Assembly (NCBI RefSeq): GCF_007753265.1
Contig: NZ_CP036349.1
Coordinates: 1,583,363 to 1,647,362, forward strand
Source: Botrimarina mediterranea
GTDB lineage: Bacteria > Planctomycetota > Planctomycetia > Pirellulales > Lacipirellulaceae
DNA length: 64,000 nucleotides
Reading direction: 5' to 3'
The notes below the pieces were generated by a model. It had not been told where the DNA came from. It was given only the letters and a program-made list of their open reading frames with translations, and did not search any database. Shown here one piece after another: positions 1 through 64,000 of this stretch. The first letter of the stretch is position 1. Each line of letters begins with the position of its first letter. The position numbers and the translations under genes were made by a program.

Positions 1-1
1 C

Positions 2-1036
2 GCGGCGAGCCGGCAGACGATCGCCGCCGCGATCGACGCCGACCCCGAAGAGATTTTCTTCACCAGCGGCGCCACCGAGAGCAACAACTTGGCGATCCGC
101 GGCGTCGCCGAGCGCCCGAAGCGGCGCGGTGATCATTTGGTAAGCGTGGCGACCGAGCACCGCGCGGTGCTCGACCCGCTTGATCGGCTCGCCAAACGCG
201 GCTACGCCGTGACGCTGCTCGATGTGGAACAAGATGGCTCGCCACTCGCGGGTTGGCTCGATCCGCAGCAAGTCTCCGACGCGATCACCGACCAGACGTG
301 TCTGGTATCGGTGATGCTCGCCAACAACGAGATCGGCGTCATCGAGCCCATCGCGGAGATCGCGCGCGTTTGCCGTGAGCGTGGCGTGCTGCTGCACTGC
401 GATGCAACGCAGGCCATTGGCAAGATCGCCGTCTCGGTCCGCGAGCTGGGCGTCGATCTGATGAGCTTCACGGCTCACAAGCTCTACGGCCCGAAGGGAA
501 TCGGCGCCCTGTACGTGCGGCGGCGCGACCCGATCGTGCGGCTCGAAACGCAGATCTCCGGCGGTGGGCAAGAACGCGGCCGGCGGAGCGGGACGACAAA
601 CGTGCCGGGTGTCGTTGGCTTTGCGAAGGCGATTGAATTATGCCAGGCCGAACTGACAAGCGAATCGCAACGGCTGCGCGTCCTTCGGGACGGGCTATTC
701 GAACGGCTCATCGCGGAGGTTGAAGGCATACGGCTGGTGGGGCCCACGCTCGCTGGCGATAGGCTGGCGCACAACCTTAACATCGCGTTGCCGGCGCTCG
801 ATGGCGAGACGGTGATGCTCCGCATGCCGGACGTGGCGGTCAGCAGCGGCGCCGCGTGCTCGGCGACCGACCCTGAGCCGAGCCATGTCCTGCGGGCCCT
901 GGGTATGACGCCCGACCAGGCCCGCTGCACGCTGCGGATCGGCCTGGGACGCTTTACGACGGCGGAGGAGGTGGAACAAGCGGCCGACCGGTTAATCGCC
1001 GCCATCGGCGGGCTGCGTGGGCTAAGCTCTAGCTAA
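2..1036 (+). CDS. Cysteine desulfurase (NifS/IscS family), 5' end outside window
   Basis: PLP-dependent class V aminotransferase-fold enzyme that takes sulfur from L-cysteine for Fe-S clusters and thiolated tRNA. The reading frame is open from base 2 and already shows FTSGATESNN, so the true start lies before the window; the TTG at 89 is internal. Seen: the PLP-binding lysine in the HKLYGPKG motif (codon 479-481) and the active-site cysteine in SSGAACS (codon 857-859), set in the short loop typical of IscS/NifS enzymes. It ends 5 bases before an intergenic palindromic repeat and is followed by pcp on the same strand. No scaffold protein gene is visible in the window, so its dedicated pathway cannot be assigned. 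Confidence 0.93.
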   Translation, partial: AASRQTIAAAIDADPEEIFFTSGATESNNLAIRGVAERPKRRGDHLVSVATEHRAVLDPLDRLAKRGYAVTLLDVEQDGSPLAGWLDPQQVSDAITDQTCLVSVMLANNEIGVIEPIAEIARVCRERGVLLHCDATQAIGKIAVSVRELGVDLMSFTAHKLYGPKGIGALYVRRRDPIVRLETQISGGGQERGRRSGTTNVPGVVGFAKAIELCQAELTSESQRLRVLRDGLFERLIAEVEGIRLVGPTLAGDRLAHNLNIALPALDGETVMLRMPDVAVSSGAACSATDPEPSHVLRALGMTPDQARCTLRIGLGRFTTAEEVEQAADRLIAAIGGLRGLSSS

Positions 1037-1074
1037 TACCTTCAGATACGAATGTGGGCGGGGTCCCTTACAGT

Positions 1075-1161
1075 TGTGGGAGGCGTCTCCAGACGCCGAT
1101 TACGGTCTCCATTCCGATTCGACATGGTGCACGTAATCGGGGTCTGGAGACCCCTCCCACA
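1075..1161. repeat. Palindromic repeat, GGGAG-hairpin class, copy 1
   Basis: Two inverted arms of about 28 bases around a spacer of about 30. Left arm contains GGCGTCT-CC-AGACGCC, right arm GGGGTCT-GG-AGACCCC; each arm is itself a small hairpin preceded by TGGGAG. A third, partial arm follows at 1171-1188. The same element is found at 17457-17544 and 39826-39911. It lies between the desulfurase and pcp. Confidence 0.88.
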
Positions 1162-1212
1162 GTTTGGCTTGGAAACCCCTCCCACAGAGAACAGCCTCGG
1201 CTCCGCCAGAAC

Positions 1213-1866
1213 ATGCCGCGAATCCTGCTCACCGCCTTCAAGCCCTTCGCGGACTGGGAACAGAACTCCAGTTGGCTCGCGCTGCAGGCGTTGATGCGTG
1301 ACTTGCCACCGACAACGGACGTCACGACCCGGCTCTACCCCGTCGACTACAACGAGGTGAAGTCGCGGCTTGCGAATGATCTGCAAACGTCGTACGACGT
1401 CGTGCTGCACGTCGGGCAGTCGTCCGGTTCGCCGGTAATTCAACTCGAGCAGTTCGCGCTGAACGCGTGCCGAGTCGTTGGAGAACCGCAAGAGGTGATC
1501 CGACCGCTCGAAGAGAACGGCCCGCTGGCTTACCGCAGCGCCTTGCCGCTGGGCGATTGGACGCGACGGCTGCGTGAGTGCGGCATTCCGACCGTGTTGT
1601 CGCTCCACGCCGGCGACTACCTCTGCAATGCGTCGATGTACTGGTCGCACCACCTGATGGAGGCGGCCGGGCACACGGCGCGGGTGGGGTTCGTTCACTT
1701 GCCGCTCGATACGGCACAAGTGGTGACACAATCAAAAGCGCTGCCTAGCATGCCGAGCGAAGTGAGCGCGACGGCGCTGCGGATGCTCGTGAGCTGGGCC
1801 GGTGAGTTCGTTGATTACTCGGCGGCGTTCACCTCTTCACATCCGACCAACGAAGGACAAGCGTGA
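1213..1866 (+). CDS. pcp: Pyroglutamyl-peptidase I (pyrrolidone-carboxylate peptidase)
   Basis: Cytosolic cysteine peptidase (family C15) that removes N-terminal pyroglutamate from peptides. 217 residues, the normal size for the family. The catalytic triad can be placed by comparison: Glu79 in QLEQFALN, Cys138 in HAGDYLCNAS and His162 in GFVHLPL. The frame is open upstream to 1054, but that stretch is the palindromic repeat, so the ATG at 1213 (MPRILLTAF, the usual family start) is chosen. The stop overlaps the GTG of ispD, which implies translational coupling. The pairing with ispD has no obvious biochemical logic. Somewhat divergent: the loop after the N-terminal strand is short, so activity is inferred from the triad. 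Confidence 0.87.
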   Translation: MPRILLTAFKPFADWEQNSSWLALQALMRDLPPTTDVTTRLYPVDYNEVKSRLANDLQTSYDVVLHVGQSSGSPVIQLEQFALNACRVVGEPQEVIRPLEENGPLAYRSALPLGDWTRRLRECGIPTVLSLHAGDYLCNASMYWSHHLMEAAGHTARVGFVHLPLDTAQVVTQSKALPSMPSEVSATALRMLVSWAGEFVDYSAAFTSSHPTNEGQA

Positions 1867-2597
1867 GCAAGTTTGCGGTGCTGGTGCTCGCCGCGGGACG
1901 CAGTTCCCGTTTCGGCGATTCGACTTACAAGAAGCCGTTCGTGATGCTCGATGGCCGCGCGGTGTGGCTGCACTCGGTCGAGCGCTTCACGGGCCGCGAC
2001 GACGTTTGTCAGACGATCGTCGTCGTGGCGCCGGAGGACCGCGAAGAGTTCACCCGCAAGTTCGGCGCGAACCTGATGTTCATGGGCGTCGAGTTCTGCG
2101 AAGGGGGCGCCGAGCGCGCCGACTCGGTGCGAGCGGGCTTGGAGAAGGTCTCGCCCGCAGCGACGCACGTCGCGATCCACGACGCGGCCCGTCCGATGGT
2201 GACGCCCGGTGAAGTGGACCGCGTCTTTGCTGCCGCGGTTGAAACCGGCGCCGCCATCCTCGCAACCCCCGTCACCGCAACGCTAAAGCGCGTGGTCGAT
2301 GGCCGCATCACCGCGACGGAGCCGCGCGAGGGTCTCTGGGCCGCCCAAACCCCGCAGGCGTTCGAGCTCGGCCTCTACCGCCGCGCGGTCGAAGCCTCGG
2401 CGTGCGCCGCCGTCACCGACGACGCCCAACTCGTCGAACGCCTCGGCGAGCCGGTCGCGATCGTCGAGGGCTCACCGCAGAACCTCAAAATCACGACACA
2501 AGAAGACCTCGTCCTGGCGTCCTCCATCTTCGCCTCCAAGCCGCCTGCCGTGAAGAAAGCGGCACAGGTGTTCGAGGAAGACGACATTTGGGGTTAG
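1863..2597 (+). CDS. ispD: 2-C-methyl-D-erythritol 4-phosphate cytidylyltransferase
   Basis: Third enzyme of the MEP (non-mevalonate) isoprenoid pathway: MEP plus CTP gives CDP-methylerythritol. 244 residues. The N-terminal LAAGRSSRF loop (residues 9-17) with following lysines (KKP) is the nucleotide-binding signature; HDAARP, AAQTPQAF and the C-terminal TDDAQLVE and NLKIT segments are the IspD-specific motifs. GTG start at 1863 overlaps the pcp stop (GTGA), so it is probably translated from the pcp message. The last 20 or so residues are an acidic tail (FEEDDIWG) beyond the family core. No ispF is adjacent. Confidence 0.93.
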   Translation: MSKFAVLVLAAGRSSRFGDSTYKKPFVMLDGRAVWLHSVERFTGRDDVCQTIVVVAPEDREEFTRKFGANLMFMGVEFCEGGAERADSVRAGLEKVSPAATHVAIHDAARPMVTPGEVDRVFAAAVETGAAILATPVTATLKRVVDGRITATEPREGLWAAQTPQAFELGLYRRAVEASACAAVTDDAQLVERLGEPVAIVEGSPQNLKITTQEDLVLASSIFASKPPAVKKAAQVFEEDDIWG

Positions 2598-2605
2598 AAA
2601 AGGGA

Positions 2606-2639
2606 GCCCGCGAATGACGCGAATAAAAGCGAATGAAGG
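2606..2639. repeat. Left inverted repeat of the GxxExxY cassette
   Basis: Built from three CGCGAAT-like units (CGCGAAT-GA-CGCGAAT-AAAA-GCGAAT). Its reverse complement recurs at 3045-3069 with one unit fewer. Outer ends GCCCGCGAAT and inner ends GCGAATGAAGG match exactly. It sits directly after ispD. Confidence 0.85.
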
Positions 2640-2645
2640 ATAAGC

Positions 2646-3020
2646 ATGCTTTATCCCGACGAGAGCTATCGGATCATGGGGGCTTGTTTTGAAGTCCATA
2701 ACCGAATGGGAGCGGGTTTTCTCGAAGCGGTCTATCAAGAGTGCTTAGCGATCGAGTTTTTGGACTTGGGCATACCCTTCGTAGCACAGTCTGAATTGCT
2801 CCTTCGCTACCGTGACAGGCCGCTACAACAGACCTACCGGGCTGACTTCATCTGCTACGGCAAGATTCTGATTGAGATCAAAGCCATTGATCGCCTCGCT
2901 GATCAGCACGAAGCTCAAGTCCTCAACTATCTCAATGCAACCGGACTGGAGCTTGGCTTACTCATCAATTTCGGTTCTCATCCCAAGCTCGAATCAAAAC
3001 GGCTAGCGCTTTCGCGCTGA
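2646..3020 (+). CDS. GxxExxY family protein (PD-(D/E)XK_3)
   Basis: 124 residues, full length for the family. The naming motif is G24-F-L-E27-A-V-Y30. A PD-(D/E)XK-like core follows: Asp67 in RADFIC and Glu77-Ile-Lys79 in ILIEIKA, so a nuclease fold is likely; no substrate is established for the family. The gene is visibly less GC-rich than its neighbours and is framed by inverted CGCGAAT repeats 6 bases before the start codon and 24 bases after the stop, as if ORF and ends were one movable unit. ATG 2646 is the only start near the left repeat. It splits ispD from tyrS. Function unknown; identification of the family is firm. Confidence 0.88.
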   Translation: MLYPDESYRIMGACFEVHNRMGAGFLEAVYQECLAIEFLDLGIPFVAQSELLLRYRDRPLQQTYRADFICYGKILIEIKAIDRLADQHEAQVLNYLNATGLELGLLINFGSHPKLESKRLALSR

Positions 3021-3044
3021 TCACCATCAAGTTGAACCTATTCG

Positions 3045-3069
3045 CCTTCATTCGCGCTTATTCGCGGGC
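3045..3069. repeat. Right inverted repeat of the GxxExxY cassette
   Basis: Two CGCGAAT-like units in inverted orientation relative to 2606-2639. It ends 11 bases before the tyrS start codon, so the element has replaced or become part of the tyrS leader. Confidence 0.85.
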
Positions 3070-3080
3070 AAAGAACTTAA

Positions 3081-4358
3081 ATGGACTTCTACGCTGAACT
3101 CGAAGCCCGTGGCCTTGTGCATCAGGCGACCGATCCGGGGCTGGGCGCTTGGCTTGCTGGCGGGTCGCGGACGCTTTATGCCGGGTTCGATCCGACGGCC
3201 GACAGCTTGCACGTCGGGCATATGATGGGCCTGATCACGCTGCGGCGGTTCCAGAAGGCTCGCCACAAGCCGATCGCCGTCGTTGGCGGCGCTACGGGCA
3301 TGATCGGCGACCCCAGCGGTAAGAACGCCGAACGCAACCTGCTCGACAAGGCCGCTCTGGAGCACAACGTCGCGTGCATCGCCAAGCAGATGGAGCGCTT
3401 TCTGGATTTCGAATCGGGCGCAGTGCTCGCTAACAACTTCGACTGGACCGGCGGGTGGACGTACCTCGAGTTCTTACGCGACATCGGCAAGTTCTTTCCG
3501 GTCAACGTGATGTTGCAAAAGGACTCGGTGAAGAGCCGCCTCGGGAGTGACGCGGGGCTCAGCTACACCGAGTTCAGCTACATGCTGTTGCAGGCGTATG
3601 ACTTCGTGCACCTGGCGCGCGAGCATGGCTGCCAGCTCCAGGCGGGCGGCAGCGACCAGTGGGGCAACATTACCACCGGTATTGACCTCGCCCGCCGGAT
3701 GGGCGTTTCGAGCGAGAAGCTGCCGCTGTTCGGCTTCACTTGGCCGCTCTTGACCAAGAGCGACGGCTCGAAGATGGGTAAGACCGAGTCGGGCGCCATC
3801 TGGCTCGACGCCGAGCGCACCAGCCCCTACCAGTTCTTCCAGTACTGGGTGAACGTCGATGACGCCGACGTGGGCGGCTGTTTGCGGACGCTCACGGAGG
3901 TCTCGCTGGAGGAGATCGCGACGCTCGACGCCTCCCGCACCGAGAACGCCGCCGCCCGCGAAAGCCAGAAACGGCTTGCCGAGGAGCTGACGAGGCTCGT
4001 CCATGGCGCCGAGGGTCTCACTTCAGCCCAAAGAGCTACCGAGATTTTCTTTGGCGCCGAGATCGACGGACTCGACGACAAGACGCTCGGCCAGATCTTC
4101 GCCGACGTGCCCACGGGCGAGCTGTCGCGGGCACAGCTCGACGGCGCCGGCTTGCCGGTCGTTGACGCCCTGGTGGCCGCCGGGCTGGCGAAGAGCAAGG
4201 GCGAAGCCCGCCGAACCGTCGAGCAGGGCGGCGCGTACGTCAACAACCGCCGCGTCGAGGGGCTCGACCGGACCCTGACCGCCGCCAATTTGGCGAGCGA
4301 GACGGTAATCGTTCTGCGCAGCGGCCGCAAGAAATACGCCCTGCTCCGCCTCGTGTGA
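3081..4358 (+). CDS. tyrS: Tyrosyl-tRNA synthetase
   Basis: Class I aminoacyl-tRNA synthetase charging tRNA-Tyr. 425 residues, bacterial TyrRS size. The HIGH motif is H44-V-G-H47 after FDPTADSL, the KMSKS loop is K231-M-G-K-T235, and the tyrosine-binding helix carries SYTEFSYMLLQAYDF with Gln171 and Asp174. The C-terminal 70 residues form an S4 RNA-binding domain (SKGEARRTVEQGG). The ATG at 3081 gives a normal N-terminus; there is no clear Shine-Dalgarno, and the leader is the right end of the GxxExxY cassette. Six bases after the stop begins a palindromic repeat, so no operon partner is evident. Confidence 0.96.
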   Translation: MDFYAELEARGLVHQATDPGLGAWLAGGSRTLYAGFDPTADSLHVGHMMGLITLRRFQKARHKPIAVVGGATGMIGDPSGKNAERNLLDKAALEHNVACIAKQMERFLDFESGAVLANNFDWTGGWTYLEFLRDIGKFFPVNVMLQKDSVKSRLGSDAGLSYTEFSYMLLQAYDFVHLAREHGCQLQAGGSDQWGNITTGIDLARRMGVSSEKLPLFGFTWPLLTKSDGSKMGKTESGAIWLDAERTSPYQFFQYWVNVDDADVGGCLRTLTEVSLEEIATLDASRTENAAARESQKRLAEELTRLVHGAEGLTSAQRATEIFFGAEIDGLDDKTLGQIFADVPTGELSRAQLDGAGLPVVDALVAAGLAKSKGEARRTVEQGGAYVNNRRVEGLDRTLTAANLASETVIVLRSGRKKYALLRLV

Positions 4359-4363
4359 GGCGG

Positions 4364-4446
4364 AATGACCAATGACCAAGCCCCATTGACCAATAGGACC
4401 GGTGCAGCATCACCCATTGGTCATTGGGGCTTGGACATTGGTCATT
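4364..4446. repeat. Palindromic repeat, GACCAATGACCAAG class, copy 1
   Basis: Arms AATGACCAATGACCAAGCCC and its near complement enclose a short unpaired centre. The arm contains a direct repeat of ATGACCA. A second copy lies at 38641-38720 at the 5' end of hemY. Located between tyrS and the ABC ATPase gene. Confidence 0.88.
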
Positions 4447-4606
4447 TGCGAAGCAGCGGGATGCTTGTGCGCCTGCTAGCCCCCGGCCTATAGTGGAGGC
4501 TCGGCGGATTGGCCTCGGCCCGTGGGTAAGGCCGTTCGCCGTATTGACTTACAACTCGCGAGTGACCGGCAGCTCGCGCCCAACCCGATCATCCACCGAG
4601 GAACCG

Positions 4607-5536
4607 ATGTCAGGCGAAGCCGTCATCGAGACCCGCGCCCTGTCGAAGGTCTACCGCGACTTCTGGGGCCGTCAGAAAGTCCGCGCCCTGAAGGCCCTTG
4701 ACCTTGAGGTCTACAAGGGCGAGATATTCGGCCTCTTGGGCCCCAACGGCTCGGGCAAGTCCACGACGATCAAGCTGCTGCTTGGTCTCTTGTTCCCGAC
4801 CGACGGCCAGGCGCTGGTCTTCGGCAAAGAGGCGACCGACGTCTCGAAGAACGAGCGGATCGGCTACTTGCCCGAGGAGTCGTACCTCTACAAGTTCCTC
4901 AACGCCGAGGAGACGCTCGACTTCTACGGCCGGCTCTTCGACATCCCCGCGGAGGTCCGCAAGGAGCGGATCGAGTCGCTGCTCAAGCTCGTTGGCATCG
5001 ACCGCGCCCGTAAGCGGCAATTGCGTGAGTATTCCAAGGGCATGACGCGACGTATCGGCCTCGCCCAGGCGTTGATCAACGACCCTGAGCTGATCCTGCT
5101 CGACGAGCCCACCAGCGGCCTCGACCCGATCGGCACGCGCGAGATGAAGGACATGATCCTCCAGCTCCGCGACCAGGGCAAAACCGTCGTCATGTGCAGC
5201 CACCTCCTCGCCGACGTGCAGGACGTGTGCGACCGGATCGCGATCCTGCACCAGGGCGAGCTCAAGGAGCTCGGCCGCGTCGATTCGCTGCTGACCGTCG
5301 ACGACGTGACACAGGTCCGCGCCCGCAACCTAAGCGACGCCTGCAAGAACGAGCTCCGCGACGTGATCCAACGACACAGCGGTGAATTGTTGGAGATGGA
5401 CAACCCGACGACGACGCTCGAGGACTTGTTCTTGTCGATCGTCCGCGACAGCGAGGTCCGTCCGGGCCGGCGTGTCGTCGGACACCAGTCCTCGGGCGGA
5501 AGTGACCAGCCGCCGTCGCCCACCGCGGCGTCCTAG
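4607..5536 (+). CDS. ABC transporter ATP-binding protein
   Basis: 309-residue nucleotide-binding subunit of an ABC-2 type transporter. Walker [10 protein letters not shown] at residues 45-53, signature YSKGM at 141-145 (variant of LSGGQ), Walker B LILLDEP at 161-167 with catalytic Glu166, and an H-loop in MCSHLLAD. The open frame reaches back to 4424 but that part is repeat; ATG 4607 has GAGG seven bases upstream. The C-terminal 25 residues are a Ser/Pro/Gly-rich tail. The permease follows after 74 bases and a membrane-anchored helical protein after that, so the three probably act together. Substrate unknown; the SKGM signature is common in exporters with Gld/Nos/CcmA-like ATPases. Confidence 0.92.
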
Positions 5537-5610
5537 TCCCCACGCTTGGATTCAGATTGATCCCACGTCGGCTAGCCGCCGACAGCCGATAGCTGACAGC
5601 CCCTCCCCCC

Positions 5611-7455
5611 ATGGTCGTCGAGAACGAAGTCCTCCCCTACCTGCAATGGCTGTGGCGCGGCGACGGCGCGTCGTTTGTCGATGGTCGGGGCGCGCTGGTT
5701 CAGTTCGGGATCGTCGCCCTGACGGTCTTCGTACTCGCCTTGGTGGGCGGGTTCGTAGTGTCGCTCGTGCGTCATGGGCCTGTGCGGGCCGGTGAAATTA
5801 CCTACCGAACGCTGGTGGGCGGCTTCGGCGACCTGTTCCGCTTCTCACCGCGGCGGATTGGCGCCCTTGCGTCGTTGGCGATCAAGGAATCGCTCCGCCG
5901 CCGCGTCTGGGTCGCTCTGGTGGTGTTCGCAATGATCCTGCTCTTTGCGAGCTGGTACCTCGGCACGGACAACCGCGAGCCCGCCCGGCTTTACCTGAGT
6001 TTCGTGACGACGGCTACGAGCTACCTGATGCTGCTGTTGTCGCTGGTGCTGGCGGCTTTCAGCCTCCCGAACGATATCAAGCAGAAGACGCTCTACACGG
6101 TCGCTACGAAACCGGTCCGCTCGATTGACATCGTCCTGGGACGGATCATCGGCTTCACGGCGCTCGGCAGCGTGCTGCTGGCGATTATGGCCGTGGCGAG
6201 CTGGTTCTTCGTCAACGGCGCACTGTCTCACACGCATACGGTCGATAAGGCTTCGATCGAGGCCGTCCGTGACGCGTCCGGCGCGACGATTGGCAAGGAC
6301 GGCGAGACCTCGTACGACGCCTACCACTCGCACCCCTTCAGCGTCGATGCCGACGGTGTTGGCGTCACCGACACGATCAACGAGCACTATCACCAGCTTT
6401 CTTCGGACGACGCGGGCGGCATCGTTGTCGGCTCGGCGGAGGGCTACTTGAGGGCCCGAGTGCCGCTGCGGGGCAAGTTGTACTTCCTGAACCCTCAGGG
6501 GGTGAAGGTCGCCAAGGGCATCAGCGTCGGAAACGAGTGGGCCTACCGCAGCTTCATTCAGGGCGCCACCCAGGCGTCGGCGGTCTGGACCTTTACCGGC
6601 GTCAACGAGAACACGCTGATGGAGTACGAGGACGGGTCGAAGTACCTCCCCGTCTCGCTGATCGTCCGCGTCTACCGTTCGTACAAGGGCATCATCGAGC
6701 AGGCGATCCAAGGGAGCATCCAGCTCCGCAACCCTGATACGGGCGTGAAGACGACCCTGCGGATCTTCCCCGCCAAGGACGCCCAAATCGACTCGTTCGA
6801 ATTCCCCAACGAGCAAACCGACACCGATCAGAACGATATTACGATCCTCGAAGACCTCGTGACCGAGGACGGACGGATCGAGGTCATCGTCCAATGCCTT
6901 GATCGCGGTCAGTACTTCGGCTTCGCCCAGGCCGACTGCTTTATTCGGCTGCCCGAAGGACTGCCGCTAGCCAACTTCGTGAAGGGCTTCCTGGCGATCT
7001 GGATGCAGATGGTCATCGTCATCGCCGTGGCGGTGTTGATGAGCACCTTCCTCAGCGGCCCCATCGCGATGGTGACCGCCATCACGTTCATCATCCTCGG
7101 TTTCTTCCGGGCTTTCTTCGTGCAGATCGCTCTTGGCGAGTCCTACGGCGGCGGTCCGGTCGAGTCGCTGGTCCGCATCGTGACGCAAATGAACGTCATG
7201 AGTCCGTTTGAGCCGAGCCCCGCCGTCAGCGCGATGCAGGGCGTAGATGGCATACTCAAGAAGGCCATGCAGGCGTTGTCGTATGTCCTGCCCGACTTCA
7301 GCACCTACCTCGACCGTGTGCGCTACGTCGCCGACGGGTTCTCGATCCCCACCGACGCCGTCCTGCAAGACCTGACGGTCACGCTGGCGTACGTCGTTGG
7401 CATGGCGATCGTTGGTTACTTCTGTCTGCGAACCCGAGAGATCGCGAAAGCGTAA
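5611..7455 (+). CDS. ABC-2 type transporter permease with large extracytoplasmic domain
   Basis: 614 residues. Hydrophobic segments near 30-53, 100-118, 131-151, 178-200, 463-483, 485-508 and 591-607. Between the fourth and fifth lies about 250 residues of soluble sequence with alternating strands, likely outside the cytoplasm. The cytoplasmic loop DIKQKTLYTVATKPVR after the third helix is the typical coupling region of this permease class. It is the membrane partner of the ATPase encoded just upstream. The starting ATG follows a C-rich stretch without Shine-Dalgarno. Substrate not inferable from sequence. Confidence 0.85.
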   Translation: MVVENEVLPYLQWLWRGDGASFVDGRGALVQFGIVALTVFVLALVGGFVVSLVRHGPVRAGEITYRTLVGGFGDLFRFSPRRIGALASLAIKESLRRRVWVALVVFAMILLFASWYLGTDNREPARLYLSFVTTATSYLMLLLSLVLAAFSLPNDIKQKTLYTVATKPVRSIDIVLGRIIGFTALGSVLLAIMAVASWFFVNGALSHTHTVDKASIEAVRDASGATIGKDGETSYDAYHSHPFSVDADGVGVTDTINEHYHQLSSDDAGGIVVGSAEGYLRARVPLRGKLYFLNPQGVKVAKGISVGNEWAYRSFIQGATQASAVWTFTGVNENTLMEYEDGSKYLPVSLIVRVYRSYKGIIEQAIQGSIQLRNPDTGVKTTLRIFPAKDAQIDSFEFPNEQTDTDQNDITILEDLVTEDGRIEVIVQCLDRGQYFGFAQADCFIRLPEGLPLANFVKGFLAIWMQMVIVIAVAVLMSTFLSGPIAMVTAITFIILGFFRAFFVQIALGESYGGGPVESLVRIVTQMNVMSPFEPSPAVSAMQGVDGILKKAMQALSYVLPDFSTYLDRVRYVADGFSIPTDAVLQDLTVTLAYVVGMAIVGYFCLRTREIAKA

Positions 7456-7500
7456 GTCCAATAGCGCCGCAATCTGCCCCTCCAGTCTGGCAGCCCCTTT

Positions 7501-9234
7501 ATGAACCGTCGCAGTAGCTTCTTCCGCAAAGTCATCTACGGCGTCATCATCGCGATGCTGCTGTTCCCGTTGTCGCTCCTGAGCGCGCCGGCGACGGTGG
7601 ATTCGAAGGGGGGCAAGCTCGCGCAGCTCCGCGCCGAAAACGGGCTAAGCCAGGCAGGCCTCGGCGAGATCGACCCGGCCAGTGAGACGATCAAGCTGGC
7701 GACCCTGGGCCTCCGTGGCCTGGCGGTGCAGTTCCTCTGGAACAACGCCAACTATTACAAGAAGGTAGAAGACTGGACTAACCTGACCGCGACGCTCGAG
7801 CAACTCGCCAAGCTCCAGCCGAACTTCGTCACGTTCTGGAAATATCAGAGCTGGAACCTCAGCTACAACGTCTCGGTCGAGTTCGACGACTACCACGACC
7901 GCTACTTCTGGGTCCGTCGTGGCATTCAGTTCCTCGAGGATGGTCTCGATTACAACCGCGACAACCCGCACCTGGAGTGGGAGCACGGCTGGGTGCTCGG
8001 CCAAAAGGTCGGTCGCGCCGATGAGAAAGTGCAATACCGCCGGCTCTTCAAGGCAGATGATGAGTACCACCCCAAAGACCGTACGCCCGCGGACCGCGAC
8101 AACTGGCTGGTGAGCAAGAAGGCGTACCTCGAGGCGGTTCGCTCGGTCGATGAGCTCGGCAAAAGCCTCGACAAGAAGAGCCCCGCGATCTTCTATTCTA
8201 GCGCGCCCAAGTCGCAGATGAACTACGCCGAAGCGATCGAGGACGAGGGCCTCTTTGACACGGCCGTCGCCGCCTGGAAAGTCGCCCAGCAAGACTGGCG
8301 GGAGTTCGGCAACATCCCCATCGAGCACTCGACGGGCAAGATCCTGATCTTCAACGATCAGCAATACCTCAACGAAGAGGTCGAGCGGTTGACCGTCAAG
8401 CTCGAAGGCATCGTCGATGGCTTGCGTGAGAAGGTCGAGGCCGAGGCCCGCGAGAATCTCACGCCCGAGCAAGAGGCGGTGCTAGAAATCCCGCCCGCCG
8501 AGCTCGACGAAAAGCAGTCTCAGCTCTACTACGAGGCGCAGAACGCGATGGAGGTGACGCCGGAGAAGCTCGCCGCCAAGGCCGGTGAGCTCGAGCCTTC
8601 CAAAGCCCGTGAAGCGCGAGAGGTAGCCGCAGAACTGAGAGAGAAGGAGACCCTCGTCCGCTATATCCGCAATTACAAGGACACCACCAATTACGATTAC
8701 TGGGCCTTGCGGACTGAATTTGAGCAGTCCACCGCCGCCGTTTCGGCGCGGACGCTGCTTTACCGGGCGAGGCGGTTGTTCCTGGAAGAGGGTGACACCG
8801 TCCAGGCGAAGGAGCTCTACGAAGAGGCGTTCGAGCGCTGGGCGGATGTCTTTGAGGAATTCCCTGCCCTTACGAACCAGGACGGCACCACCGGCGACGA
8901 CGTGATGGTGTTTATCTACGAATACCAGGATGTGCTCGAACAGCTCGACGAGAGCATTCCCGAGGACTTCCCGCTCTGGGACATCATCGAGAAGTTCGAT
9001 AGCGAGCAGAAGTTGCAGATTCCGCTTCGCGAGCACCTTCAGCGAGTCCGCGCTGAGGGCGGCGCCAGCACTGACGAAGCCGCAGGAGAGCAGCCAGCGC
9101 CCTCGGCCGAGGAAGAGGCGCCCGAGTCAGCGGAGGCGGATTCAGAAGCATCCGAAGCGGGTGAAGCCGACGGCGAATCAGGCTCAACCGACGGTATCGA
9201 ACAGCCCGCTAAGTCCGATGCCGACGCCACCTAG
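7501..9234 (+). CDS. Membrane-anchored helical (TPR-like) protein of the ABC operon
   Basis: 577 residues. One N-terminal hydrophobic segment (residues 12-30) with basic residues before it, either signal anchor or uncleaved signal peptide. The body is almost all helix with TPR-like spacing (W, Y and A at helix faces in 75-300), a charged coiled region at 290-400, and an acidic Ala/Glu/Ser-rich tail from about 515. Starts 45 bases after the permease, same strand. Not a recognised family to me beyond being a planctomycete-type conserved hypothetical; a scaffold or assembly factor for the upstream transporter is inference from position. Confidence 0.72.
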   Translation: MNRRSSFFRKVIYGVIIAMLLFPLSLLSAPATVDSKGGKLAQLRAENGLSQAGLGEIDPASETIKLATLGLRGLAVQFLWNNANYYKKVEDWTNLTATLEQLAKLQPNFVTFWKYQSWNLSYNVSVEFDDYHDRYFWVRRGIQFLEDGLDYNRDNPHLEWEHGWVLGQKVGRADEKVQYRRLFKADDEYHPKDRTPADRDNWLVSKKAYLEAVRSVDELGKSLDKKSPAIFYSSAPKSQMNYAEAIEDEGLFDTAVAAWKVAQQDWREFGNIPIEHSTGKILIFNDQQYLNEEVERLTVKLEGIVDGLREKVEAEARENLTPEQEAVLEIPPAELDEKQSQLYYEAQNAMEVTPEKLAAKAGELEPSKAREAREVAAELREKETLVRYIRNYKDTTNYDYWALRTEFEQSTAAVSARTLLYRARRLFLEEGDTVQAKELYEEAFERWADVFEEFPALTNQDGTTGDDVMVFIYEYQDVLEQLDESIPEDFPLWDIIEKFDSEQKLQIPLREHLQRVRAEGGASTDEAAGEQPAPSAEEEAPESAEADSEASEAGEADGESGSTDGIEQPAKSDADAT

Positions 9235-9369
9235 CCGCTCCTTCTGCTTGCGGCGCCAGCGTCACGGAAGCTCCAAACCCGCGTCGAATCAGTCAAACGT
9301 CGGACGCCCGCGCGTCGATACCGAAGAAGAGTCTGTGTCTTCTAGGTAAACCTTGCGGGAGAGAACGAC

Positions 9370-10422
9370 GTGCGAACCTCGTTGCCCCGAGCTCTTACGA
9401 CGCTCGCGCTAACGCTCTGCGCCGGCGCTGTGCTAGCGTCTTCGCCGGCCGAACGGCTGGTTCTTCAACTCCCGGGTCTGGACGAGAACCAGCGGCGTTC
9501 GCCGGTGATCACCGCCGTGGCGATCTCGGCGGATGGCTCGAAGATCGCGGCCGGCGGCGACGACCATCAGGTCCGCGTCTGGAACGCTGCGGACGGCGCC
9601 GAATTGCACACGCTGCAAACGCACGGCGACTGGGTGCGGTCGGCCCGCTTCGCCGGCGACGGTCGGCTCGCCACGGTTTCGGCGGATCACACGGTTTGCC
9701 TGTGGAAGTTGACGGCCGACCCGGCGGAGCCGGCGGTCCGCAAGCTGGCGGCCGGGGCGTTGCAAGCGGTCGCTTGGCGGCCCGATGGCGCCGGCTTGGC
9801 GACGGCGGGCTTTGGCGACTCGCTACGGATGTTCGACCTCACGACCGGACACGAGTCGGCGCCGGAAGAGCGGCCCTGTGCTTGCGAAGACACCCGCGCC
9901 GTGGCGTACTCGCCCGACGGCCGGTGGATCGCCGCCGCGGGCCGCAACGGGATCATCCGGATGTGGGACCTGACCGCGTCGGGAGGTCCGCGCGACCTGC
10001 CGACCGACGGCCGTCGCGTCCGCGCGCTCGTGTTCTCGCCCGATGGCGAAGTCCTCGCCGCCGGCGGCGACGGCCCCGCGGTGCGGTTGTGGCGTCGCAA
10101 TGACAACGACTTCGGCGCCGGCGCCCCGGACGAACTCTTGGTGCGTCCGGGCATGATCCACTCGCTGGCGTTCCTCGACGAACAGCTGCTAGCGGTGGGC
10201 GACACGCAAAACGAAATCACGCTATGGGACGCCGACACCCGCGCCGAGCGTTATGTCCTGAAGGGCCATACGGGCACGGTGGCGGCTCTTGCCGTTAGTG
10301 CCGACGGGCGGCGGATCGTCTCAGGTTCGTTTGACACGACAGTCCGCGTCTGGGACATCGATCCGGCGAGACTCCCAGTGATGAGCACCGCGGCGAAGCC
10401 AACCGCCAAGCCGACCCGCTAG
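9370..10422 (+). CDS. Secreted WD40-repeat protein (seven blades)
   Basis: 350 residues with a signal peptide (residues 1-23, cleavage near VLAS). Seven WD-like strands can be counted: VRVWN, VCLWK, LRMFD, IRMWD, VRLWR, ITLWD and VRVWD, so the whole mature protein is one complete beta-propeller with little else. The last two repeats carry the classical GHT...SGSFD pattern. GTG start at 9370 follows GGGAGAG. Located 135 bases after the helical protein and 91 bases before the giant surface protein. A periplasmic or surface protein-binding role is likely; no partner can be named. Confidence 0.88.
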   Translation: MRTSLPRALTTLALTLCAGAVLASSPAERLVLQLPGLDENQRRSPVITAVAISADGSKIAAGGDDHQVRVWNAADGAELHTLQTHGDWVRSARFAGDGRLATVSADHTVCLWKLTADPAEPAVRKLAAGALQAVAWRPDGAGLATAGFGDSLRMFDLTTGHESAPEERPCACEDTRAVAYSPDGRWIAAAGRNGIIRMWDLTASGGPRDLPTDGRRVRALVFSPDGEVLAAGGDGPAVRLWRRNDNDFGAGAPDELLVRPGMIHSLAFLDEQLLAVGDTQNEITLWDADTRAERYVLKGHTGTVAALAVSADGRRIVSGSFDTTVRVWDIDPARLPVMSTAAKPTAKPTR

Positions 10423-10500
10423 CAACGACCGTGGCCCCTCGGTTGCCTAGGCAGCCGGGCCGCGGGAGCGAAGATACAACCGCCACTCACCGAGGTTTCA

Positions 10501-10506
10501 AGGAGG
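10501..10506 (+). promoter_or_regulatory. Strong Shine-Dalgarno deciding the GTG start at 10514
   Basis: AGGAGG lies seven bases before GTG 10514. Strong ribosome sites are rare in this window, so this supports both the GTG start and high expression of the surface protein. Confidence 0.8.
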
Positions 10507-10513
10507 AAACCCT

Positions 10514-13500
10514 GTGGGACTTTTCACGAAGTTGACTAACCGTCCGTCGCGTCACGTCACGCGCGCCCCGCGACGCACGCCGCTTCGGCGGATGAACGTC
10601 GAGCAGATGGAGGACCGCCGCATGATGGCGGCCGACGTGCTGCTCGGCGCCGTGTATCTGGAGGACGCGCTGTCGGGGAGCGACGACGCCCCCGACACGA
10701 TCCGCGTCTCGTTTGTCGGCGGCGCGGCGGGGACCACGCTCGACCGCATCGTCATCGACGGCGACAAGCTCGGCGACGGCGTCACCGCGGGCGACATCTT
10801 CTTTGATATCGCCGACGGCGGCGCCGGCTCGTTCGGCAACTCGCCGTTCAGTGTCGTCAGCAGCAGCGGCTTCAGCGTGACGTCGTTTGAGGTCATCGAC
10901 GGCGGCACCAAGCTGGTCATCAACCTCGATGGTTTCGAGGCGGGCGAAGAGCTGGTCTTCTCGATCGATGTCGACGAGTACGGCCAGACAATCGAGGGGC
11001 TCAACTCGAACGCCTTCGCCGAGGGCGGCGAGTTCGAAGGCTCGATCCTCACGGGTGACTTCTCGGCGCCGGGCTTTGTCGATCTGACTCTGACGGGCGT
11101 CTACTATGACTTCTTCGACAGCCGCTTCGCCGGCGCGGAGCAGGCCGCCGGCGCGCAGCTGTCGAAGCTGCCGGGCGACGGCTACGACGACCCCAACGAT
11201 CCGCTGACCCCCGTCCGCACCGCGGGCGCCGTCGCGCATGCGCCACAGGTCGAGCTGGCCCGCCTCTCGGGCTATGTCTACCACGACAAGGACGACGACG
11301 GCGTCTTCGACACCGACGAGACGCCGATTGCCGGCGTCACGCTCGAGCTGCTGAACGCCGCGGGGCAGGGGACCGGCGTCTTCGCGACGACCAACGCCGA
11401 GGGCTACTACCAGTTCATCGACTTGGCGGCCGGCACCTACGGCGTGCGCGAGACCCAACCCGACGGCTGGCTCGACGGCAAGGACACAATCGGCTCGAAC
11501 GGCGGCGACGTCGCCAACGACCTGCTCACCGGCGCCACGCTCGACTGGGGCGACCGCGCCGTCGAGTACAACTTCGGCGAACTGCTGCCGGGCTCGATCG
11601 CGGGCCGCGTCGGCGCCAACAACGGCCCCGACTGCAAGTTCGACAACCCCGACGTCCCGCTCGCCGGCGTCACGATCCAGTTGCTCGACTCGAGCGGAAA
11701 TATCCTCCGCACGACGCTGACCGACTCCCAAGGGCGCTACAAGTTCGACAACCTCGCGCCGGGCGAGTACCAGGTCCGCGAGCTCCAGCCCGAGGGCTAC
11801 TACGACGGTGGCGAACGCGCCGGTACGGCTGGCGGCGCCGTCACTGACGACTACATCACCGATATTTACATCGGTTCCGATGTCCACGCCATCAACTACG
11901 ACTTCTGTGAGAAGATCGGCGCCTCGCTTAGTGGCTATGTCTACCACGACCGCAGCAACGATGGTTCGCGCGAACCGGGCGAAGAGCCGATCCCGCAGGT
12001 GACACTCAAGCTGATGCGCCCAGATGGGACCGACACGGGTCTCCGCGCCGTTACCGACTCCAACGGCTACTACGAGTTCACGAACCTCGAGGCCGGCACG
12101 TATTGCGTCGTCGAGGAGCACCCCGATGGTTGGCTCGACGGCATCGACACTCCCGGCTCGGTCGGCGGTAACGCGACCAACCCCGGAGACAGGATCTGCG
12201 AGATCGTCATCCAATACGGTGACGACGCGGTCGAGTACAACTTCGGCGAATTGCTCCCCGGTTCGATCTCGGGCCGCGTCGGCGGCAACTACGGCCCCGA
12301 CTGCGACTTCGATTCGCCCGACGTGCTAATCGCCGGCGTGACGATCCAGCTGCTCGACGCCGAGGGCAACGTCCTCCGCACGACGACAACCAACGAGCTG
12401 GGAGAGTACCGCTTCGATGGCCTCGCGCCGGGCGAGTACCAAGTCCGCGAACTGCAGCCCAATGGTTGGTTTGACGGCGGCGAACGCGTCGGCACGGCCG
12501 GCGGCGTCGAGTCGAACGACCTCTTTTCGCAGATCCTCATTGGATCGGACCAGCACGGCACGCAGTACGACTTCTGCGAGAAGGTCGGCGCGCAGCTTAG
12601 CGGCTACGTCTATCACGACCGCGACAACGACGGCAACCGCGACCTCGGCGAAGAACCGATCCCCGGCGTCACCGTCAAGCTGCTCCGCGGCGACGGGACC
12701 GACACGGGCCTGACGGCGGTGACCAACAGTTCGGGCTTCTACCAGTTCACGAGCCTCGACGCCGGCACGTACCGCGTCGTTGAGGTGCATCCCGCCGGTT
12801 GGCTCGACGGCCTCGACACGCCGGGTTCCGAAGGGGGCGTCGCGAACAATCCGGGCGACTCGATCAGCGACGTGGTGCTCGAGTACGGCGACGACGCCAT
12901 CGAGTACAACTTCGGCGAGATCCTGCCGGGCTCGATCGCGGGTGGCGTCTACTGGTCGCCGACGGGTGACTGCTCTTGCGACTGCGACAACAAGCTGCCG
13001 CTCGCCGACGTCACGGTGCAGTTGCTCAACGACGAGGGCGTCGTCATCGCCACGACGACGACCGACGACGCGGGCCAGTACCGCTTCGACAACCTGCGGC
13101 CGGGCACTTATACCGTCCGCGAGCTGCAGCCCACGGGCTACTTTGACGGCGGTGAAGTGGTGGGCTCCGAAGGGGGCGTCGCCACCAACGACCTGTTGAG
13201 CGAGATCGTCATCGGCTCGGGCGTTGACGCCGTCGAGTACGACTTCTGCGAGATCCCACCGGCGGCCTTGGCGGGCTACGTCTTCGTGGACGGCGAGCCG
13301 ATCCAGTCGGTCAATGGTTCGATCCCGGGCAGCATCTACGATCACAAGGACGGCGTCCGTGACGCGGGCGACACGCCGATCGCCGGCGTCAAAGTGCGGC
13401 TCGTCAACGGCCAGACGGGGATGCCGTTCTACCGGATCCCCGCGGGTGGATCGTTCGACGATGTGCCGGACGGCTACGTCGGCATCGAGGTGCTCGACGG

Positions 13501-14983
13501 CTACTACCCCGACGGCATTTTTGAGACTTACACCGACGCGAACGGTTACTACCAGTTCCTCGGCCTGCCGGCGGGGAGCTACGCGGTGGTCCAGGTGCAG
13601 CCCGCGGGTTACATCGACAGCATCGACACGGCGGGCACGACGGGGGGAGCGGCGGTCAATCCGACTAAGCCCGGCGAGATTCCGACGCTTGTGCCGATGG
13701 GCGAGCTGTTCGGGCAGAACGTGATCTATTCGATCAATCTGACGGCCGGCGACTTCTCGCGCGAGAACAACTTCAGCGAAGTAACGACGTACCGCGGTTG
13801 GCTACCGCCTGTGACGCCGCCCGTGACGCCTCCGAGCGTGCCTCTTGATCCGATCAGTCTGGGGCAGACAGGGCCATGGGCGCTGCCGCCGCTGCCAGCG
13901 CGCCCGGGCGAGGACATCTACGGCGGCTCGAGCCAAGCGCTCGGCTACACGTGGCACCTCAGCGTCATCAACGCCGGCCAGCCGCGCGAGCTGACGATCG
14001 ACGGCGCGCGGGTGCAGTACGCCTCGCAGTCGAGCGATGACATCTGGCAAGGCGTCGAGCGCAACCAGAAAGAGCTGAGCCAAGCCAAGTGGCGGCTCCT
14101 CGCTAACGACATCGAGGGCGCCGAGTTCAGCGATCTGCTGTTCGGCTCCGAAGACGCCGTCCCCGTGGCGGGCGACTGGAACGGCGACGGCGTCACCGAT
14201 ATCGGCGTCTACATCGACGGCGATTGGTACCTCGACCTCGACGGCGACGGCCGCTGGAGCGAGGGCGACCTCTGGGCGCAGCTCGGTTCGCGCGACGACC
14301 TGCCGGTCACCGGCGACTGGGACGGCGACGGCAAAACCGACATCGGAATCTACGGCCCGGCCTGGCCGCGCGACCCGCACGCTATCGAGCGGGAAGCGGG
14401 CATGCCCGACTACGCAAATTACCCTGGCCCACACGGCACAAAGGCCAAGAACGTGCCGCCGACCGACGAGGACGCCACCAGCGGCGCGCGTCTGCTGGCG
14501 AAGCTCCGCGACAAAATCCGCGGCCGCCGCGCCGACGTGATCGACCACGTCTTCCACTACGGCACGCCGGGCGATGTGCCGGTTGCCGGCGACTGGAACG
14601 GCGACGGCATCCGCACGATCGGCGTCTTCCGCGACGGCCACTGGACGCTCGACGCCAACGGCGACGGCCGCTTCAACGAGGCCGACCGCAACGTGATGCT
14701 CGGCCAAGCGGGCGACCTGCCGCTGGTGGGCGACTTCAATGGCGACGGCGTCGATGACCTCGGCGTCTACCGCGCCGGACGCTGGCTAGCGGACCTCAAC
14801 AGCGACGGTGAGCTCGAAGAGCTCGACCTCGCCGCGACCGACCAGGCGCTGGCCGCCGAAGTGGCGGGCAAGCCAATCGTCGGCGACTGGGACGGCGACG
14901 GCATTGACGAGCCAGCAATCGTGAGCCCCGTTGCCGACGGCGAGGCGAGCGAGGTGCGCGTATCGCTACGCAAGGCGGGTTAG
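10514..14983 (+). CDS. Giant surface protein: alternating SdrD-type B domains and VCBS/FG-GAP-like repeats
   Basis: 1489 residues. The N-terminus has no classical signal peptide but carries EQMEDRRMMAAD (about residues 30-42), the N-terminal motif found on many very large planctomycete exported proteins. Residues about 43-235 are a beta-rich domain. Then seven Cna-B/SdrD-like units follow (about residues 250-1090), alternating between a type starting SGYVYHD and a type starting AGRVG with conserved cysteines (GPDC, YDFCE). A Pro-rich linker (VTPPVTPP) leads to five GDWNGDG-type Ca2+-binding loops (about 1215-1470) of VCBS/FG-GAP type. Likely a cell-surface adhesin or matrix protein; Ca2+ binding follows from the DxDxDG loops. 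Confidence 0.87.
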   Translation: MGLFTKLTNRPSRHVTRAPRRTPLRRMNVEQMEDRRMMAADVLLGAVYLEDALSGSDDAPDTIRVSFVGGAAGTTLDRIVIDGDKLGDGVTAGDIFFDIADGGAGSFGNSPFSVVSSSGFSVTSFEVIDGGTKLVINLDGFEAGEELVFSIDVDEYGQTIEGLNSNAFAEGGEFEGSILTGDFSAPGFVDLTLTGVYYDFFDSRFAGAEQAAGAQLSKLPGDGYDDPNDPLTPVRTAGAVAHAPQVELARLSGYVYHDKDDDGVFDTDETPIAGVTLELLNAAGQGTGVFATTNAEGYYQFIDLAAGTYGVRETQPDGWLDGKDTIGSNGGDVANDLLTGATLDWGDRAVEYNFGELLPGSIAGRVGANNGPDCKFDNPDVPLAGVTIQLLDSSGNILRTTLTDSQGRYKFDNLAPGEYQVRELQPEGYYDGGERAGTAGGAVTDDYITDIYIGSDVHAINYDFCEKIGASLSGYVYHDRSNDGSREPGEEPIPQVTLKLMRPDGTDTGLRAVTDSNGYYEFTNLEAGTYCVVEEHPDGWLDGIDTPGSVGGNATNPGDRICEIVIQYGDDAVEYNFGELLPGSISGRVGGNYGPDCDFDSPDVLIAGVTIQLLDAEGNVLRTTTTNELGEYRFDGLAPGEYQVRELQPNGWFDGGERVGTAGGVESNDLFSQILIGSDQHGTQYDFCEKVGAQLSGYVYHDRDNDGNRDLGEEPIPGVTVKLLRGDGTDTGLTAVTNSSGFYQFTSLDAGTYRVVEVHPAGWLDGLDTPGSEGGVANNPGDSISDVVLEYGDDAIEYNFGEILPGSIAGGVYWSPTGDCSCDCDNKLPLADVTVQLLNDEGVVIATTTTDDAGQYRFDNLRPGTYTVRELQPTGYFDGGEVVGSEGGVATNDLLSEIVIGSGVDAVEYDFCEIPPAALAGYVFVDGEPIQSVNGSIPGSIYDHKDGVRDAGDTPIAGVKVRLVNGQTGMPFYRIPAGGSFDDVPDGYVGIEVLDGYYPDGIFETYTDANGYYQFLGLPAGSYAVVQVQPAGYIDSIDTAGTTGGAAVNPTKPGEIPTLVPMGELFGQNVIYSINLTAGDFSRENNFSEVTTYRGWLPPVTPPVTPPSVPLDPISLGQTGPWALPPLPARPGEDIYGGSSQALGYTWHLSVINAGQPRELTIDGARVQYASQSSDDIWQGVERNQKELSQAKWRLLANDIEGAEFSDLLFGSEDAVPVAGDWNGDGVTDIGVYIDGDWYLDLDGDGRWSEGDLWAQLGSRDDLPVTGDWDGDGKTDIGIYGPAWPRDPHAIEREAGMPDYANYPGPHGTKAKNVPPTDEDATSGARLLAKLRDKIRGRRADVIDHVFHYGTPGDVPVAGDWNGDGIRTIGVFRDGHWTLDANGDGRFNEADRNVMLGQAGDLPLVGDFNGDGVDDLGVYRAGRWLADLNSDGELEELDLAATDQALAAEVAGKPIVGDWDGDGIDEPAIVSPVADGEASEVRVSLRKAG

Positions 14984-15002
14984 TTACGGAACCGTCTCGC
15001 AC

Positions 15003-15089
15003 AATTCCGCTACCTGACGGGCGCGGCTCGAAGTAACTCTCTATCAGGAGTTGCTCGTTGGAGCCGCGCCCGTGAGGAAGCGGAGTTCC
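15003..15089. repeat. Palindromic repeat pair, GAGCCGCGCCCG class
   Basis: Two inverted copies of GAGCCGCGCCCGT-N2-GGAAGCGG separated by about 29 bases, immediately after the surface protein gene. Single copies of the same unit occur at 26696-26722 and 27128-27158. Confidence 0.82.
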
Positions 15090-15110
15090 TATACAGCGCC
15101 GAACGAATCG

Positions 15111-15281
15111 CTACGCGTCCTTCAACGCCGTCAGCTCCGCCTTCAGCGAAGCGATCTCCTGCTCGAGCTGCGCGACCTCGTTGGGGTCGTCCATCTGCTG
15201 CTTCGCGCCGGTGAGTTGCTGCTGCAACGAGTCGAGCTTTTTGCGGATCACCTCGACACGCTTCTTCGCTTTCTTGTCCAT
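15111..15281 (-). CDS. Small coiled-coil protein, 56 residues
   Basis: MDKKAKKRVEVIRKKLDSLQ begins a fully helical, highly charged sequence; hydrophobic residues (V, I, L) recur at heptad spacing through to the end (LEQEIASLKAELTAL), so it should form a coiled coil. The open frame extends to 15377 but the upstream part is repeat-rich; ATG at 15281 is preceded by GGTGGG. Family not recognised by name; I take it as real because of its clean amphipathic pattern. Function unknown. Confidence 0.6.
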   Translation of the reverse strand: MDKKAKKRVEVIRKKLDSLQQQLTGAKQQMDDPNEVAQLEQEIASLKAELTALKDA

Positions 15282-15476
15282 GGGTGGTGGGCTGATTCTA
15301 AGGAAGGAGATAGGGGATGAATAGAGATAAGGGGGATGGCCGCTGGGAGGTGCGGGATCGATCGAGATAGCAAACACGATCGGTTAAACTGTTCGGGCGA
15401 CAGGCTTACTAAAGTCTCTCGAGAAGACCATTTCTAGTAGCCCCTTTATCCCCCTTATCTGCTTGATGCAATCGAC

Positions 15477-16040
15477 TCACTCGATAGGTTCGATCTGCAC
15501 GTCGCCGAACGCCGGGGCTTCTTCGGCGACAGGGACCGCGGCGCGGGCGTCGGGCAGGTCGCGGAACGAGCGGAGCATCGCGCCGAGCACGAAGACGCTG
15601 AGGGCCAGCACCAGCGCCAGGTTGAGCCAGCCCGTCAAGTTGGCGCGCATCTTCTGAGCTAGCGCCGTCTTGCCGGCGATGAAGGCCATGATCGCCATCA
15701 CGCCGATCGACAAGAGAAACTTCACGCCGAACAGCGGGTGGTAGAGCTTCGGCAGGTTCTTGTAGACGCCCATGAAGAGGATCAGGTTGTAAACGCCGCT
15801 CACGAGCAGCAGCAGCGTGCAGACCATCACACACATCGCCCACGCCTTCCGTCGGCCGTGGAAGAGGGCGGCCTCACGCTCGCCCTCGGGCGTCGCGGGG
15901 GCGAGCACGAACCGCATGTAGACGAGCCCGCCCAAGAGCGTCGCCGCGCACGTCGTGTGGAAGACGCGGCTCAATAGCGCGACGAAGTAGGGGCCCGTGA
16001 AGTCGAGCTGAGCGGCGGCAACGAGCGGCGAAAGGTCCAT
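15477..16040 (-). CDS. Four-helix integral membrane protein, CopD/HemJ-like first helix
   Basis: 187 residues from ATG 16040 (preceded by GGAAAG); an open frame reaches 16193 but the extra part lacks features. Four hydrophobic helices near residues 17-40, 65-87, 98-125 and 133-155. The first contains LLSRVFHTTCAATLLGGLVYM, with a histidine placed as in CopD-like and HemJ-like proteins that bind haem or metal. The C-terminal 30 residues are soluble and acidic. No catalytic motif is visible, so the name describes structure only. Flanked by intergenic repeats on both sides. Confidence 0.6.
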   Translation of the reverse strand: MDLSPLVAAAQLDFTGPYFVALLSRVFHTTCAATLLGGLVYMRFVLAPATPEGEREAALFHGRRKAWAMCVMVCTLLLLVSGVYNLILFMGVYKNLPKLYHPLFGVKFLLSIGVMAIMAFIAGKTALAQKMRANLTGWLNLALVLALSVFVLGAMLRSFRDLPDARAAVPVAEEAPAFGDVQIEPIE

Positions 16041-16142
16041 CGCGGGGCTTTCCGGTATGAGTTGGTTGTTTGTCGGGATCGTAGAGGGCCGGCGCTTAAA
16101 CGTCCACCTGCCCCCTCGCAACGACTCTCGAGGCGACATCGT

Positions 16143-16221
16143 GCGAGCCCCGCGACGTTCGTTCAGGGAGTGACGTGGGCGCCCGCTTCCCACCGACGAC
16201 TAACGTCGCCGGCTCGCCGTC
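16143..16221. repeat. NGAG palindromic repeat (CGAGCCGGCGACG class), left arm decayed
   Basis: Right arm at about 16189-16221 reads, on the minus strand, CGAG-CCGGCGAC-GTTA-GTCGTCGG; the left arm is degenerate. It ends at the base before the stop codon of the CCA-adding enzyme (16222-16224). A complete copy is at 37075-37152. Confidence 0.7.
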
Positions 16222-17439
16222 TTACGGACCCTTGAGTCCGAGCAGCCGCAGCGCTTCGGCTTTGCTCGCGATCTGCCCATCGAGTTGTGCCGCCCGCGCC
16301 TGCGACAGTAAGTCGCCGAAGCCGGGGCCTGGGCGGCGGCCGGCGGCGATGAGGTCGGCGCCGTCGATCAGCGGCGGCGGGTCGAGTTGTTCTCGTGGCC
16401 AAGCGAGGCGTTCTTCGCAAAACCGCTGCGCTGCGTCGTCGCAGCCGAAGGCGTGACGCAGGGCGATTAGCTCGGCGCCCCCTTCTGCGGCGAGCAGCGG
16501 CTGAACGACAGACCAAGGCTTGGTGTCCGCGTCGTCGAGGCCGCGCTGATGATTCACCAGCCACGCCACGAGGTCGGCCTCCTTGTTGGTCCAGCGTAGG
16601 CCTCGGGCGACCGCGGCTGCCGCCTGCGGCTTAGCGGCTTCGCAAATTGCTGCCGCGAGCGCCAGTGGAGCCGAGCGATGGAACAACCGCTCTAGTCGTA
16701 GCGTCGCCGCATCGAACAACGCTTCGTCGTTCGCAAGCGGCTCGAGCACAAAAGGCAACAGCCCCGTCTCCTTCAAGAGCCGCAGCGCGCGCGGCGGGTC
16801 GGTCTCGGTGAGCATCCGGCGCACTTCGACGCCGATGCGTTCGGCGCTAATCGTACGAATCGCGTCGGCGTGCGCACGGATGGCGTCGGCGGTCGCCTCC
16901 TCGAGGGTGAAACGTAGCGACGCCGCGAACCGCACCGCGCGGAGCATCCGCAGCCGGTCTTCGCCGAAGCGTTCATCGGGCATACCGATCGCGCGGACGA
17001 CCATCCCGGCGATGTCTTGCTGCCCGCCGACGTAGTCAATGACACGCCCTTCCACTGGATCGAAGAAGAGACCGTTGATCGTGAAGTCCCGCCGCTTGGC
17101 GTCTTCTTCGGCGCTCGTGAAGTGGACCGCGTCGGGCCGGCGGCCGTCGCTGTAGCCGAGGTCGGTGCGGAACGTGGCGACCTCGATAGGATCGACGCCT
17201 TTCGGCCCCAGCACGGTGATCACGCCGAAGGCGGCGCCGACGGCGATCGTGCGGCGCTTGCCGAACAGCTCGCGCACGCGGTCGGGCGTCGCGTCCGTAG
17301 CGACGTCGTGGTCTTTGGGTGTCTTGCCGAGCAGCTGATCGCGCACGCACCCGCCCGCCCAAAGCGCCTCGTGCCCCGCGTCGCGCAATTGACGCACGAC
17401 CTCGACGGCGAACTCGCGGTTAGGATCGGCGTGGGACAT
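16222..17439 (-). CDS. cca: CCA tRNA nucleotidyltransferase / poly(A) polymerase family
   Basis: 405-residue class II nucleotidyltransferase that adds or repairs the 3' CCA of tRNAs. Residues 29-34 are GGCVRD, the catalytic pair is Asp43 and Asp45 in KDHDVAT, followed by the RRDFTINGL and FGEDRLRMLRAVRFAA motifs that bind nucleotide. The C-terminal half is helical as expected. Poly(A) polymerase paralogues share the fold, so the exact specificity is inferred. Both tRNA genes in this window lack an encoded CCA, consistent with the need for the enzyme. Starts 18 bases before a palindromic repeat and stops flush with another. Confidence 0.88.
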   Translation of the reverse strand: MSHADPNREFAVEVVRQLRDAGHEALWAGGCVRDQLLGKTPKDHDVATDATPDRVRELFGKRRTIAVGAAFGVITVLGPKGVDPIEVATFRTDLGYSDGRRPDAVHFTSAEEDAKRRDFTINGLFFDPVEGRVIDYVGGQQDIAGMVVRAIGMPDERFGEDRLRMLRAVRFAASLRFTLEEATADAIRAHADAIRTISAERIGVEVRRMLTETDPPRALRLLKETGLLPFVLEPLANDEALFDAATLRLERLFHRSAPLALAAAICEAAKPQAAAAVARGLRWTNKEADLVAWLVNHQRGLDDADTKPWSVVQPLLAAEGGAELIALRHAFGCDDAAQRFCEERLAWPREQLDPPPLIDGADLIAAGRRPGPGFGDLLSQARAAQLDGQIASKAEALRLLGLKGP

Positions 17440-17456
17440 AGCGTGAATTGCAGAGC

Positions 17457-17544
17457 TGTGGGAGGCGTCTCCAGACGCCGATGACGCGCACCATATCGTA
17501 TTCCGCCAGGAGACCGTAATCGGCGTCTGGAGACGCCTCCCACA
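17457..17544. repeat. Palindromic repeat, GGGAG-hairpin class, copy 2
   Basis: Both arms carry GGCGTCT-NN-AGACGCC, so this copy is symmetric. Located between the starts and stops of the cca and addA-like genes, both on the minus strand. Confidence 0.88.
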
Positions 17545-17565
17545 AGACAGAAAATGCGGCCGGCT

Positions 17566-20500
17566 TCACTGCTCCGCTTCTGCGGTCGATTGTCGGGCGT
17601 TGGCGATCGCTTCGGTGATTGCCAGCGCCGATTCAGCGTGCGCCTTGTCGTCCCAGGGGACGGCGTGCGACACGCCCGCTGCGAGGAAAACCAGCGTCAG
17701 CGATGCGGGCCGCTGGCCCGTGGCCGCCTCGATCGCATGGGCGTAGACCGCCATCTGCAGCGCGTAGTGCTCCGCCAGGATGGGGACACCGGCCGCGGCG
17801 GTGGCGTTCGTTTTGTAATCGACCAAATGCCAGCCGCCGCTGGCGTCTTGGTACAGCGCGTCGAGATAACCACGGATGGCCGCCGGTGGCGATCCGTCCG
17901 GCATCGGCCACGGCAAGAGGAACTCCGCCTCGCGCTCAAGTCGCGGCGCCGCACACATCGCGGCCCATTCGGGCGTTGTGACGAACCGCTTCACGAGCCG
18001 CTTCGCTTCCGCGGCGCCCTTGGCGATGTCGCGGCGTAGCTCTTGCAGCGCCTGGGCGTCGGCCCACGAGTTGATCGCGTTGTCCCAGTTGCTCGCCGTG
18101 GGGTCGAGCCGCTCGATGATCGCATGGACCAACGTGCCGAGCCGCCGGGGATCGACGCCCTTGCTCGCGCCGTCGGCCTCTTCGGTCGATGGCGCCGCGT
18201 CACGCCGCAACTCGCCGCCGATCCGTGAGACGCTGAACGTCACGATCTCGTCGGGCGATACGGTGATCGGCGCGACGGCTTGCGGCGCGGCGGCGGCTTT
18301 CACCTTGCCGGCGTCGATGGCTTCGATCGCTTCGTGTAGCGTTCGCCGTTTCGCTTCACCGGCGTCCGAAGCGGGCGGTGGGAGCGGAACGACCTCGACG
18401 AAGCGCTCGGCGCGGTCGTCATCGAGCAGCTGGCCTGTCGCCAAGTCGAACCGCTCGTTGAGCCGCACTATCCAGGGGCCTTCGAGCTTCGTCACCGCGG
18501 CGCCGTAGGAGCTCGACAAGATGAGCCGGTCGGCCGCCCGGGTGCAGGCGACATAGAACAGCCGGTCGCGTTCTTCGTCGTCGAGCGGCTTCTCGGCGGC
18601 CTTCCAGAAGTCCAGGCCGATCGGCGGGCCCTTCTTGTCGTCGTCCTCGGGACGCAGCGTCGGCTTGACCAGCGGGCCGAGCCGCCGATCGAAGACCGCC
18701 GTCGTGGTGTCGCCACGCGTCTTGCGGTTGAGGTCGGGGAGCACGACGATCGGGAACTCCAGGCCCTTTGAGGCGTGCACCGTCATCAGCCGCACGACGT
18801 CGGCGTCCCCCTCGGTCGTGGCGGCGAGCGCTTCCTTCGGGGGCGAGTGGATGAACTCTGTCAGCCGCGCGGCGAAACCCCGCAGGCCCGAGCCCGACGC
18901 GTCCGCTTCGCGCGCCTGCTCGTGGAGCTTTTCAAGGTTCGCCAGCTTGCGCTCGCCGAGAAACTCGGCGACGAGCGTCGCGTCGTATCCCGTGGCGTCG
19001 AACGCTCGGCGCAACAGTTCGGCGGCGCCGAGGCGGTCCTTGTCGCGGCGCAGCGCGGTGAGCACGTCGCGGGCCTGCGCCGCTTTGCGAGCGTCGTCAT
19101 CCAGCAGCTCGCGCGGCAGCTTCGACTGGAAGAGCCCTCCCGAGAGACCGCCGCTGCGAGCGAGCCAGAAGAGCGTCTCGTCGGTGAGGCCAAACAGCGG
19201 GCTCCGCAGCACGCCAGCCAGCGCGATCTCATCACATTCGCTGAGCACCGCCCGCAGAAGGTTGAGGACGTCGTAGACCTCTTGTTGTGCGTAGAAGGCG
19301 TGCCCGCCGACAAGGTAGTAGGGCAACCCCGCCTCGCGCAACGCTTGCTCGTACGCGGCCACGTCGCTGAGCGCGCGGAACAGGATCGCGAAGTCGCCGG
19401 GCGTGGCGGGACGGGCGGCGTCGCTCTCTTTGTCGTAGATGAGCGGCGCCTTGTCGTCGATCAACTGCCGGATACGGGCGGCGATCGTCGCGGCTTCGGC
19501 GGTGCGTTGCGCAGGGACGCTCTGGTCTTCTTCGGGCGGCGTCCACAGCATCTCGACCGCGGGCCGTGGGCCGACCTGTGGGCGGCTCGACCGCAGCGGC
19601 AGGTACTTCTCGCCGAAGATCGGCGCGAACATCGTGTTGACGAAGTCGAGCACCGCCGGCTGGCTGCGGAAGTTCTTGGAGAGCGTCAGCCGCCCGCCGG
19701 GGGGCGTCGCCGCTTGCATCTGCTCAAAGACCTCCGGCGCCGCGCCGCGGAAGCGGTAGATCGATTGCTTGAAGTCGCCGACGAAGAACAGCGTTCGGTC
19801 TTCCTCACCACCGTCGCTGCCGTCGCCGAGGATCGCTTGAACCAGCTCGGCTTGCAGCGGGTCGGTGTCTTGGAACTCGTCAACAAGCAAGACCCGTACG
19901 CGCCCCGCGATGCGGCGGCGGGCGTCTTCGAGCGCCTTGTCCGTCAGCAACCGGTGGGCTTCGACCAAGAGGTCGTCGTTGTCCAGGACGCCGCGCTCGC
20001 GCTTCGCGTTGCGGTAGTGCTTGGCGGCGTCGGCGGCGAGGTGTTGAAGTTGGATGCCCAATTCGGCGGCGCGGCGCATCGACTCGGGGTCGCCGGCGCG
20101 ACGCTGCTTGTCGAGCACGTCCCGCATCGCTTTGAGCAGGGCGGTGAACCGCGCCTTCGATTCTTTGTCGGGCCAATCTTTGACGCCACACAAGTCGCCG
20201 CGCCCGGCGACGCGGAAGTCGAGCATCCGCCGCAGCGCCCGCAGGGCGTCGTCTTGGTCTTTCGCGTCGGGGATCGCGCGGATCGCGGCGCCGAAGTCGA
20301 TGATCCAGTCGATGAAGCCCTCTTTGACGGGCGTTGCGGTTGTGATCAGTTCGAGCAGCTCCGTGACGAGCGGGCTCTGCAAGAACTCTTGTGCGTAACG
20401 CGGGGCGACGTGCTCGACGTAGAACGCCCGCCACGCCGTCACGAGGTCGTCGGGCTTCGCGCGGAGCCAGCGCCGGAAGTCGGGCGAAGTGGCGTCCTTG

Positions 20501-21069
20501 ACGAGCAGGTGGATGCGGTCCCGCAGACCGCCGAGGTCGAACTCCGCCGCGGTGGCGATCAGGTCGTCGGCCGCCTGGCCGTCGCGGGGGGCGAGCTGTT
20601 GCCGCAGGGCGTCGTCGATCGCGGCCGACTTCAGCACCGCCGCCTCGGCCGGGTCGAGCACCGAGAAGGCCGGGTCGATGCCCAGCTCAATGGCGTGGTC
20701 ACGGATCAGGCCGCTGGCGAACGAGTGGATCGTCGAGACTCGCGCCGCATCGAGCGAACGCAGCATGGTGCGCCAAAAGCCGACGCGATCCCCCTTCGCG
20801 TTCAAGAGCCGTTCGCGGCACTTCTCCCGGATGCGGTTACGCATCTCGCGCGCGGCAGCGTCGGTGAACGTGATCGCGACAAGCTCGTCGAACGACGCTG
20901 TGACGGTCGCCTCGTTCTCGGGGTCGAGGTGCGAAAGGAATCGCTCGGTGAGCACGAACGTCTTGCCGCAGCCGGCGCCGGCGTCGATGGCGATCGAGCC
21001 CGTGCCCGCCGAGAGGGCCTTCGACTGTTCTTCGGTGTAGGTGGGCTCGTTGCTGGTGGGGCGGGTCAT
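17566..21069 (-). CDS. addA: AddA-like UvrD/Rep helicase with C-terminal RecB-type nuclease
   Basis: 1167 residues. Superfamily 1 helicase motifs in order: I (GAGCGKT, residues 31-37), II (LLVDEFQDTDP), III (GDFKQSIYRFRGA), IV (NFRSQPAVLDF), V (MTVHASKGLEFP), VI (FYVACTRAADRL). The last 300 residues hold a PD-(D/E)XK nuclease (GYLDALY...VDYKT). ATG 21069 overlaps the stop of the upstream AddB-like gene by four bases, so the two are co-translated. In AddAB the complex degrades double-strand ends until a Chi-like site and loads RecA. The frame open beyond 21069 is the AddB gene in another phase. Confidence 0.9.
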   Translation of the reverse strand: MTRPTSNEPTYTEEQSKALSAGTGSIAIDAGAGCGKTFVLTERFLSHLDPENEATVTASFDELVAITFTDAAAREMRNRIREKCRERLLNAKGDRVGFWRTMLRSLDAARVSTIHSFASGLIRDHAIELGIDPAFSVLDPAEAAVLKSAAIDDALRQQLAPRDGQAADDLIATAAEFDLGGLRDRIHLLVKDATSPDFRRWLRAKPDDLVTAWRAFYVEHVAPRYAQEFLQSPLVTELLELITTATPVKEGFIDWIIDFGAAIRAIPDAKDQDDALRALRRMLDFRVAGRGDLCGVKDWPDKESKARFTALLKAMRDVLDKQRRAGDPESMRRAAELGIQLQHLAADAAKHYRNAKRERGVLDNDDLLVEAHRLLTDKALEDARRRIAGRVRVLLVDEFQDTDPLQAELVQAILGDGSDGGEEDRTLFFVGDFKQSIYRFRGAAPEVFEQMQAATPPGGRLTLSKNFRSQPAVLDFVNTMFAPIFGEKYLPLRSSRPQVGPRPAVEMLWTPPEEDQSVPAQRTAEAATIAARIRQLIDDKAPLIYDKESDAARPATPGDFAILFRALSDVAAYEQALREAGLPYYLVGGHAFYAQQEVYDVLNLLRAVLSECDEIALAGVLRSPLFGLTDETLFWLARSGGLSGGLFQSKLPRELLDDDARKAAQARDVLTALRRDKDRLGAAELLRRAFDATGYDATLVAEFLGERKLANLEKLHEQAREADASGSGLRGFAARLTEFIHSPPKEALAATTEGDADVVRLMTVHASKGLEFPIVVLPDLNRKTRGDTTTAVFDRRLGPLVKPTLRPEDDDKKGPPIGLDFWKAAEKPLDDEERDRLFYVACTRAADRLILSSSYGAAVTKLEGPWIVRLNERFDLATGQLLDDDRAERFVEVVPLPPPASDAGEAKRRTLHEAIEAIDAGKVKAAAAPQAVAPITVSPDEIVTFSVSRIGGELRRDAAPSTEEADGASKGVDPRRLGTLVHAIIERLDPTASNWDNAINSWADAQALQELRRDIAKGAAEAKRLVKRFVTTPEWAAMCAAPRLEREAEFLLPWPMPDGSPPAAIRGYLDALYQDASGGWHLVDYKTNATAAAGVPILAEHYALQMAVYAHAIEAATGQRPASLTLVFLAAGVSHAVPWDDKAHAESALAITEAIANARQSTAEAEQ

Positions 21070-24000
21070 CCGGCGGCCTCCACGTTGTCCGCGTTGGCTT
21101 CGTCGCTGACGGTGACGACCTTGCCAACGGACCGCGCTTGCGCGACGCGGCAGATCGTGCGGAACTCGCAGCTGCGTCCGCAGTGCTCGTCGTCGTTGTT
21201 CATCGGGAACTTTCCGTCGCGGACGTCGCGGACGAGCGTCTCGCATCTAGCCCGCACCGTCTCGACCGTGCCGAGCCACTCGTCCGACGCCCGCGCCTCG
21301 CCGTCCTCGAACACCACGAGCGGCAGCTGATTCGCGGGCGGCGCGACGAAGCCCCGCGATTGCAGGGCCCAGTAGCCGGCGCCGACGGGGATCGACTTCT
21401 CGCCCAGCAACAGCTTCTGCGCGGCGAGGGCATAGAGCACGGGCTGCAGTTGCTTGCCCGAGTTGATGTTCTCGACCTTCACCGAGTAGGACTTGGAGGT
21501 CTTGTAATCAACGACGGTGAACAGCACGTAGTCGCCGAACTTGGCCGTGTCGATGCGGTCGATGCGGCCCGAGATGAGCAGCACTTCGCCGCCGGGAAGC
21601 TTGAACTCAAACAGGTCGTTAACGCTATGTTCGTCCTCGACCCCATCGTCGCCGCTGCTCTTGCCAAAGCGAACTTCCAGCAGCGCCGGCTTCAAAGCGA
21701 CGCCGGCCTCGCTCCAGCGCTTGTCGGTTTCGTACTTCGCCTGTTGCTGCGCGTAGCTCTGCGCCCAAGTCGTGGCCTGCCGGGCCTCGATGCGTGCGAG
21801 CGCGGCCTCGTGTGCGGGGAGCTTGCCACTGGTGACTTGGGCCTCGATGCGCTGGACGAGCTTCGCCGTGAGCGCCTCGGCGGGGATCGATCGCAGCGAC
21901 TGGCCGTCGGCGAGTTCTTTGACGAGCTCGGTGAGGCACTCGGCGAGGGCGTCGTGCATCACCATGCCGCGGCGGCGGTAGTCGACGCCCAATGCCAACT
22001 CGCCCACCGGCTCCATGTTGAGCACGTGCCGGGCGAAGAACTTGAACGGGCACGTCGCCATCAGCTCGAGACGGCTCGCGCTCCACGGGTGTCCGGGGCC
22101 GAAGCGGTCGGCCAGTTGCAACGCCGCGGCATCGCTGGCGAAGACGCCCTCCCACGGCCCGAAGTCGTCGCCGCGCGCGCGGGCGTCGACCGATCGCAAG
22201 CCGTCGAGCAGGGCAGGGCCCCGCACCGCGCCGTACGCCGCTAGGCTCTTGGTGTCCCCCTCGACCGCTTGCAGCGCCGCTTGGATACGCAGCTCACGCA
22301 GCGAGGCGGGCGCCGCTTCGTGGTCGATGGCGGTGAGCAGCGGACGCTGGCCGGCTCGCAACGCGTTCGGTTCAAAGAGCCGTTCGACGTCGGTCACGTA
22401 CGGCGACGCCATCAACGGTTGGGCCGCGCTGTCGAGCGCGGGGTAGGCGAACGTGAGGCTCTGCGACGGCGTCGCGCACAACTCGTAAAAGTGCAGCATC
22501 GCCTCGTCGGCGCCCTCGGCGTCGGGCGATGCGAAGGCGCTCTCGCCCGCTTCGACGACGAGGAGGTGCGCGCACGGCAGGCCGATCGCGGTCGTTGTGC
22601 CCACCAATCGAACGCGGCCCTCGGCGGCGCCTTGCGTCGGGAGTCGCAAACGTCCCGCCCATGCGCGCACCAGCGCGTTCCATTCACGGCGTTGAAGCTT
22701 GCGGGGCTCGCGCTGGCGCCAGTGGGCGAGCGACTCGATCGCCGCGGCGGCCTCTTCGAGCACGTCCCCCGCGCGGCGGTCGTCGGGGTTCGCCGACGCG
22801 CCGATGCCCGCGTGGCCCAGCGCCCGCAGCGCCGCGTCGATCGCGTCGAGCCAGGCGAGCGGCGTGGCGTCGCCGGCCAGCTTGTCGCAGGCCGCTTCGA
22901 TCGTTTCGAGAACTCCCAACGCCAGCTTTGCTTTCCTGACGGACTCTATCAAACGCAGGCTAGCGTTGGTGGTGTCGAGTTCGGCGAGATGTCGGGCTTG
23001 CTGCAGCAAGTACGGACCGCCCGAAGGGATTTGTTGCTCTCGCACGAACCATTCGGCGGCGCCGCGATCCGCAAGCTTGGTGAAGTCGCTGCGTGACAGG
23101 ACGGCCAGCAACGCGTCGTATCGCCAGTTGCTCTCGACCAAGTCGAGCACCGCGCGGATGGCGCTGATGACGCCGGCGGTCTCGAGTCGTGGCGAGGCGT
23201 CGACCGCGACCGGCACACCGTACTCACGCAGCGCCTCGACGTAACGCGGCGCGGCCGCGTCGATCGATGGCGCGGCGAGGACGATGTCGCTCGGCCGTAC
23301 GCCGCTGGTGAGCAGCAGCTTGACGCGTCGGGCGACGCGGCGGGCCGTGTCGTGGGCGCTGCCGCCGGAGACGATGGCGACGCCGACGGAAGTGGGAAGT
23401 TGGGGGGCGTTGTCATCGAACAGGTGGCGCCGCACGTGGGCGAGCCCGGGCGGTATGGGGTCGGCCTCAACCGCCTGATGCAACTCAATCGCCGGGAGCA
23501 GCTTCTCCCAGCGTTCGCGCAGCCGCTTCGCCGCGGGGAGTTGTGACTCTGCGGGGTCGTCTTCGTCGGGGCCGGCGATCGCGATGGTCGCTTCGTCGAC
23601 GTTGGCCAGGATCGCGGCGATGAGCCCCTCCTCGATCGGCGTCAGCGCCAGCGGCAGGTCGATCACCAGCCGGCGGGGCGTGTTCGTGCGGTCCGCCTGC
23701 TGCGTCGCGACGAGGATCGCCTCTTCGTCATCGGCGAGGTTGTCGCGGTCCAGGGCGGCCGTGTAGTCGCGGTAGAGCCGGGCCAGGACGCCGCCGGCCT
23801 CTTCACCGTCGCTCTTGCGGAGAGCGCCGCTGGCCTCCTGGGGGCCGAGGCCCTTGCGACGCAAGTCGCGGAACCGCGAGCTGAGGAACGTCACCAGCCC
23901 CGGCGAGTCGATCAACGGCTCCAGGGGCCCCAGGGCTTGCTTGTGCTTCGCTGTGGAGGCGATCTCGGCCACCAGGGCCTGATGGGCCGCCGGGCTCAGG

Positions 24001-24266
24001 GTGAGCCTCGGTGTGAGCCTGGTGAGCCGGTCGGCGGCCTGCCGGAGCGTGAGTACCGAGACGGCCAGCCAGCCCCCGCCGCCGGCCGCGATCGAGTCCC
24101 GCCGGATGGTTGCCGCGGCGGCCGGCGAGGCGGCGATCCACCAGAGAGGCGCCGTCCGGTCGGGGGCGCCCGCAACCGCCTCCACCAAGCTCCGCCGCCG
24201 GGCCTGGGGGGACCCCGCTATCAGACGGCAGGTGAGGGCTCGCGGATTGGGGGGAATAGTGGCCAA
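21066..24266 (-). CDS. addB: AddB-like nuclease subunit with Fe-S cysteines
   Basis: 1066 residues. The C-terminal nuclease domain shows VDYKTSK and the four iron-sulfur cysteines expected for AddB: Cys739 (MATCPFKFF) and Cys1029, Cys1033, Cys1039 (HCGRSCEFRTIC). The N-terminal half resembles an inactivated helicase: the place of Walker A reads AGSPQARRRS, lacking GKT. Start is TTG at 24266 with the conserved-looking MATIPPNPRALTC; no Shine-Dalgarno is evident, so the start is tentative. Partner of the AddA-like gene that overlaps its end. Remote from well-studied Firmicute AddB in sequence, so the name rests on architecture and gene order. Confidence 0.83.
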   Translation of the reverse strand: MATIPPNPRALTCRLIAGSPQARRRSLVEAVAGAPDRTAPLWWIAASPAAAATIRRDSIAAGGGGWLAVSVLTLRQAADRLTRLTPRLTLSPAAHQALVAEIASTAKHKQALGPLEPLIDSPGLVTFLSSRFRDLRRKGLGPQEASGALRKSDGEEAGGVLARLYRDYTAALDRDNLADDEEAILVATQQADRTNTPRRLVIDLPLALTPIEEGLIAAILANVDEATIAIAGPDEDDPAESQLPAAKRLRERWEKLLPAIELHQAVEADPIPPGLAHVRRHLFDDNAPQLPTSVGVAIVSGGSAHDTARRVARRVKLLLTSGVRPSDIVLAAPSIDAAAPRYVEALREYGVPVAVDASPRLETAGVISAIRAVLDLVESNWRYDALLAVLSRSDFTKLADRGAAEWFVREQQIPSGGPYLLQQARHLAELDTTNASLRLIESVRKAKLALGVLETIEAACDKLAGDATPLAWLDAIDAALRALGHAGIGASANPDDRRAGDVLEEAAAAIESLAHWRQREPRKLQRREWNALVRAWAGRLRLPTQGAAEGRVRLVGTTTAIGLPCAHLLVVEAGESAFASPDAEGADEAMLHFYELCATPSQSLTFAYPALDSAAQPLMASPYVTDVERLFEPNALRAGQRPLLTAIDHEAAPASLRELRIQAALQAVEGDTKSLAAYGAVRGPALLDGLRSVDARARGDDFGPWEGVFASDAAALQLADRFGPGHPWSASRLELMATCPFKFFARHVLNMEPVGELALGVDYRRRGMVMHDALAECLTELVKELADGQSLRSIPAEALTAKLVQRIEAQVTSGKLPAHEAALARIEARQATTWAQSYAQQQAKYETDKRWSEAGVALKPALLEVRFGKSSGDDGVEDEHSVNDLFEFKLPGGEVLLISGRIDRIDTAKFGDYVLFTVVDYKTSKSYSVKVENINSGKQLQPVLYALAAQKLLLGEKSIPVGAGYWALQSRGFVAPPANQLPLVVFEDGEARASDEWLGTVETVRARCETLVRDVRDGKFPMNNDDEHCGRSCEFRTICRVAQARSVGKVVTVSDEANADNVEAAG

Positions 24267-24394
24267 AACGAGGTGAAATCGCCTGGGGGTGGGGTTATAA
24301 TGGACGTTTGTGAACTAAGTTTGCCATTACACCGCTGAGCGACGCTAGTCGCACCCCCCCGATTGGCCCCCCTGTTTACCAGCTGCCTATTTCA

Positions 24395-24443
24395 TTGACA
24401 GCACCGACGCGTAGTGGTTTACTGCTGACACGGAACAGTGTCA
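24395..24443 (+). promoter_or_regulatory. Possible promoter with palindrome upstream of the DUF1559 gene
   Basis: TTGACA (24395-24400), 17 bases, TTTACT (24418-24423), then a perfect inverted repeat TGACAC-N6-GTGTCA (24426-24443) where transcription would start. The 393 bases between addB and the DUF1559 gene hold no other gene; the leader RNA would be about 230 bases. Promoter assignment is inference from consensus match; the palindrome is seen directly. Confidence 0.35.
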
Positions 24444-24647
24444 CGGGCCCATGGTCCGTTTCTGCTGGATTGCTGGCTCTTCTGCAACGAGCATCGCGAG
24501 TCCCAACGCCACCGGAGGCACGACGCCGCCGATTGGCGGAGTTTTCGCGGGCGTTGGTTCGCAGCCGAGCCGATAAGAGAGGGTTCTACCGTCCGATCGG
24601 GCGGAGATCTTATTCCTGTTTTTCTTTTTCTTCGACGTTTTCTTTTG

Positions 24648-24654
24648 AAGGAGG
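24648..24654 (+). promoter_or_regulatory. Consensus Shine-Dalgarno of the DUF1559 gene
   Basis: AAGGAGG lies five bases before ATG 24660 and fixes that start against the longer open frame beginning at 24438. Confidence 0.85.
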
Positions 24655-24659
24655 TTCCC

Positions 24660-25931
24660 ATGAGGACCAACCCACGAATGCCACGGGGTTTTACCCTGGT
24701 GGAGCTGCTGGTGGTGATCGCCATCATCGGCATCCTGGTGGCGCTGCTCTTGCCGGCGGTTCAGGCCGCCCGTGAAGCGGCCCGCCGCAACAGCTGCTTG
24801 AACAACATCAAGCAGCTCGGCCTGGCGCTGCAGAATCACCACGACACGAAGCTGTACTTCCCGTTCGCGGGCTCGGCGCCGGCGTTTACGGGCTCGGCTG
24901 GAACGGCAGGCACTATGTTGTCGGGGACAGCTCACCCAAGTAGCGATCCCACTCTCGCGAACGGCACGGCCCAACGAGATGCGACTCCAACTGACGGCTT
25001 CAGCTGGATCGTGCAAATCCTACCGTTCATCGAAGGCAACACACTCTCCGACAAGATCTCGGACGCCTCGAACAACATGAAGGGCGACGCTTTCGTCACT
25101 GCGACGAATATAGCGCCGGGCTACACGTTGGTTGGTGGCACCCAAGCCCGACAACCTAAGACGAATCCCTTCTTTTGGGAGGTTCAGCTCGAAGAGGCAA
25201 AGTGCCCGAGCTATGACGGTGACGATGTCGGCGGCCTTGCTGCAACCGGCGAACTTGCTTCTGGCAATTACGTCTGCTTGCCGGCAACCCATTACGCAGC
25301 TGCTGGGCAGGGGCGCGGTCCTCTCGCTACTTCGGCGCCGGCAGCGAATCCCGCGAAGCCCGCTGACTGTCAGAGCGGTGCCTTTTGCGGCAACGGCGCT
25401 CTGCCCTTCCCGGGGTTCGTCTCTGGTAGGATCAATCGCAAGGGTCGCAACATGGCAGCCCTACGTGATGGAACTTCGAAGACAGCGATGTTCGCCGAGT
25501 CGCGTGAGCAGCATTACTCTGGCTGGTACAGCGCCTATGCCTCGTATGTCGTTGGAGTTTGGCCGAATCGCCCCGCTACTCCGGTTGCCCCTCGGGCAGC
25601 AGTGGCTGGAGACCTAGGCGCGAACGGCACCGCGAAGGGGCCCGTGGGCACCTGGACGCTTGCTGGTGTGAAGGGCATTGCGCTGAATCAAGGCACCAAC
25701 AAGACTGGAACTTCGGGTAACGTTAACCAGGACACCATCTGGTACACGAAGGCCAATCAGTTTCCGCATAATACGAGCAAGGAGCGTAAGTGGGGGCCGA
25801 GTTCAAACCACCCGGGTGTGACGTTGCACGCCTTCGGTGATGGCCACTCGAGCCCGATCCGTGACGACGTGGAGGCAGACGTTTACCTCCACACGATCAC
25901 GGCCGCCGGCAACGAGCCCAGCTCGCTGTAA
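24660..25931 (+). CDS. DUF1559 protein with prepilin-type N-terminal leader
   Basis: 423 residues. The N-terminus [19 protein letters not shown] is a type IV pilin-like leader: cleavage after Gly10, Glu at mature position 5, then a 20-residue hydrophobic helix and the DUF1559 sequence [11 protein letters not shown]. The C-terminus keeps the family pattern SSNHPGV...[12 protein letters not shown]1559 proteins are a hugely expanded planctomycete family of pseudopilin-like exported proteins whose role is not established. A perfect ribosome site and a strong terminator make this a well-expressed single-gene unit. The central part is visibly less GC-rich than the leader, as often seen where the variable domain has diverged. 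Confidence 0.93.
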
Positions 25932-25972
25932 TTTCAGCTGGCTTCTGCTCGGCGGAATGCTTTGAACGATCG

Positions 25973-26009
25973 ACCGCCGCGGTGACCGCAAGTCGCCGCG
26001 GCGGTTTTT
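25973..26009 (+). terminator. Rho-independent terminator of the DUF1559 gene
   Basis: Perfect 10-bp stem ACCGCCGCGG / CCGCGGCGGT around a 13-base loop, followed by TTTTT. Starts 42 bases after the stop codon. Confidence 0.9.
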
Positions 26010-26029
26010 CTATTGGGATTTTTATGAAA

Positions 26030-26099
26030 TGAGCCGTCGGCGCTAGCCGCGGGTGAAACCGGGTACCCACGTTCACCCGCGGCTAGCGCCGACGGCTCA
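26030..26099. repeat. NGAG palindromic repeat (TGAGCCGTCGGC class), copy 1
   Basis: Two inverted arms with TGAG-CCGTCGGC-GCTA-GCCGCGGG around a 16- to 20-base centre. Identical arms occur at 28342-28409. Lies between the DUF1559 terminator and the rhodanese gene. Confidence 0.9.
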
Positions 26100-26230
26100 G
26101 CTGTTCTGGAGCGTCACTGCGGTACACTAGCCGTTTTCCGCTGGAGGCGTTTCACCCTCCCATCGCCTCTCCCTACAAAGGGAGAGAGCTTGAGCGCGCT
26201 TCGCTTATTTCAACTGCCATGGAGACTTGA

Positions 26231-26563
26231 GTGTCTGATGTCCCCCTCGAAGTCTCCTGCGCCGAGCTCAAGTCGCGGCTCGACGGCGGCGAGGCGGTCA
26301 CGCTGATCGATTGCCGCGAGCCGTTCGAGCACGAGATCGTCCGTCTGCCCGGCGCCAGGCTGCTGCCGATGGCGACGATCCCGGCGCACGCCGCGGAGCT
26401 GGCGACGCTCGACGAGCCGGTCGTCGTCTACTGCCACCACGGCATGCGCAGCGCCCAAACGGCCGCGTGGCTACGAGCCAACGGCGTCCCCACCGCCCAG
26501 AGCCTCGCCGGCGGCGTCGAAGCCTGGGCCGTCGAGATCGACCCCTCGTTGCCGCGCTACTGA
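26231..26563 (+). CDS. Single-domain rhodanese
   Basis: 110 residues, one complete rhodanese domain. Active-site loop C68-H-H-G-M-R-S is of the six-residue GlpE/thiosulfate sulfurtransferase type, so a persulfide-carrying role is likely. DCREPFEHEI (residues 27-36) and GGVEAWA are the other family motifs. GTG start at 26231. Cytosolic, no signal peptide. Stands alone between repeat elements; the physiological sulfur donor or acceptor cannot be told. Confidence 0.9.
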   Translation: MSDVPLEVSCAELKSRLDGGEAVTLIDCREPFEHEIVRLPGARLLPMATIPAHAAELATLDEPVVVYCHHGMRSAQTAAWLRANGVPTAQSLAGGVEAWAVEIDPSLPRY

Positions 26564-26589
26564 AGTCCCGGCTAGGAAGGGGGATGGGG

Positions 26590-26695
26590 GAACGGCGGTC
26601 AGCTTTTAGCGGTCAGCTTTCAGCGATCAGCTTCTTGAAGACGGCGGAGCCGTCCCTAAGTGCTGATCGCTGAAAGCTGACCGCTGACCGCCATA
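26590..26695. repeat. Inverted repeat built from GGTCAGCTTT units
   Basis: Left side has three tandem GGTCAGCTTT/GATCAGCTT-like units, right side their complements (GCTGATCGCTGAAAGCTGACC). The centre contains GACGGCGGAGCCGTC, itself palindromic. No other copy in the window. Confidence 0.8.
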
Positions 26696-26722
26696 AACTC
26701 CGCTTCCAAACGGGCGCGGCTC
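26696..26722 (-). repeat. GAGCCGCGCCCG-class palindromic unit, single copy
   Basis: On the minus strand GAGCCGCGCCCGTTTGGAAG followed by CGGAGTT. Same unit as at 15003-15089 and 27128-27158, here without an inverted partner. Confidence 0.75.
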
Positions 26723-26814
26723 AACAAGGGACGGCTGGAAAAGGCCCCTTGCGGGGCGGGCGAAAGGTTGGCACGATACGCTGCTCGCGTTGAAAGACGC
26801 GGATGATTCCACAC

Positions 26815-26898
26815 GCCGCCGTGGCGGAATTGGCAGACGCGCATGGTTCAGGTCCATGTGCCCGCAAGGGCGTGGAGGTTCGACTCCTCTCGGCGGTA
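26815..26898 (+). tRNA. tRNA-Leu(CAG)
   Basis: 84 bases. Acceptor GCCGCCG / CGGCGGT, anticodon stem CATGG / CCATG with loop TTCAGGT (anticodon CAG), a long variable arm (GCCCGCAAGGGC) as expected for class II tRNAs, and T-arm GGAGG-TTCGACT-CCTCT. Discriminator A, the base expected for tRNA-Leu. CCA is not encoded. Confidence 0.96.
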
Positions 26899-26918
26899 CT
26901 TACTCTTTCTCTTTGAGC

Positions 26919-27094
26919 GGTCTCGGCTTGGCTCTGCCAAGACCTCGCCGCGCAAGGTCTCCGCCGTCTCGGCTTGGCCGTTGCCAAGACCTTGCCGTGC
27001 TGGGCAGCCTTTCTAGCTTGCCCGACTTGGCTGACGCCAGGATCTCGCTACGCGAGTTACTTCGCGGTCTCGGTTTGGCGATCGCCGAGACCTC
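26919..27094. repeat. Array of four related hairpins after tRNA-Leu
   Basis: Units at 26919-26948, 26966-26995, 27021-27048 and 27066-27094. Each has the form GGTCTCGGCTTGGC-N3-4-GCCAAGACC with substitutions; loops differ (TCT, CGTT, TGAC, GATC). The remainder of the 592-base gap to 27490 holds the repeats listed next and no gene. Confidence 0.75.
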
Positions 27095-27127
27095 CTCGCG
27101 ATGGGCAGCATCTCTCGATGGCTCTTT

Positions 27128-27158
27128 TGAGCCGCGCCCGTTGGGAAGCGGAGTTCTC
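27128..27158 (+). repeat. GAGCCGCGCCCG-class palindromic unit, single copy
   Basis: GAGCCGCGCCCGTTGGGAAG followed by CGGAGTT. A degenerate inverted relative may remain at 27370-27396. Confidence 0.75.
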
Positions 27159-27159
27159 A

Positions 27160-27365
27160 AGAAGGAGATAGTGGTATGTCGGCGATAGGGGGGATCGCAA
27201 GCGGTCGGAGCAACCAACCTTGGGGGACGTAACCAATCTTCGCGTTGAGTGCACCTTGGTCCGATTTGGAGATGAGACGCCCACCATGCCTCAGCGCTTG
27301 GTCCAAAGAAAGACTCCACCAACCGCTTGCGATCCCCCTATCGCCGCCATCTCCCTGATCTCCTT
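27160..27365. repeat. Long-armed inverted element (GATCGCAAGCGG class), copy 1
   Basis: Left arm from AAGGAGATAG through GATAGGGGGGATCGCAAGCG; the right arm at about 27320-27365 is its complement. About 115 bases lie between. A second element with the same arms but mostly different centre is at 45992-46250. No open frame of interest inside. Confidence 0.82.
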
Positions 27366-27490
27366 TTTCAAAGCTCCCCTTCCTGACGGGCACGGCTAGA
27401 GGGGGCGCTGGCGCGATCGCGCGTATCTCTTTGCCGCTTCGTGAATACAATTGGCGGTCTCACAACCCCCAACGTTAACGAGGCGCCATC

Positions 27491-28336
27491 ATGCGGATCG
27501 TTCGCTTCCTCTGTAACGAAACCAAGGCTCCGGCGTGGGGCGTGCAACTCCCTAGCGGTGAGGTCCATTTCGCGCATGGCGACCCGTTCGACGGCGGGCT
27601 GACCGACACCGAGGAGGTTGTGAAGGCGCCTCAGCTCCTAGCGCCCCTCCAGCCGGCGGCGATCCTTTGTATCGGCCTGAACTACGCCGCCCACGCGGCC
27701 GAAGGGGGCCGCCCGGCGCCGGAGCGGCCGGTGTTGTTCATGAAGACGCCTTCGGCCGTGCAGCATCCGGGTGGGCCGATCGTGCTGCCGCGGCGGCTTA
27801 GGAGCACGCGCGTCGATTACGAGGCGGAGCTCGCCATCGTGATTGGCAAGCCGTGCAAGAACGTCTCACGCGCCGACGCGCTGGAGTATGTCCTCGGCTA
27901 CACCTGCGGAAACGACGTGTCCGCGCGCGACTGGCAGCGCAATGGCGGCGGCGGGCAGTGGTGCCGCGGCAAGACGTTCGACACGTTCGCGCCGCTCGGG
28001 CCCGCGTTGGTGACGACGGACGAACTCCGCGACGCCGGCGACCTGCGCGTGACGACGACCATTGGCGGCGAGTTGCTGCAAGACTCGCGCACCAGCGACA
28101 TGATCTTTAGCGTGCCGAAGCTGATCGAGTTCCTCAGCGCGAGCGTGACCCTGGCGCCCGGGACGGTGATCCTCTCGGGGACGCCCGAGGGCGTCGGCTT
28201 CGCGCGCACGCCGCCGCGGTGGCTCGAGCCCGGCGACGAGGTGACCGTTGAGATCGAGGGGATTGGGAAGCTGACCAATCCGGTTGTTGAGGAAGAGGCG
28301 GAGGAGTTGACGGAGTGGACTTTGAAGGACGAGTGA
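27491..28336 (+). CDS. Fumarylacetoacetate hydrolase (FAH) family protein
   Basis: 281 residues. Metal-binding residues of the FAH fold: Glu111 and Glu113 in DYEAELA and Asp142 in GNDVSARD; LSGTPEGVGF and KLTNPV near the C-terminus are further family marks. Members hydrolyse or decarboxylate beta-keto acids (fumarylpyruvate, acylpyruvates, oxaloacetate), and the precise substrate is not deducible. GAGG eight bases before ATG 27491 supports the start. No catabolic neighbours; ends six bases before a palindromic repeat. Confidence 0.9.
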   Translation: MRIVRFLCNETKAPAWGVQLPSGEVHFAHGDPFDGGLTDTEEVVKAPQLLAPLQPAAILCIGLNYAAHAAEGGRPAPERPVLFMKTPSAVQHPGGPIVLPRRLRSTRVDYEAELAIVIGKPCKNVSRADALEYVLGYTCGNDVSARDWQRNGGGGQWCRGKTFDTFAPLGPALVTTDELRDAGDLRVTTTIGGELLQDSRTSDMIFSVPKLIEFLSASVTLAPGTVILSGTPEGVGFARTPPRWLEPGDEVTVEIEGIGKLTNPVVEEEAEELTEWTLKDE

Positions 28337-28341
28337 CAAGG

Positions 28342-28409
28342 TGAGCCGTCGGCGCTAGCCGCGGGTAGCGCCACTTGTTGCTCAACCCGCGGCTAGCGCC
28401 GACGGCTCA
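28342..28409. repeat. NGAG palindromic repeat (TGAGCCGTCGGC class), copy 2
   Basis: Same arms as 26030-26099 with a different centre. Its last three bases are the TGA stop (minus strand) of the metallophosphoesterase. Confidence 0.9.
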
Positions 28410-29531
28410 TTTGACCACGAGCGTCACCAACGCCACCTCGGGGGGGCACGCGTAGCGGAGCGGGAAGAGCGAGCCGCTGCCGCGGCCGACGTGCATCACG
28501 GTGCGACCTCGGCGGAAGGTGCCGGCGGCGTAGCGGACGCCGTGGACGCTGGGGCAGAGCAGGGCGCCGAAGGGGGGCAAGCAGACCTGCCCGCCGTGGT
28601 TGTGTCCTGCAAGCACAAGATCGACGCCCTGCCGCACGGCCCAGCCGAAGCGGTCGGGCGTGTGCGCGAGGCAGATTACCAGCGGCTCGTCGCCGGTGAG
28701 TGAGGGCTCGCTGGCGAACCAGGGCCGCTCGTCGCCGCAGAGCGTGAGGGCCACGCCGTGTCGTTCAACGGTCGCGGGCGAGTCGCCGACATCGATAAGG
28801 CCTTGCTCGACCAGCCGCCGCCGGACGGCGTCGTGGTCGATCTTCTTGTCGTGGTTGCCAAGGATGAAGAAGGAGCCGAGCGCCGGCGTTAGCTTGCCGA
28901 GCGTGTCGTCGATCCAATCGATCTGCGGCGCGTGCTCGACGATGTCGCCGGTGACGCAGACAATGTCGGGGCGCCAGTCGTTGACCTTCTGGAGCAGATC
29001 GACGAAGTAGGGCTTCGTGATCCGTCCCGACATGTGCAGGTCGGTGAGGTGGGCGACTTTGAGTCCCTCGAGCGCCGGCGGCAGTCGCTCGAGCGGGACG
29101 GTCAGTGATTCGAGCTGCGGTTGCAGCAGCGTGTTGCCGGGGAGCGACGCCAGTCGGTGGAGCGTCGCGTCGCGCATGGCGGCGGCCCCGTGCGACTGGT
29201 GGATGTTGACGGTCGCGACGTCGGTCTTAGTGGTCTGGCGGTCGCGTTGGGGGTCCCAGTGGAGACCGATGCGGGTGAGGATGACCACAGCGAGGACCGC
29301 GATGGAGAACCAGGCGTAGGCTTCCAGGCCTGCCGGCGCCGGCTGAGAGGGAGATGTTCTCAACAGCAAGATCGCGGCGGCGATTGGGATGCCGGCGCAG
29401 GCGACGCCGCAGACGAGCGTCAGGCGGTCGATGAGCTTGCGATTCCAGCCCAGTCCGTGGAGGCGGTTGACGGCTTCGACCCAGAGGGCGCCGTGGCCGA
29501 GCAGCGCCGCGAGCCAGAAAGCCGTCTGCAT
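28407..29531 (-). CDS. Membrane-anchored metallophosphoesterase (YkuE-like)
   Basis: 374 residues from ATG 29531 (a TTG seven codons earlier at 29552 is possible). Hydrophobic segments near residues 7-25, 40-60 and 75-93 precede a calcineurin-like phosphoesterase domain with the metal motifs HLTDLHMSG, VTGDIVEH, GNHDKK and, at the end, LAHTPD and AGHNHGGQ. Resembles YkuE-type enzymes, which act on membrane-linked substrates, so the active site probably faces one side of the inner membrane. The stop codon is part of the adjacent repeat. Confidence 0.87.
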   Translation of the reverse strand: MQTAFWLAALLGHGALWVEAVNRLHGLGWNRKLIDRLTLVCGVACAGIPIAAAILLLRTSPSQPAPAGLEAYAWFSIAVLAVVILTRIGLHWDPQRDRQTTKTDVATVNIHQSHGAAAMRDATLHRLASLPGNTLLQPQLESLTVPLERLPPALEGLKVAHLTDLHMSGRITKPYFVDLLQKVNDWRPDIVCVTGDIVEHAPQIDWIDDTLGKLTPALGSFFILGNHDKKIDHDAVRRRLVEQGLIDVGDSPATVERHGVALTLCGDERPWFASEPSLTGDEPLVICLAHTPDRFGWAVRQGVDLVLAGHNHGGQVCLPPFGALLCPSVHGVRYAAGTFRRGRTVMHVGRGSGSLFPLRYACPPEVALVTLVVK

Positions 29532-29624
29532 TTGCCGGTTGCGAGGGTTCAAACGCCGCGCGTCGGGCGTCTGCCAAGCGGCTAGCGAATCATAGATTAC
29601 GCCAAGCGGCGAGCGAACTATAGA

Positions 29625-31577
29625 CTACGCTGTCGGCGCCGAAACGCCACCGGGCTGCTGATTCGCGCCCGCCCTCTGGTCGGAAATGGCCCGCTCGACG
29701 GTTTCGAGCAGTTGGTCCAGCCGGAAGGGCTTGAAGAGGACCGCCTTGAGCCCCGCCTGCCGGGCTTTGACGATCACGTGGCCCGGGTCGTAACCGAAGC
29801 CCGTCATCAGGATCAGCGGGGGGGTTTCTTGTAGTTCCTTGAGCTGCATCAGGAACTCGTAGCCGCTGCAATCGGGCAGGCGGATGTCGCTGAGGATCGC
29901 GTCGTAGAGCTTACAGCCCGTTTCCTTACAGGCGTGGCGGGCCATCCACATCGCTTCGCGGCCGCTGTGGGCGGTCTCGACGACACAGCCGTAGCGTTCC
30001 AGCAGGTCGTGGGCGGCGGAGCGGACGGTCTCGTCGGCGTCGGCCACGAGGACACGGGCGCCTTCGAGCAGCGGACGCTCCTCAACCCGCACGCTGGCCG
30101 GGCGGGCCTCGGCGGGCGCCATCGAGCGGCCGACCTCTTGGATAACCTGCTTGATGTCGCGGGCGTTGCGGAGGATCTTCTGGAGCCGCTCGACGACGTC
30201 GGGGTCGTGCCCGATGTAGCGCTCCATGACGTTGACGGCGTCGTTGAGGATGTCGTCAACCGGCATCGCCACCGCGGAGTGGATCGCCTCGACGCTGGCG
30301 AAGGCGGCGGTCGCCTTCTCGGCGGCGAGCAGCTCCATCGTGTTGAGTGCCGCCGCCACGTCGCGGGCGAAGATCTCCAAGAACTGGCGGTCGCTCTCGG
30401 TGAACGCGCCGGGTTCGGGCGATTCGACGTTGAACGTGCCGATCACCCGGTCGTGCAGCAGCAGCGGCACGGTGAGCGAACTTCTGGCGCCTTGGGCGCC
30501 CTCGATGTAGAGCGGGTCTTCGCCCGTGTCCTCGCAGAGGTAGCTCTTGCCGGTCGCGGCGACGAAGCCCGTGACGCCGTTGCCGGTGGGCTCGCTGCGG
30601 AGGGGGCGTTGCTCGGCCTCGGGCTTGATGCCAAACGCCAAGAGCGGCAGCAACTCGCTGGTCTCTTCGTCGAGCGTGCGGACCTCGACGACGTCGTACT
30701 GCAGGACGTCTTGGGTGCAGTGAAGGATGTTCGACTTGAGCAGTTCGATCCGCTCGTCGTACTCCATCTCGGCGACCTCCTCGGGAGTGAGGTCGGCCAA
30801 TTCGATTCCCGCCTGATGGATCGCGGCGAGCTTCTGCTTCTCGAGCTGCTCGGCCGTGACGTCACGGATGGTGACGATCAAGTAGTCGGGGGCATCTCCC
30901 TTGAAGTGTTCGACCGGCGCCGCGTTGACGCGGAAGAAGCGGCCGTCGTCGCAGCGGAGCATCGACGACACTTGTCGACCGCCGCTGAACGCGGTGTCGA
31001 AGGGCGTCAGTTCGGGGCCGAGGATCTCCGGCGCGCCGAGCACGGGGTAGAAGCTCTCGCCGATGACCTCGTCGCGGCGCATCCACTCGCTGAGCCGGCC
31101 GTTGCCCCAGACGATGCGGTTGTCGCGGTCGAGCAGCACGACGCCGTCGGGCATGCCGCGGAGGATCTGGATGTTGTGGATCAGCTGGGTGACGTGCGAG
31201 TCACGGCGGAAGCCCTCGGCGTCGGCGTAGATGCCGTCGTACTCGCCTGTGGCGAGCCGGCTGGCGGCGCGCGCCAGCGATCGCACGGGGGTGACGTCGA
31301 AGCCCGGGCCGAGTTGCTCGGCGAGAGCGGCGGACGTGTTCCGCTCGTCGCACAGGCAGAGGATCTTGTGGAGGGCGTCGGCCGACGAGGTGGGCTCTGC
31401 TTTCGTGGCGGAGTCGGACTTCGGGGCGGACTCTGTGCCTGCGCCCGTCGGGGCGTCTTGGAGGGTCTCGGTCGATCCGCAGCCAAGTGCTTGCGACTCG
31501 GCGCGGGTAGTCGTGCCAGGGTTGGACACGCGGCGCCTGCTCGATAGTTGGGGTGGGGCCGATTTCTCGGTGGGCAT
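29625..31577 (-). CDS. PAS-GAF-receiver signalling protein without kinase domain
   Basis: 650 residues from ATG 31577. In order: Ser/Thr/Pro-rich leader (1-70), a degenerate receiver-like segment (72-130; ILCLCDER...YDGIYADAEG), PAS (about 140-250; DGVVLLDRDNRIVWGN), a short coiled coil, GAF (about 285-430; SSLTVPLLLHDRVIGTFNVES), a helical segment that could be a DHp remnant (450-500), and a C-terminal receiver (510-630) with phospho-acceptor Asp in AILSDIRLPD and conserved Lys in LFKPF. No ATP-binding kinase domain and no DNA-binding or output domain is visible, so it should be a phosphorylated sensor/adaptor working with a separate kinase. Confidence 0.85.
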   Translation of the reverse strand: MPTEKSAPPQLSSRRRVSNPGTTTRAESQALGCGSTETLQDAPTGAGTESAPKSDSATKAEPTSSADALHKILCLCDERNTSAALAEQLGPGFDVTPVRSLARAASRLATGEYDGIYADAEGFRRDSHVTQLIHNIQILRGMPDGVVLLDRDNRIVWGNGRLSEWMRRDEVIGESFYPVLGAPEILGPELTPFDTAFSGGRQVSSMLRCDDGRFFRVNAAPVEHFKGDAPDYLIVTIRDVTAEQLEKQKLAAIHQAGIELADLTPEEVAEMEYDERIELLKSNILHCTQDVLQYDVVEVRTLDEETSELLPLLAFGIKPEAEQRPLRSEPTGNGVTGFVAATGKSYLCEDTGEDPLYIEGAQGARSSLTVPLLLHDRVIGTFNVESPEPGAFTESDRQFLEIFARDVAAALNTMELLAAEKATAAFASVEAIHSAVAMPVDDILNDAVNVMERYIGHDPDVVERLQKILRNARDIKQVIQEVGRSMAPAEARPASVRVEERPLLEGARVLVADADETVRSAAHDLLERYGCVVETAHSGREAMWMARHACKETGCKLYDAILSDIRLPDCSGYEFLMQLKELQETPPLILMTGFGYDPGHVIVKARQAGLKAVLFKPFRLDQLLETVERAISDQRAGANQQPGGVSAPTA

Positions 31578-32030
31578 GGGGAGGTTGCCAGTTTCCCCTT
31601 GGCGAGCCGCTGACAAGCCGCCTTCAGCCCGCAATTCCGGGCTGCAAACGTCTGCTGACGGCCGACCTGTGAGGTTGGGCTACCTCCGGCGGGACGCTCG
31701 TGGGAATCCGCAAGCGCCAGCGGCGCTGCGAATTGCCCCACATTGGAAGTATACGAACCTTACGCAATGGGAACAACACAACCACACGGGTTCATTACGA
31801 AACATCGGAGCCAAAGGGTTTGGCGATCCAGGGCTCTTCGACGATTGCGCAAGGCTTGCGGGCCTCGAGCGACGCATAACGCCGGCATTAACGGTCGCGC
31901 CCGCGCAGACGCCGGCGCGGTTTGCCCGTAGACTATCGAGCTGCGATCTGCGGCCGGACCCCGTTTAGGTCGTGACGCCGCGAAATGGCTGCGCAGAAGA
32001 GAGCCTACCCCACCCCCCGCCCCCCTCCCG
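31578..32030. other. Divergent intergenic region upstream of the PAS-GAF gene and typA
   Basis: 453 bases with no supported gene, palindrome or clear promoter consensus. Promoters for both flanking divergent genes must lie here. Confidence 0.6.
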
Positions 32031-33917
32031 ATGTCCCACCCCCTCCGCGGCCAGGCCGCCCTGCGTAACGTCGCGATCATTGCCCACGTTGACCACGGCA
32101 AGACAACGCTCGTTGACCAACTGCTCTACCAATCGGGCCAGTACCGCGAGGCCGAGCTCGACAAGCTCGCCGGCGGGCAGCACGGGCTGGTGTTCGACTC
32201 CAACGACTTGGAGCGCGAGCGGGGCATCACCATCTTCAGCAAGAACTGTGCGATTGGATACGAGTCGCTTGCCGGCGACCGCTACCGCATCAACCTGATC
32301 GACACGCCGGGCCACGCCGACTTCGGCGGTGAGGTCGAGCGCGTCCTCACGATGGCCGACGGGTGCCTGCTGCTGGTGGACGCCTTCGAGGGCCCGATGC
32401 CGCAGACGCGGTTCGTGCTCCAGAAGGCGCTCGCCCAGGGGCTCAAGCCGATCGTCGTGATCAACAAGATCGACCGTCCCGACTCACGCCCCGACGAGGT
32501 CGTGACGGAGGTCTTCGACCTCTTGATCGACCTCGGCGCCGACGACCATATGCTCGACTTCCCCGTCGTCTACGCGTCGGGCAAGCAAGGGTTTGCCTCG
32601 CTGACGCCTGAAGGACGCCCCGCCGACATGCGGGTGATCCTCGAGAAGATCATCGAAGAGGTGCCGCCGCCGCACGGCGAGCCGGACGAGCCGACGCAGA
32701 TGCTCGTCACAACGATCGATTACTCCGACTATGTCGGCCGCATCGCCGTGGGCCGCGTCATCGCCGGCGCTGTGTCCGACCGGCAACGTGTGGCCGTGAT
32801 CGACCGCGACGGCGGGATCACCAAGCAAGAGATCGCCCAACTCTTCACGTTCGACGGGCTCGGCAAGATCAAGACCGACCGCGTCGAGTGCGGCGACCTC
32901 TGTGCGGTGGTCGGGCTCGACCCGATCGGCATGGGCTACACGATTGCCGCCGCCGAATCGCCCCGGCCCGCTTATGCGGTGAAGATCGACGAGCCGACTC
33001 TCCACATGCTGTTCCGCGTCAACGACGGGCCCTTCGCCGGTCGCGAAGGGGACCACGTCACCAGCCGCAAGATCGGCGAGCGACTCGAGCGCGAACTGCG
33101 CAGCGATGTCGCTCTCCGCGTCGAACCCGGTGACACGATGGAGCAGTACCGCGTCGCCGGCCGTGGCCTGATGCACCTGGGCATCCTGATCGAAAACCTC
33201 CGTCGCGAAGGCTTCGAGCTCTGCGTCGGCAAGCCGCAGGTAGTGACCAAGTACGAAGACGGCAAGAAGCTCGAGCCGGTCGAGCTGCTGGTGATCGACG
33301 TGCCGGAAGAGTTCGAGAATGCGGTGATGTCGCTGGTGGGCGACCGCCGGGCGCAGGTGCTCAAGATGGGCAAGAAGTCCTCGACCAGCTCGTACACTCA
33401 CCTGGAGTTCTCGATCCCGTCGCGGTCGCTGATCGGCCTGCGGTCGCGCCTGTTGGCGGCGACACAGGGCAACGCCATCGTCCACCACACGGTCCTCGGC
33501 TACGAGCCCCCGCGTGGCGCCGTGAACCTGCGTTCCAACGGCGTGATGCTCGCCAGCGAAGCGGGGCAAGCGACCGCTTACTCGATGGACGCCCTCGACG
33601 ACCGCGGCGTCTTCTTCGTTCGCCCGGGCGATCAGGTCTACGAGGGCCAGATCGTCGGCGAGAACTGCAAGTCGGACGACATCGTCGTGAACGTCGTGAA
33701 GGCCAAGAAGCTCACCAACATGCGGGCCTCCGGCAAGGACGACAACGCCCAGGTCCGCCCGCCGCGCGACATGTCGCTCGAGGCTTGCCTGGAGTACATC
33801 GACGACGACGAGTTGGTCGAAATCACCCCGACGAGCATCCGGATGCGGAAGGTGATGCTTAAGGAGGCCGACCGCCGCCGCGAAAGCCGCCGGTCTGCGA
33901 GCGCGTCGCTGGTGTAG
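32031..33917 (+). CDS. typA: Ribosome-associated GTPase TypA/BipA
   Basis: 628-residue translational GTPase of the EF-G family, involved in ribosome assembly and stress adaptation. G1 AHVDHGKT, G2 in the RERGIT loop, G3 [11 protein letters not shown]4 NKID. Domains II, III and V follow, and the BipA-specific C-terminal domain has [15 protein letters not shown] and [15 protein letters not shown]-like segments. ATG 32031 gives the standard N-terminus [14 protein letters not shown]. Single gene with the divergent PAS-GAF gene on its left. A weak GC hairpin (about 33950-33968) with TTTT follows the stop. Confidence 0.95.
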
Positions 33918-34412
33918 GGGACGCGATTCCTCTCGTTAGCGAGACCCCCCGTTTGGGCGGTTTTCCTAGCCTCGCTTAGGAGGCTCTAGGAGGTCATTTA
34001 ACGCATCGGGAGCGGGGGGCCTGGGTAAACCCTAAGCGGAGCGCAACAACGCGCCTAAGGGCCCTCTATGCGGCTCTAGACGCATGTTCACGGCGCCGCC
34101 AGGTGGCCCACCATCCACCACCCTCCATCGGTACCCGTCTGAGCCGGGGGCGCGAGCCCTCGGTGGGAAGTGGGTACCAGGTTTCCCACCGAGGGCTCGC
34201 GCCCCCGGCTCAGACCCGTACCGATCGTTCGCAAGCTCTTCGGCTCGGGCCCTTCCGGCAGGATCGGGCACGCCGCTCTAACTGCCCCAAGCGGCATAAC
34301 CGTGGCTCTCGGTGTGCCTGGCTTCGGCGCGCCGGTGCATGAGCTAGCCTTTCGCGGAAGCGCTGCGGCCGCGATGGCTGCGCGCGGCATTTCGCCTGAA
34401 GGGCGCTCGACC
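33918..34412. other. Intergenic region with one long palindrome
   Basis: 495 bases between typA and the anchored coiled-coil protein. It holds the NGAG palindrome at 34137-34215; an imperfect inverted CCTAGCCTC / GAGGCTCTAGG at 33966-33992; no gene. Confidence 0.6.
34137..34215. repeat. NGAG palindromic repeat (TGAGCCGGGGGC class), perfect 32-bp arms
   Basis: Arms 34137-34168 and 34184-34215 are exact complements around 15 bases. Each arm reads TGAG-CCGGGGGC-GCGA-GCCCTCGG, a hairpin inside the hairpin. The best-preserved element of its kind in the window. Confidence 0.93.
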
Positions 34413-35231
34413 ATGCAAGCCAGCCGTACTTATCGCTCCGCCGACCGCAATCGTCGCACGGGGCTGTCGCGTTTTGAGATCATCACCTGCCTGATCGCTG
34501 TGGTGGGCGGCGTGTGGATCGGCGCGCAGTACTACAACGTCGACCTCAACGGCGCCGCCTACCAGGCGCTCGACGAGTCGCAGCTGCTCGAGAAGTTGCC
34601 GCCCGATTGGCGCCCGCCGAACCCCGACTGCCCCAATGGCGACTGCCCCGACCCGGCCGAAGTCCGCGCCGTCGAGCAGGCCCGCCTCACTGCGAAGCTC
34701 AAGGAGTTGCAGTTCGAGGTCGCCCGGTTGTCGTCCGGAGAACCAGGCGCCGCCGAATCGGAGAAATCATCGTCGCTGACCGAAAGCGACGTCGCGATGC
34801 GTGATCGGACTCAGGCCTACTGGCAGGGTCTGACGCGGATCGTCTTCGAGGTGTCCGCGTTGCAGAACGTCGTCGCCTCGTACGCGGGGACCGAGCAGCA
34901 GTCCCGGGCCCTAGCGGTCCGCCGGCGGTCGCTGGAGTATGGTCACGAAGCGACCAACCTGCTCGATATCGACGGGGTCGATCCTGAGGCGGTCGCCACC
35001 GGCGTCCGTGTCTCTGAGTGGTTCGCCCAAAGCGCCGAGCAGCTCAAGACGGCCCAGGAGCTGAAGACCCGCCAGCCGGTCGGCAACCGCAGCGTCTCGG
35101 CCGCCGACGTCTGGGCCCAGACCGAGGCCGAGCTGCAGAAGCGTACCGAGCTGGTCCGTCGGAAGTCGCACGAGACCTCGGCGTACCTGACTTCGAAGTA
35201 TTTCGCGGAGTTTCCGCCGCTGGGGTTCTAG
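34413..35231 (+). CDS. Membrane-anchored coiled-coil protein, unknown function
   Basis: 272 residues from ATG 34413 (AAGGG ten bases upstream). One transmembrane helix at about residues 20-40 (FEIITCLIAVVGGVWIGAQY) after a basic N-terminus, then a Cys/Asp-rich stretch (CPNGDCPDPAE), a coiled coil (about 90-115) and a long helical domain to the end. A type II membrane protein with its body outside the cytoplasm is the likely topology. Family not recognised. Confidence 0.65.
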   Translation: MQASRTYRSADRNRRTGLSRFEIITCLIAVVGGVWIGAQYYNVDLNGAAYQALDESQLLEKLPPDWRPPNPDCPNGDCPDPAEVRAVEQARLTAKLKELQFEVARLSSGEPGAAESEKSSSLTESDVAMRDRTQAYWQGLTRIVFEVSALQNVVASYAGTEQQSRALAVRRRSLEYGHEATNLLDIDGVDPEAVATGVRVSEWFAQSAEQLKTAQELKTRQPVGNRSVSAADVWAQTEAELQKRTELVRRKSHETSAYLTSKYFAEFPPLGF

Positions 35232-35410
35232 GCCCCGCCTAGCGGCCCACCGAGCGTGGGCACCCGCGGCGCCGGAGTTGCAAGCCAAGCATTTGTTGCT
35301 GGCGGGCGTCCCCCCAGCTAGGATGCATGCTCCCGCCTATCCGCCCCAGACCTCCCGGACGCCTGGGGTTAAATAGCCGCGCCCGCCCGGCGCCACTAAC
35401 CGATCGAACG

Positions 35411-37054
35411 ATGAAGAAGACCGCCGCCTTCCGCTTTCTCTCGGCCACGCTCGCCGTCCTCCTGGCTCTGAACACGGCCGCCGCCGGCCGCTGGTTGCGG
35501 TCCTGCTGGACTCCTCCGGTTGGGGCCTTCTGCGACCCGTGTTTCGTCGCGCCGGTCGACGAGTCGTGCTGTGAGCCGATGCCCTGCGAGACGGCAGTCT
35601 CGTCGAGCTTCGCCCCGAATGGCGATTGTGGCTGCGGCGGCGAGGTGATCGGGTCGGCCCCGACAACGGTTCACGGAGAACCGACCCCAGCACTCGCCGA
35701 GCCCGAAGAACAACCGGCGCCGCAACCGTTCAGCGGCGGTTTCCGCAGCGACACACCCGCCCCGGCGCCGATCCCGAACGAACCGCCCAGCGAAGACTGG
35801 AGCACCGGCGTCGAAGAGCCCGCGGCTGCCGAGGAACCGGTCGCCGAAGAACCCGTCTTCGAGGAGCCGGTCCCCGCCGAGGAGCCCGCCGTAGACCTTT
35901 TCAACGACCCGACCCCCGTGGTCGAAGAGCCGGCGGCCCAACCCGAGATGACCGAGCCCGAGGTAACCGAGCCCGCGGACGACCTGTTCGGCGCGCCGGC
36001 GGAAGAACCCGCTGTCGAAGAGCCCGCCGACGATTTGTTCGGTGACGAGCCGATGGCCGAGGAGCCGGCGACGGAGCAGCCGGAAAACGAACTGTTCGAC
36101 CGTCCCGCAGAAATTATCGAAGAAGAGCCCGCGGTTGAGGAGCCTGCCGACGACCTGTTCGGCGCGCCTGCGGAAGAACCCGCTAATGAAGCGCCCGCGG
36201 ATGATTTGTTCGGCGAGCCGGCCGAAGAGCCCGCCGCCCAAGAAGCCCCTGCCGACGACCTGTTTGGCGAAGAGCCGATGGTCGACGAGCCTGCCGTCGA
36301 GGAGCCCGCCGACGACCTGTTCGGTGAAGACCCCGCCGCTGAAGAACCGGCCAACGACTTGTTCGGCGAAGAACCCGCTGCCGACGAGCCGGCTGAAGAC
36401 CTCTTCGGCGAGGAGCCGATGGCCGACGAGCCCGCAACGGAAGAGTCGCTCGACGACTTGTTCGGCACCCCGGCGGATGAGCCGGCTGCTGACGAGCCTG
36501 CCGGCGATGACTTGTTCGGCGAAGAGCCGATGGCGGACGAGCCTGCTGAAGACGATCTGTTTGGCGAAGAGCCCGCTGCCGACGAAGCTCCCGCGGAGGA
36601 CGCCGAGGACGACTTGTTCGGCGGCTTCGGTGAAGAAGAAGAGGAAGAAGCGGCGCCCGCCGATGAGACGCCCGCTGTGGATGCGGCTCCTGCTGATGAG
36701 GAGGTTGAAGACGACCTGTTCGGCGGCCTCGGCGCGGTTCTCCGCGAGCCGGGCGGCGTCGATAGCGCGAAAGACCGCACTTGGGTCGATAACTCGGGCC
36801 GCTTCTCCACCGTCGGCCGCCTGATCGCGATCGACGGCAACGCCATCCGTCTCGCCAAGCAAGGGGGCGGCGTCGCCTCGGTGCCGCTGTCGCGTCTGAG
36901 CCAAGTGGACCTGGAGTTCGTCAGCCGTCAGGCCCTGGCGCAAGACCAAGTCCGCGAGCTTACGATCGCCCGCGGCGGCAAGCCTTCGAGCGACTCGCCG
37001 AAGCAAGCGAAGTCGAAGGACGCGAACACACTGCTCCGCACGGCGCAGCTGTAA
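35411..37054 (+). CDS. Exported SHD1-domain protein with acidic DDLFG repeats
   Basis: 547 residues. Signal peptide (residues 1-25, MKKTAAFRFLSATLAVLLAL). Residues 26-85 hold ten or so cysteines (CDPCF, DESCCEPMPC, CGCGG). From about 90 to 450 the sequence is Glu/Pro/Ala-rich with 13 copies of DLFG embedded in (A/D)EEPA(D/E)DLFGEEP, an unstructured and strongly negative region. At 456-510 is an SHD1-type domain (RTWVDNSGRFSTVGRLIAID...VPLSRLSQVDLEFV), found on many planctomycete exported proteins. Probably a cell-envelope protein whose repeat binds something; ligand unknown. Confidence 0.82.
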   Translation: MKKTAAFRFLSATLAVLLALNTAAAGRWLRSCWTPPVGAFCDPCFVAPVDESCCEPMPCETAVSSSFAPNGDCGCGGEVIGSAPTTVHGEPTPALAEPEEQPAPQPFSGGFRSDTPAPAPIPNEPPSEDWSTGVEEPAAAEEPVAEEPVFEEPVPAEEPAVDLFNDPTPVVEEPAAQPEMTEPEVTEPADDLFGAPAEEPAVEEPADDLFGDEPMAEEPATEQPENELFDRPAEIIEEEPAVEEPADDLFGAPAEEPANEAPADDLFGEPAEEPAAQEAPADDLFGEEPMVDEPAVEEPADDLFGEDPAAEEPANDLFGEEPAADEPAEDLFGEEPMADEPATEESLDDLFGTPADEPAADEPAGDDLFGEEPMADEPAEDDLFGEEPAADEAPAEDAEDDLFGGFGEEEEEEAAPADETPAVDAAPADEEVEDDLFGGLGAVLREPGGVDSAKDRTWVDNSGRFSTVGRLIAIDGNAIRLAKQGGGVASVPLSRLSQVDLEFVSRQALAQDQVRELTIARGGKPSSDSPKQAKSKDANTLLRTAQL

Positions 37055-37074
37055 GGGCTTGAAGCATCGAGTTG

Positions 37075-37152
37075 CGGCGAGCCGGCGACGTGAGTCGTCG
37101 GTGTGAAGTTGGCGCCCGGCGCCCACCGACGACTCACGTCGCCGGCTCGCCG
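37075..37152. repeat. NGAG palindromic repeat (CGAGCCGGCGACG class)
   Basis: Inverted arms CGAG-CCGGCGAC-GTGA-GTCGTCGG around about 18 bases. Its right end touches the stop codon of hemY (37153-37155). Confidence 0.92.
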
Positions 37153-38583
37153 TCAATCGTGATGGGATGTCTTGCTTGCTGTTATCCGTGCGATAACGCG
37201 TTCCGCCGCTTGCTCTCCCGAGCGCACGCACTGCGGGATGCCCACGCCGCGATAGGCGGCGCCGGCTAGCTCGACGCCGACGCGCTGGGCCGCTTGCTCG
37301 ATCGCCGCGACACGGTCGAGGTGGCCGACGTGGTACTGCGGCATCCGCTGCGGCCAGCGGGCGACGGTGGTGAACTCGGGCTCGCCGCGGAGTCCGACGA
37401 GGTCGGCGAGTTCTTCGCAGGCGATCGTGACGAGTTCCGCGTCGTCGAAGTCGGCGAGGTGCGGCTGGAGCGCTCCGCCGATGAAGACGCGGACGATGGC
37501 CTTTCCCTTGGGCGCGCGGCCGGGGAACTTGTAGCTGGTGAAACTGGCGGCGATGACGCGCCGTCCTTCGACCGTCGGCACGACGAAGCCGAAGCCGTCG
37601 ATCGGCCGGGTGATCTGTTCCTCGGCGACGCCCATGCCGACGACCGAGCAGCCGGCGTACTCGATCTCAGCGAGCGCGGCGCCGAGCGTCTCGTCAACCG
37701 GTCGCAGCAGCTTCGCCGCGGCGGGCGCGGGGAGTGTGATGAGGAACTCATCGAACTCGCCGAGCGCTTCGTCCGCGGCTCCGAAGAGCCGCCAGGCGTC
37801 GCCCGCTCGCTCGACGCGTTCGATGGCGTAGCCGGTGCGGACACGCTCGGAAGGGAGTCGTGCAGTGACGGCGTCGATGAGTTGCTGCATGCCGTTGCGT
37901 GGCGCCATGAACAGGCCGTAGCGCGCGCCGCTCTCGCCGCGTTCGCTTGGCGTCTCGCGTCGCAGCGCCGCTTTAGCGAGACTGCCGTGACGCTGCTCTT
38001 GCTCGACGAACTGCGGCATCGTCGCCGCCATGCTGAGGCGTTCAGGGTCGGCCGTGTAGATGCCGGCCACGAGCGGCTGCACGAGTCGTTCGAAGGCCTC
38101 CCGACCCAATCGTCTTCGTGAAAACGCCGCAATGCTCTCGTCGGCGACGTCGCGCCGTGTGGCGATGAACGGCTCGACCATCAGCCGGGCCTTGCCGGCG
38201 AGGCTGAGGATCGGCGACGTCAGGATTGGCCAAGCCTTCTGCGGCGCCATGAGGACAAAGCCCTCGGGCACGCGGCGGATGCGCCCGCGGTTGACGACGA
38301 GCGCCCGGCGTCGGGCGGGATCGGTGGGCAGCAGCTCGGACTCGATGCCGACGCGGCGGCAGAGGTCGGTCGCCCAGGGCTCGCGCGTCAGGAAGTTGTC
38401 GGCGCTGCGCTCGATGCGGTAGCCGTCACGTTCGACCGTTTGGATGACGCCGCCCAGGCGCGGGGCCGCTTCGAAGAGCGTCCAGTCAGCGCCGGCTTCT
38501 TCGAGCCGCAACGCAGCGGCGAGCCCCGTGATGCCGCCGCCGAGGACGGCGACGCGTGGCGGTGATTGGGTCGTGGGGGGCAC
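37153..38583 (-). CDS. hemY: Protoporphyrinogen oxidase, HemY/PPOX type
   Basis: 476 residues from GTG 38583. FAD-dependent enzyme converting (copro)porphyrinogen to porphyrin in haem synthesis. Dinucleotide-binding GGGITG at residues 15-20, then AGADWTLFEAAPRLGG; C-terminal FAD contact in GAAYRGVGIPQCVRSGEQAA. The open frame runs on to 38781, but that extension translates repeat DNA (38641-38720), so I set the start at the GTG nearest the conserved N-terminus; this is a judgement. Whether it uses coproporphyrinogen III or protoporphyrinogen IX is not visible. Stop codon is flush with a palindromic repeat. Confidence 0.88.
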   Translation of the reverse strand: MPPTTQSPPRVAVLGGGITGLAAALRLEEAGADWTLFEAAPRLGGVIQTVERDGYRIERSADNFLTREPWATDLCRRVGIESELLPTDPARRRALVVNRGRIRRVPEGFVLMAPQKAWPILTSPILSLAGKARLMVEPFIATRRDVADESIAAFSRRRLGREAFERLVQPLVAGIYTADPERLSMAATMPQFVEQEQRHGSLAKAALRRETPSERGESGARYGLFMAPRNGMQQLIDAVTARLPSERVRTGYAIERVERAGDAWRLFGAADEALGEFDEFLITLPAPAAAKLLRPVDETLGAALAEIEYAGCSVVGMGVAEEQITRPIDGFGFVVPTVEGRRVIAASFTSYKFPGRAPKGKAIVRVFIGGALQPHLADFDDAELVTIACEELADLVGLRGEPEFTTVARWPQRMPQYHVGHLDRVAAIEQAAQRVGVELAGAAYRGVGIPQCVRSGEQAAERVIARITASKTSHHD

Positions 38584-38640
38584 AGAAGTTGGTGGCGCGG
38601 TTGGCGTGGTTTGTATTTGGTAGGCCCATCGCTTTCGATC

Positions 38641-38720
38641 GAATGACCAAGCCCCAATGACCAATATTGGAGCTACCGCTCCTCTACCATTGGTCATTGG
38701 GGCTTGATCATTGGTCATTC
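38641..38720. repeat. Palindromic repeat, GACCAATGACCAAG class, copy 2
   Basis: Ends GAATGACCAA and TTGGTCATTC are exact complements; inner sequence GCCCCAATGACCAAT is mirrored. Sister of 4364-4446. It lies just upstream of the likely hemY start. Confidence 0.88.
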
Positions 38721-38790
38721 CGCGTGAAGGGACCGCGGCGCTATCCAACAAGAGTAAGTTGGAAGCTTCTCGCCGAAACACCAGACAACT

Positions 38791-39720
38791 CTACCAAGCC
38801 CCGCCCCGTGGCTCCCAGGCCCAGTAGCTCGACGGTGGGCCGCCGAGCTTCCACTCGAAGCCGGTCGTCAGCGTGAAGTTGTTGAGCGTATTGGTTTCGT
38901 TCTGCCCGATGGCGATGTTGTCCATCAGCTCCAACCGCCACGCCAGCTTGGGGTGGATCAGGTACTTGAGACCGACGCCCAGCGGCAGCGTGTACATCGA
39001 CGAGTTGATCGTCAGGGCGTTGTCATTGATATACTTAACGCTGGTCAGACCGACGCCGAACCGGTAGTACGGCCGCAGACGCGAGTCGCCCCACGGGTAG
39101 TACAGCAGGCTGAGGTCGGTGATGAAGAGGTTGTCCTGCGACGCCATGTCGGTGTGGAGCGTGTTGACCAGGTCGGGCGTCGCCCAGCCGACGCGCAGCT
39201 GCGCGCCCCAGTAGTGGTCGAAGTCCCAACCGACGCCCAACGCGCCGAAGAGGTCGTTGTTCGCGCGCACGTTGTCTGCGGGGCGGCTCGCCATGAATAG
39301 CGCGCCGCCGTCCAGCGAGAAGGAGACGGGCCGGTTGTTCCAACTGGTGCCGCGGAGCGGCTCGCCAGGTCCCATCGCGCGGCCGTGGGTCGAGCTGTGG
39401 CGCAGGGAGAGGTGCTGCAGCAGCCAGGGTCGGCCGCCACCTTCCTGCCAGGGGCCGGGACCGGGAGGCATCCCTTCGGCGCCGGGCGGGGCGATGAATT
39501 GCGGCACGGCTGTGTCGCAGCCGATCGTGCCGTCGGCCGCCGTCGGTGGGCTGAAGAGCGGGCCTTTGGAGGCCATCGCCACCGGCGTCGGTGCGACGGG
39601 CGTGGGCGTCGGCGGTTGTGCGAACGCGATACCAGCGAGCGCGCACCATAGGGCCGCTAGCACACCCCCCAAGGCGAGGCGCGTCACGAGGCGTCGCGGC
39701 GATCGACTGGCTCCGTCCAT
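38791..39720 (-). CDS. Outer-membrane beta-barrel protein
   Basis: 309 residues from ATG 39720 (an earlier in-frame start at 39759 is possible). Basic N-terminus and hydrophobic helix ending LAGIAFA-QPP form a signal peptide, then a Pro/Thr linker. From about residue 120 the chain shows alternating short amphipathic strands (SFSLDGGALFMAS, HYWGAQLRVGWA, YYRFGVGLTSVKYI, LGVGLKYLIHPKLAWRLEL) and closes with an aromatic-rich end. It fits an eight-stranded OmpA/OmpW-like barrel. No specific family can be claimed. Confidence 0.72.
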   Translation of the reverse strand: MDGASRSPRRLVTRLALGGVLAALWCALAGIAFAQPPTPTPVAPTPVAMASKGPLFSPPTAADGTIGCDTAVPQFIAPPGAEGMPPGPGPWQEGGGRPWLLQHLSLRHSSTHGRAMGPGEPLRGTSWNNRPVSFSLDGGALFMASRPADNVRANNDLFGALGVGWDFDHYWGAQLRVGWATPDLVNTLHTDMASQDNLFITDLSLLYYPWGDSRLRPYYRFGVGLTSVKYINDNALTINSSMYTLPLGVGLKYLIHPKLAWRLELMDNIAIGQNETNTLNNFTLTTGFEWKLGGPPSSYWAWEPRGGAW

Positions 39721-39825
39721 AAACGGGCGGAGACTAGGGACCGGCCGCAAAGCGAGCAAGGTCGGCCCGGCAGAAGTCGGGTTTCAGGTGTCAGTAATCA
39801 GGGGACCTGACAAGCGGCTAGCCGC

Positions 39826-39911
39826 TGTGGGAGGGGTCTCCAGACGCCGATGACGCGCACATGCCGTTGCGGACTGGATACCGCAATCGGGGTCTGGAGA
39901 CCCCTCCTACA
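39826..39911. repeat. Palindromic repeat, GGGAG-hairpin class, copy 3
   Basis: Left arm GGGGTCT-CC-AGACGCC (one mismatch), right arm GGGGTCT-GG-AGACCCC. Between the barrel protein and the DUF1573 gene, ending 22 bases before the DUF1573 stop. Confidence 0.88.
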
Positions 39912-39933
39912 ACCTTTTCATCAGCTGACCAGT

Positions 39934-40992
39934 TCAATTCACCGACGCGGTCGTGCTAGCAGACGCGTCAGCCGTGGTGCCGCCTTGGTCGGCGGCGGTC
40001 GCCGGCGGGGCGGTGATCGTGGCGTACACGTCGCAGCTGGCGGTGAACGTCTCGCCGAGGTCAGTGACGAACGTGACCGTCGATTTGACGCGGCGCGGCT
40101 CACCCTTGGCGGTGAAGTTGACCGTCACGATCTGCTTATCATTGGCGGCGTCGCTCTTCTCGAACGTCAGGCAGTCTTCTTCGCAGGTCACCTGGACGAT
40201 CTTGAACGGCCGCTTGCCGCGGACCATGAGCTTCTTCGTGACGCTGTCGCCCTGCTGCACGTCGCCCAGCACGATCGTGTCCGGCGCGACGGTCAGCTCG
40301 GGGCGTACGTCTGCCGAAACCTCCAGCGGGATCCGCGGGTTCGACGCGTCGTTGGTGACGAGGATCAGCTGCGTCTTCAAGTAGCCGGCCGGCGCGGACT
40401 CACGCAGGCGGGTCACCAAGTCGTAAATCACACGGCCGCCGTTACGCTCGCGCTGCACGAGCTCGGCTTCGAGGTAATCGCTTGAAGAGCGGACGTCATC
40501 GACGTTCCAGCCGCTGCGGCCGGCGTAGCTGACAGTGATCTTTTGCTCTTGAGCCGTCCCCTGATCGACCTGGCCGAACTCGATCGAGCCGGGCTCGAAG
40601 ACCACGTCGCCGCGGATGTTGCCGTGGACACGGACCTGGACCTGAGCGGGGTAGGGCTTGCTGATCTGCACCGTCAGCGTCGCGCTGTGGACCCCTGTAA
40701 AGGTGCGGGTGTTGAACTTGGCGACGATATAACCGGTCTCGTGCGACTTGATGATCGGGTGCTCGAGGTCCGCCGAGGTGCAGCCGCAGCTGGAGCGGAC
40801 GCTCTCCAGGACGACGTCGTCCTTGTAGAGGTTCTTGACCGGGAACTTGAAGACGGTGTCCGACCCGCGGGCGACGACGCCGAAGTCGTGGTCCATCTCG
40901 TCGAACATCTTCCGGGCCCAGTCCTGGGCCAGGGTCGGCGCGGAGGCCAGGAGCAGTAGGAAGGCGGCGAAGCCGGGGGCGTAGCGAGACAT
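39934..40992 (-). CDS. Exported DUF1573 protein
   Basis: 352 residues from ATG 40992 (GAGG upstream). Signal peptide 1-22 (LLLLASAPTLAQ). The DUF1573 domain begins at once: HDFGVVARGSDTVFKFPVKN and the diagnostic S-S-C69-G-C71 after ESVR. At least two further Ig-like beta domains follow (about 115-225 and 230-330), with a cysteine pair CEEDC in the last. The C-terminus is Ala/Thr-rich and disordered. DUF1573 proteins are periplasmic or surface Ig-like proteins without known activity. Confidence 0.87.
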   Translation of the reverse strand: MSRYAPGFAAFLLLLASAPTLAQDWARKMFDEMDHDFGVVARGSDTVFKFPVKNLYKDDVVLESVRSSCGCTSADLEHPIIKSHETGYIVAKFNTRTFTGVHSATLTVQISKPYPAQVQVRVHGNIRGDVVFEPGSIEFGQVDQGTAQEQKITVSYAGRSGWNVDDVRSSSDYLEAELVQRERNGGRVIYDLVTRLRESAPAGYLKTQLILVTNDASNPRIPLEVSADVRPELTVAPDTIVLGDVQQGDSVTKKLMVRGKRPFKIVQVTCEEDCLTFEKSDAANDKQIVTVNFTAKGEPRRVKSTVTFVTDLGETFTASCDVYATITAPPATAADQGGTTADASASTTASVN

Positions 40993-41309
40993 GGCGATGA
41001 ACCTCACAGCGACTTCGTCGTACGTCGGGGATTGTGAGCGCGTACCTACAGCTTGCGAGAAAGGTACCTTGCTCGGCAATCGGCATCGACGGTTGAGGGC
41101 GGGTCGCTTGCCCAGAAAACCACGATTTCCCCGCATTCTGCTAACGTTAAAAACGATTGGGTCGACCCTGGCGCACGCGACACCTCGGGATTTATGAAAC
41201 CCCTTCGTGGGGGAGGGCGGCGGCTCATGCCCGGGGGGCGGTGCGACCGAGGCGGCCAGCGCGTATAACCTTCGTCAATCCCAAGCTTCACCCACCGCTC
41301 GCCCCGCTT
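40993..41309. other. Divergent intergenic region between DUF1573 gene and tyrA
   Basis: 317 bases with no supported gene or strong palindrome. It must carry both divergent promoters. Confidence 0.55.
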
Positions 41310-42179
41310 ATGTCGGCGCCAATTCGACGCCCCTATCGACGTGCCGTTGTGATCGGCGTCGGCCTGATCGGGGGTTCGGTTGCGCTGGCGCTGCGGGAGC
41401 GGCAGATGGCCAGGCGGGTGATCGGCGTGGTGCGTTCCGCCGAACGCGTCCAGCGGGTGCTCGACTGCGGCGTCGTCGAAGAGGCGACCGCCGACCTGGA
41501 ATCCGCTTGTGCGGGGGCCGACCTCGTGGTCGTCTGCACGCCGGTGGGGCTGATCGCCGCTTCGGCTCTGGAAGCGGCCCAGCACGCCGCGCCGGGGGCC
41601 CTGGTGACCGACGGCGGCAGCACCAAGGCGGCGATCGTCCGTTACGTCGCGGCCCGCTGGCCGACCGACGCCGAGGGCCTGGCGTTCGTCGGGGCCCACC
41701 CGCTGGCGGGCGACACCCGCACCGGCCCCGAGTCGGCCCGGGCCGACCTCTTCGAGGGGGCGGTGACGGTCATCACCCCCTCACCAGACGCCCCTGAGAG
41801 GGCCGTACGGGCCGCTAGGCGGCTCTGGGAAGGGCTCGGGTCCAAAGTTGTGGAGATGACGCCCGAACGCCATGACGAGCTCCTGGCGCTCTCCAGCCAC
41901 GTCCCCCACGTCGCCGCCGCCGCCGTCGCGGCGACCACGCCCGAAGAGGCCCTGCCGCTCACCGCGTCGGGCTGGGCCGACACGACGCGGGTTGCCGCGG
42001 GGTCGCCCCCCTTGTGGCGCGATATCCTGCTGGCGAACCCGCAGCCGATCGCCGGCGCCTTGCGTCGACTGGGGCAAGAACTAGAAGCTTACGCCGCCGC
42101 GCTCGAAGCCGGCGATGGAGACACCATCGAGCGACTGCTCGAAGAAGGGAGACGCAAACGGGATGCTCTGGGAAGTTGA
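41310..42179 (+). CDS. tyrA: Prephenate (arogenate) dehydrogenase
   Basis: 289 residues. NAD(P)-dependent oxidative decarboxylation in tyrosine synthesis. Rossmann motif GVGLIGGS at residues 16-23; DGGSTKAAI and GAHPLAGDTRTGPE (with the catalytic His) are the TyrA core motifs; ERHDELLALSSHVPHVAAAA is the helical dimer domain. No chorismate mutase or ACT domain, so the short monofunctional type. ATG 41310 is taken because upstream in-frame sequence has no homology-like features. Its last 17 bases overlap purL, indicating coupling of two unrelated pathways. Confidence 0.92.
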   Translation: MSAPIRRPYRRAVVIGVGLIGGSVALALRERQMARRVIGVVRSAERVQRVLDCGVVEEATADLESACAGADLVVVCTPVGLIAASALEAAQHAAPGALVTDGGSTKAAIVRYVAARWPTDAEGLAFVGAHPLAGDTRTGPESARADLFEGAVTVITPSPDAPERAVRAARRLWEGLGSKVVEMTPERHDELLALSSHVPHVAAAAVAATTPEEALPLTASGWADTTRVAAGSPPLWRDILLANPQPIAGALRRLGQELEAYAAALEAGDGDTIERLLEEGRRKRDALGS

Positions 42180-45099
42180 CGTGTTGCCGGCCGATGGCCG
42201 CCCCGACCGCGCCGCCGAGCGCCTGGTGGAAGCCGCCGCGCACGCGGGTTTTACGGGCTTGGCGGTCGCGACCGCGCGGGGCTTTCTGATCGAGGGCGAC
42301 GCGCTCGACGAAGCCGCCGCCCAGCGCATCGCCGACGGCGTGTTCACCGATTCGGTCGTGGAGCTGCGCCGCGTCGGCAAGGTCGATTGCGAGCACCTCG
42401 CCTCGGCGCCCGCTCGGATGACGGCCGCCGCGAAGCTTGTGCAGGTGCTGCCGAAGGTGGGCGTCATGGACCCCACCGCGCAGAGCGCCGAGCAAGCGAT
42501 CGCCGACCTCGGCTTCGCCGGCTCGCGCGTTAGGACGCTTCGCAAGTACTGGGTTGCCGGCCTCGACGATTCGCGACTGGCGGAGTTGGGCCGCAAGCTG
42601 CTGGCGAACGACGCCATCGAACAGTTCGTGATTGGCCCGCTGGGGATCGAGCACCTGCCGAGCGGCGCGCCGTACAAGTTTGAGCTGAAGCACGTCACAC
42701 TCAGCGGCCTCGACGACGACGCGTTGATGCGGCTTAGCAAGTCGCAGCAGCTCTACCTGCAACTCGCCGAGATGCAGACGATCCAGCGTTACTTCGGTGA
42801 CTTGAATCGCGAGCCGACCGACATCGAACTCGAAACGATCGCCCAAACATGGAGCGAGCACTGCAGCCACAAGACGCTCGCCGGCCGCATCGCTTACCGC
42901 GACGAGAACGGCGAGCGGCGTTTCGAGAGCATGCTCAAGGAGACGATCTTCGCCGCCACCAAGCAGCTGCAGGCCCAGTGGGGCGCGGACGACTGGTGCG
43001 TCAGCGTCTTCAAAGACAACGCGGGCATCGTCCGCTTCGACGAGACCGACAACGTCTGCTTTAAGGTCGAGACCCACAACCACCCGTCCGCGCTGGAGCC
43101 CTACGGCGGCGCCAACACGGGCCTCGGCGGCGTGATCCGTGACACGCTCGGCACAGGCCTCGGCGCGAAGCCGATCGCTTCGACCGATGTCTTCTGCTTC
43201 GCCCCGCCGGACACGGCTGACGACTCGCTGCCGCAAGGCGTGCTCGCTCCGCGGCGCGTGATGAACGGCGTCGTTGAGGGCGTGCGCGACTACGGCAATC
43301 GGATGGGCATCCCCACCGTCAACGGCGCCATCTGCTTCGATGAGCGCTACCTCGGCAACCCGCTGGTGTTCTGCGGCAACGTCGGCCTGATCCCGCACGA
43401 GATGTCGTTCGGCAAGCCCCAGCCGAATGATCTGGCCGTGGCGATCGGCGGCCGTACGGGCCGTGACGGCATCCACGGCGCCACGTTTAGCAGCGCCGAG
43501 CTGACGCATGAGAGCGAGTCCCTCTCCGGCGGCGCCGTGCAGATCGGTAACGCGGTCGAAGAGAAGAAGGTCGCCGACGTGCTGCTCGCCGCCCGCGACC
43601 GCGGCCTCTACAACGCCGTGACCGATTGCGGCGCCGGCGGCTTCTCGAGCGCCATCGGCGAGATGGGCGAAGAGATCGGCGCCGAGGTGTGGCTCGAAAA
43701 GGCGCCGCTGAAGTACTACGGTCTTTCGTACACCGAGATTTGGATCTCCGAAGCGCAAGAGCGGATGGTCGTCTCGGTTTCGGACGACAAGTGGGAAGAG
43801 CTTCGTCAACTCTGCGAGTCCGAAGGGGTCGAAGCGACGGCAATCGCACGCTTCACGCCAACGGGCAACCTCAAGCTCACCTATCACGGGGAGACCGTCG
43901 GCGAGTTGCCGATGGCGCTGCTGCACAACGGCCGTCCGCCGGTGGTGCGCGAAGCGACCTACACGCCGCCAGCGGTGACGCCGTTCGAGGCGCCCAAGCG
44001 CGGCGACTTCACCGAGGACCTGCACAAGATTCTCGGTTCGCTGAACGTCGCCAGCAAAGAGTGGGTCATCCGTCAGTACGACCACGAGGTGCAGTCGGGG
44101 AGCGTGGTGAAGCCGCTGGTGGGTATCCACTCCGACGGCCCCGGCGATGCCGCCATCGTCCGGCCGAAGCTCACGAGCCGCCGCGGCGTCGTGATCGGTT
44201 GTGGCATCAACCCGCGCTACGGCGACCTTGATGCGTACCACATGGCCGCCAGCGCCATCGACGAGGCGATGCGGAACTGCGTGGCCGTGGGCGCCGACCC
44301 ATCGCGGATCGCACTGCTCGACAACTTCTGTTGGGGCGACTGCGAGAAGTCGCAGACGCTCGGCTCGCTCGTTCGCGCGGCGCTCGCGTGCCACGACCTG
44401 GCGATCGCCCTGGAGGCGCCCTTCGTCAGCGGCAAGGACAGCCTCAACAACGAGTTCAGCTACTTCGATGCGAGCGGCGCCAAGCAGACGATCGCCATCC
44501 CGCCGACGCTGCTGATCAGCGCGATGGGCCAGATCGACGACGTCGCCAATGCCGTGACGATGGACCTCAAGCGCGCCGGCAGCGTCCTGTTCGTCGTTGG
44601 CGTCACGCACAACGAGATGGGCGGCTCGCACCTGGGGCTGGTGAACGACCTCACCGGCGGCGACGTGCCGAAGGTGGACCCGGCGGGCGCGAAGCAGACG
44701 TTCGCCGCGCTGCACGCCGCGATCAAGCAGGGCCTTGTCCTGGCGTGCCACGACGCGAGCGAAGGCGGCCTGGCCGTGGCGTTCGCCGAGATGGCGTTCG
44801 CCGGCGGCGTCGCCATCGAAGCTGACCTCGCTAGCGCGCCGCTCGCCGGCGAGTACGCCAACGACTACGACCGCATGGCGGCAGCGTTGTTCAGCGAGTC
44901 GAACACGCGCTTCGTCTGCGAAGTCGCCGAAGAAGACGCCGAACGTTTCATGGCCTGTCTCGTCGCCGTGCCGCACGCTCTGGTAGGCCGCACGTTCGAC
45001 GAGAACGGCTTCCGCTTGAAGTGGAACGGCGTGCGCGTCGTCGAGTCGGGGCTGGCTTCGTTGAAGGAGGCGTGGCAGGCGCCGCTAAGGATGGCGTGA
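42163..45099 (+). CDS. purL: Phosphoribosylformylglycinamidine synthase PurL with fused PurS-like N-terminus
   Basis: 978 residues. Converts FGAR to FGAM with ATP and ammonia supplied by PurQ. PurL motifs: TWSEHCSHKT, KVETHNHPSALEPYGGA, CGAGGFSSAIGEMG and SGKDSLNNE. Length exceeds the usual short PurL (about 720-760) because residues 1-80 or so (MLWEVDVLPA...VVELRRVGK) look like a PurS domain, followed by a linker with more helical sequence to about 200. ATG 42163 follows GAAGGGAG and lies inside tyrA; the start at 42115 is less likely. purQ follows after 97 bases. Confidence 0.94.
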   Translation: MLWEVDVLPADGRPDRAAERLVEAAAHAGFTGLAVATARGFLIEGDALDEAAAQRIADGVFTDSVVELRRVGKVDCEHLASAPARMTAAAKLVQVLPKVGVMDPTAQSAEQAIADLGFAGSRVRTLRKYWVAGLDDSRLAELGRKLLANDAIEQFVIGPLGIEHLPSGAPYKFELKHVTLSGLDDDALMRLSKSQQLYLQLAEMQTIQRYFGDLNREPTDIELETIAQTWSEHCSHKTLAGRIAYRDENGERRFESMLKETIFAATKQLQAQWGADDWCVSVFKDNAGIVRFDETDNVCFKVETHNHPSALEPYGGANTGLGGVIRDTLGTGLGAKPIASTDVFCFAPPDTADDSLPQGVLAPRRVMNGVVEGVRDYGNRMGIPTVNGAICFDERYLGNPLVFCGNVGLIPHEMSFGKPQPNDLAVAIGGRTGRDGIHGATFSSAELTHESESLSGGAVQIGNAVEEKKVADVLLAARDRGLYNAVTDCGAGGFSSAIGEMGEEIGAEVWLEKAPLKYYGLSYTEIWISEAQERMVVSVSDDKWEELRQLCESEGVEATAIARFTPTGNLKLTYHGETVGELPMALLHNGRPPVVREATYTPPAVTPFEAPKRGDFTEDLHKILGSLNVASKEWVIRQYDHEVQSGSVVKPLVGIHSDGPGDAAIVRPKLTSRRGVVIGCGINPRYGDLDAYHMAASAIDEAMRNCVAVGADPSRIALLDNFCWGDCEKSQTLGSLVRAALACHDLAIALEAPFVSGKDSLNNEFSYFDASGAKQTIAIPPTLLISAMGQIDDVANAVTMDLKRAGSVLFVVGVTHNEMGGSHLGLVNDLTGGDVPKVDPAGAKQTFAALHAAIKQGLVLACHDASEGGLAVAFAEMAFAGGVAIEADLASAPLAGEYANDYDRMAAALFSESNTRFVCEVAEEDAERFMACLVAVPHALVGRTFDENGFRLKWNGVRVVESGLASLKEAWQAPLRMA

Positions 45100-45196
45100 T
45101 GTAATCCGCTGCTACTCCCCGGGCTGACGCCACGGGGCTCGCACAGAGTTGGTATTTGAGTTTTCCGCTTTCAACTTTCGCCTTTCCCCTTTCGCT

Positions 45197-45988
45197 ATGC
45201 CCGCTCCCCGTGTCCTCGTGCTCCGCGCGCCCGGGACGAACTGTGACGAAGAGACCGCTGAGGCGTTCCGGCTTGCCGGGGCGGCGGCAGAGCGGTTGCA
45301 TGTCAATCGGTTGCTCGAGAACCCCGCGCTGCTCGACGGTTTCCAGGCGCTGTGCGTGCCGGGAGGCTTCAGCTACGGCGATGATATTTCCGCTGGGCGC
45401 GTGCTGGGGAACCAGATCCGCCTCGCGCTGAGCGAGCCGCTACGCAAGTTCCGCGACGACGGCAAGCTGGTGCTCGGCGTCTGTAATGGTTTCCAGGTGC
45501 TGGTGAAAACGGGGCTGCTCGACATCGAAGACAGCGCCGGCCCGCTGGCGACGCTCACTTGGAACGACCACGGTCGTTACGAAGCGCGGTGGGTCCACCT
45601 CAACGCGACGCCCGGCGAGTGCGTCTTCTTGCGCGGCGTCGAACGGCTTGAACTGCCGATCGCCCACGCCGAGGGGAAGATCGCCGTGCGTGACGACGCG
45701 GCGCTCGACGCGCTCACATCGCAGGGCAGGGTGGTGCTGCGCTACAGCGTGGCGGACGGCGGCGAAGCGAAGGGCTTCCCCGCCAACCCCAACGGCGCCA
45801 CCGCGAACGCGGCGGGCCTCACCGACTCGACGGGCCGCGTGCTCGGCCTGATGCCGCACCCCGAGCGCTACCTCTTCGCCACCCAGCACCCGCAGTGGAC
45901 CCGCAAGAAAGCCGCCGGCGGCTACGACCCGCAAGGTGATGGCGACGGCCTCGCCCTCTTCCGCAACGCGGTTTCCTACTTTGGTTGA
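45197..45988 (+). CDS. purQ: Phosphoribosylformylglycinamidine synthase glutaminase subunit
   Basis: 263-residue class I glutamine amidotransferase giving ammonia to PurL. Nucleophile Cys96 in GVCNGFQ, His221 and Glu223 in MPHPERY. PAPRVLVLRAPGTNCDEE is the normal N-terminus. Slightly longer than typical PurQ (about 225) through a C-terminal extension after the catalytic His. The frame upstream of ATG 45197 is low-complexity pyrimidine-rich DNA, not coding. With a separate PurQ and a PurS-PurL fusion this organism has a three-domain enzyme in two polypeptides. Confidence 0.95.
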   Translation: MPAPRVLVLRAPGTNCDEETAEAFRLAGAAAERLHVNRLLENPALLDGFQALCVPGGFSYGDDISAGRVLGNQIRLALSEPLRKFRDDGKLVLGVCNGFQVLVKTGLLDIEDSAGPLATLTWNDHGRYEARWVHLNATPGECVFLRGVERLELPIAHAEGKIAVRDDAALDALTSQGRVVLRYSVADGGEAKGFPANPNGATANAAGLTDSTGRVLGLMPHPERYLFATQHPQWTRKKAAGGYDPQGDGDGLALFRNAVSYFG

Positions 45989-45991
45989 GGT

Positions 45992-46250
45992 TAGGAAAGG
46001 AGATAGGGGGATGTTGGTGATAGGGGGGATCGCAAGCGGGCGCGTGAGTCTTTCTTGAGTGATGCCGTTGCGTCGCGGTGTGCGTCATTTTCGGCATTTG
46101 GGGATGAATGGGCAGCCGCGTAGCGGCTGCCCATTCATCACCAAATTTGATTCGATGAGACTCGCTACGTCGTTGATGCCTGAATCACAGCAACGTCATC
46201 CTTCCGCTTGCGATCCCCCCTATCACCAACATTCCCCTCATCTCCTCTAA
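45992..46250. repeat. Long-armed inverted element (GATCGCAAGCGG class), copy 2, with inner hairpin
   Basis: Arms 45992-46040 and 46199-46250 pair (GGAGATAGGGGGATG..., GGGGGATCGCAAGCGG). Inside, 46103-46139 is a perfect 17-bp stem, GATGAATGGGCAGCCGC, with loop GTA. The right arm covers the stop codon of the minus-strand gene (46247-46249). Related to 27160-27365. Confidence 0.85.
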
Positions 46251-48814
46251 CGCATGCCCCCTGAGGCAGGTCGCCTAGCGACGCCCAGTGGTTCGATCGT
46301 GCGGACCATCACACCGTCGATGTCGGCGGTGACGGCGCCTTCGATCGCGAAGGTGACTCGTATCGTGGTCTCGGCGCTGGTGGCGCGTAGTAGGTGGAAC
46401 GGCTTCCACTCGCCGGCCGTGTCGCCGCTGGTGAGGACGAGCTCTTCGCCGCCGAGTGATTCGCTGATGGCGAGGCGGCCGCGGTCGCCTCGCGTTGCGA
46501 CGCGGGCCCAACCGGTGATTTCGATGGTGTCGCCGGCATGGAGTTCGATCTCGGGCGAATCGATCCGCGACTTCGATCGCCGGTCTTCGCCACGCAGCCG
46601 CAAAGCGCGCTGGCCGTGGATCTTGGCTTCGGGGATGAGCTCGACGTCGACGTTGGAGGCGGCCTGCACGCCACTGTTGTTCGCTGAAGGCCGCCGCCAA
46701 CCGAGGCGGCGTAGCTCGTCGATGTCCTCGAAACTTCCGCCGTGCAGCAGGTTGGCGCCGCGCGGGCTTGAGGCGAGCAACTGGTTCATGCGGTACGCGT
46801 CGGTGAGCGTCGACGGCAGCACGGCCAGCGGCGAACTGGTGAGCCATCCGCTCTGACGCGTGGCGATATCGCGGCGGGTGACCTCTGCCGTCGAGGCGAG
46901 CGCCATCGCGGCGTGAGCGGCGTCGTAGGCCGACGCGTAGTCGCGCCGCGACATGGCGAGGCGGGACTCGTTGAGGCGGCGCAGCGCGGTTTGGCGATCG
47001 GCCGAGGTGAGGGCCTCGGTGTCGCGGACGCGCGTCTCGGCGACTTCGAGTAGGTTCGCCGCCGCGCGCGGGGCCGACTGGGCCGTGTAGGTCTGTAGCG
47101 ATTTCACGACGCGGGCGTCGTTGCACACGAGCAGATCGCCGGGCGACTCGCCGCCGGTGGGTCGCACGCCGACGCCGCCGGCGATCCGCTCGAGCGGCCA
47201 CGGCGCCACGCCCGCTGGCGACAGTCGATAGACCCGGGCGGTCTCATCGACGCCCGGCAGCAGCAGCTTCTCGGCGCGTTCTGCGGGAGCGGTGGCGAGT
47301 GACGGCGCCGTCGCCAAGCGGACCCCGCCGCGGTTAAGCAGCACCGACGCCGGGCTGCCGGTCACCGGGTGCGTTGAGCGTGGCCCGGTGAGCCACGGCT
47401 CGATCAGCCGCAGCCGCCGGTTGATCGCTTCGAGCCAACCGGCGGCGGCGATCGTGGCGTCGTCCGGTTCGTCGAGCTGTTGGGTCGCTAGGTACGAGAC
47501 GCCGATCGAACCGTTGGCGATGGCGCTATCAACCGCCGCGGCGATGTCTGCCGGCGGGAGCCAGATGATCGCCAGGCCATCGCCAAGGATAGCGTCGAGT
47601 TGAGCGGTGAGCTTCGGTCCGATGTCGAGCCGGATGACCTCGATCTTCGGCGTGCTGGTGGGAACGGCGATCCCGGCGGGCACGAGCAATCCATCGGCGA
47701 CGCGCGACCAAGAGTCGGTCGCCTCGGTGACACGGGCGAGCAGCGGCCGCTGCGCGTTGGGCGGCAGCGTGCGGGCGTCGTCGGCCTTGACGAGACCGGC
47801 ATCGAGGTCGCGCGCATCTAGCTCACCGGGGAGCACCCACGCCAGGACGCGGTCCCATGACGAGACGCCGGCGGCTTCGTCGGCGGTTGGGGCCGGGCAG
47901 ACGATCCGCAACCGGTAGTAGGACGCATCGGCCATCTCTTGCGGCGTCGGCGGGTGGTCGAGCCAGACCGTGTTCACGCCACGCGAGGCGAGCGTCGCCA
48001 TAGTCTCGCCGCGGCTGCGCCACAGCCGTGGGAAGAAGAGCTCGCCGTCGATCCGGAAGCCGTCGCTCTGGAGCGTTACCTGGGTGCGGCGAATCTCGCC
48101 GCCCGGAGGGGGAGTGAGCTCCGCCGGCCCGGCGTCGGCGACGCCCCCGTCTCCGAACTTGGGCGGCGCCACAATCGAGGCGATCCGCAACTCGTCGATC
48201 CACGCCTGGGCCGGTCTCCCCGAGCCCGGCAGCCCCACGCCCACCCGGTGCAGGTAGGCGCCGCGGGTGTCGATCGGCTTGTCGGGGTTCCCGACACGCC
48301 AGACACGGGCTTCGCGTTGCAGCTGCGTGGGCAGGCCCTCCAGCTTGAGCGTCGTCAGACCCGCGGCGGCAGGGGCGGGCGCGCTGCGTAAACGCAACGT
48401 CAGCATCTCGCCCTTCTCGTTGGTGGTGTGGGGAAGCACCACCTCGGCTGCGATCAAGGCGCCGGGGAGGGTCGCTTGCAGGTCCACTTCGAGCTTGAGT
48501 TCCTCGATCACCGCCGCTGTAGGAGTGGCTCGCCACGCCCAAGCGGGCATGCCGGGAGGGGCGGCGTAGGCGATCCGCTCGGCGCCCGTTTCGCCGCCGT
48601 GGCGGTTGTCGGGGAGGCGGACCCGTTCCCGGGCCTGGACCTGGGCGCCCGCCTCCGTATCGACCTCCCAAGCGGTCGCCGGATCGTCGTGAGGATCGAC
48701 CCACACGTCGGCGCGGGATGGCAAGACGCACAACCCGCACAGAGCCACCAGGAGCCCCGCAAGCAGTAGGAGGGGCCAGCCGGCTCGGGGTGGTTTTCGG
48801 CCGTTTCGGGGCAT
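46247..48814 (-). CDS. Large exported protein, unknown function
   Basis: 855 residues from ATG 48814; the frame open to 49195 overlaps the divergent gene and looks non-coding. Signal peptide MPRNGRKPPRAGWPLLLLAG...PSRADVW. The N-terminal 250 residues and the C-terminal 150 are beta-rich and resemble carbohydrate-binding jelly-roll modules (IELHAGDTIEITGWARV...TIRVTFAIEGAVTADIDGVMV). The middle contains an alpha/beta region of TIM-barrel character (WLDHPPTPQEMADASYYRLRIVC) and a helical segment. Could be a glycoside-hydrolase-like or sugar-binding surface protein; no catalytic pair is identified. Confidence 0.7.
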   Translation of the reverse strand: MPRNGRKPPRAGWPLLLLAGLLVALCGLCVLPSRADVWVDPHDDPATAWEVDTEAGAQVQARERVRLPDNRHGGETGAERIAYAAPPGMPAWAWRATPTAAVIEELKLEVDLQATLPGALIAAEVVLPHTTNEKGEMLTLRLRSAPAPAAAGLTTLKLEGLPTQLQREARVWRVGNPDKPIDTRGAYLHRVGVGLPGSGRPAQAWIDELRIASIVAPPKFGDGGVADAGPAELTPPPGGEIRRTQVTLQSDGFRIDGELFFPRLWRSRGETMATLASRGVNTVWLDHPPTPQEMADASYYRLRIVCPAPTADEAAGVSSWDRVLAWVLPGELDARDLDAGLVKADDARTLPPNAQRPLLARVTEATDSWSRVADGLLVPAGIAVPTSTPKIEVIRLDIGPKLTAQLDAILGDGLAIIWLPPADIAAAVDSAIANGSIGVSYLATQQLDEPDDATIAAAGWLEAINRRLRLIEPWLTGPRSTHPVTGSPASVLLNRGGVRLATAPSLATAPAERAEKLLLPGVDETARVYRLSPAGVAPWPLERIAGGVGVRPTGGESPGDLLVCNDARVVKSLQTYTAQSAPRAAANLLEVAETRVRDTEALTSADRQTALRRLNESRLAMSRRDYASAYDAAHAAMALASTAEVTRRDIATRQSGWLTSSPLAVLPSTLTDAYRMNQLLASSPRGANLLHGGSFEDIDELRRLGWRRPSANNSGVQAASNVDVELIPEAKIHGQRALRLRGEDRRSKSRIDSPEIELHAGDTIEITGWARVATRGDRGRLAISESLGGEELVLTSGDTAGEWKPFHLLRATSAETTIRVTFAIEGAVTADIDGVMVRTIEPLGVARRPASGGMR

Positions 48815-49096
48815 CTTGCTAGCGGCGGAGGGGGGCACGGGCGGAGCTCGAGGGGCGCCGCCAAGGCGGCTCGTAGCAGGATTTCGGCTACAAGGCGAGA
48901 GAAACGTGTTGCGTCGAGGCCACACGGCCCCCCTGGCCGGGGTTTCGGCGCCAATTGCTTGAAGCACCGTAAGTGCTTTGCGTAGAATTGGTTGCGTCGG
49001 GGTGGAAACCGACCAACAGGGGTGCTGGCACGCCGGGTGCTTTAGAAGCGTTCGTCCTTCCACCTCTTCTGGCGCCTCACTCAACGAGTTGCACCC

Positions 49097-49396
49097 ATGC
49101 CCGATACCCACGCCTCCGCGACCGTCAGCAGCACCGAACTCCCGGCCGATTTGGTCCAATTGATCGCCGCCGTTGGCGAACTCCCTGCCGAGCACGCCCG
49201 GGCATTGAGCCCGCTGCTGGACCGTGTGGTTGAGAGCACCGGCCGCCGCCGCCGGATCCTGTCGCTGGTGCAGGACGCCCTGGGCCAGTTGCGGCTGGAC
49301 ATGAAGTACCTGATGTTCGACCTAGAAGCGACCCGCCGTGAACGCGACGAGGCTCAGCAGCGTCTAGAAGAACTGACCGGCGACGGAGAAGATTGA
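49097..49396 (+). CDS. Short helical/coiled-coil protein
   Basis: 99 residues. All-helical, with a coiled coil in the last 45 residues (LRLDMKYLMFDLEATRRERD). No signal peptide or membrane segment. Divergent from the large exported protein and 144 bases before the kinase gene. ATG 49097 gives a plausible unstructured N-terminus. Family not recognised; a planctomycete-conserved regulator or adaptor is a guess. Confidence 0.6.
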   Translation: MPDTHASATVSSTELPADLVQLIAAVGELPAEHARALSPLLDRVVESTGRRRRILSLVQDALGQLRLDMKYLMFDLEATRRERDEAQQRLEELTGDGED

Positions 49397-49540
49397 TCCA
49401 CCCCGTCAACGTGGCGGTCGGCGGGTGACCGAGGGCCTGATGCAGGTCATGCCGCCGCGGATAAACTGTCAATCGGAAATGAGAAGGGGCGCCCGGCCCA
49501 GGTCGGCGCCCAAGGCAAGCGGAACCGCCGGCGTCGCTCG

Positions 49541-51010
49541 ATGCAATTACCCTCTACTGCCGACGACTTGGCTCGCTCCGCCATCGACGTGGGCGTCGTC
49601 ACCGACGCACAGCTCCAACCCGTTTGGAGCGAGTTGGGGTCGAGCAACGTCCCGATGTCCGAGCTGGCCCAGGTGCTGCTCCGCAAGGGGCTGCTCACCA
49701 ACTACCAGCTCGAGCGCATCCAGAAGGGACTCCGCGACGGGTACGTCTACGGCGACTATACGGTGCTGTACTGCGTGGGCTCGGGCACTTTCGCCCGGGT
49801 GTTCCGCGCCGTGCACCGTGAGACGGGGCAGATCTTCGCGGTGAAGGTCTTGCGGTCGCGGCACAACGGGACGCCGAAGGCCGATTTCTTCCGCCGTGAG
49901 GGGGAGCTGGGCAAACGCCTCAAGCACCCCAACATCGTCGCGATCCACGACGTGGTGAGCCGCCCCGGGCTGCACTACATGGTGATGGACTTCATCGAGG
50001 GGCAGAATCTCCGCGATCTCTACCGCATCCGCAAGAAGTTTGAGTGGGAGAACGCGGCGAACATCCTCTGCGACGTGCTCGGCGGTTTGCACTACGCCTT
50101 CCAGCAGGGCGTCACGCACCGCGACCTGAAGATGTCGAACGTCTTGGTGGCGTCCGACGGGTCGGGCAAGCTCGTCGATTTCGGCCTGGCGGCGCTCGAC
50201 GGCGTCGTCGGCGATGACTCGGGCGTCGATCGCACCGTGGAGTACGGCTCGCTCGAGAAACTCACAGGCGTCCGCAAGGACGACACCCGCAGCGACGTCT
50301 TCTTCGCTGGGTACATGCTGCACCAGATGATCTCGGGCGTGGCGAGCCTCCCCGAGGGCCGCAACCGCGCACAGAAGTACGCCCGCGGCGAGGTCTTCAA
50401 AGATATCCGCCCGCTGTTGGAACTCGCGCCCGACGTGCCGATGTCCCTGGCGATGACGGTGAGCAAGGCGCTGGAGCTCGATCCCGAGCGGCGATTCCAA
50501 ACCCCCGGCGACATGCTCGCCGAATTGAAGCTGGCGATGCGCCGGGCGAAGGGCTCGGAAACCAGCGCCGCGGCGCGTAGCGTCGAAGAGCTGGAGGGTA
50601 TGGGCCCCGACGGCAAGCCGCGGAAGCTGCTAATCGTCGAGTCCGACGTGAAGCGGCAAGACGTGCTGCGTGAGCTGTTCAAACGAAACGGCTATCGCGT
50701 CCTGGTGGCGACCGACGGCGCCCGGGCTTTGACGCGGTTCGTCAACGACCCGTCCGCTGCGGACATCGTCTTGTTCTGCGGTGCGACCATCGGCGCCGAC
50801 GCCGTGCGGGCGTTCAACCAGTTCGGCGAAGAGCGGGCCACCGCCAATATCCCGACGGTGCTGCTTTTGGAAGAGGCCCAGAATCAGTGGGTCCAGGCCG
50901 CCAAGACCGCCGAGCACCGCGGCGTGGTCGTGATGCCGGTCAAGCTGCGGCGGCTGCGAGAAGCGGTGCTGAGCGCGGCGACAGCGGTAGAGAACGTGGC
51001 GAAGGCGTGA
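49541..51010 (+). CDS. Ser/Thr protein kinase fused to a pseudo-receiver domain
   Basis: 489 residues, no membrane segment. Residues 1-70 are an N-terminal helical module (LLRKGLLTNYQLERIQKG) seen before planctomycete kinases. Kinase domain about 72-335: Gly loop G80-S-G-T-F-A-R-V, Lys102 in FAVKVL, catalytic HRDLKMSN at 193-200 and DFG at 213-215, all intact, so activity is expected. Residues 360-480 have a receiver fold (KLLIVESDVKRQDVLRELF) but the phospho-acceptor position is Cys413 (DIVLFCGAT) and the KP loop is altered (PVKLRR), so it cannot be phosphorylated normally. Confidence 0.9.
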   Translation: MQLPSTADDLARSAIDVGVVTDAQLQPVWSELGSSNVPMSELAQVLLRKGLLTNYQLERIQKGLRDGYVYGDYTVLYCVGSGTFARVFRAVHRETGQIFAVKVLRSRHNGTPKADFFRREGELGKRLKHPNIVAIHDVVSRPGLHYMVMDFIEGQNLRDLYRIRKKFEWENAANILCDVLGGLHYAFQQGVTHRDLKMSNVLVASDGSGKLVDFGLAALDGVVGDDSGVDRTVEYGSLEKLTGVRKDDTRSDVFFAGYMLHQMISGVASLPEGRNRAQKYARGEVFKDIRPLLELAPDVPMSLAMTVSKALELDPERRFQTPGDMLAELKLAMRRAKGSETSAAARSVEELEGMGPDGKPRKLLIVESDVKRQDVLRELFKRNGYRVLVATDGARALTRFVNDPSAADIVLFCGATIGADAVRAFNQFGEERATANIPTVLLLEEAQNQWVQAAKTAEHRGVVVMPVKLRRLREAVLSAATAVENVAKA

Positions 51011-51024
51011 GCAAACCGTTGCAG

Positions 51025-51099
51025 GGAGCCGGAACGCGTTAGCGCCCGGAGTTGCGGCGGGTACCCACTTCGACTCCGGTCGCTTACGCTTCCGGCTCC
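51025..51099. repeat. NGAG palindromic repeat (GGAGCCGGAACGC class), copy 1
   Basis: Left arm GGAG-CCGGAACGC-GTTA-GCGCCCGG; right arm (minus strand) GGAG-CCGGAAGC-GTAA-GCGACCGG. The two arms differ but each keeps its own hairpin. Between the kinase gene and holB. Confidence 0.88.
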
Positions 51100-51133
51100 C
51101 CGTCATTCTCGCTGCTGACCCTCTGCGATCGTT

Positions 51134-52120
51134 GTGCATACCGTTCTCGGCCACGACCCTGCGAAGGACCGCTTCCGGCGGACGCTCGCGCATGGGCGGT
51201 TGGCGAGCACGTATCTCTTTGTCGGTCCCGAGGGCGTCGGCAAACGCACCTTTGCCGAGTGGCTGGCGGCGGCGCTGCTCTGTGCGAACCGGCGACATGA
51301 CTCGCTCGACGCCTGCGGGCATTGCGACAGTTGTCGGCTCAGCATGGCGGGGACGCATCCCGACCTCTTGCGGGTGTCGCGACCCGAGGACAAGACGACG
51401 CTGCCGGTCGATCTCTTCATCGGCCCGGCGGACAAACGGAACCGCGAAGGGCTCTGCCACGATATCGCGCTGCGGCCGCTGGTGGCGACACGCCGCGTCG
51501 CGATCATCGACGACGCAGACGACTTCAGTGTCGAGACCGCCAACTGCTTGCTGAAGACGCTCGAAGAGCCGCCGCCGGGGTCGCTGCTGATCCTCATCGG
51601 CACGAGCATGGCGCGGCAGCTCTCGACGATCCGTTCCCGCTCGCAGGTCGTGCGGTTCGAGCGGCTCGAAGAGACGCAAGTCGCGGAGATTCTCCGGCGG
51701 GAACCTCACTCGCTCGAGGCGAGTGAAGCCGCTCGGCTGGCGGCGATCTCCGCTGGCAGCGTGAGCCGTGCGCTGGAACTCGCCGAGGGGCAGCTCGATC
51801 AGGCCCGTCAGACGCTGCTGAACCGACTGCAGTCGCCGCGGATCGACGCGAACGACTTGGCCCGGGTCTTCGAGGAAGAGACCAAAGCGGTCGCCACCGA
51901 GCCCCGCATCCGCCGGCGGGCGATGCGCGAGTTGCTCGCCGCCACAATCGGTGAGCTGCGGGGACGGCTCGCCGAATCGGTCGGCGACGTGACGCGGACC
52001 GACGCGATCCTTCGCCAACTCGACGCCTGCTTCGACGCGGAGGTGGCGATCGATCGGAACGGCAACCAGTCGGCGGTCGTAGCGTCGTTGGCGAATCACC
52101 TGGCGCGACTCGCAAGGTAA
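51134..52120 (+). CDS. holB: DNA polymerase III delta' subunit
   Basis: 328-residue AAA+ protein of the clamp loader. Walker A-like GPEGVGKRT at residues 31-39, zinc-finger cysteines Cys50, Cys61, Cys64 and Cys67, sensor-type NCLLKTLEEPP and the TIRSRSQ segment. Real delta' proteins have lost ATPase activity in some bacteria; here the P-loop looks complete, so DnaX-like function cannot be excluded, but the short length argues for HolB. GTG start at 51134 gives MHTVLGHDPAKDRF, the expected N-terminus. Operon position with the kinase is doubtful because a palindrome separates them. Confidence 0.9.
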   Translation: MHTVLGHDPAKDRFRRTLAHGRLASTYLFVGPEGVGKRTFAEWLAAALLCANRRHDSLDACGHCDSCRLSMAGTHPDLLRVSRPEDKTTLPVDLFIGPADKRNREGLCHDIALRPLVATRRVAIIDDADDFSVETANCLLKTLEEPPPGSLLILIGTSMARQLSTIRSRSQVVRFERLEETQVAEILRREPHSLEASEAARLAAISAGSVSRALELAEGQLDQARQTLLNRLQSPRIDANDLARVFEEETKAVATEPRIRRRAMRELLAATIGELRGRLAESVGDVTRTDAILRQLDACFDAEVAIDRNGNQSAVVASLANHLARLAR

Positions 52121-52338
52121 AGTTCACGTCGATTTGCCGGCGCAAACGCGCGAACCATGATCGCGTCGCCGAGTTGACCCTTGGCGCGGGGCGGCTTAGA
52201 CTCCCCGGCCTGAAGCCCAACGGTGGCGACGCAAATCGCGGTAGAATAGCGACTTGCGACAGCCTGTGGCTCGTGTCGAGAAGCCTTGTCGGATTCGTTG
52301 TCTGCCTCAATGGTGGGCAATATCAGGAGAGACGATCA

Positions 52339-55056
52339 ATGCGTCAGCGGAATCGATGGAGTGGTCTCGCACGGGTCGCCGTGCTGATGTTCGCCGCCTT
52401 GGCAGGGGTCTTGTCGCTGAGCGGTCGAGCCTTGGCCCAAGCGCCGGCTGACTCCCCGGGAGTTGCAACGGTTGCTGGTTCTTCAACGCAGACCGTAGCG
52501 ATTGTCTGTTGGTCGATCGCCTTCATCGGCGCCATGACGGCGTTGGTGCAAGCGAGAAAGTTCTACGTCACGATGATCGCAGCCGACCCCGGCTCCGAAC
52601 GCAATCAAGAGATTGCTGGCTTTGTGCAGCAAGGCGCCAACGCTTATCTGCAGCAGCAATACCGAGTCGTGGCGGTGTTTTTCGTAGTCGTCGCATTGCT
52701 GCTCGCTTGGGCCGCATTTGGGCTTAAAGTGCAGAGCGAGTTCGTGCCATTCGCCTTCCTCACAGGCGGATTTTTTAGCGGCTTGGCCGGTTGGTTTGGT
52801 ATGAAGACCGCCACGGCCGCCAGCAATCGCACCGCCGCCGCAGCAGAGAAGTCGCTTAACCAAGGCTTGCAGGTCGCCTTCCGTAGTGGCGCCGTGATGG
52901 GTCTCACGGTGGTTGGCCTCGGCCTGACCGACATTTGCCTGTGGTTTGCCTTTCTCTATTGGGTCTGGCCCGCCTTGGGCATGGCCCCGCTATCGATCTC
53001 GGAGATTTCCGTAACGATGGTTTGCTTCGGAATGGGCGCAAGCGCCCAGGCACTATTTGCCCGCGTCGGCGGCGGCATCTTCACCAAGGCGGCGGACGTT
53101 GGCGCCGACCTGGTGGGCAAGGTCGAGCAGGGCATCCCCGAGGACGACCCGCGTAACCCGGCCACTATCGCTGACAATGTTGGCGACAATGTGGGCGACG
53201 TCGCCGGCATGGGAGCCGACCTGTACGAGTCCTACGCCGGCTCGATCCTCGCTGCCTCGGCGTTAGGCGCCGCCGCGTTCGTTGACCCGTCCCTCTCTCC
53301 CGCGGATTGGACCACGGACAACGCGCAGATTGCGGCGATGATGCTGCCGATGGTGATTGCCGGGCTCGGCATCTTTGTGTCGATCTTCGGCATCTACCTT
53401 GTGAAGACGGATGACGACGTTAGTCAAAAAAGCCTGCTTCAGGCACTGGACAAAGGCATCAGTCGAGCGACCTATCTCGTAATCGCCGCCGCGATCGCCG
53501 CGGCGTATTTTCTGATGCCTAGCACAGCGCAGACGACGTTCTTTGGCATCCCTGGGGTGGCGTTCAGCGTCGTCTTTGGGGCAGCCGCTGGAATCGTGAT
53601 CGGCAAGTGGACGGAGTACTGCACCAGCGATGAGTACTCGCCGACCAAGAAGCTGGCTGACCAAGCCGTCACAGGACCGGCCACGATCATAATTAGCGGC
53701 ATCGCCAATGGCATGATGAGCGTCTGGCTGCCGGTCATCACGGTATGCGTCGCCACGATCCTCTCGTTTGGTTGCGCGACCGGTGGGCAGTTCACCGACG
53801 TCAACATTTTCTCGCTAGGCCTCTACGGGGTTGGCGTCGCCGCCGTCGGCATGCTCAGCACCCTCGGCATTACGTTGGCTACCGACGCTTACGGCCCGAT
53901 CGCCGACAATGCCGGAGGTAACGCCGAGATGGCCGGGATGCCCGCCTACGTCCGTGAGCGGACCGACGCGTTAGACAGCCTCGGCAACACCACTGCCGCG
54001 ACCGGTAAGGGATTCGCCATCGGATCGGCCGCCTTAACGGCGCTCGCCTTGCTAGCCGCCTACATCGAAGGCGTGCGGGTGGGGTTCGACCGCTGGGGAA
54101 AGGACTTCGCGGAGACGACATTCGCAGCGCAGGGCGCCGATGCCTTCCAGTCGGGATGGTACAAACTGTCCGATCGCTTTGTCGTCAACATTCAGCAGGA
54201 CAGTGCCGATGGAGCGTCGGCCGGCAAGCCGAAGGTTTCTCCCTTCTTGATCATGCCATCGCAGTTGCGTGGGTCCGATCTCGTTGATCGATGGATCGCG
54301 ATGCCTGTCGAGTCTCGACTGCCAGCCAGTTCTTCAGAGATAGAAGTGGGATACGGCGATCTCATTGATATTCCGACGGGTGACGGGGAGGGTGGCGTTG
54401 TCTGGAAGCCGAGCAACACCGAGCTCACGCCGCTCTCAGCGATGACGCTCCCCGATTTCAACATCTATTTCGACGCGACGCTGATGAACCCCAAGGTGCT
54501 GATCGGCCTCTTCGCCGGGGCGATGGCGACTTTCGTGTTCTGTGCGATGACCTTGAAGGCGGTCGGTCGAGCGGCTCAGGGCATGGTGGAGGAGGTCCGC
54601 CGGCAATTCCTTGAGAAGCCCGGCATCATGACGGGCGACGATATGCCCGACTACGAGCGTCCCGTAGCCATCAGCACTATGGCGGCCCAAGCTGAAATGA
54701 TCGGCCCCTCACTGTTGGGAATTCTTCTACCCGTTGGCGTGGGCATGGTTCTTGGCGTTGCCGGCGTGCTGGGCTTGCTGATCGGAACCCTCGTTTGCGG
54801 TTTCTGCGTGGCGGTCTTTATGGCCAACTCCGGCGGCTCGTGGGACAACGCTAAGAAATACATCGAAGCCGGCGCTCACGGAGGCAAAGGGACCGCAACT
54901 CATAAGGCAGCGGTCGTCGGCGATATGGTGGGCGATCCGTTCAAGGACACTAGCGGCCCGAGCTTGAACATCCTCATCAAGCTTATGAGCATGGTGAGCG
55001 TGGTCATGGCAGGCCTTATCGTCCGCTACAGTTTGGCCTCATTGGGCTGGTTCTAG
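52339..55056 (+). CDS. hppA: Membrane-bound ion-translocating pyrophosphatase, K+-dependent type
   Basis: 905 residues. Hydrolyses PPi and pumps H+ or Na+. Start ATG 52339 has AGGAGA nine bases upstream. After a signal-peptide-like leader (to about residue 34) come about 16 helices with the PPi site: [59 protein letters not shown] and [23 protein letters not shown] carries Ala where K+-independent enzymes have Lys, marking the K+-dependent subfamily. Longer than usual because of about 110 soluble residues inserted near 590-710. Pumped ion not decided from sequence. Confidence 0.93.
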
Positions 55057-55099
55057 CCGCCAGCGAAGCGACGTGAACCTGGAGGACCGCGATACCGTC

Positions 55100-55129
55100 T
55101 TGCGTGTGTCGCTGGGGAGCAACTACACT
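55100..55129 (+). promoter_or_regulatory. Possible promoter of tRNA-Ser
   Basis: TTGCGT (55100-55105), 18 bases, TACACT (55124-55129), about 20 bases before the tRNA 5' end. Consensus match only. Confidence 0.35.
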
Positions 55130-55148
55130 GTGGATCTCTCGCAGCTAC

Positions 55149-55236
55149 GGAGGTGTGGCTGAGTGGTCGAAAGCACCGGTTTGCTAAATCGGCGTAGGGG
55201 TCCCCCCTACCGCAGGTTCGAATCCTGTCGCCTCCG
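55149..55236 (+). tRNA. tRNA-Ser(GCT)
   Basis: 88 bases. Acceptor GGAGGTG / CGCCTCC, anticodon loop TTGCTAA (anticodon GCT, reading AGC/AGT), extended variable arm GTAGGGGTCCCCCCTAC, T-arm with GTTCGAATC. Discriminator G, as expected for tRNA-Ser. CCA not encoded. Confidence 0.96.
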
Positions 55237-55247
55237 CTTAGCGCCCA

Positions 55248-55283
55248 ATTAGCCCCCGGTCATTGACCGGGGGCTAATTTTTT
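55248..55283 (+). terminator. Rho-independent terminator after tRNA-Ser
   Basis: ATTAGCCCCCGGTCA paired with TGACCGGGGGCTAAT and followed by TTTTTT. Fifteen perfect base pairs. Confidence 0.95.
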
Positions 55284-55326
55284 GACCTGGGGGCTGATGC
55301 GGCGGGCGCCCCTCTGGTGATCCAAG

Positions 55327-55351
55327 TCCGGCATTCTTTGCCGGCTTTTTT
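55327..55351 (+). terminator. Second small terminator before ppc
   Basis: CCGGCA-TTCTT-TGCCGG followed by a T-tract (CTTTTTTAT). May back up the first terminator or end a short transcript on this strand. Confidence 0.6.
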
Positions 55352-55491
55352 ATGCCCGTTCCGATAATCTCCCACCCGCGGCTGCTTTGCGCCCCCGCGC
55401 CTATGCGTGATACTCTGGAGTCCCCTGTCCCCGCCCGCTCTGCGTCTCCGCGGCTCTGCGCGAGACCCGAACCCCCAACAGCGATTTGCCG

Positions 55492-58224
55492 ATGGCGACC
55501 GACCAGCGACTCCGGCGTGAGATCGATGACCTCGGCCGTATTTTTGGCGACACCGTCCGGCGGTTTGCCGGCGACGGGGCCTTCGAACTGGTGGAGTCGG
55601 TCCGCCGGCTCGCCCGGCGGTTCTGTGACGGCGACCTAGCCGCCGCAGACGAGCTGGACGCGCTGCTCCGCGGGCTGACAGCTGACCAGTTACGGGTGCT
55701 GACCCGTTCGTTTGGCACGTTCCTCGAACTTGCAAACCTCGCCGAGGATCGCCAGCGCGTCCGCTCGCTCCGCGACCGCGAGCGCGACGAGCACCCCAAC
55801 CCCCGCAAAGAATCGATCCTGGACGCGGTGCGCAAGCTCAAGGAGCTGGGCGTCCCCGCCGAACAAGTCGCCGAACTGGTCGAACGCGTCCACGTCGAGC
55901 TCGTCTTCACCGCCCACCCGACCGAAGCGAAGCGCAAGAGCATCCGCGGCAAGCTCCGGGTGCTGCGGCAGATCTTGCTACGCCTCGATACACATACGCT
56001 CACGCAGCGTGAGGAAGAGTCGCAGCGCGACCTCGTGCGGCGTGAGATCGAGAAGCTCTGGCAGACCGACATCATCCGGCCGACGCGGCCGACGGTGATC
56101 GAAGAGGTCGATCGCGGCCTGTCGTTCATGCCCGTGATCTGGGACACGGCGCCGCAGATCGTCGGCGAATTGCGCGAGGCGGTCGCCGAGGTTTATCCCG
56201 ACGTGGCGGTCGCGACGAGCGGCGTGCTGCGGTTCGGCTCGTGGATGGGCGGCGACCGCGACGGCCATCCGTATGTGACGCCCGAGATCACCGAGCAGAC
56301 GCTCGGCTATCTGCGGAAGGCGGCCCTCGAGCGGCACTGGAAGACATGCGATGCGCTGATCACGTCGGTGAGCATCTCGGTTCGCCAGGCGCCGCCGCTC
56401 GATGCGCTGTTCGAGCCGATCGCCGCGGCGTGCGCCAAATGGCCGGAACTGCCGGACTTGCTCGAACCAATCCCGCCGCTGGAGGCGCCACGGCGTTGGC
56501 TGCGGATCGTCGGTTGGCGGATCGAGCAGACGCTTGCGGACGCGCCGGAGGGACTGGGGCCGTCCCCCGTTTATCGCTCCGCCGAGGAACTCGCTGCCGA
56601 TGTGCGACGGGTGCGTGACGCGTTGGTGGAGTCGGGCGACCTCGAGGTCGCCGAGACCGAGATCGACCCCTGGCTCGACCAGATCGCCACGTTCGGCCTC
56701 CACATGGCGCGGCTCGACGTGCGGCAGCACTCGGAGCTGTACGCCGGCGTGATGGTCGAGGTGTGGCGCGCGATAGGCCTCGTCAAGCCGGACGAAGCGA
56801 TCGATGAGGACCGCCGTTGCGAGCTGCTGGTCGAGACGCTGCCGATCGCGGCGAACCTCGACCCGGTGGGCCTCTCCGATACGGCCCAAGAGACGCTCGA
56901 ATTGTTCCGCGTGCTGCGCCGGGCGGCGCGGCGGCACGGCATGGCGTGCCTCGGCGGGCATGTCGTGTCGATGACGAAGCACGCCAGCGACCTGCTGACA
57001 ATCCTCTGGCTCTGGAAGTGGAGCGAGCGCGTCGATGGCGGCGCCCCCGAGGACCCATGCCTCTGCCTGCCGGCGATCCCGCTCTTCGAGACGATCAGCG
57101 ACCTGGAGTCGGCGACCGAGATCCTCGGCAAGGCGTTGGCGACGCCCGCCTATCGCCAGCACGTTCGCGATTGCGGCGACCGCCAGACTGTGATGATCGG
57201 CTACTCCGACAGCACCAAGGACGGCGGTTACCTCGCCGCGGCGTGGGCGCTGCAGAGCGGGCAGATCGCCGTCCACGACTTGGCGGAGAAGCACGGCGTC
57301 GATGTGACGTTCTTCCACGGCCGCGGGGGCTCGCTCGGTCGCGGCGGTGGCCCGGCGGCGCGGAGCATCCTGTCGCTGCCGCCCGAGACGTTCGACGGCT
57401 CGCTGCGACTCACCGAGCAGGGCGAAGTCCTCGCCGAGCGTTACGACGACCCGGCAATCGCCCACCGGCACTTGGAGCAGGTGATCTGGGCCGTGCTGAT
57501 GGCGACGACCACGCCGCCGCCCAAGCCCACCAGCGGCTACCGCGAACAGATGCAGCGGATGGCGGAGGCGTCGCTCGCCGCGTACCGCGAGCTGGTGACG
57601 CACCCGGCGTTCGTGCGGTTCTTCCGGGAAGCGACGCCGATCGGCGAGATCGAGAACCTGCCGATCGGTTCGCGCCCCGCCAAACGGAAGAAGGGGGACG
57701 CCATCGAAGACCTCCGCGCGATCCCCTGGGTCTTCGCCTGGACGCAGTGCCGCTGTTTGCTGCCGGCCTGGTACGGCCTCGGCGCCGGGCTCGAGGTGCT
57801 GCTGGCGGAGAAGGGGGGGCAGGAGACGCTCCGCCAGATGTACGAGCAGTGGCCGTTCTTCCGGGCGACGATTAGCAACGCCGAACTCGCTTTGGCGAAG
57901 TCGAACCGCCCGGTTTTCGACCGTTACGCCAAGAACTCCGCCGCCGACGCCGGCATGGCCGAGATCGCCGAGTTGCTCGACGCCGAGTACGAACGGGCCC
58001 GTCGGACGCTCTTGGCGGTGACCGGTGAACAGGAGCTGCTCGATACGGTTCCCTGGTTGAAGGAGTCGATTAAGGTCCGCAACCGCTACGTCGATCCGCT
58101 CAACCTGATTCAACTCGAAGTGATGCGCCGTATCCGTGAGACGGCCGATCCTCCCGAGGAGCTACGGCATTTGTCGCAACTATCGATCAAGTGTGTCGCG
58201 GCGGGGATGCGTACGACGGGGTAG
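55492..58224 (+). CDS. ppc: Phosphoenolpyruvate carboxylase
   Basis: 910 residues. Carboxylates PEP to oxaloacetate to refill the TCA cycle. Catalytic His142 in VFTAHPTEAKRKS, the SWMGGDRDGHP loop, the GYSDSTKDGGYLAA segment with catalytic Lys, FFHGRGGSLGRGGGP, and the C-terminal AAGMRTTG in place of QNTG. No N-terminal phosphorylation serine, so bacterial type. ATG 55492 is chosen over TTG 55486. Monocistronic after two terminators. Works downstream of glycolysis; not linked to the dioxygenase or membrane genes that follow. Confidence 0.96.
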   Translation: MATDQRLRREIDDLGRIFGDTVRRFAGDGAFELVESVRRLARRFCDGDLAAADELDALLRGLTADQLRVLTRSFGTFLELANLAEDRQRVRSLRDRERDEHPNPRKESILDAVRKLKELGVPAEQVAELVERVHVELVFTAHPTEAKRKSIRGKLRVLRQILLRLDTHTLTQREEESQRDLVRREIEKLWQTDIIRPTRPTVIEEVDRGLSFMPVIWDTAPQIVGELREAVAEVYPDVAVATSGVLRFGSWMGGDRDGHPYVTPEITEQTLGYLRKAALERHWKTCDALITSVSISVRQAPPLDALFEPIAAACAKWPELPDLLEPIPPLEAPRRWLRIVGWRIEQTLADAPEGLGPSPVYRSAEELAADVRRVRDALVESGDLEVAETEIDPWLDQIATFGLHMARLDVRQHSELYAGVMVEVWRAIGLVKPDEAIDEDRRCELLVETLPIAANLDPVGLSDTAQETLELFRVLRRAARRHGMACLGGHVVSMTKHASDLLTILWLWKWSERVDGGAPEDPCLCLPAIPLFETISDLESATEILGKALATPAYRQHVRDCGDRQTVMIGYSDSTKDGGYLAAAWALQSGQIAVHDLAEKHGVDVTFFHGRGGSLGRGGGPAARSILSLPPETFDGSLRLTEQGEVLAERYDDPAIAHRHLEQVIWAVLMATTTPPPKPTSGYREQMQRMAEASLAAYRELVTHPAFVRFFREATPIGEIENLPIGSRPAKRKKGDAIEDLRAIPWVFAWTQCRCLLPAWYGLGAGLEVLLAEKGGQETLRQMYEQWPFFRATISNAELALAKSNRPVFDRYAKNSAADAGMAEIAELLDAEYERARRTLLAVTGEQELLDTVPWLKESIKVRNRYVDPLNLIQLEVMRRIRETADPPEELRHLSQLSIKCVAAGMRTTG

Positions 58225-58268
58225 GGGGGCTCGCTCGCAAAATAGTTAGGCAAAATTCGTGGCGCTAC

Positions 58269-58356
58269 TCCGTGCGCTAACGCATCCCGGCTCGCTGCGC
58301 AACGTTAGACAAGCCTTCGCTGGCGCAGTGAGCCGGAACGCGTCAGCGCCCGGTGT
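58269..58356. repeat. NGAG palindromic repeat (GAGCCGGAACGC class), copy 2
   Basis: Left unit on the minus strand CGAG-CCGGGATGC-GTTA-GCGCACGG (58270-58294); right unit TGAG-CCGGAACGC-GTCA-GCGCCCGG (58329-58355). Here the NGAG ends face each other, opposite to the other pairs. Confidence 0.82.
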
Positions 58357-58398
58357 GATCCACCAAACCGCTACCCATCCTGCCTCAACTCCATCAGC

Positions 58399-59079
58399 AT
58401 GCTCTCCGAAGTCATCACCATCGCCGCCGTGATTCTCGCCCGCATCGGCATCCAAACGAGCGGCGCTAGCTCGCCGCCGCCGGCGATCGTTGAGCTGCTG
58501 CTGCTGGGCTGTCTTGGATTCGCGGTCTACTCATTAGCGACGCGCATCAGCCGCCGCCGTGCGGAGACGCTGACGCGGGGCGGGTGGTGGGGCTTCGACG
58601 CCTACCTGCTCGAGCTGCTAACGCCGCTGGCGATCGCATTTGGATTAGCGCTCGCGGTGTGGACGATCAACCGCGCGGAGCTTGGGCAGAAGCTCGGTGG
58701 CTACGGCGCCGTGCTGGTGCTGCTGCTCGTCACTTCCGTCGGCGTGAAGCTCGTTACCGAGACCACCCTCTACGCCAAGATCGGCGGCGAACCATCGCCG
58801 CGACAGGACCACGCCAAACGCTTGGTTGGCCCGCTCGCGGGCAGTTCCAAGCTGCGATACACGCTGGGAATCTTCGGCGGCATCATCTTGCCACTCGCGG
58901 CGCAGCTGCTCGCCGGCGGCGCCAAGAACATCCCACCCACCGTTGCCGCAGGTCCATCGGCGGTGATGGCCGTGCTCGCTTTGGTTTGCCTTGTGCCGGG
59001 CGAACTGCTCGAACGTCGGTTGTTCTGGAGGGCTCAGTTCGGCCACGAAGAGGCGCAGAAGGCACAACATGTCGCCTAG
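58399..59079 (+). CDS. Integral membrane protein, possibly DmsC/NrfD-like
   Basis: 226 residues with five or six hydrophobic segments (about 3-20, 28-48, 73-93, 103-122, 155-175, 183-202). The tail PGELLERRLFWRAQ resembles the last helix of DmsC/NrfD-type quinone-reactive membrane anchors, but the protein is shorter than those and no molybdoenzyme or iron-sulfur partner is near, so it could be a remnant. Stop codon overlaps that of the convergent dioxygenase gene in a shared CTAG. Not firmly assigned. Confidence 0.55.
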   Translation: MLSEVITIAAVILARIGIQTSGASSPPPAIVELLLLGCLGFAVYSLATRISRRRAETLTRGGWWGFDAYLLELLTPLAIAFGLALAVWTINRAELGQKLGGYGAVLVLLLVTSVGVKLVTETTLYAKIGGEPSPRQDHAKRLVGPLAGSSKLRYTLGIFGGIILPLAAQLLAGGAKNIPPTVAAGPSAVMAVLALVCLVPGELLERRLFWRAQFGHEEAQKAQHVA

Positions 59080-59924
59080 CTGCTCAGCAGCGGAAAGAAC
59101 CGACCGCTGAGCGGCTCGCCTCGGGGGACCGCATCAACGCCCTCCAAGAGTGGCGAATCTTGATCACTGACCGTACCGTCGCGGACGACGTTGAGCACGA
59201 TCGCCCGTCGGGGGCGGTCGCTGCGGTTCTCGTAACTGCCGTGCAGCATCAGCGGATGGTGGAAACTCGCCTCGCCGGCGCGCATCTCGCATGGCGCCGG
59301 TTGGAACTCAGCGAGCTGATCGGAAGTGAGCACCGAGCGGATCGCCTCCATGTCGCCGGCGAGCTGTGGACGCGGCAACAGTGGCCAGCGGTGCGAGCCC
59401 GGCACGTAGTGCACGCAGCCGTTGTCGAGCGTCGAGTCATCGAGGCCGATCCAACACGTGAGGTGCTGCATGGGCACGGTGCGGGTCCAATAGCTGTAGT
59501 CTTGGTGCCACGCCACGACGCCGCCGTCGTGGGCGGGCTTGCAGAAGAGTTGATCGTGCCAAAACCGTATGGGCCCATTCAGCAGCCGCTCGGCGGCGGC
59601 GACGAATGTAGGACTCCACAAGATATCGTGTAGCGCCGGCCGTAGCCGCCAACCGCCAAGTGCGTGGAACAGAGTCGTTCCGGCGTCGCTCGATTCGTTG
59701 GCATGGTGTTCGTACCAAAGCTCTCGACCAGAGTGCTCAGGCCGCATCAAGTCGGCGAGTTCGGCCCGTAGAGACTCGATCTGTTGGTCGGTGAGAAGCC
59801 GAACGCCGCCAATAAAGCCGTCCGATTCAAACGCGGCTACATGGTCCGCCGAGAGTCGTGTAAGCGGCTCGGCGCCGAAGAGGCCCGTGATTGGGCCGTG
59901 ACGATGCGACAAGTCGTCCGCCAT
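59076..59924 (-). CDS. Phytanoyl-CoA dioxygenase (PhyH) family oxygenase
   Basis: 282 residues from ATG 59924 (GAGGG upstream; frame open to 59975). Fe(II)/2-oxoglutarate enzyme: H140-Q-D142 in AWHQDYSYW and His228 in LMLHGSYENRS form the metal triad, with a following Arg (RSDRPRR) to bind 2-oxoglutarate. Cytosolic. PhyH-family enzymes hydroxylate lipids, antibiotics or ectoine; the substrate cannot be assigned. Its stop is shared with the convergent membrane-protein gene. Confidence 0.88.
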   Translation of the reverse strand: MADDLSHRHGPITGLFGAEPLTRLSADHVAAFESDGFIGGVRLLTDQQIESLRAELADLMRPEHSGRELWYEHHANESSDAGTTLFHALGGWRLRPALHDILWSPTFVAAAERLLNGPIRFWHDQLFCKPAHDGGVVAWHQDYSYWTRTVPMQHLTCWIGLDDSTLDNGCVHYVPGSHRWPLLPRPQLAGDMEAIRSVLTSDQLAEFQPAPCEMRAGEASFHHPLMLHGSYENRSDRPRRAIVLNVVRDGTVSDQDSPLLEGVDAVPRGEPLSGRFFPLLSS

Positions 59925-59975
59925 GGATCCCTCGCTGGTTGATGATTCCAACAAGACGATCTTACCACAACACAA

Positions 59976-61085
59976 TCAGCGGTTGATCACTGGTGGCAAC
60001 AGTCGTGGGAAGCTCGGCGGGCCCGACAGGGCTTCTTGCCGGGTGACAGCGGGCTCAAGCGGCGTGATATCCGTTTCCGGAGACGGCTGCGGCAGTTGTG
60101 GCGTAGCCGGCGCCGCCTGCGCGACGGCGATTGGTTCTGACTTAGTCGGTTCTTGATCGGCAAGCGCCTCAACAGAAGGCGCGTCGAGTTTCGCTAGGGC
60201 TTCGCGGGCGGCGCCCAATGAGGGCTCGATCTGGATTGCCTTCTCGAGGTGCGTCTTGGCGTCGGCCACTTTGCCGCCCCGGGCGAGGAGTTGGCCGACG
60301 TTGTAATGAGCAGCCGCGGGGCTGCCGACGGCTTGGAGGTGCGAAAGCGCTTCGTCAGTCTTGCCCAACTCGACGAGCACCGTTGCGATGTTATTACGGT
60401 AGAGCTGCTTGTCAGGCCGCATCGTGATCGCCTGCCGCAGAATGGCCGCCGACGGTTCGAGCTTTCCTTGTCTTGCCAAACAGAGGCCGAGGTCGTTGAC
60501 CGACGCGGCGCTGGTGGGGTCGGCGGCGAGCGCCTGGCGGTACAGCTGCTCAGCAGCGATAAGCTCGCCAGCGCGGTCTTTGGCGTGGCCCTGCTCACGC
60601 AGGGAACGAGCCTCGTCAGCGGGCGTCGACGTAGCGCCGATACTCGGCGAGATCTGATTCATAGGTGTCCGCGGCGCTTGTCGGATAGGTGTCGTGTCCG
60701 AAGGCGTCGATACTGCCGGTATTGCAACGCCGCCGAAGCCATGCCAAGCGCTGTTCATCGCCGGTGGCTGCTTTGCGGCAAAGGCCGCGTTGGTGGCCGA
60801 GGGGCGAGTCGCCGTGCCGGCAGGTTTGGCCAGCTGCGCCGAGCTCATCGGCGGCTGGTAAGCCAGGATCGGCGATGGCGAAGCCTCGGGTGGCGGCGCC
60901 TGTTCGGTCGGCTTATCGCGGAACCACTTGGTTGCCCACGAGAATGGCCCCTTCTCAGCCGGCGCCGACTGGGACGGCTGCGCGCCCGACGGCAGCGTGT
61001 GCAACATCGAAGCCGGCGCCGCGGCGGCGTCAATCGCCGCGAGCGACATCGTGGCGGCGATCGCCGCGGTCAGGTGATTTCGCAC
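59976..61085 (-). CDS. Exported TPR protein, TadD-like, of the Tad locus
   Basis: 369 residues. Signal peptide 1-23 (MRNHLTAAIAATMSLAAIDA). Residues 24-155 are Pro/Ser/Ala-rich. About 155-305 contain four TPR units (AEQLYRQALAADPTSA, NDLGLCLARQGKLEPSAAIL, ATVLVELGKTDEALSHL, AHYNVGQLLARGGKVADAKTHLEKAIQIEP). The place in the minus-strand series after tadB and tadC suggests it plays the part of TadD, a lipoprotein-like TPR assembly factor, though no lipobox is seen. The remaining tail is disordered. Confidence 0.72.
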   Translation of the reverse strand: MRNHLTAAIAATMSLAAIDAAAAPASMLHTLPSGAQPSQSAPAEKGPFSWATKWFRDKPTEQAPPPEASPSPILAYQPPMSSAQLAKPAGTATRPSATNAAFAAKQPPAMNSAWHGFGGVAIPAVSTPSDTTPIRQAPRTPMNQISPSIGATSTPADEARSLREQGHAKDRAGELIAAEQLYRQALAADPTSAASVNDLGLCLARQGKLEPSAAILRQAITMRPDKQLYRNNIATVLVELGKTDEALSHLQAVGSPAAAHYNVGQLLARGGKVADAKTHLEKAIQIEPSLGAAREALAKLDAPSVEALADQEPTKSEPIAVAQAAPATPQLPQPSPETDITPLEPAVTRQEALSGPPSFPRLLPPVINR

Positions 61086-61161
61086 AGTGGCTCCCCCCCG
61101 GGTCTGCCGCCAGTCGTGGCGACGTGTGCGTGTTTAGCGGTAGTAACTTGATGTCGCCGAG

Positions 61162-61701
61162 CTACTCCGAAACGCCGCCCGTCGTTGGGGCGGGCAGCGT
61201 TGGTGTCGGCATGTTCTCGCGGAACTGGGTGTTGACGAAGTCCACCGTCACTGCCGGCCGGCCGTCTGACACGAGATTCGTTTCGGTCACCTGCGGCGTC
61301 ATGCCGTCGTTGACGACTTGCGTTGAGAAGTCGTTGATCGTGGCGATGCGGTTCTGTGTGATGTCCGCGTCGAGCGAACGTTCAACGAAGACCTGCCGAT
61401 GCTCGGGCGGCGCCTGCGTGAGGATCCACTGGACGCGGAGCTTGCCGGCCTGCGTGAGCTCGGTGCAGTCCGCATTGAAATGGTGGCTACCGAGCAGGTT
61501 CTGCCGGCGCCAGCCGTTGCGGATCATGATGTCAAACGGCGTCGCCGTCGCGTTACGATCTTGCTCGACGAACTGGGCAGGCCAAGCGTTCTGCTCTTCG
61601 CGACGCTCTTCGAGATAGCAATAGAACTCACCAAGCCAGAAGGCGTCTGCGGGGACGGCCGCGGCGAGGGCGGCGGCAGCTAGCAGGGTCCGCTTCATCA
61701 T
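61162..61701 (-). CDS. Exported hypothetical protein of the Tad locus
   Basis: 179 residues from the double ATG at 61701. Signal peptide MMKRTLLAAAALAAAVPADA, then a beta/alpha sequence with two cysteines (FYCYLEER, NADCTELTQ). No family recognised. It sits between tadC and the TPR gene on the same strand. Role in the pilus is inference from position only. Confidence 0.65.
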   Translation of the reverse strand: MMKRTLLAAAALAAAVPADAFWLGEFYCYLEERREEQNAWPAQFVEQDRNATATPFDIMIRNGWRRQNLLGSHHFNADCTELTQAGKLRVQWILTQAPPEHRQVFVERSLDADITQNRIATINDFSTQVVNDGMTPQVTETNLVSDGRPAVTVDFVNTQFRENMPTPTLPAPTTGGVSE

Positions 61702-61965
61702 TCGCTCCGTCCGTGGAACACGCCCGACCAGAACCGGGCCCCGGGCCTCGCGCTCCCAGCGCGTGAATGCCCCTGTCCTTGGGGTATCGGTCCCCACAAG
61801 CGCCGGCTACGGAGCTTCGAGAATGACCGGAGAGGGCGACTCAGATTGCCCAGCTTTCTTACTGCTAGCGACGGACTTCGTCGAAACTAGTCACTTGAGC
61901 ATGCATGGCCATTTGAACGCCCTGTTAGCCTAAAATGTCTTGGCCCTCAGCCCAGCGTTTGGTGC

Positions 61966-62934
61966 TCAACCGCTGCCATTCATGGCGGGGAACATCTCGT
62001 TGATCATCGTGATCGCGGCCGGTCCCACCAGCACGACGAAGATTGCCGGGAAGATGAAGATCACCAGCGGGAAGATCAGCTTCACCGCGGTCTTGGCGGC
62101 CTTCTCTTCGGCCATCTGACTGCGGCGTGTCCGCATCGAGTCACTTTGCACGCGTAGTGCCTGGGCGACGCTCGAACCGAACTTGTCGGCCTGGATCAGA
62201 ATCGCCGCCAATGCCTTCAAGTCATCCACGCCGGTACGCGAGCCGAGCTCCGATAGCACCTCGTTGCGTGGCGAACCCATCTGCAACTGCAAGTTGCACA
62301 GGGCGAACTCCTCGGCGAGGACGCCGTAGGATTTGCGCATCTCTTCACTTACCTTCCGCATCGCCTGGTCGAGACCAAGGCCCGCCTCGACGCAGACGAC
62401 CATCAGGTCCAGCGCGTCGGGAAGGCCGTAGAAGATGTTGTCCTGGCGCGACCGCTTCATGAACCAGACGGCGACGTCCGGCAGGAAGAACATCACGCCC
62501 GCGGCGGCGACCGTGATAATCGCCGCGTCGACGGTCAAACCCTTGGTGAAGTAAGCGGCGCCGCCCCCGGCGAGGAAGCCAAAGCCGAGGCACAACAGCT
62601 TAGTTCCGAGGAAGACGCTGATCGAAGACTCGGTGCGGAAGCCGGCATGCGCGAGCCGCTGCTTGAGCTTGCCCGCCTCTTCCTTGGTCTTCGGTTGCAG
62701 CGGCGCAGCGATGGTCGGCGTGGCACGCTCGATGAGCTTCGCCATTTTGTCCGATTGCTTGCGTTCACGACCCGCATTGCGACCGCCCGGGTCGCGTAGC
62801 TCTTCGAGCCGCTCGCTGGTGCGTTCGTTCCCCGATCCACCAAAGAACTCCAATGCAAACCACATCGCTGCGGCCACCGCGCCGAACACGGCGAGTTTGA
62901 CCATCAGAGCGGTGGACATGAGGGCGAGGACCAT
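61966..62934 (-). CDS. tadC: Tad pilus inner-membrane platform protein TadC (T2SF family)
   Basis: 322 residues. Type II secretion F-domain protein: transmembrane helices near 10-28, 108-126, 128-150 and 285-310; cytoplasmic F domain between them with LPDALDLMVVCVEAGLGLDQAM and the characteristic E-A-G-L pattern. Adjacent to tadB, with which it forms the inner-membrane platform of the Flp/type IVc pilus. The start ATG at 62934 directly follows the tandem-repeat spacer; a second ATG six codons downstream at 62916 is also possible. Confidence 0.87.
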   Translation of the reverse strand: MVLALMSTALMVKLAVFGAVAAAMWFALEFFGGSGNERTSERLEELRDPGGRNAGRERKQSDKMAKLIERATPTIAAPLQPKTKEEAGKLKQRLAHAGFRTESSISVFLGTKLLCLGFGFLAGGGAAYFTKGLTVDAAIITVAAAGVMFFLPDVAVWFMKRSRQDNIFYGLPDALDLMVVCVEAGLGLDQAMRKVSEEMRKSYGVLAEEFALCNLQLQMGSPRNEVLSELGSRTGVDDLKALAAILIQADKFGSSVAQALRVQSDSMRTRRSQMAEEKAAKTAVKLIFPLVIFIFPAIFVVLVGPAAITMINEMFPAMNGSG

Positions 62935-62935
62935 G

Positions 62936-63035
62936 AGTCAGCAGTGGGCAGTGGGCAGTGGGCAGGAAAGTTCAGCAGAGAGTGGAGGGGTCCTTGGCAA
63001 GACTGCCGACCGCCCACCGTCCACTGCTGACTCCG
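62936..63035. repeat. Tandem GCAGTGG repeat with inverted partner between tadB and tadC
   Basis: GCAGTGG is repeated 3.7 times at 62941-62965; 63008-63034 contains the inverted counterpart (ACCGCCCACCGTCCACTGCTG). It occupies the whole 101-base spacer. Confidence 0.8.
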
Positions 63036-64000
63036 TCATATCCTGATATTCACGATTTTCTGAATGACAACCGCTCCTAACAGCTGCATCACGATTCCGC
63101 CGATGAGCATTTTCTTGCCCAGGTCGTCGGTGAAGAGCAGCATTAGGTAGTCGGGGTTCATACGGTAGACGGCGGCGAACAGTGCGGGCGGCAGCGCTAA
63201 CAGCACGATGCCCGACAGGCGGCCTTCGCCGGTCAACGCTTGGACCTGGCCCCAGATCTTGAAGCGTTCGCGGATGAGGCGGCCGATCTTGTCGAGGATC
63301 TCCGCCAAGTCGCCACCGGTCTGACGCTGCAAGACGACCGCCGTGGCGAAGAACTTGAGGTCGAGGTTTGGGACGCGTTCGGTGAGGTTCTCGAGAGCTT
63401 CTTCGAGCGGCATGCCGAGATTCTGCTCCTCGAAGCAGCGGCTGAACTCCTGGCAGATCGGCGGCGACATTTCGGCGCCAACGAGGTTCATGCCCGCGCC
63501 GAGGCTATGGCCGGCACGCAGGGCGCGCGAGATGAGCTCGAGCGCCTCGGGGAGCTGGGCGGCAAACCGCTTCATGCGGCGCTTCCGCTTCATGATCAGC
63601 CACGCGAACGGGATGAAAACGAAGACGGCTGAACAGATCGGGGCGAACTTGATCGGTAAACCGAGCGTTGTCGGCGCAAAGAAGCCTATCAAGGCCGCTC
63701 CGACGCACGCCATCAGGAACTGGCTGACGCTGAACGACACGTCCGCCTGCAGGAACAGTCGCTCGAGATTCAGGTGGTTGGCGATCGCTTGCTCGAAGGC
63801 GCCGGCGCCGCGGTCCCAAGTCTGGGCCAGCAGTTCGGTGTCACTCTTTCCCTTCTCCTTGCCGCCGCGGCCAAGGCCGCCCTTACCGGTGGTAAGCGCG
63901 CTGAGTCGGTCCTCGACATCGGCTTCTTTGTCGCCCCCCCAAAGCATCGCCACAGCAATCACCAGTCCAGTGACGCCGCCGAAGACCAGAAGGGAGATAA
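63036..64000 (-). CDS. tadB: Tad pilus platform protein TadB, N-terminus outside window
   Basis: T2SF-family partner of TadC. At least 321 residues; the reading frame stays open to the right edge and that part encodes a hydrophobic helix (ISLLVFGGVTGLVIAVAMLW), so the GTG at 63962 is internal and the start lies beyond the window. F-domain segment LPEALELISRALRAGHSLGAGM and three more helices to the C-terminal MLIGGIVMQLLGAVVIQKIV. tadC follows. The ATPase gene tadA would be expected just to the right. Confidence 0.88.
   Translation of the reverse strand, partial: ISLLVFGGVTGLVIAVAMLWGGDKEADVEDRLSALTTGKGGLGRGGKEKGKSDTELLAQTWDRGAGAFEQAIANHLNLERLFLQADVSFSVSQFLMACVGAALIGFFAPTTLGLPIKFAPICSAVFVFIPFAWLIMKRKRRMKRFAAQLPEALELISRALRAGHSLGAGMNLVGAEMSPPICQEFSRCFEEQNLGMPLEEALENLTERVPNLDLKFFATAVVLQRQTGGDLAEILDKIGRLIRERFKIWGQVQALTGEGRLSGIVLLALPPALFAAVYRMNPDYLMLLFTDDLGKKMLIGGIVMQLLGAVVIQKIVNIRI

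Follow-up and report, generated by a model that had tools for sequence, protein, structure and literature searches.

Footed hairpin pairs of Botrimarina mediterranea as probable REP sequences of a class 3 Y1/HUH transposase system in Planctomycetota

The NGAG-footed hairpin units of the Botrimarina mediterranea genome very probably belong to a class 3 Y1/HUH transposase system, single units being its REP sequences and inverted pairs its REPINs; that the system is mobile is inferred. Demonstrated are the repeated foldable units, the occurrence of such units around members of one gene family in many Planctomycetota, and presence or absence of units between congeners. New here are the findings that the loops match the stable DNA tetraloop d(cGNNAg) and mostly violate the RNA GNRA rule, and that the stems track the transposase. 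A barely described transposase class thus gains a checkable recognition code of GAG foot, cGNNAg tetraloop (in many lineages) and lineage-specific stem, in a phylum whose REPs had, in those portions of the literature that were available, hitherto been little more than named.

Fifteen stem-filtered units were detected in the window, i.e. the whole 64-kb stretch analysed (G000:C1:1583363-1647362 of a single-contig genome, G000, of 5,871,207 bp); reversal of the window left none, and 100 single-base (not dinucleotide) shuffles within 100-nt blocks yielded 0.14 on average and 2 at most. The design that the first-pass annotation had described for seven places (NGAG, CCG-stem, C-GNNA-G, stem-CGG) was present at all seven (Table 1); the inverted pairing that it had also claimed held for six of them, with two intact units each, whereas at 16143-16221 the left unit was degenerate and the right one intact. 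Five intact pairs pointed their feet outward at a spacing of 22-26 nt, the pair at 58269-58356 being oriented oppositely. Four further units or near-units had been overlooked (the pair at 15007 and the near-units at 26691 and 27128); they share the form NGAGCCGCGCCC-GTNN-GGAAGCGG with an internal mismatch. A GGYRCC core was found in the spacer of 6 of 17 own REPINs (0.9 in shuffled sequence) and of 6 of 32 at transposase loci, duplicates included; as a REPIN spacer feature it is suggestive only. A search of the window against Rfam returned two tRNAs and nothing else. Positions 24680-24870 hold the start of a prepilin-like protein, presumably of the DUF1559 type, that matched dozens of places in all three congeners.

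Table 1. Hairpin units, near-units and inverted pairs of the window (window coordinates)
Position	Strand	Feature	Basis
15007..15083		inverted pair, feet inward, stem type CGCCC-GTNA-GGNAGCGG	pattern, stem filter
16193..16216	-	intact unit CGAG-CCGGCGAC-GTTA-GTCGTCGG; partner at 16143 degenerate	pattern, stem filter, folding
26030..26099		REPIN, inverted pair of TGAG-CCGTCGGC-GCTA-GCCGCGG; GGTACC within the 24 nt spacer	stem filter, folding
26691..26714	-	near-unit, loop GTTT (outside GNNA)	pattern search
27128..27151	+	near-unit, loop GTTG (outside GNNA)	pattern search
28342..28409		REPIN, stem type as at 26030	stem filter
34137..34215		REPIN TGAG-CCGGGGGC-GCGA-GCCCTCGG, 79 bp near-perfect palindrome	stem filter, folding
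37075..37152		REPIN CGAG-CCGGCGAC-GTGA-GTCGTCGG, stem type flanking own-genome transposase L056	stem filter
51025..51099		REPIN, unlike units CCGGAACGC-GTTA-GCGCCCGG and CCGGAAGC-GTAA-GCGACCGG	stem filter
58270..58353 (place 58269-58356)		inverted pair, feet inward, spacing 34 nt	pattern, stem filter

Further genomic copies, on which the first-pass annotation had made its reading depend, number in the hundreds: The strict pattern matched 546 times in the whole genome (270 + 276), the reversed pattern 88 times (35 + 53). Placement was analysed in 864 kb (40 stretches and the window), where 80 units passed the stem filter and 10 were dropped. Sixty-two of the 80 were intergenic against a background of 11.9%; since genes were called by a simple longest-frame rule, the remaining 18 "genic" units may include spurious frames. 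The 60 units with a gene on either side lay between convergent (22), same-direction (34) or divergent genes (4), and the 24 close pairs comprised 16 with feet outward, 5 with feet inward (21 of 24 inverted) and 3 in tandem. High copy number with mostly extragenic location and the arrangement in inverted pairs, both criteria for REPs and REPINs, are therewith met, and the layout (5' foot, inverted pairs, intergenic placement) is REP/BIME-like. A foot of GAG alone did not raise hairpin numbers above the control in the own genome (1278 versus 1292 reversed), nor did a cGNNAg loop behind any foot (264 versus 283); hairpins that combine the two numbered 67 versus 11.

Folded as single-stranded DNA, each of seven single window units left its NGAG unpaired and closed its tetraloop, in agreement with the REP/REPIN criterion of a 20-40 nt palindrome with a conserved unpaired 5' foot. 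Taken singly, the units exceeded shuffled sequence in stability by a small margin only (z -1.2 to -2.9); the entire 34137-34215 pair formed one long hairpin (-51 kcal/mol, z -13.2). The foot was fixed by the pattern that selected the own units, in which the N of NGAG was C in 42, T in 34 and G in 4 of 80; a motif-free hairpin scan at transposase loci revealed CGAG as the commonest foot. Generally, RNA tetraloops of the GNRA type require a purine at the third position. With C or T as this base in 62 of the 80 own units, the RNA rule fails; the hairpins at transposase loci show the same in 124 of 209 cases. The motif d(cGNNAg) is listed as one of four stable DNA tetraloop motifs in the accessible part of a paper (PMC8373063, citing Nakano et al. 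2002); from loops of GNNA rather than GNRA type it is inferred that selection acts on folded single-stranded DNA. As far as the consulted sections of another report go, the E. coli TnpA-REP is indifferent to the loop sequence and the Stenotrophomonas and Marinomonas enzymes are sensitive to it (PMC8266576). The loop rule is not universal, because 47 of 110 transposase loci possessed no cGNNAg hairpin in their flanks and most of the gene-embedded inserts described below use TTCA or TTTA.

The first-pass annotation had regarded the stems as freely drifting, which cannot be maintained: They covary and follow the transposase lineage. Stem covariation amounted to 0.251 versus 0.090 in shuffled rows, a value reached by none of 500 shuffles (29 rows). 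Both the closing pair and the three outermost pairs are dictated by the pattern that chose these rows, so that only four inner pairs are informative, two of them unpaired in about half of the rows. Many stem types occurred among the units, in the own genome more than there are transposase genes. Transposase distance correlated with stem distance (Mantel rho 0.357, 0 of 999 permutations, n = 53, i.e. those of 70 kept loci with at least two hairpins), some near-identical pairs contributing to the correlation. Hairpins were scanned with gaps, rigid 8-bp stems being too blunt for stems that contain mismatches.

The genome contains five matches to PF01797: the IS200-type L001, the class 2-like L002, L003, L004 and L005, a broken copy. 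L058, detected by protein search, is a third class 3-like gene besides L003 and L004, the latter two being identical with L056 and L057. Y1 genes flanked by NGAG hairpins, in the manner that the first-pass annotation had suggested looking for, do exist: L056 and L057, two of the three divergent own Y1/HUH genes, carry NGAG units on both sides. At the L058 locus there was no NGAG unit, and a GTTA-loop hairpin without that foot was present instead. The other two class 3 genes were 29-35% identical to L056 and are not copies of one element; none of the three resides in a long host frame (open frames of 172-209 aa). Their motifs (L056 NHVH/YVLHRQ, L057 NHVH/YVLEGQ, L058 NHVH/YVTVAQ) satisfy the class 3 TnpA-Y1 criterion of HuH and Y-x4-Q. 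All of the first 30 Foldseek matches of the L056 structural model (pLDDT 89.5) in the PDB were Y1 HUH enzymes, 4er8 (a RAYT with REP hairpin) being the fourth; TM-scores were moderate (0.41-0.49 by query length). A sequence search of the PDB with L057 gave no match. The NCBIfam RAYT model NF047646 (cut-off 80 bits) was not passed by L056 (46.6 bits) and not matched by L057 and L058; the class 3 proteins also failed the IS200 model NF033573 (32 and 28 bits, cut-off 55 bits). The IS200-type gene L001 (G000:C1:1556894-1557238) is located about 26 kb before the window, and its locus contains none of the hairpin units. Leucyl-tRNA synthetase domain matches are located some 0.8 kb from L002 (G000:C1:939811-940188), a class 2-like Y1 gene with the motif YIEHNP; the three regex matches within its 3.3-kb locus resemble chance occurrences.

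Beyond the own genome, 32 of 43 family genomes had a transposase match at 1e-6, the weaker of which are not necessarily class 3. At least 364 relatives were found in named genomes, and the best 80 of these were all planctomycete-named except L165. The latter, on a contig labelled Dehalococcoidia, has the same transposase and units, by transfer or wrong binning. Flanks of 350 nt on either side of 110 transposase loci (a number that includes two places twice) contained 115 NGAGCC units versus 6 in reversed flanks, with units in both flanks at 27 loci versus 0; motif-free hairpins in these flanks had a cGNNAg loop in 151 versus 3 cases and an NGAG foot in 72 versus 17. Distant relatives (L150, L151, L159, L141) kept the loop behind a foot of GTAG, CAAG or AAAG. 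Transposase matches and unit excess were modestly linked across the 43 family genomes (rho 0.41 with p 0.006 when strong matches alone are used, rho 0.33 with p 0.03 when all are), and the points are not independent because the genomes are related. The genus genomes possessed 546, 377, 124 and 28 units with 3, 6, 2 and 0 transposase matches, respectively. Despite transposases, there was little excess over control in G009 (124 units versus 106) and G024 (97 versus 92), and G040 (76 versus 149) and G034 (39 versus 98) fell below control, their stems perhaps deviating from the strict pattern. A unit excess without a transposase match was seen in G023 and G030 (83 and 85% complete).

For the stem type at 37075 and 16193, cognate transposases were identified in the own L056 and in L091 of B. 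colliarenosi. The REPIN at 34137 is 92% identical to one beside the B. colliarenosi transposase L129 (G007:C7:31820), the type at 26030 and 28342 is similar to that of L063 of G005, the type at 15007 flanks the transposase L076 of G018, and those at 51025 and 58269 are close to units around a transposase at G004:C3:29558. With these cognates lying in other genomes, some window types have no cognate gene found in their own. The window block is syntenic in three congeners (G007, G008, G009). Between anchors, no unit was found in any of the three at 37075 and 51025, in G007 and G008 at 34137 (one regex match without cGNNAg hairpin in G009) and at 16143 (one regex match in G009), or in G007 at 26030, where the G008 and G009 intervals were too long to scan; G008 had chance-like cGNNAg hairpins without GAG foot at three of the sites 26030, 37075, 51025 and 34137. 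A related REPIN occupied the orthologous place of 28342 in G007. At the place of 15007, G008 had no unit, G009 one of another type and G007 a palindrome that differs from it by eye, and G007 REPINs near 26691 and 27128 are absent from the window. The pair at 58269 was left out for lack of two-sided anchors. Gain at the unit-free orthologous sites is the simpler reading and loss is not excluded; the congeners are too diverged for exact insertion sites, and no transposition was seen.

The idea of a planctomycete counterpart of REPs is supported, with the correction that this counterpart already has a name, as it fits class 3 of Quentin et al. 2018. According to the portions of that study that were at hand, class 3 TnpA-Y1 genes have the motifs H-u-H and Y-x4-Q, are accompanied by CnGA-footed hairpins and are proposed as intermediate between IS and REPtron (PMC6006769). 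The agreement extends to the HuH motif NHVH, a W, Y-x4-Q, the occurrence in Planctomycetes and the many-copy flanking hairpins; the nGA of NGAG overlaps CnGA with an offset of one base, the C being variable here and nGA constant. The enzyme fits class 3 TnpA-Y1, which makes this a known, if scarcely described, kind of REP/REPIN system. The loop rule, the link between stem and transposase and the in-frame residence reported here were not encountered in the available parts of the class 3 description. With classical REPs, BIMEs and REPINs of RAYTs (class 2) the units share foot and hairpin, inverted pairs, intergenic location and a dedicated Y1 enzyme nearby; they differ in the foot (NGAG with a GNNA loop, the class 2 (TnpA-REP) criterion of GT[AG]G not being met) and in an enzyme, L056, below the RAYT cut-off. 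From IS200/IS605 elements (IS608, ISDra2), whose fold and catalytic motifs are shared, the class 3 proteins are set apart by scores below the IS200 cut-off.

As a mechanism, it is proposed that the transposase would bind the single strand in its folded state, probably at the replication fork, and read three features, namely the NGAG foot, the loop C-GNNA-G and a portion of the stem; cleavage and rejoining near the hairpin foot would then copy or move REPINs, and the intergenic placement would result from selection against hits in genes. Alternatively, the units could mainly be RNA hairpins, acting as bidirectional terminators or mRNA 3'-end stabilisers, with the transposase link secondary. The rarity of placement between divergent genes and the frequency of convergent and same-direction neighbours would suit such a role, as would units close behind a gene end (28342 follows an ORF ending at 28336); a like placement is, however, known for REPs of other systems, the loops are of GNNA and not GNRA type, and the same units flank transposase genes on both sides, so that this explanation appears unlikely. 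A side role as RNA is not excluded, since many REPs of other systems are held to be transcribed by the authors of a study available in part (PMC3733652). Still less credence is given to the units being MITE-like remnants of an ordinary IS200/IS605 element. The fold shared with the IS608 and ISDra2 transposases, the presence of one IS200-type gene and the intermediate position proposed for class 3 (in the text seen of PMC6006769) are compatible with that origin; but the locus of this very gene lacks such units, the class 3 proteins score far under the curated IS200 cut-off, and the pairs are inverted and symmetric, whereas IS200/IS605 elements have two different ends.

In relatives, whole transposase genes with their hairpins were found in frame within host genes. 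Of 131 loci, some of them duplicates, 9 had a transposase frame that extended by at least 60 residues both ways, 7 of these with a Pfam host enzyme in the same frame. Matches at 1e-15 occurred in 53 of 114 genomes of the order of the Phycisphaerae genome G043, and among the 95 matches listed for it 28 had an open frame of at least 600 aa. A Pfam host was found in 26 of the 28 (the other two being L273, 616 aa, and one 658-aa frame left out of the host check): 25 split their host and one is a MutS N-terminal fusion. The 25 hosts were AlaRS (12, two in one frame), PurH (7), ValRS (4), LeuRS (1) and an MmeI-like protein (1), the latter two represented by L245 and L248 and PurH by, e.g., L249; an additional ValRS case in G044 lies outside the 95-match list. 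L250 (572 aa) and L247 (MutS) were rejected as insertions, only 11 and 79 aa preceding the transposase, and are N-terminal fusions. L096, L136, L239, L273, L280, L284 and L286 have long open frames without a Pfam host domain; L122, L146, L178 and L182-L184, with long N-extensions, were outside the host-domain check.

The insert positions are mostly few and recurrent. Compared with the uninterrupted ValRS of G000, the inserts L243 and L246 follow SDQWFV(R/K)..D and precede (G)LAQ or (G)LAT; L339 resembles them, L244 sits some residues later, and L335 (ValRS of G078) interrupts elsewhere, after model position about 460. In PurH, six breaks fell at PF01808 positions 131-135 and one at 127-133; AlaRS was broken, in six genomes examined, at PF01411 positions 262-266 (four) or 375-381 (two); blastp borders against G000 were obtained for 6 of 7 PurH and 2 of 6 AlaRS loci, Pfam borders being used elsewhere. 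The six inserts measured comprised about 226-324 codons, and all six inspected had GAG-foot hairpins at both ends, of the cGTCAg type as at window 15007 in L244 and with a TTCA or TTTA loop closed by C-G in L243, L245, L246 and L249 or a TTCA loop closed by G-C in L248. Among embedded or fused copies, H-u-H was intact in 20 of 21 (L279 lacks one histidine) and Y-Q in all 21. A tree of 77 chosen rows placed seven PurH, one LeuRS and three ValRS copies in one clade of 11, all members of which are known here only from inside these hosts; the fourth ValRS copy (L244) branched elsewhere, so that ValRS was entered at least twice.

Misassembly or wrong frames might have produced these cases, and indeed most genomes concerned look like metagenome assemblies and the flanking repeats favour such errors. 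However, the frames were open on both sides in all 25 split cases, and two PurH cases are on contigs (3,877,392 and 4,324,589 bases) that make up their genomes. All nine interrupted housekeeping frames tried passed NCBIfam whole-enzyme cut-offs: five ValRS (NF004349, 910-992 bits, cut-off 704), one LeuRS (TIGR00396, 1027 bits, cut-off 548), two PurH (NF002049, 565 and 595 bits, cut-off 402) and one AlaRS (TIGR00344, 871 bits, cut-off 457). The interrupted gene was the sole copy found for ValRS in G043-G045 (the other long class I frame tested being IleRS), for LeuRS in G045, for AlaRS in six genomes checked and for PurH in seven genomes, except that G068 has an extra 291-aa partial PurH frame near a contig end. 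An artefact is accordingly considered very improbable; mobility and working host proteins remain inferred.

Palindromes translated in frame within host proteins are known from intragenic REPs and Rickettsia palindromic elements. Those mostly encode 20-30 residues (clusters 43-82), and the sections available mention no transposase gene (PMC3733652); here a whole transposase gene with hairpins is embedded. No report of whole transposase genes in frame within housekeeping genes was found in the open-access literature, as far as its texts could be consulted. A more far-reaching reading, somewhat more likely than not, is that class 3 REPtrons (REP-transposase-REP) are translation-compatible, intein-like selfish cassettes without splicing that repeatedly enter the same few positions of single-copy AlaRS, ValRS, PurH and LeuRS, keep frame and catalytic residues and are maintained as removal must be exact, the intergenic REPINs of the window being the small, non-autonomous side of the system. 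From its in-frame position in Phycisphaerae housekeeping genes, it is inferred that the cassette probably can move as a unit and persist via co-translation. If the in-frame cases are borne out, housekeeping enzymes can harbour a transposase gene that is translated along with them. This touches on whether REPtrons move as whole units and on the way in which selfish DNA escapes loss.

Some single observations concern the same genes. PurH of G052 is divided between two contigs (one match at the contig end) at the usual insertion position, which suggests a hidden insert. In G043 (C11:45402-48656), a class I synthetase frame, probably LeuRS, is unusually long at 1326 aa, and L338 (G069) is an AlaRS frame of 1686 aa with two transposase domains. 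In L243, L244, L246 and L338, the translated REP units yielded recurring peptides, e.g. EPRPSGSG and PLPDGRGS (by eye), and in L246 similar peptides appeared in other host loops without transposase.
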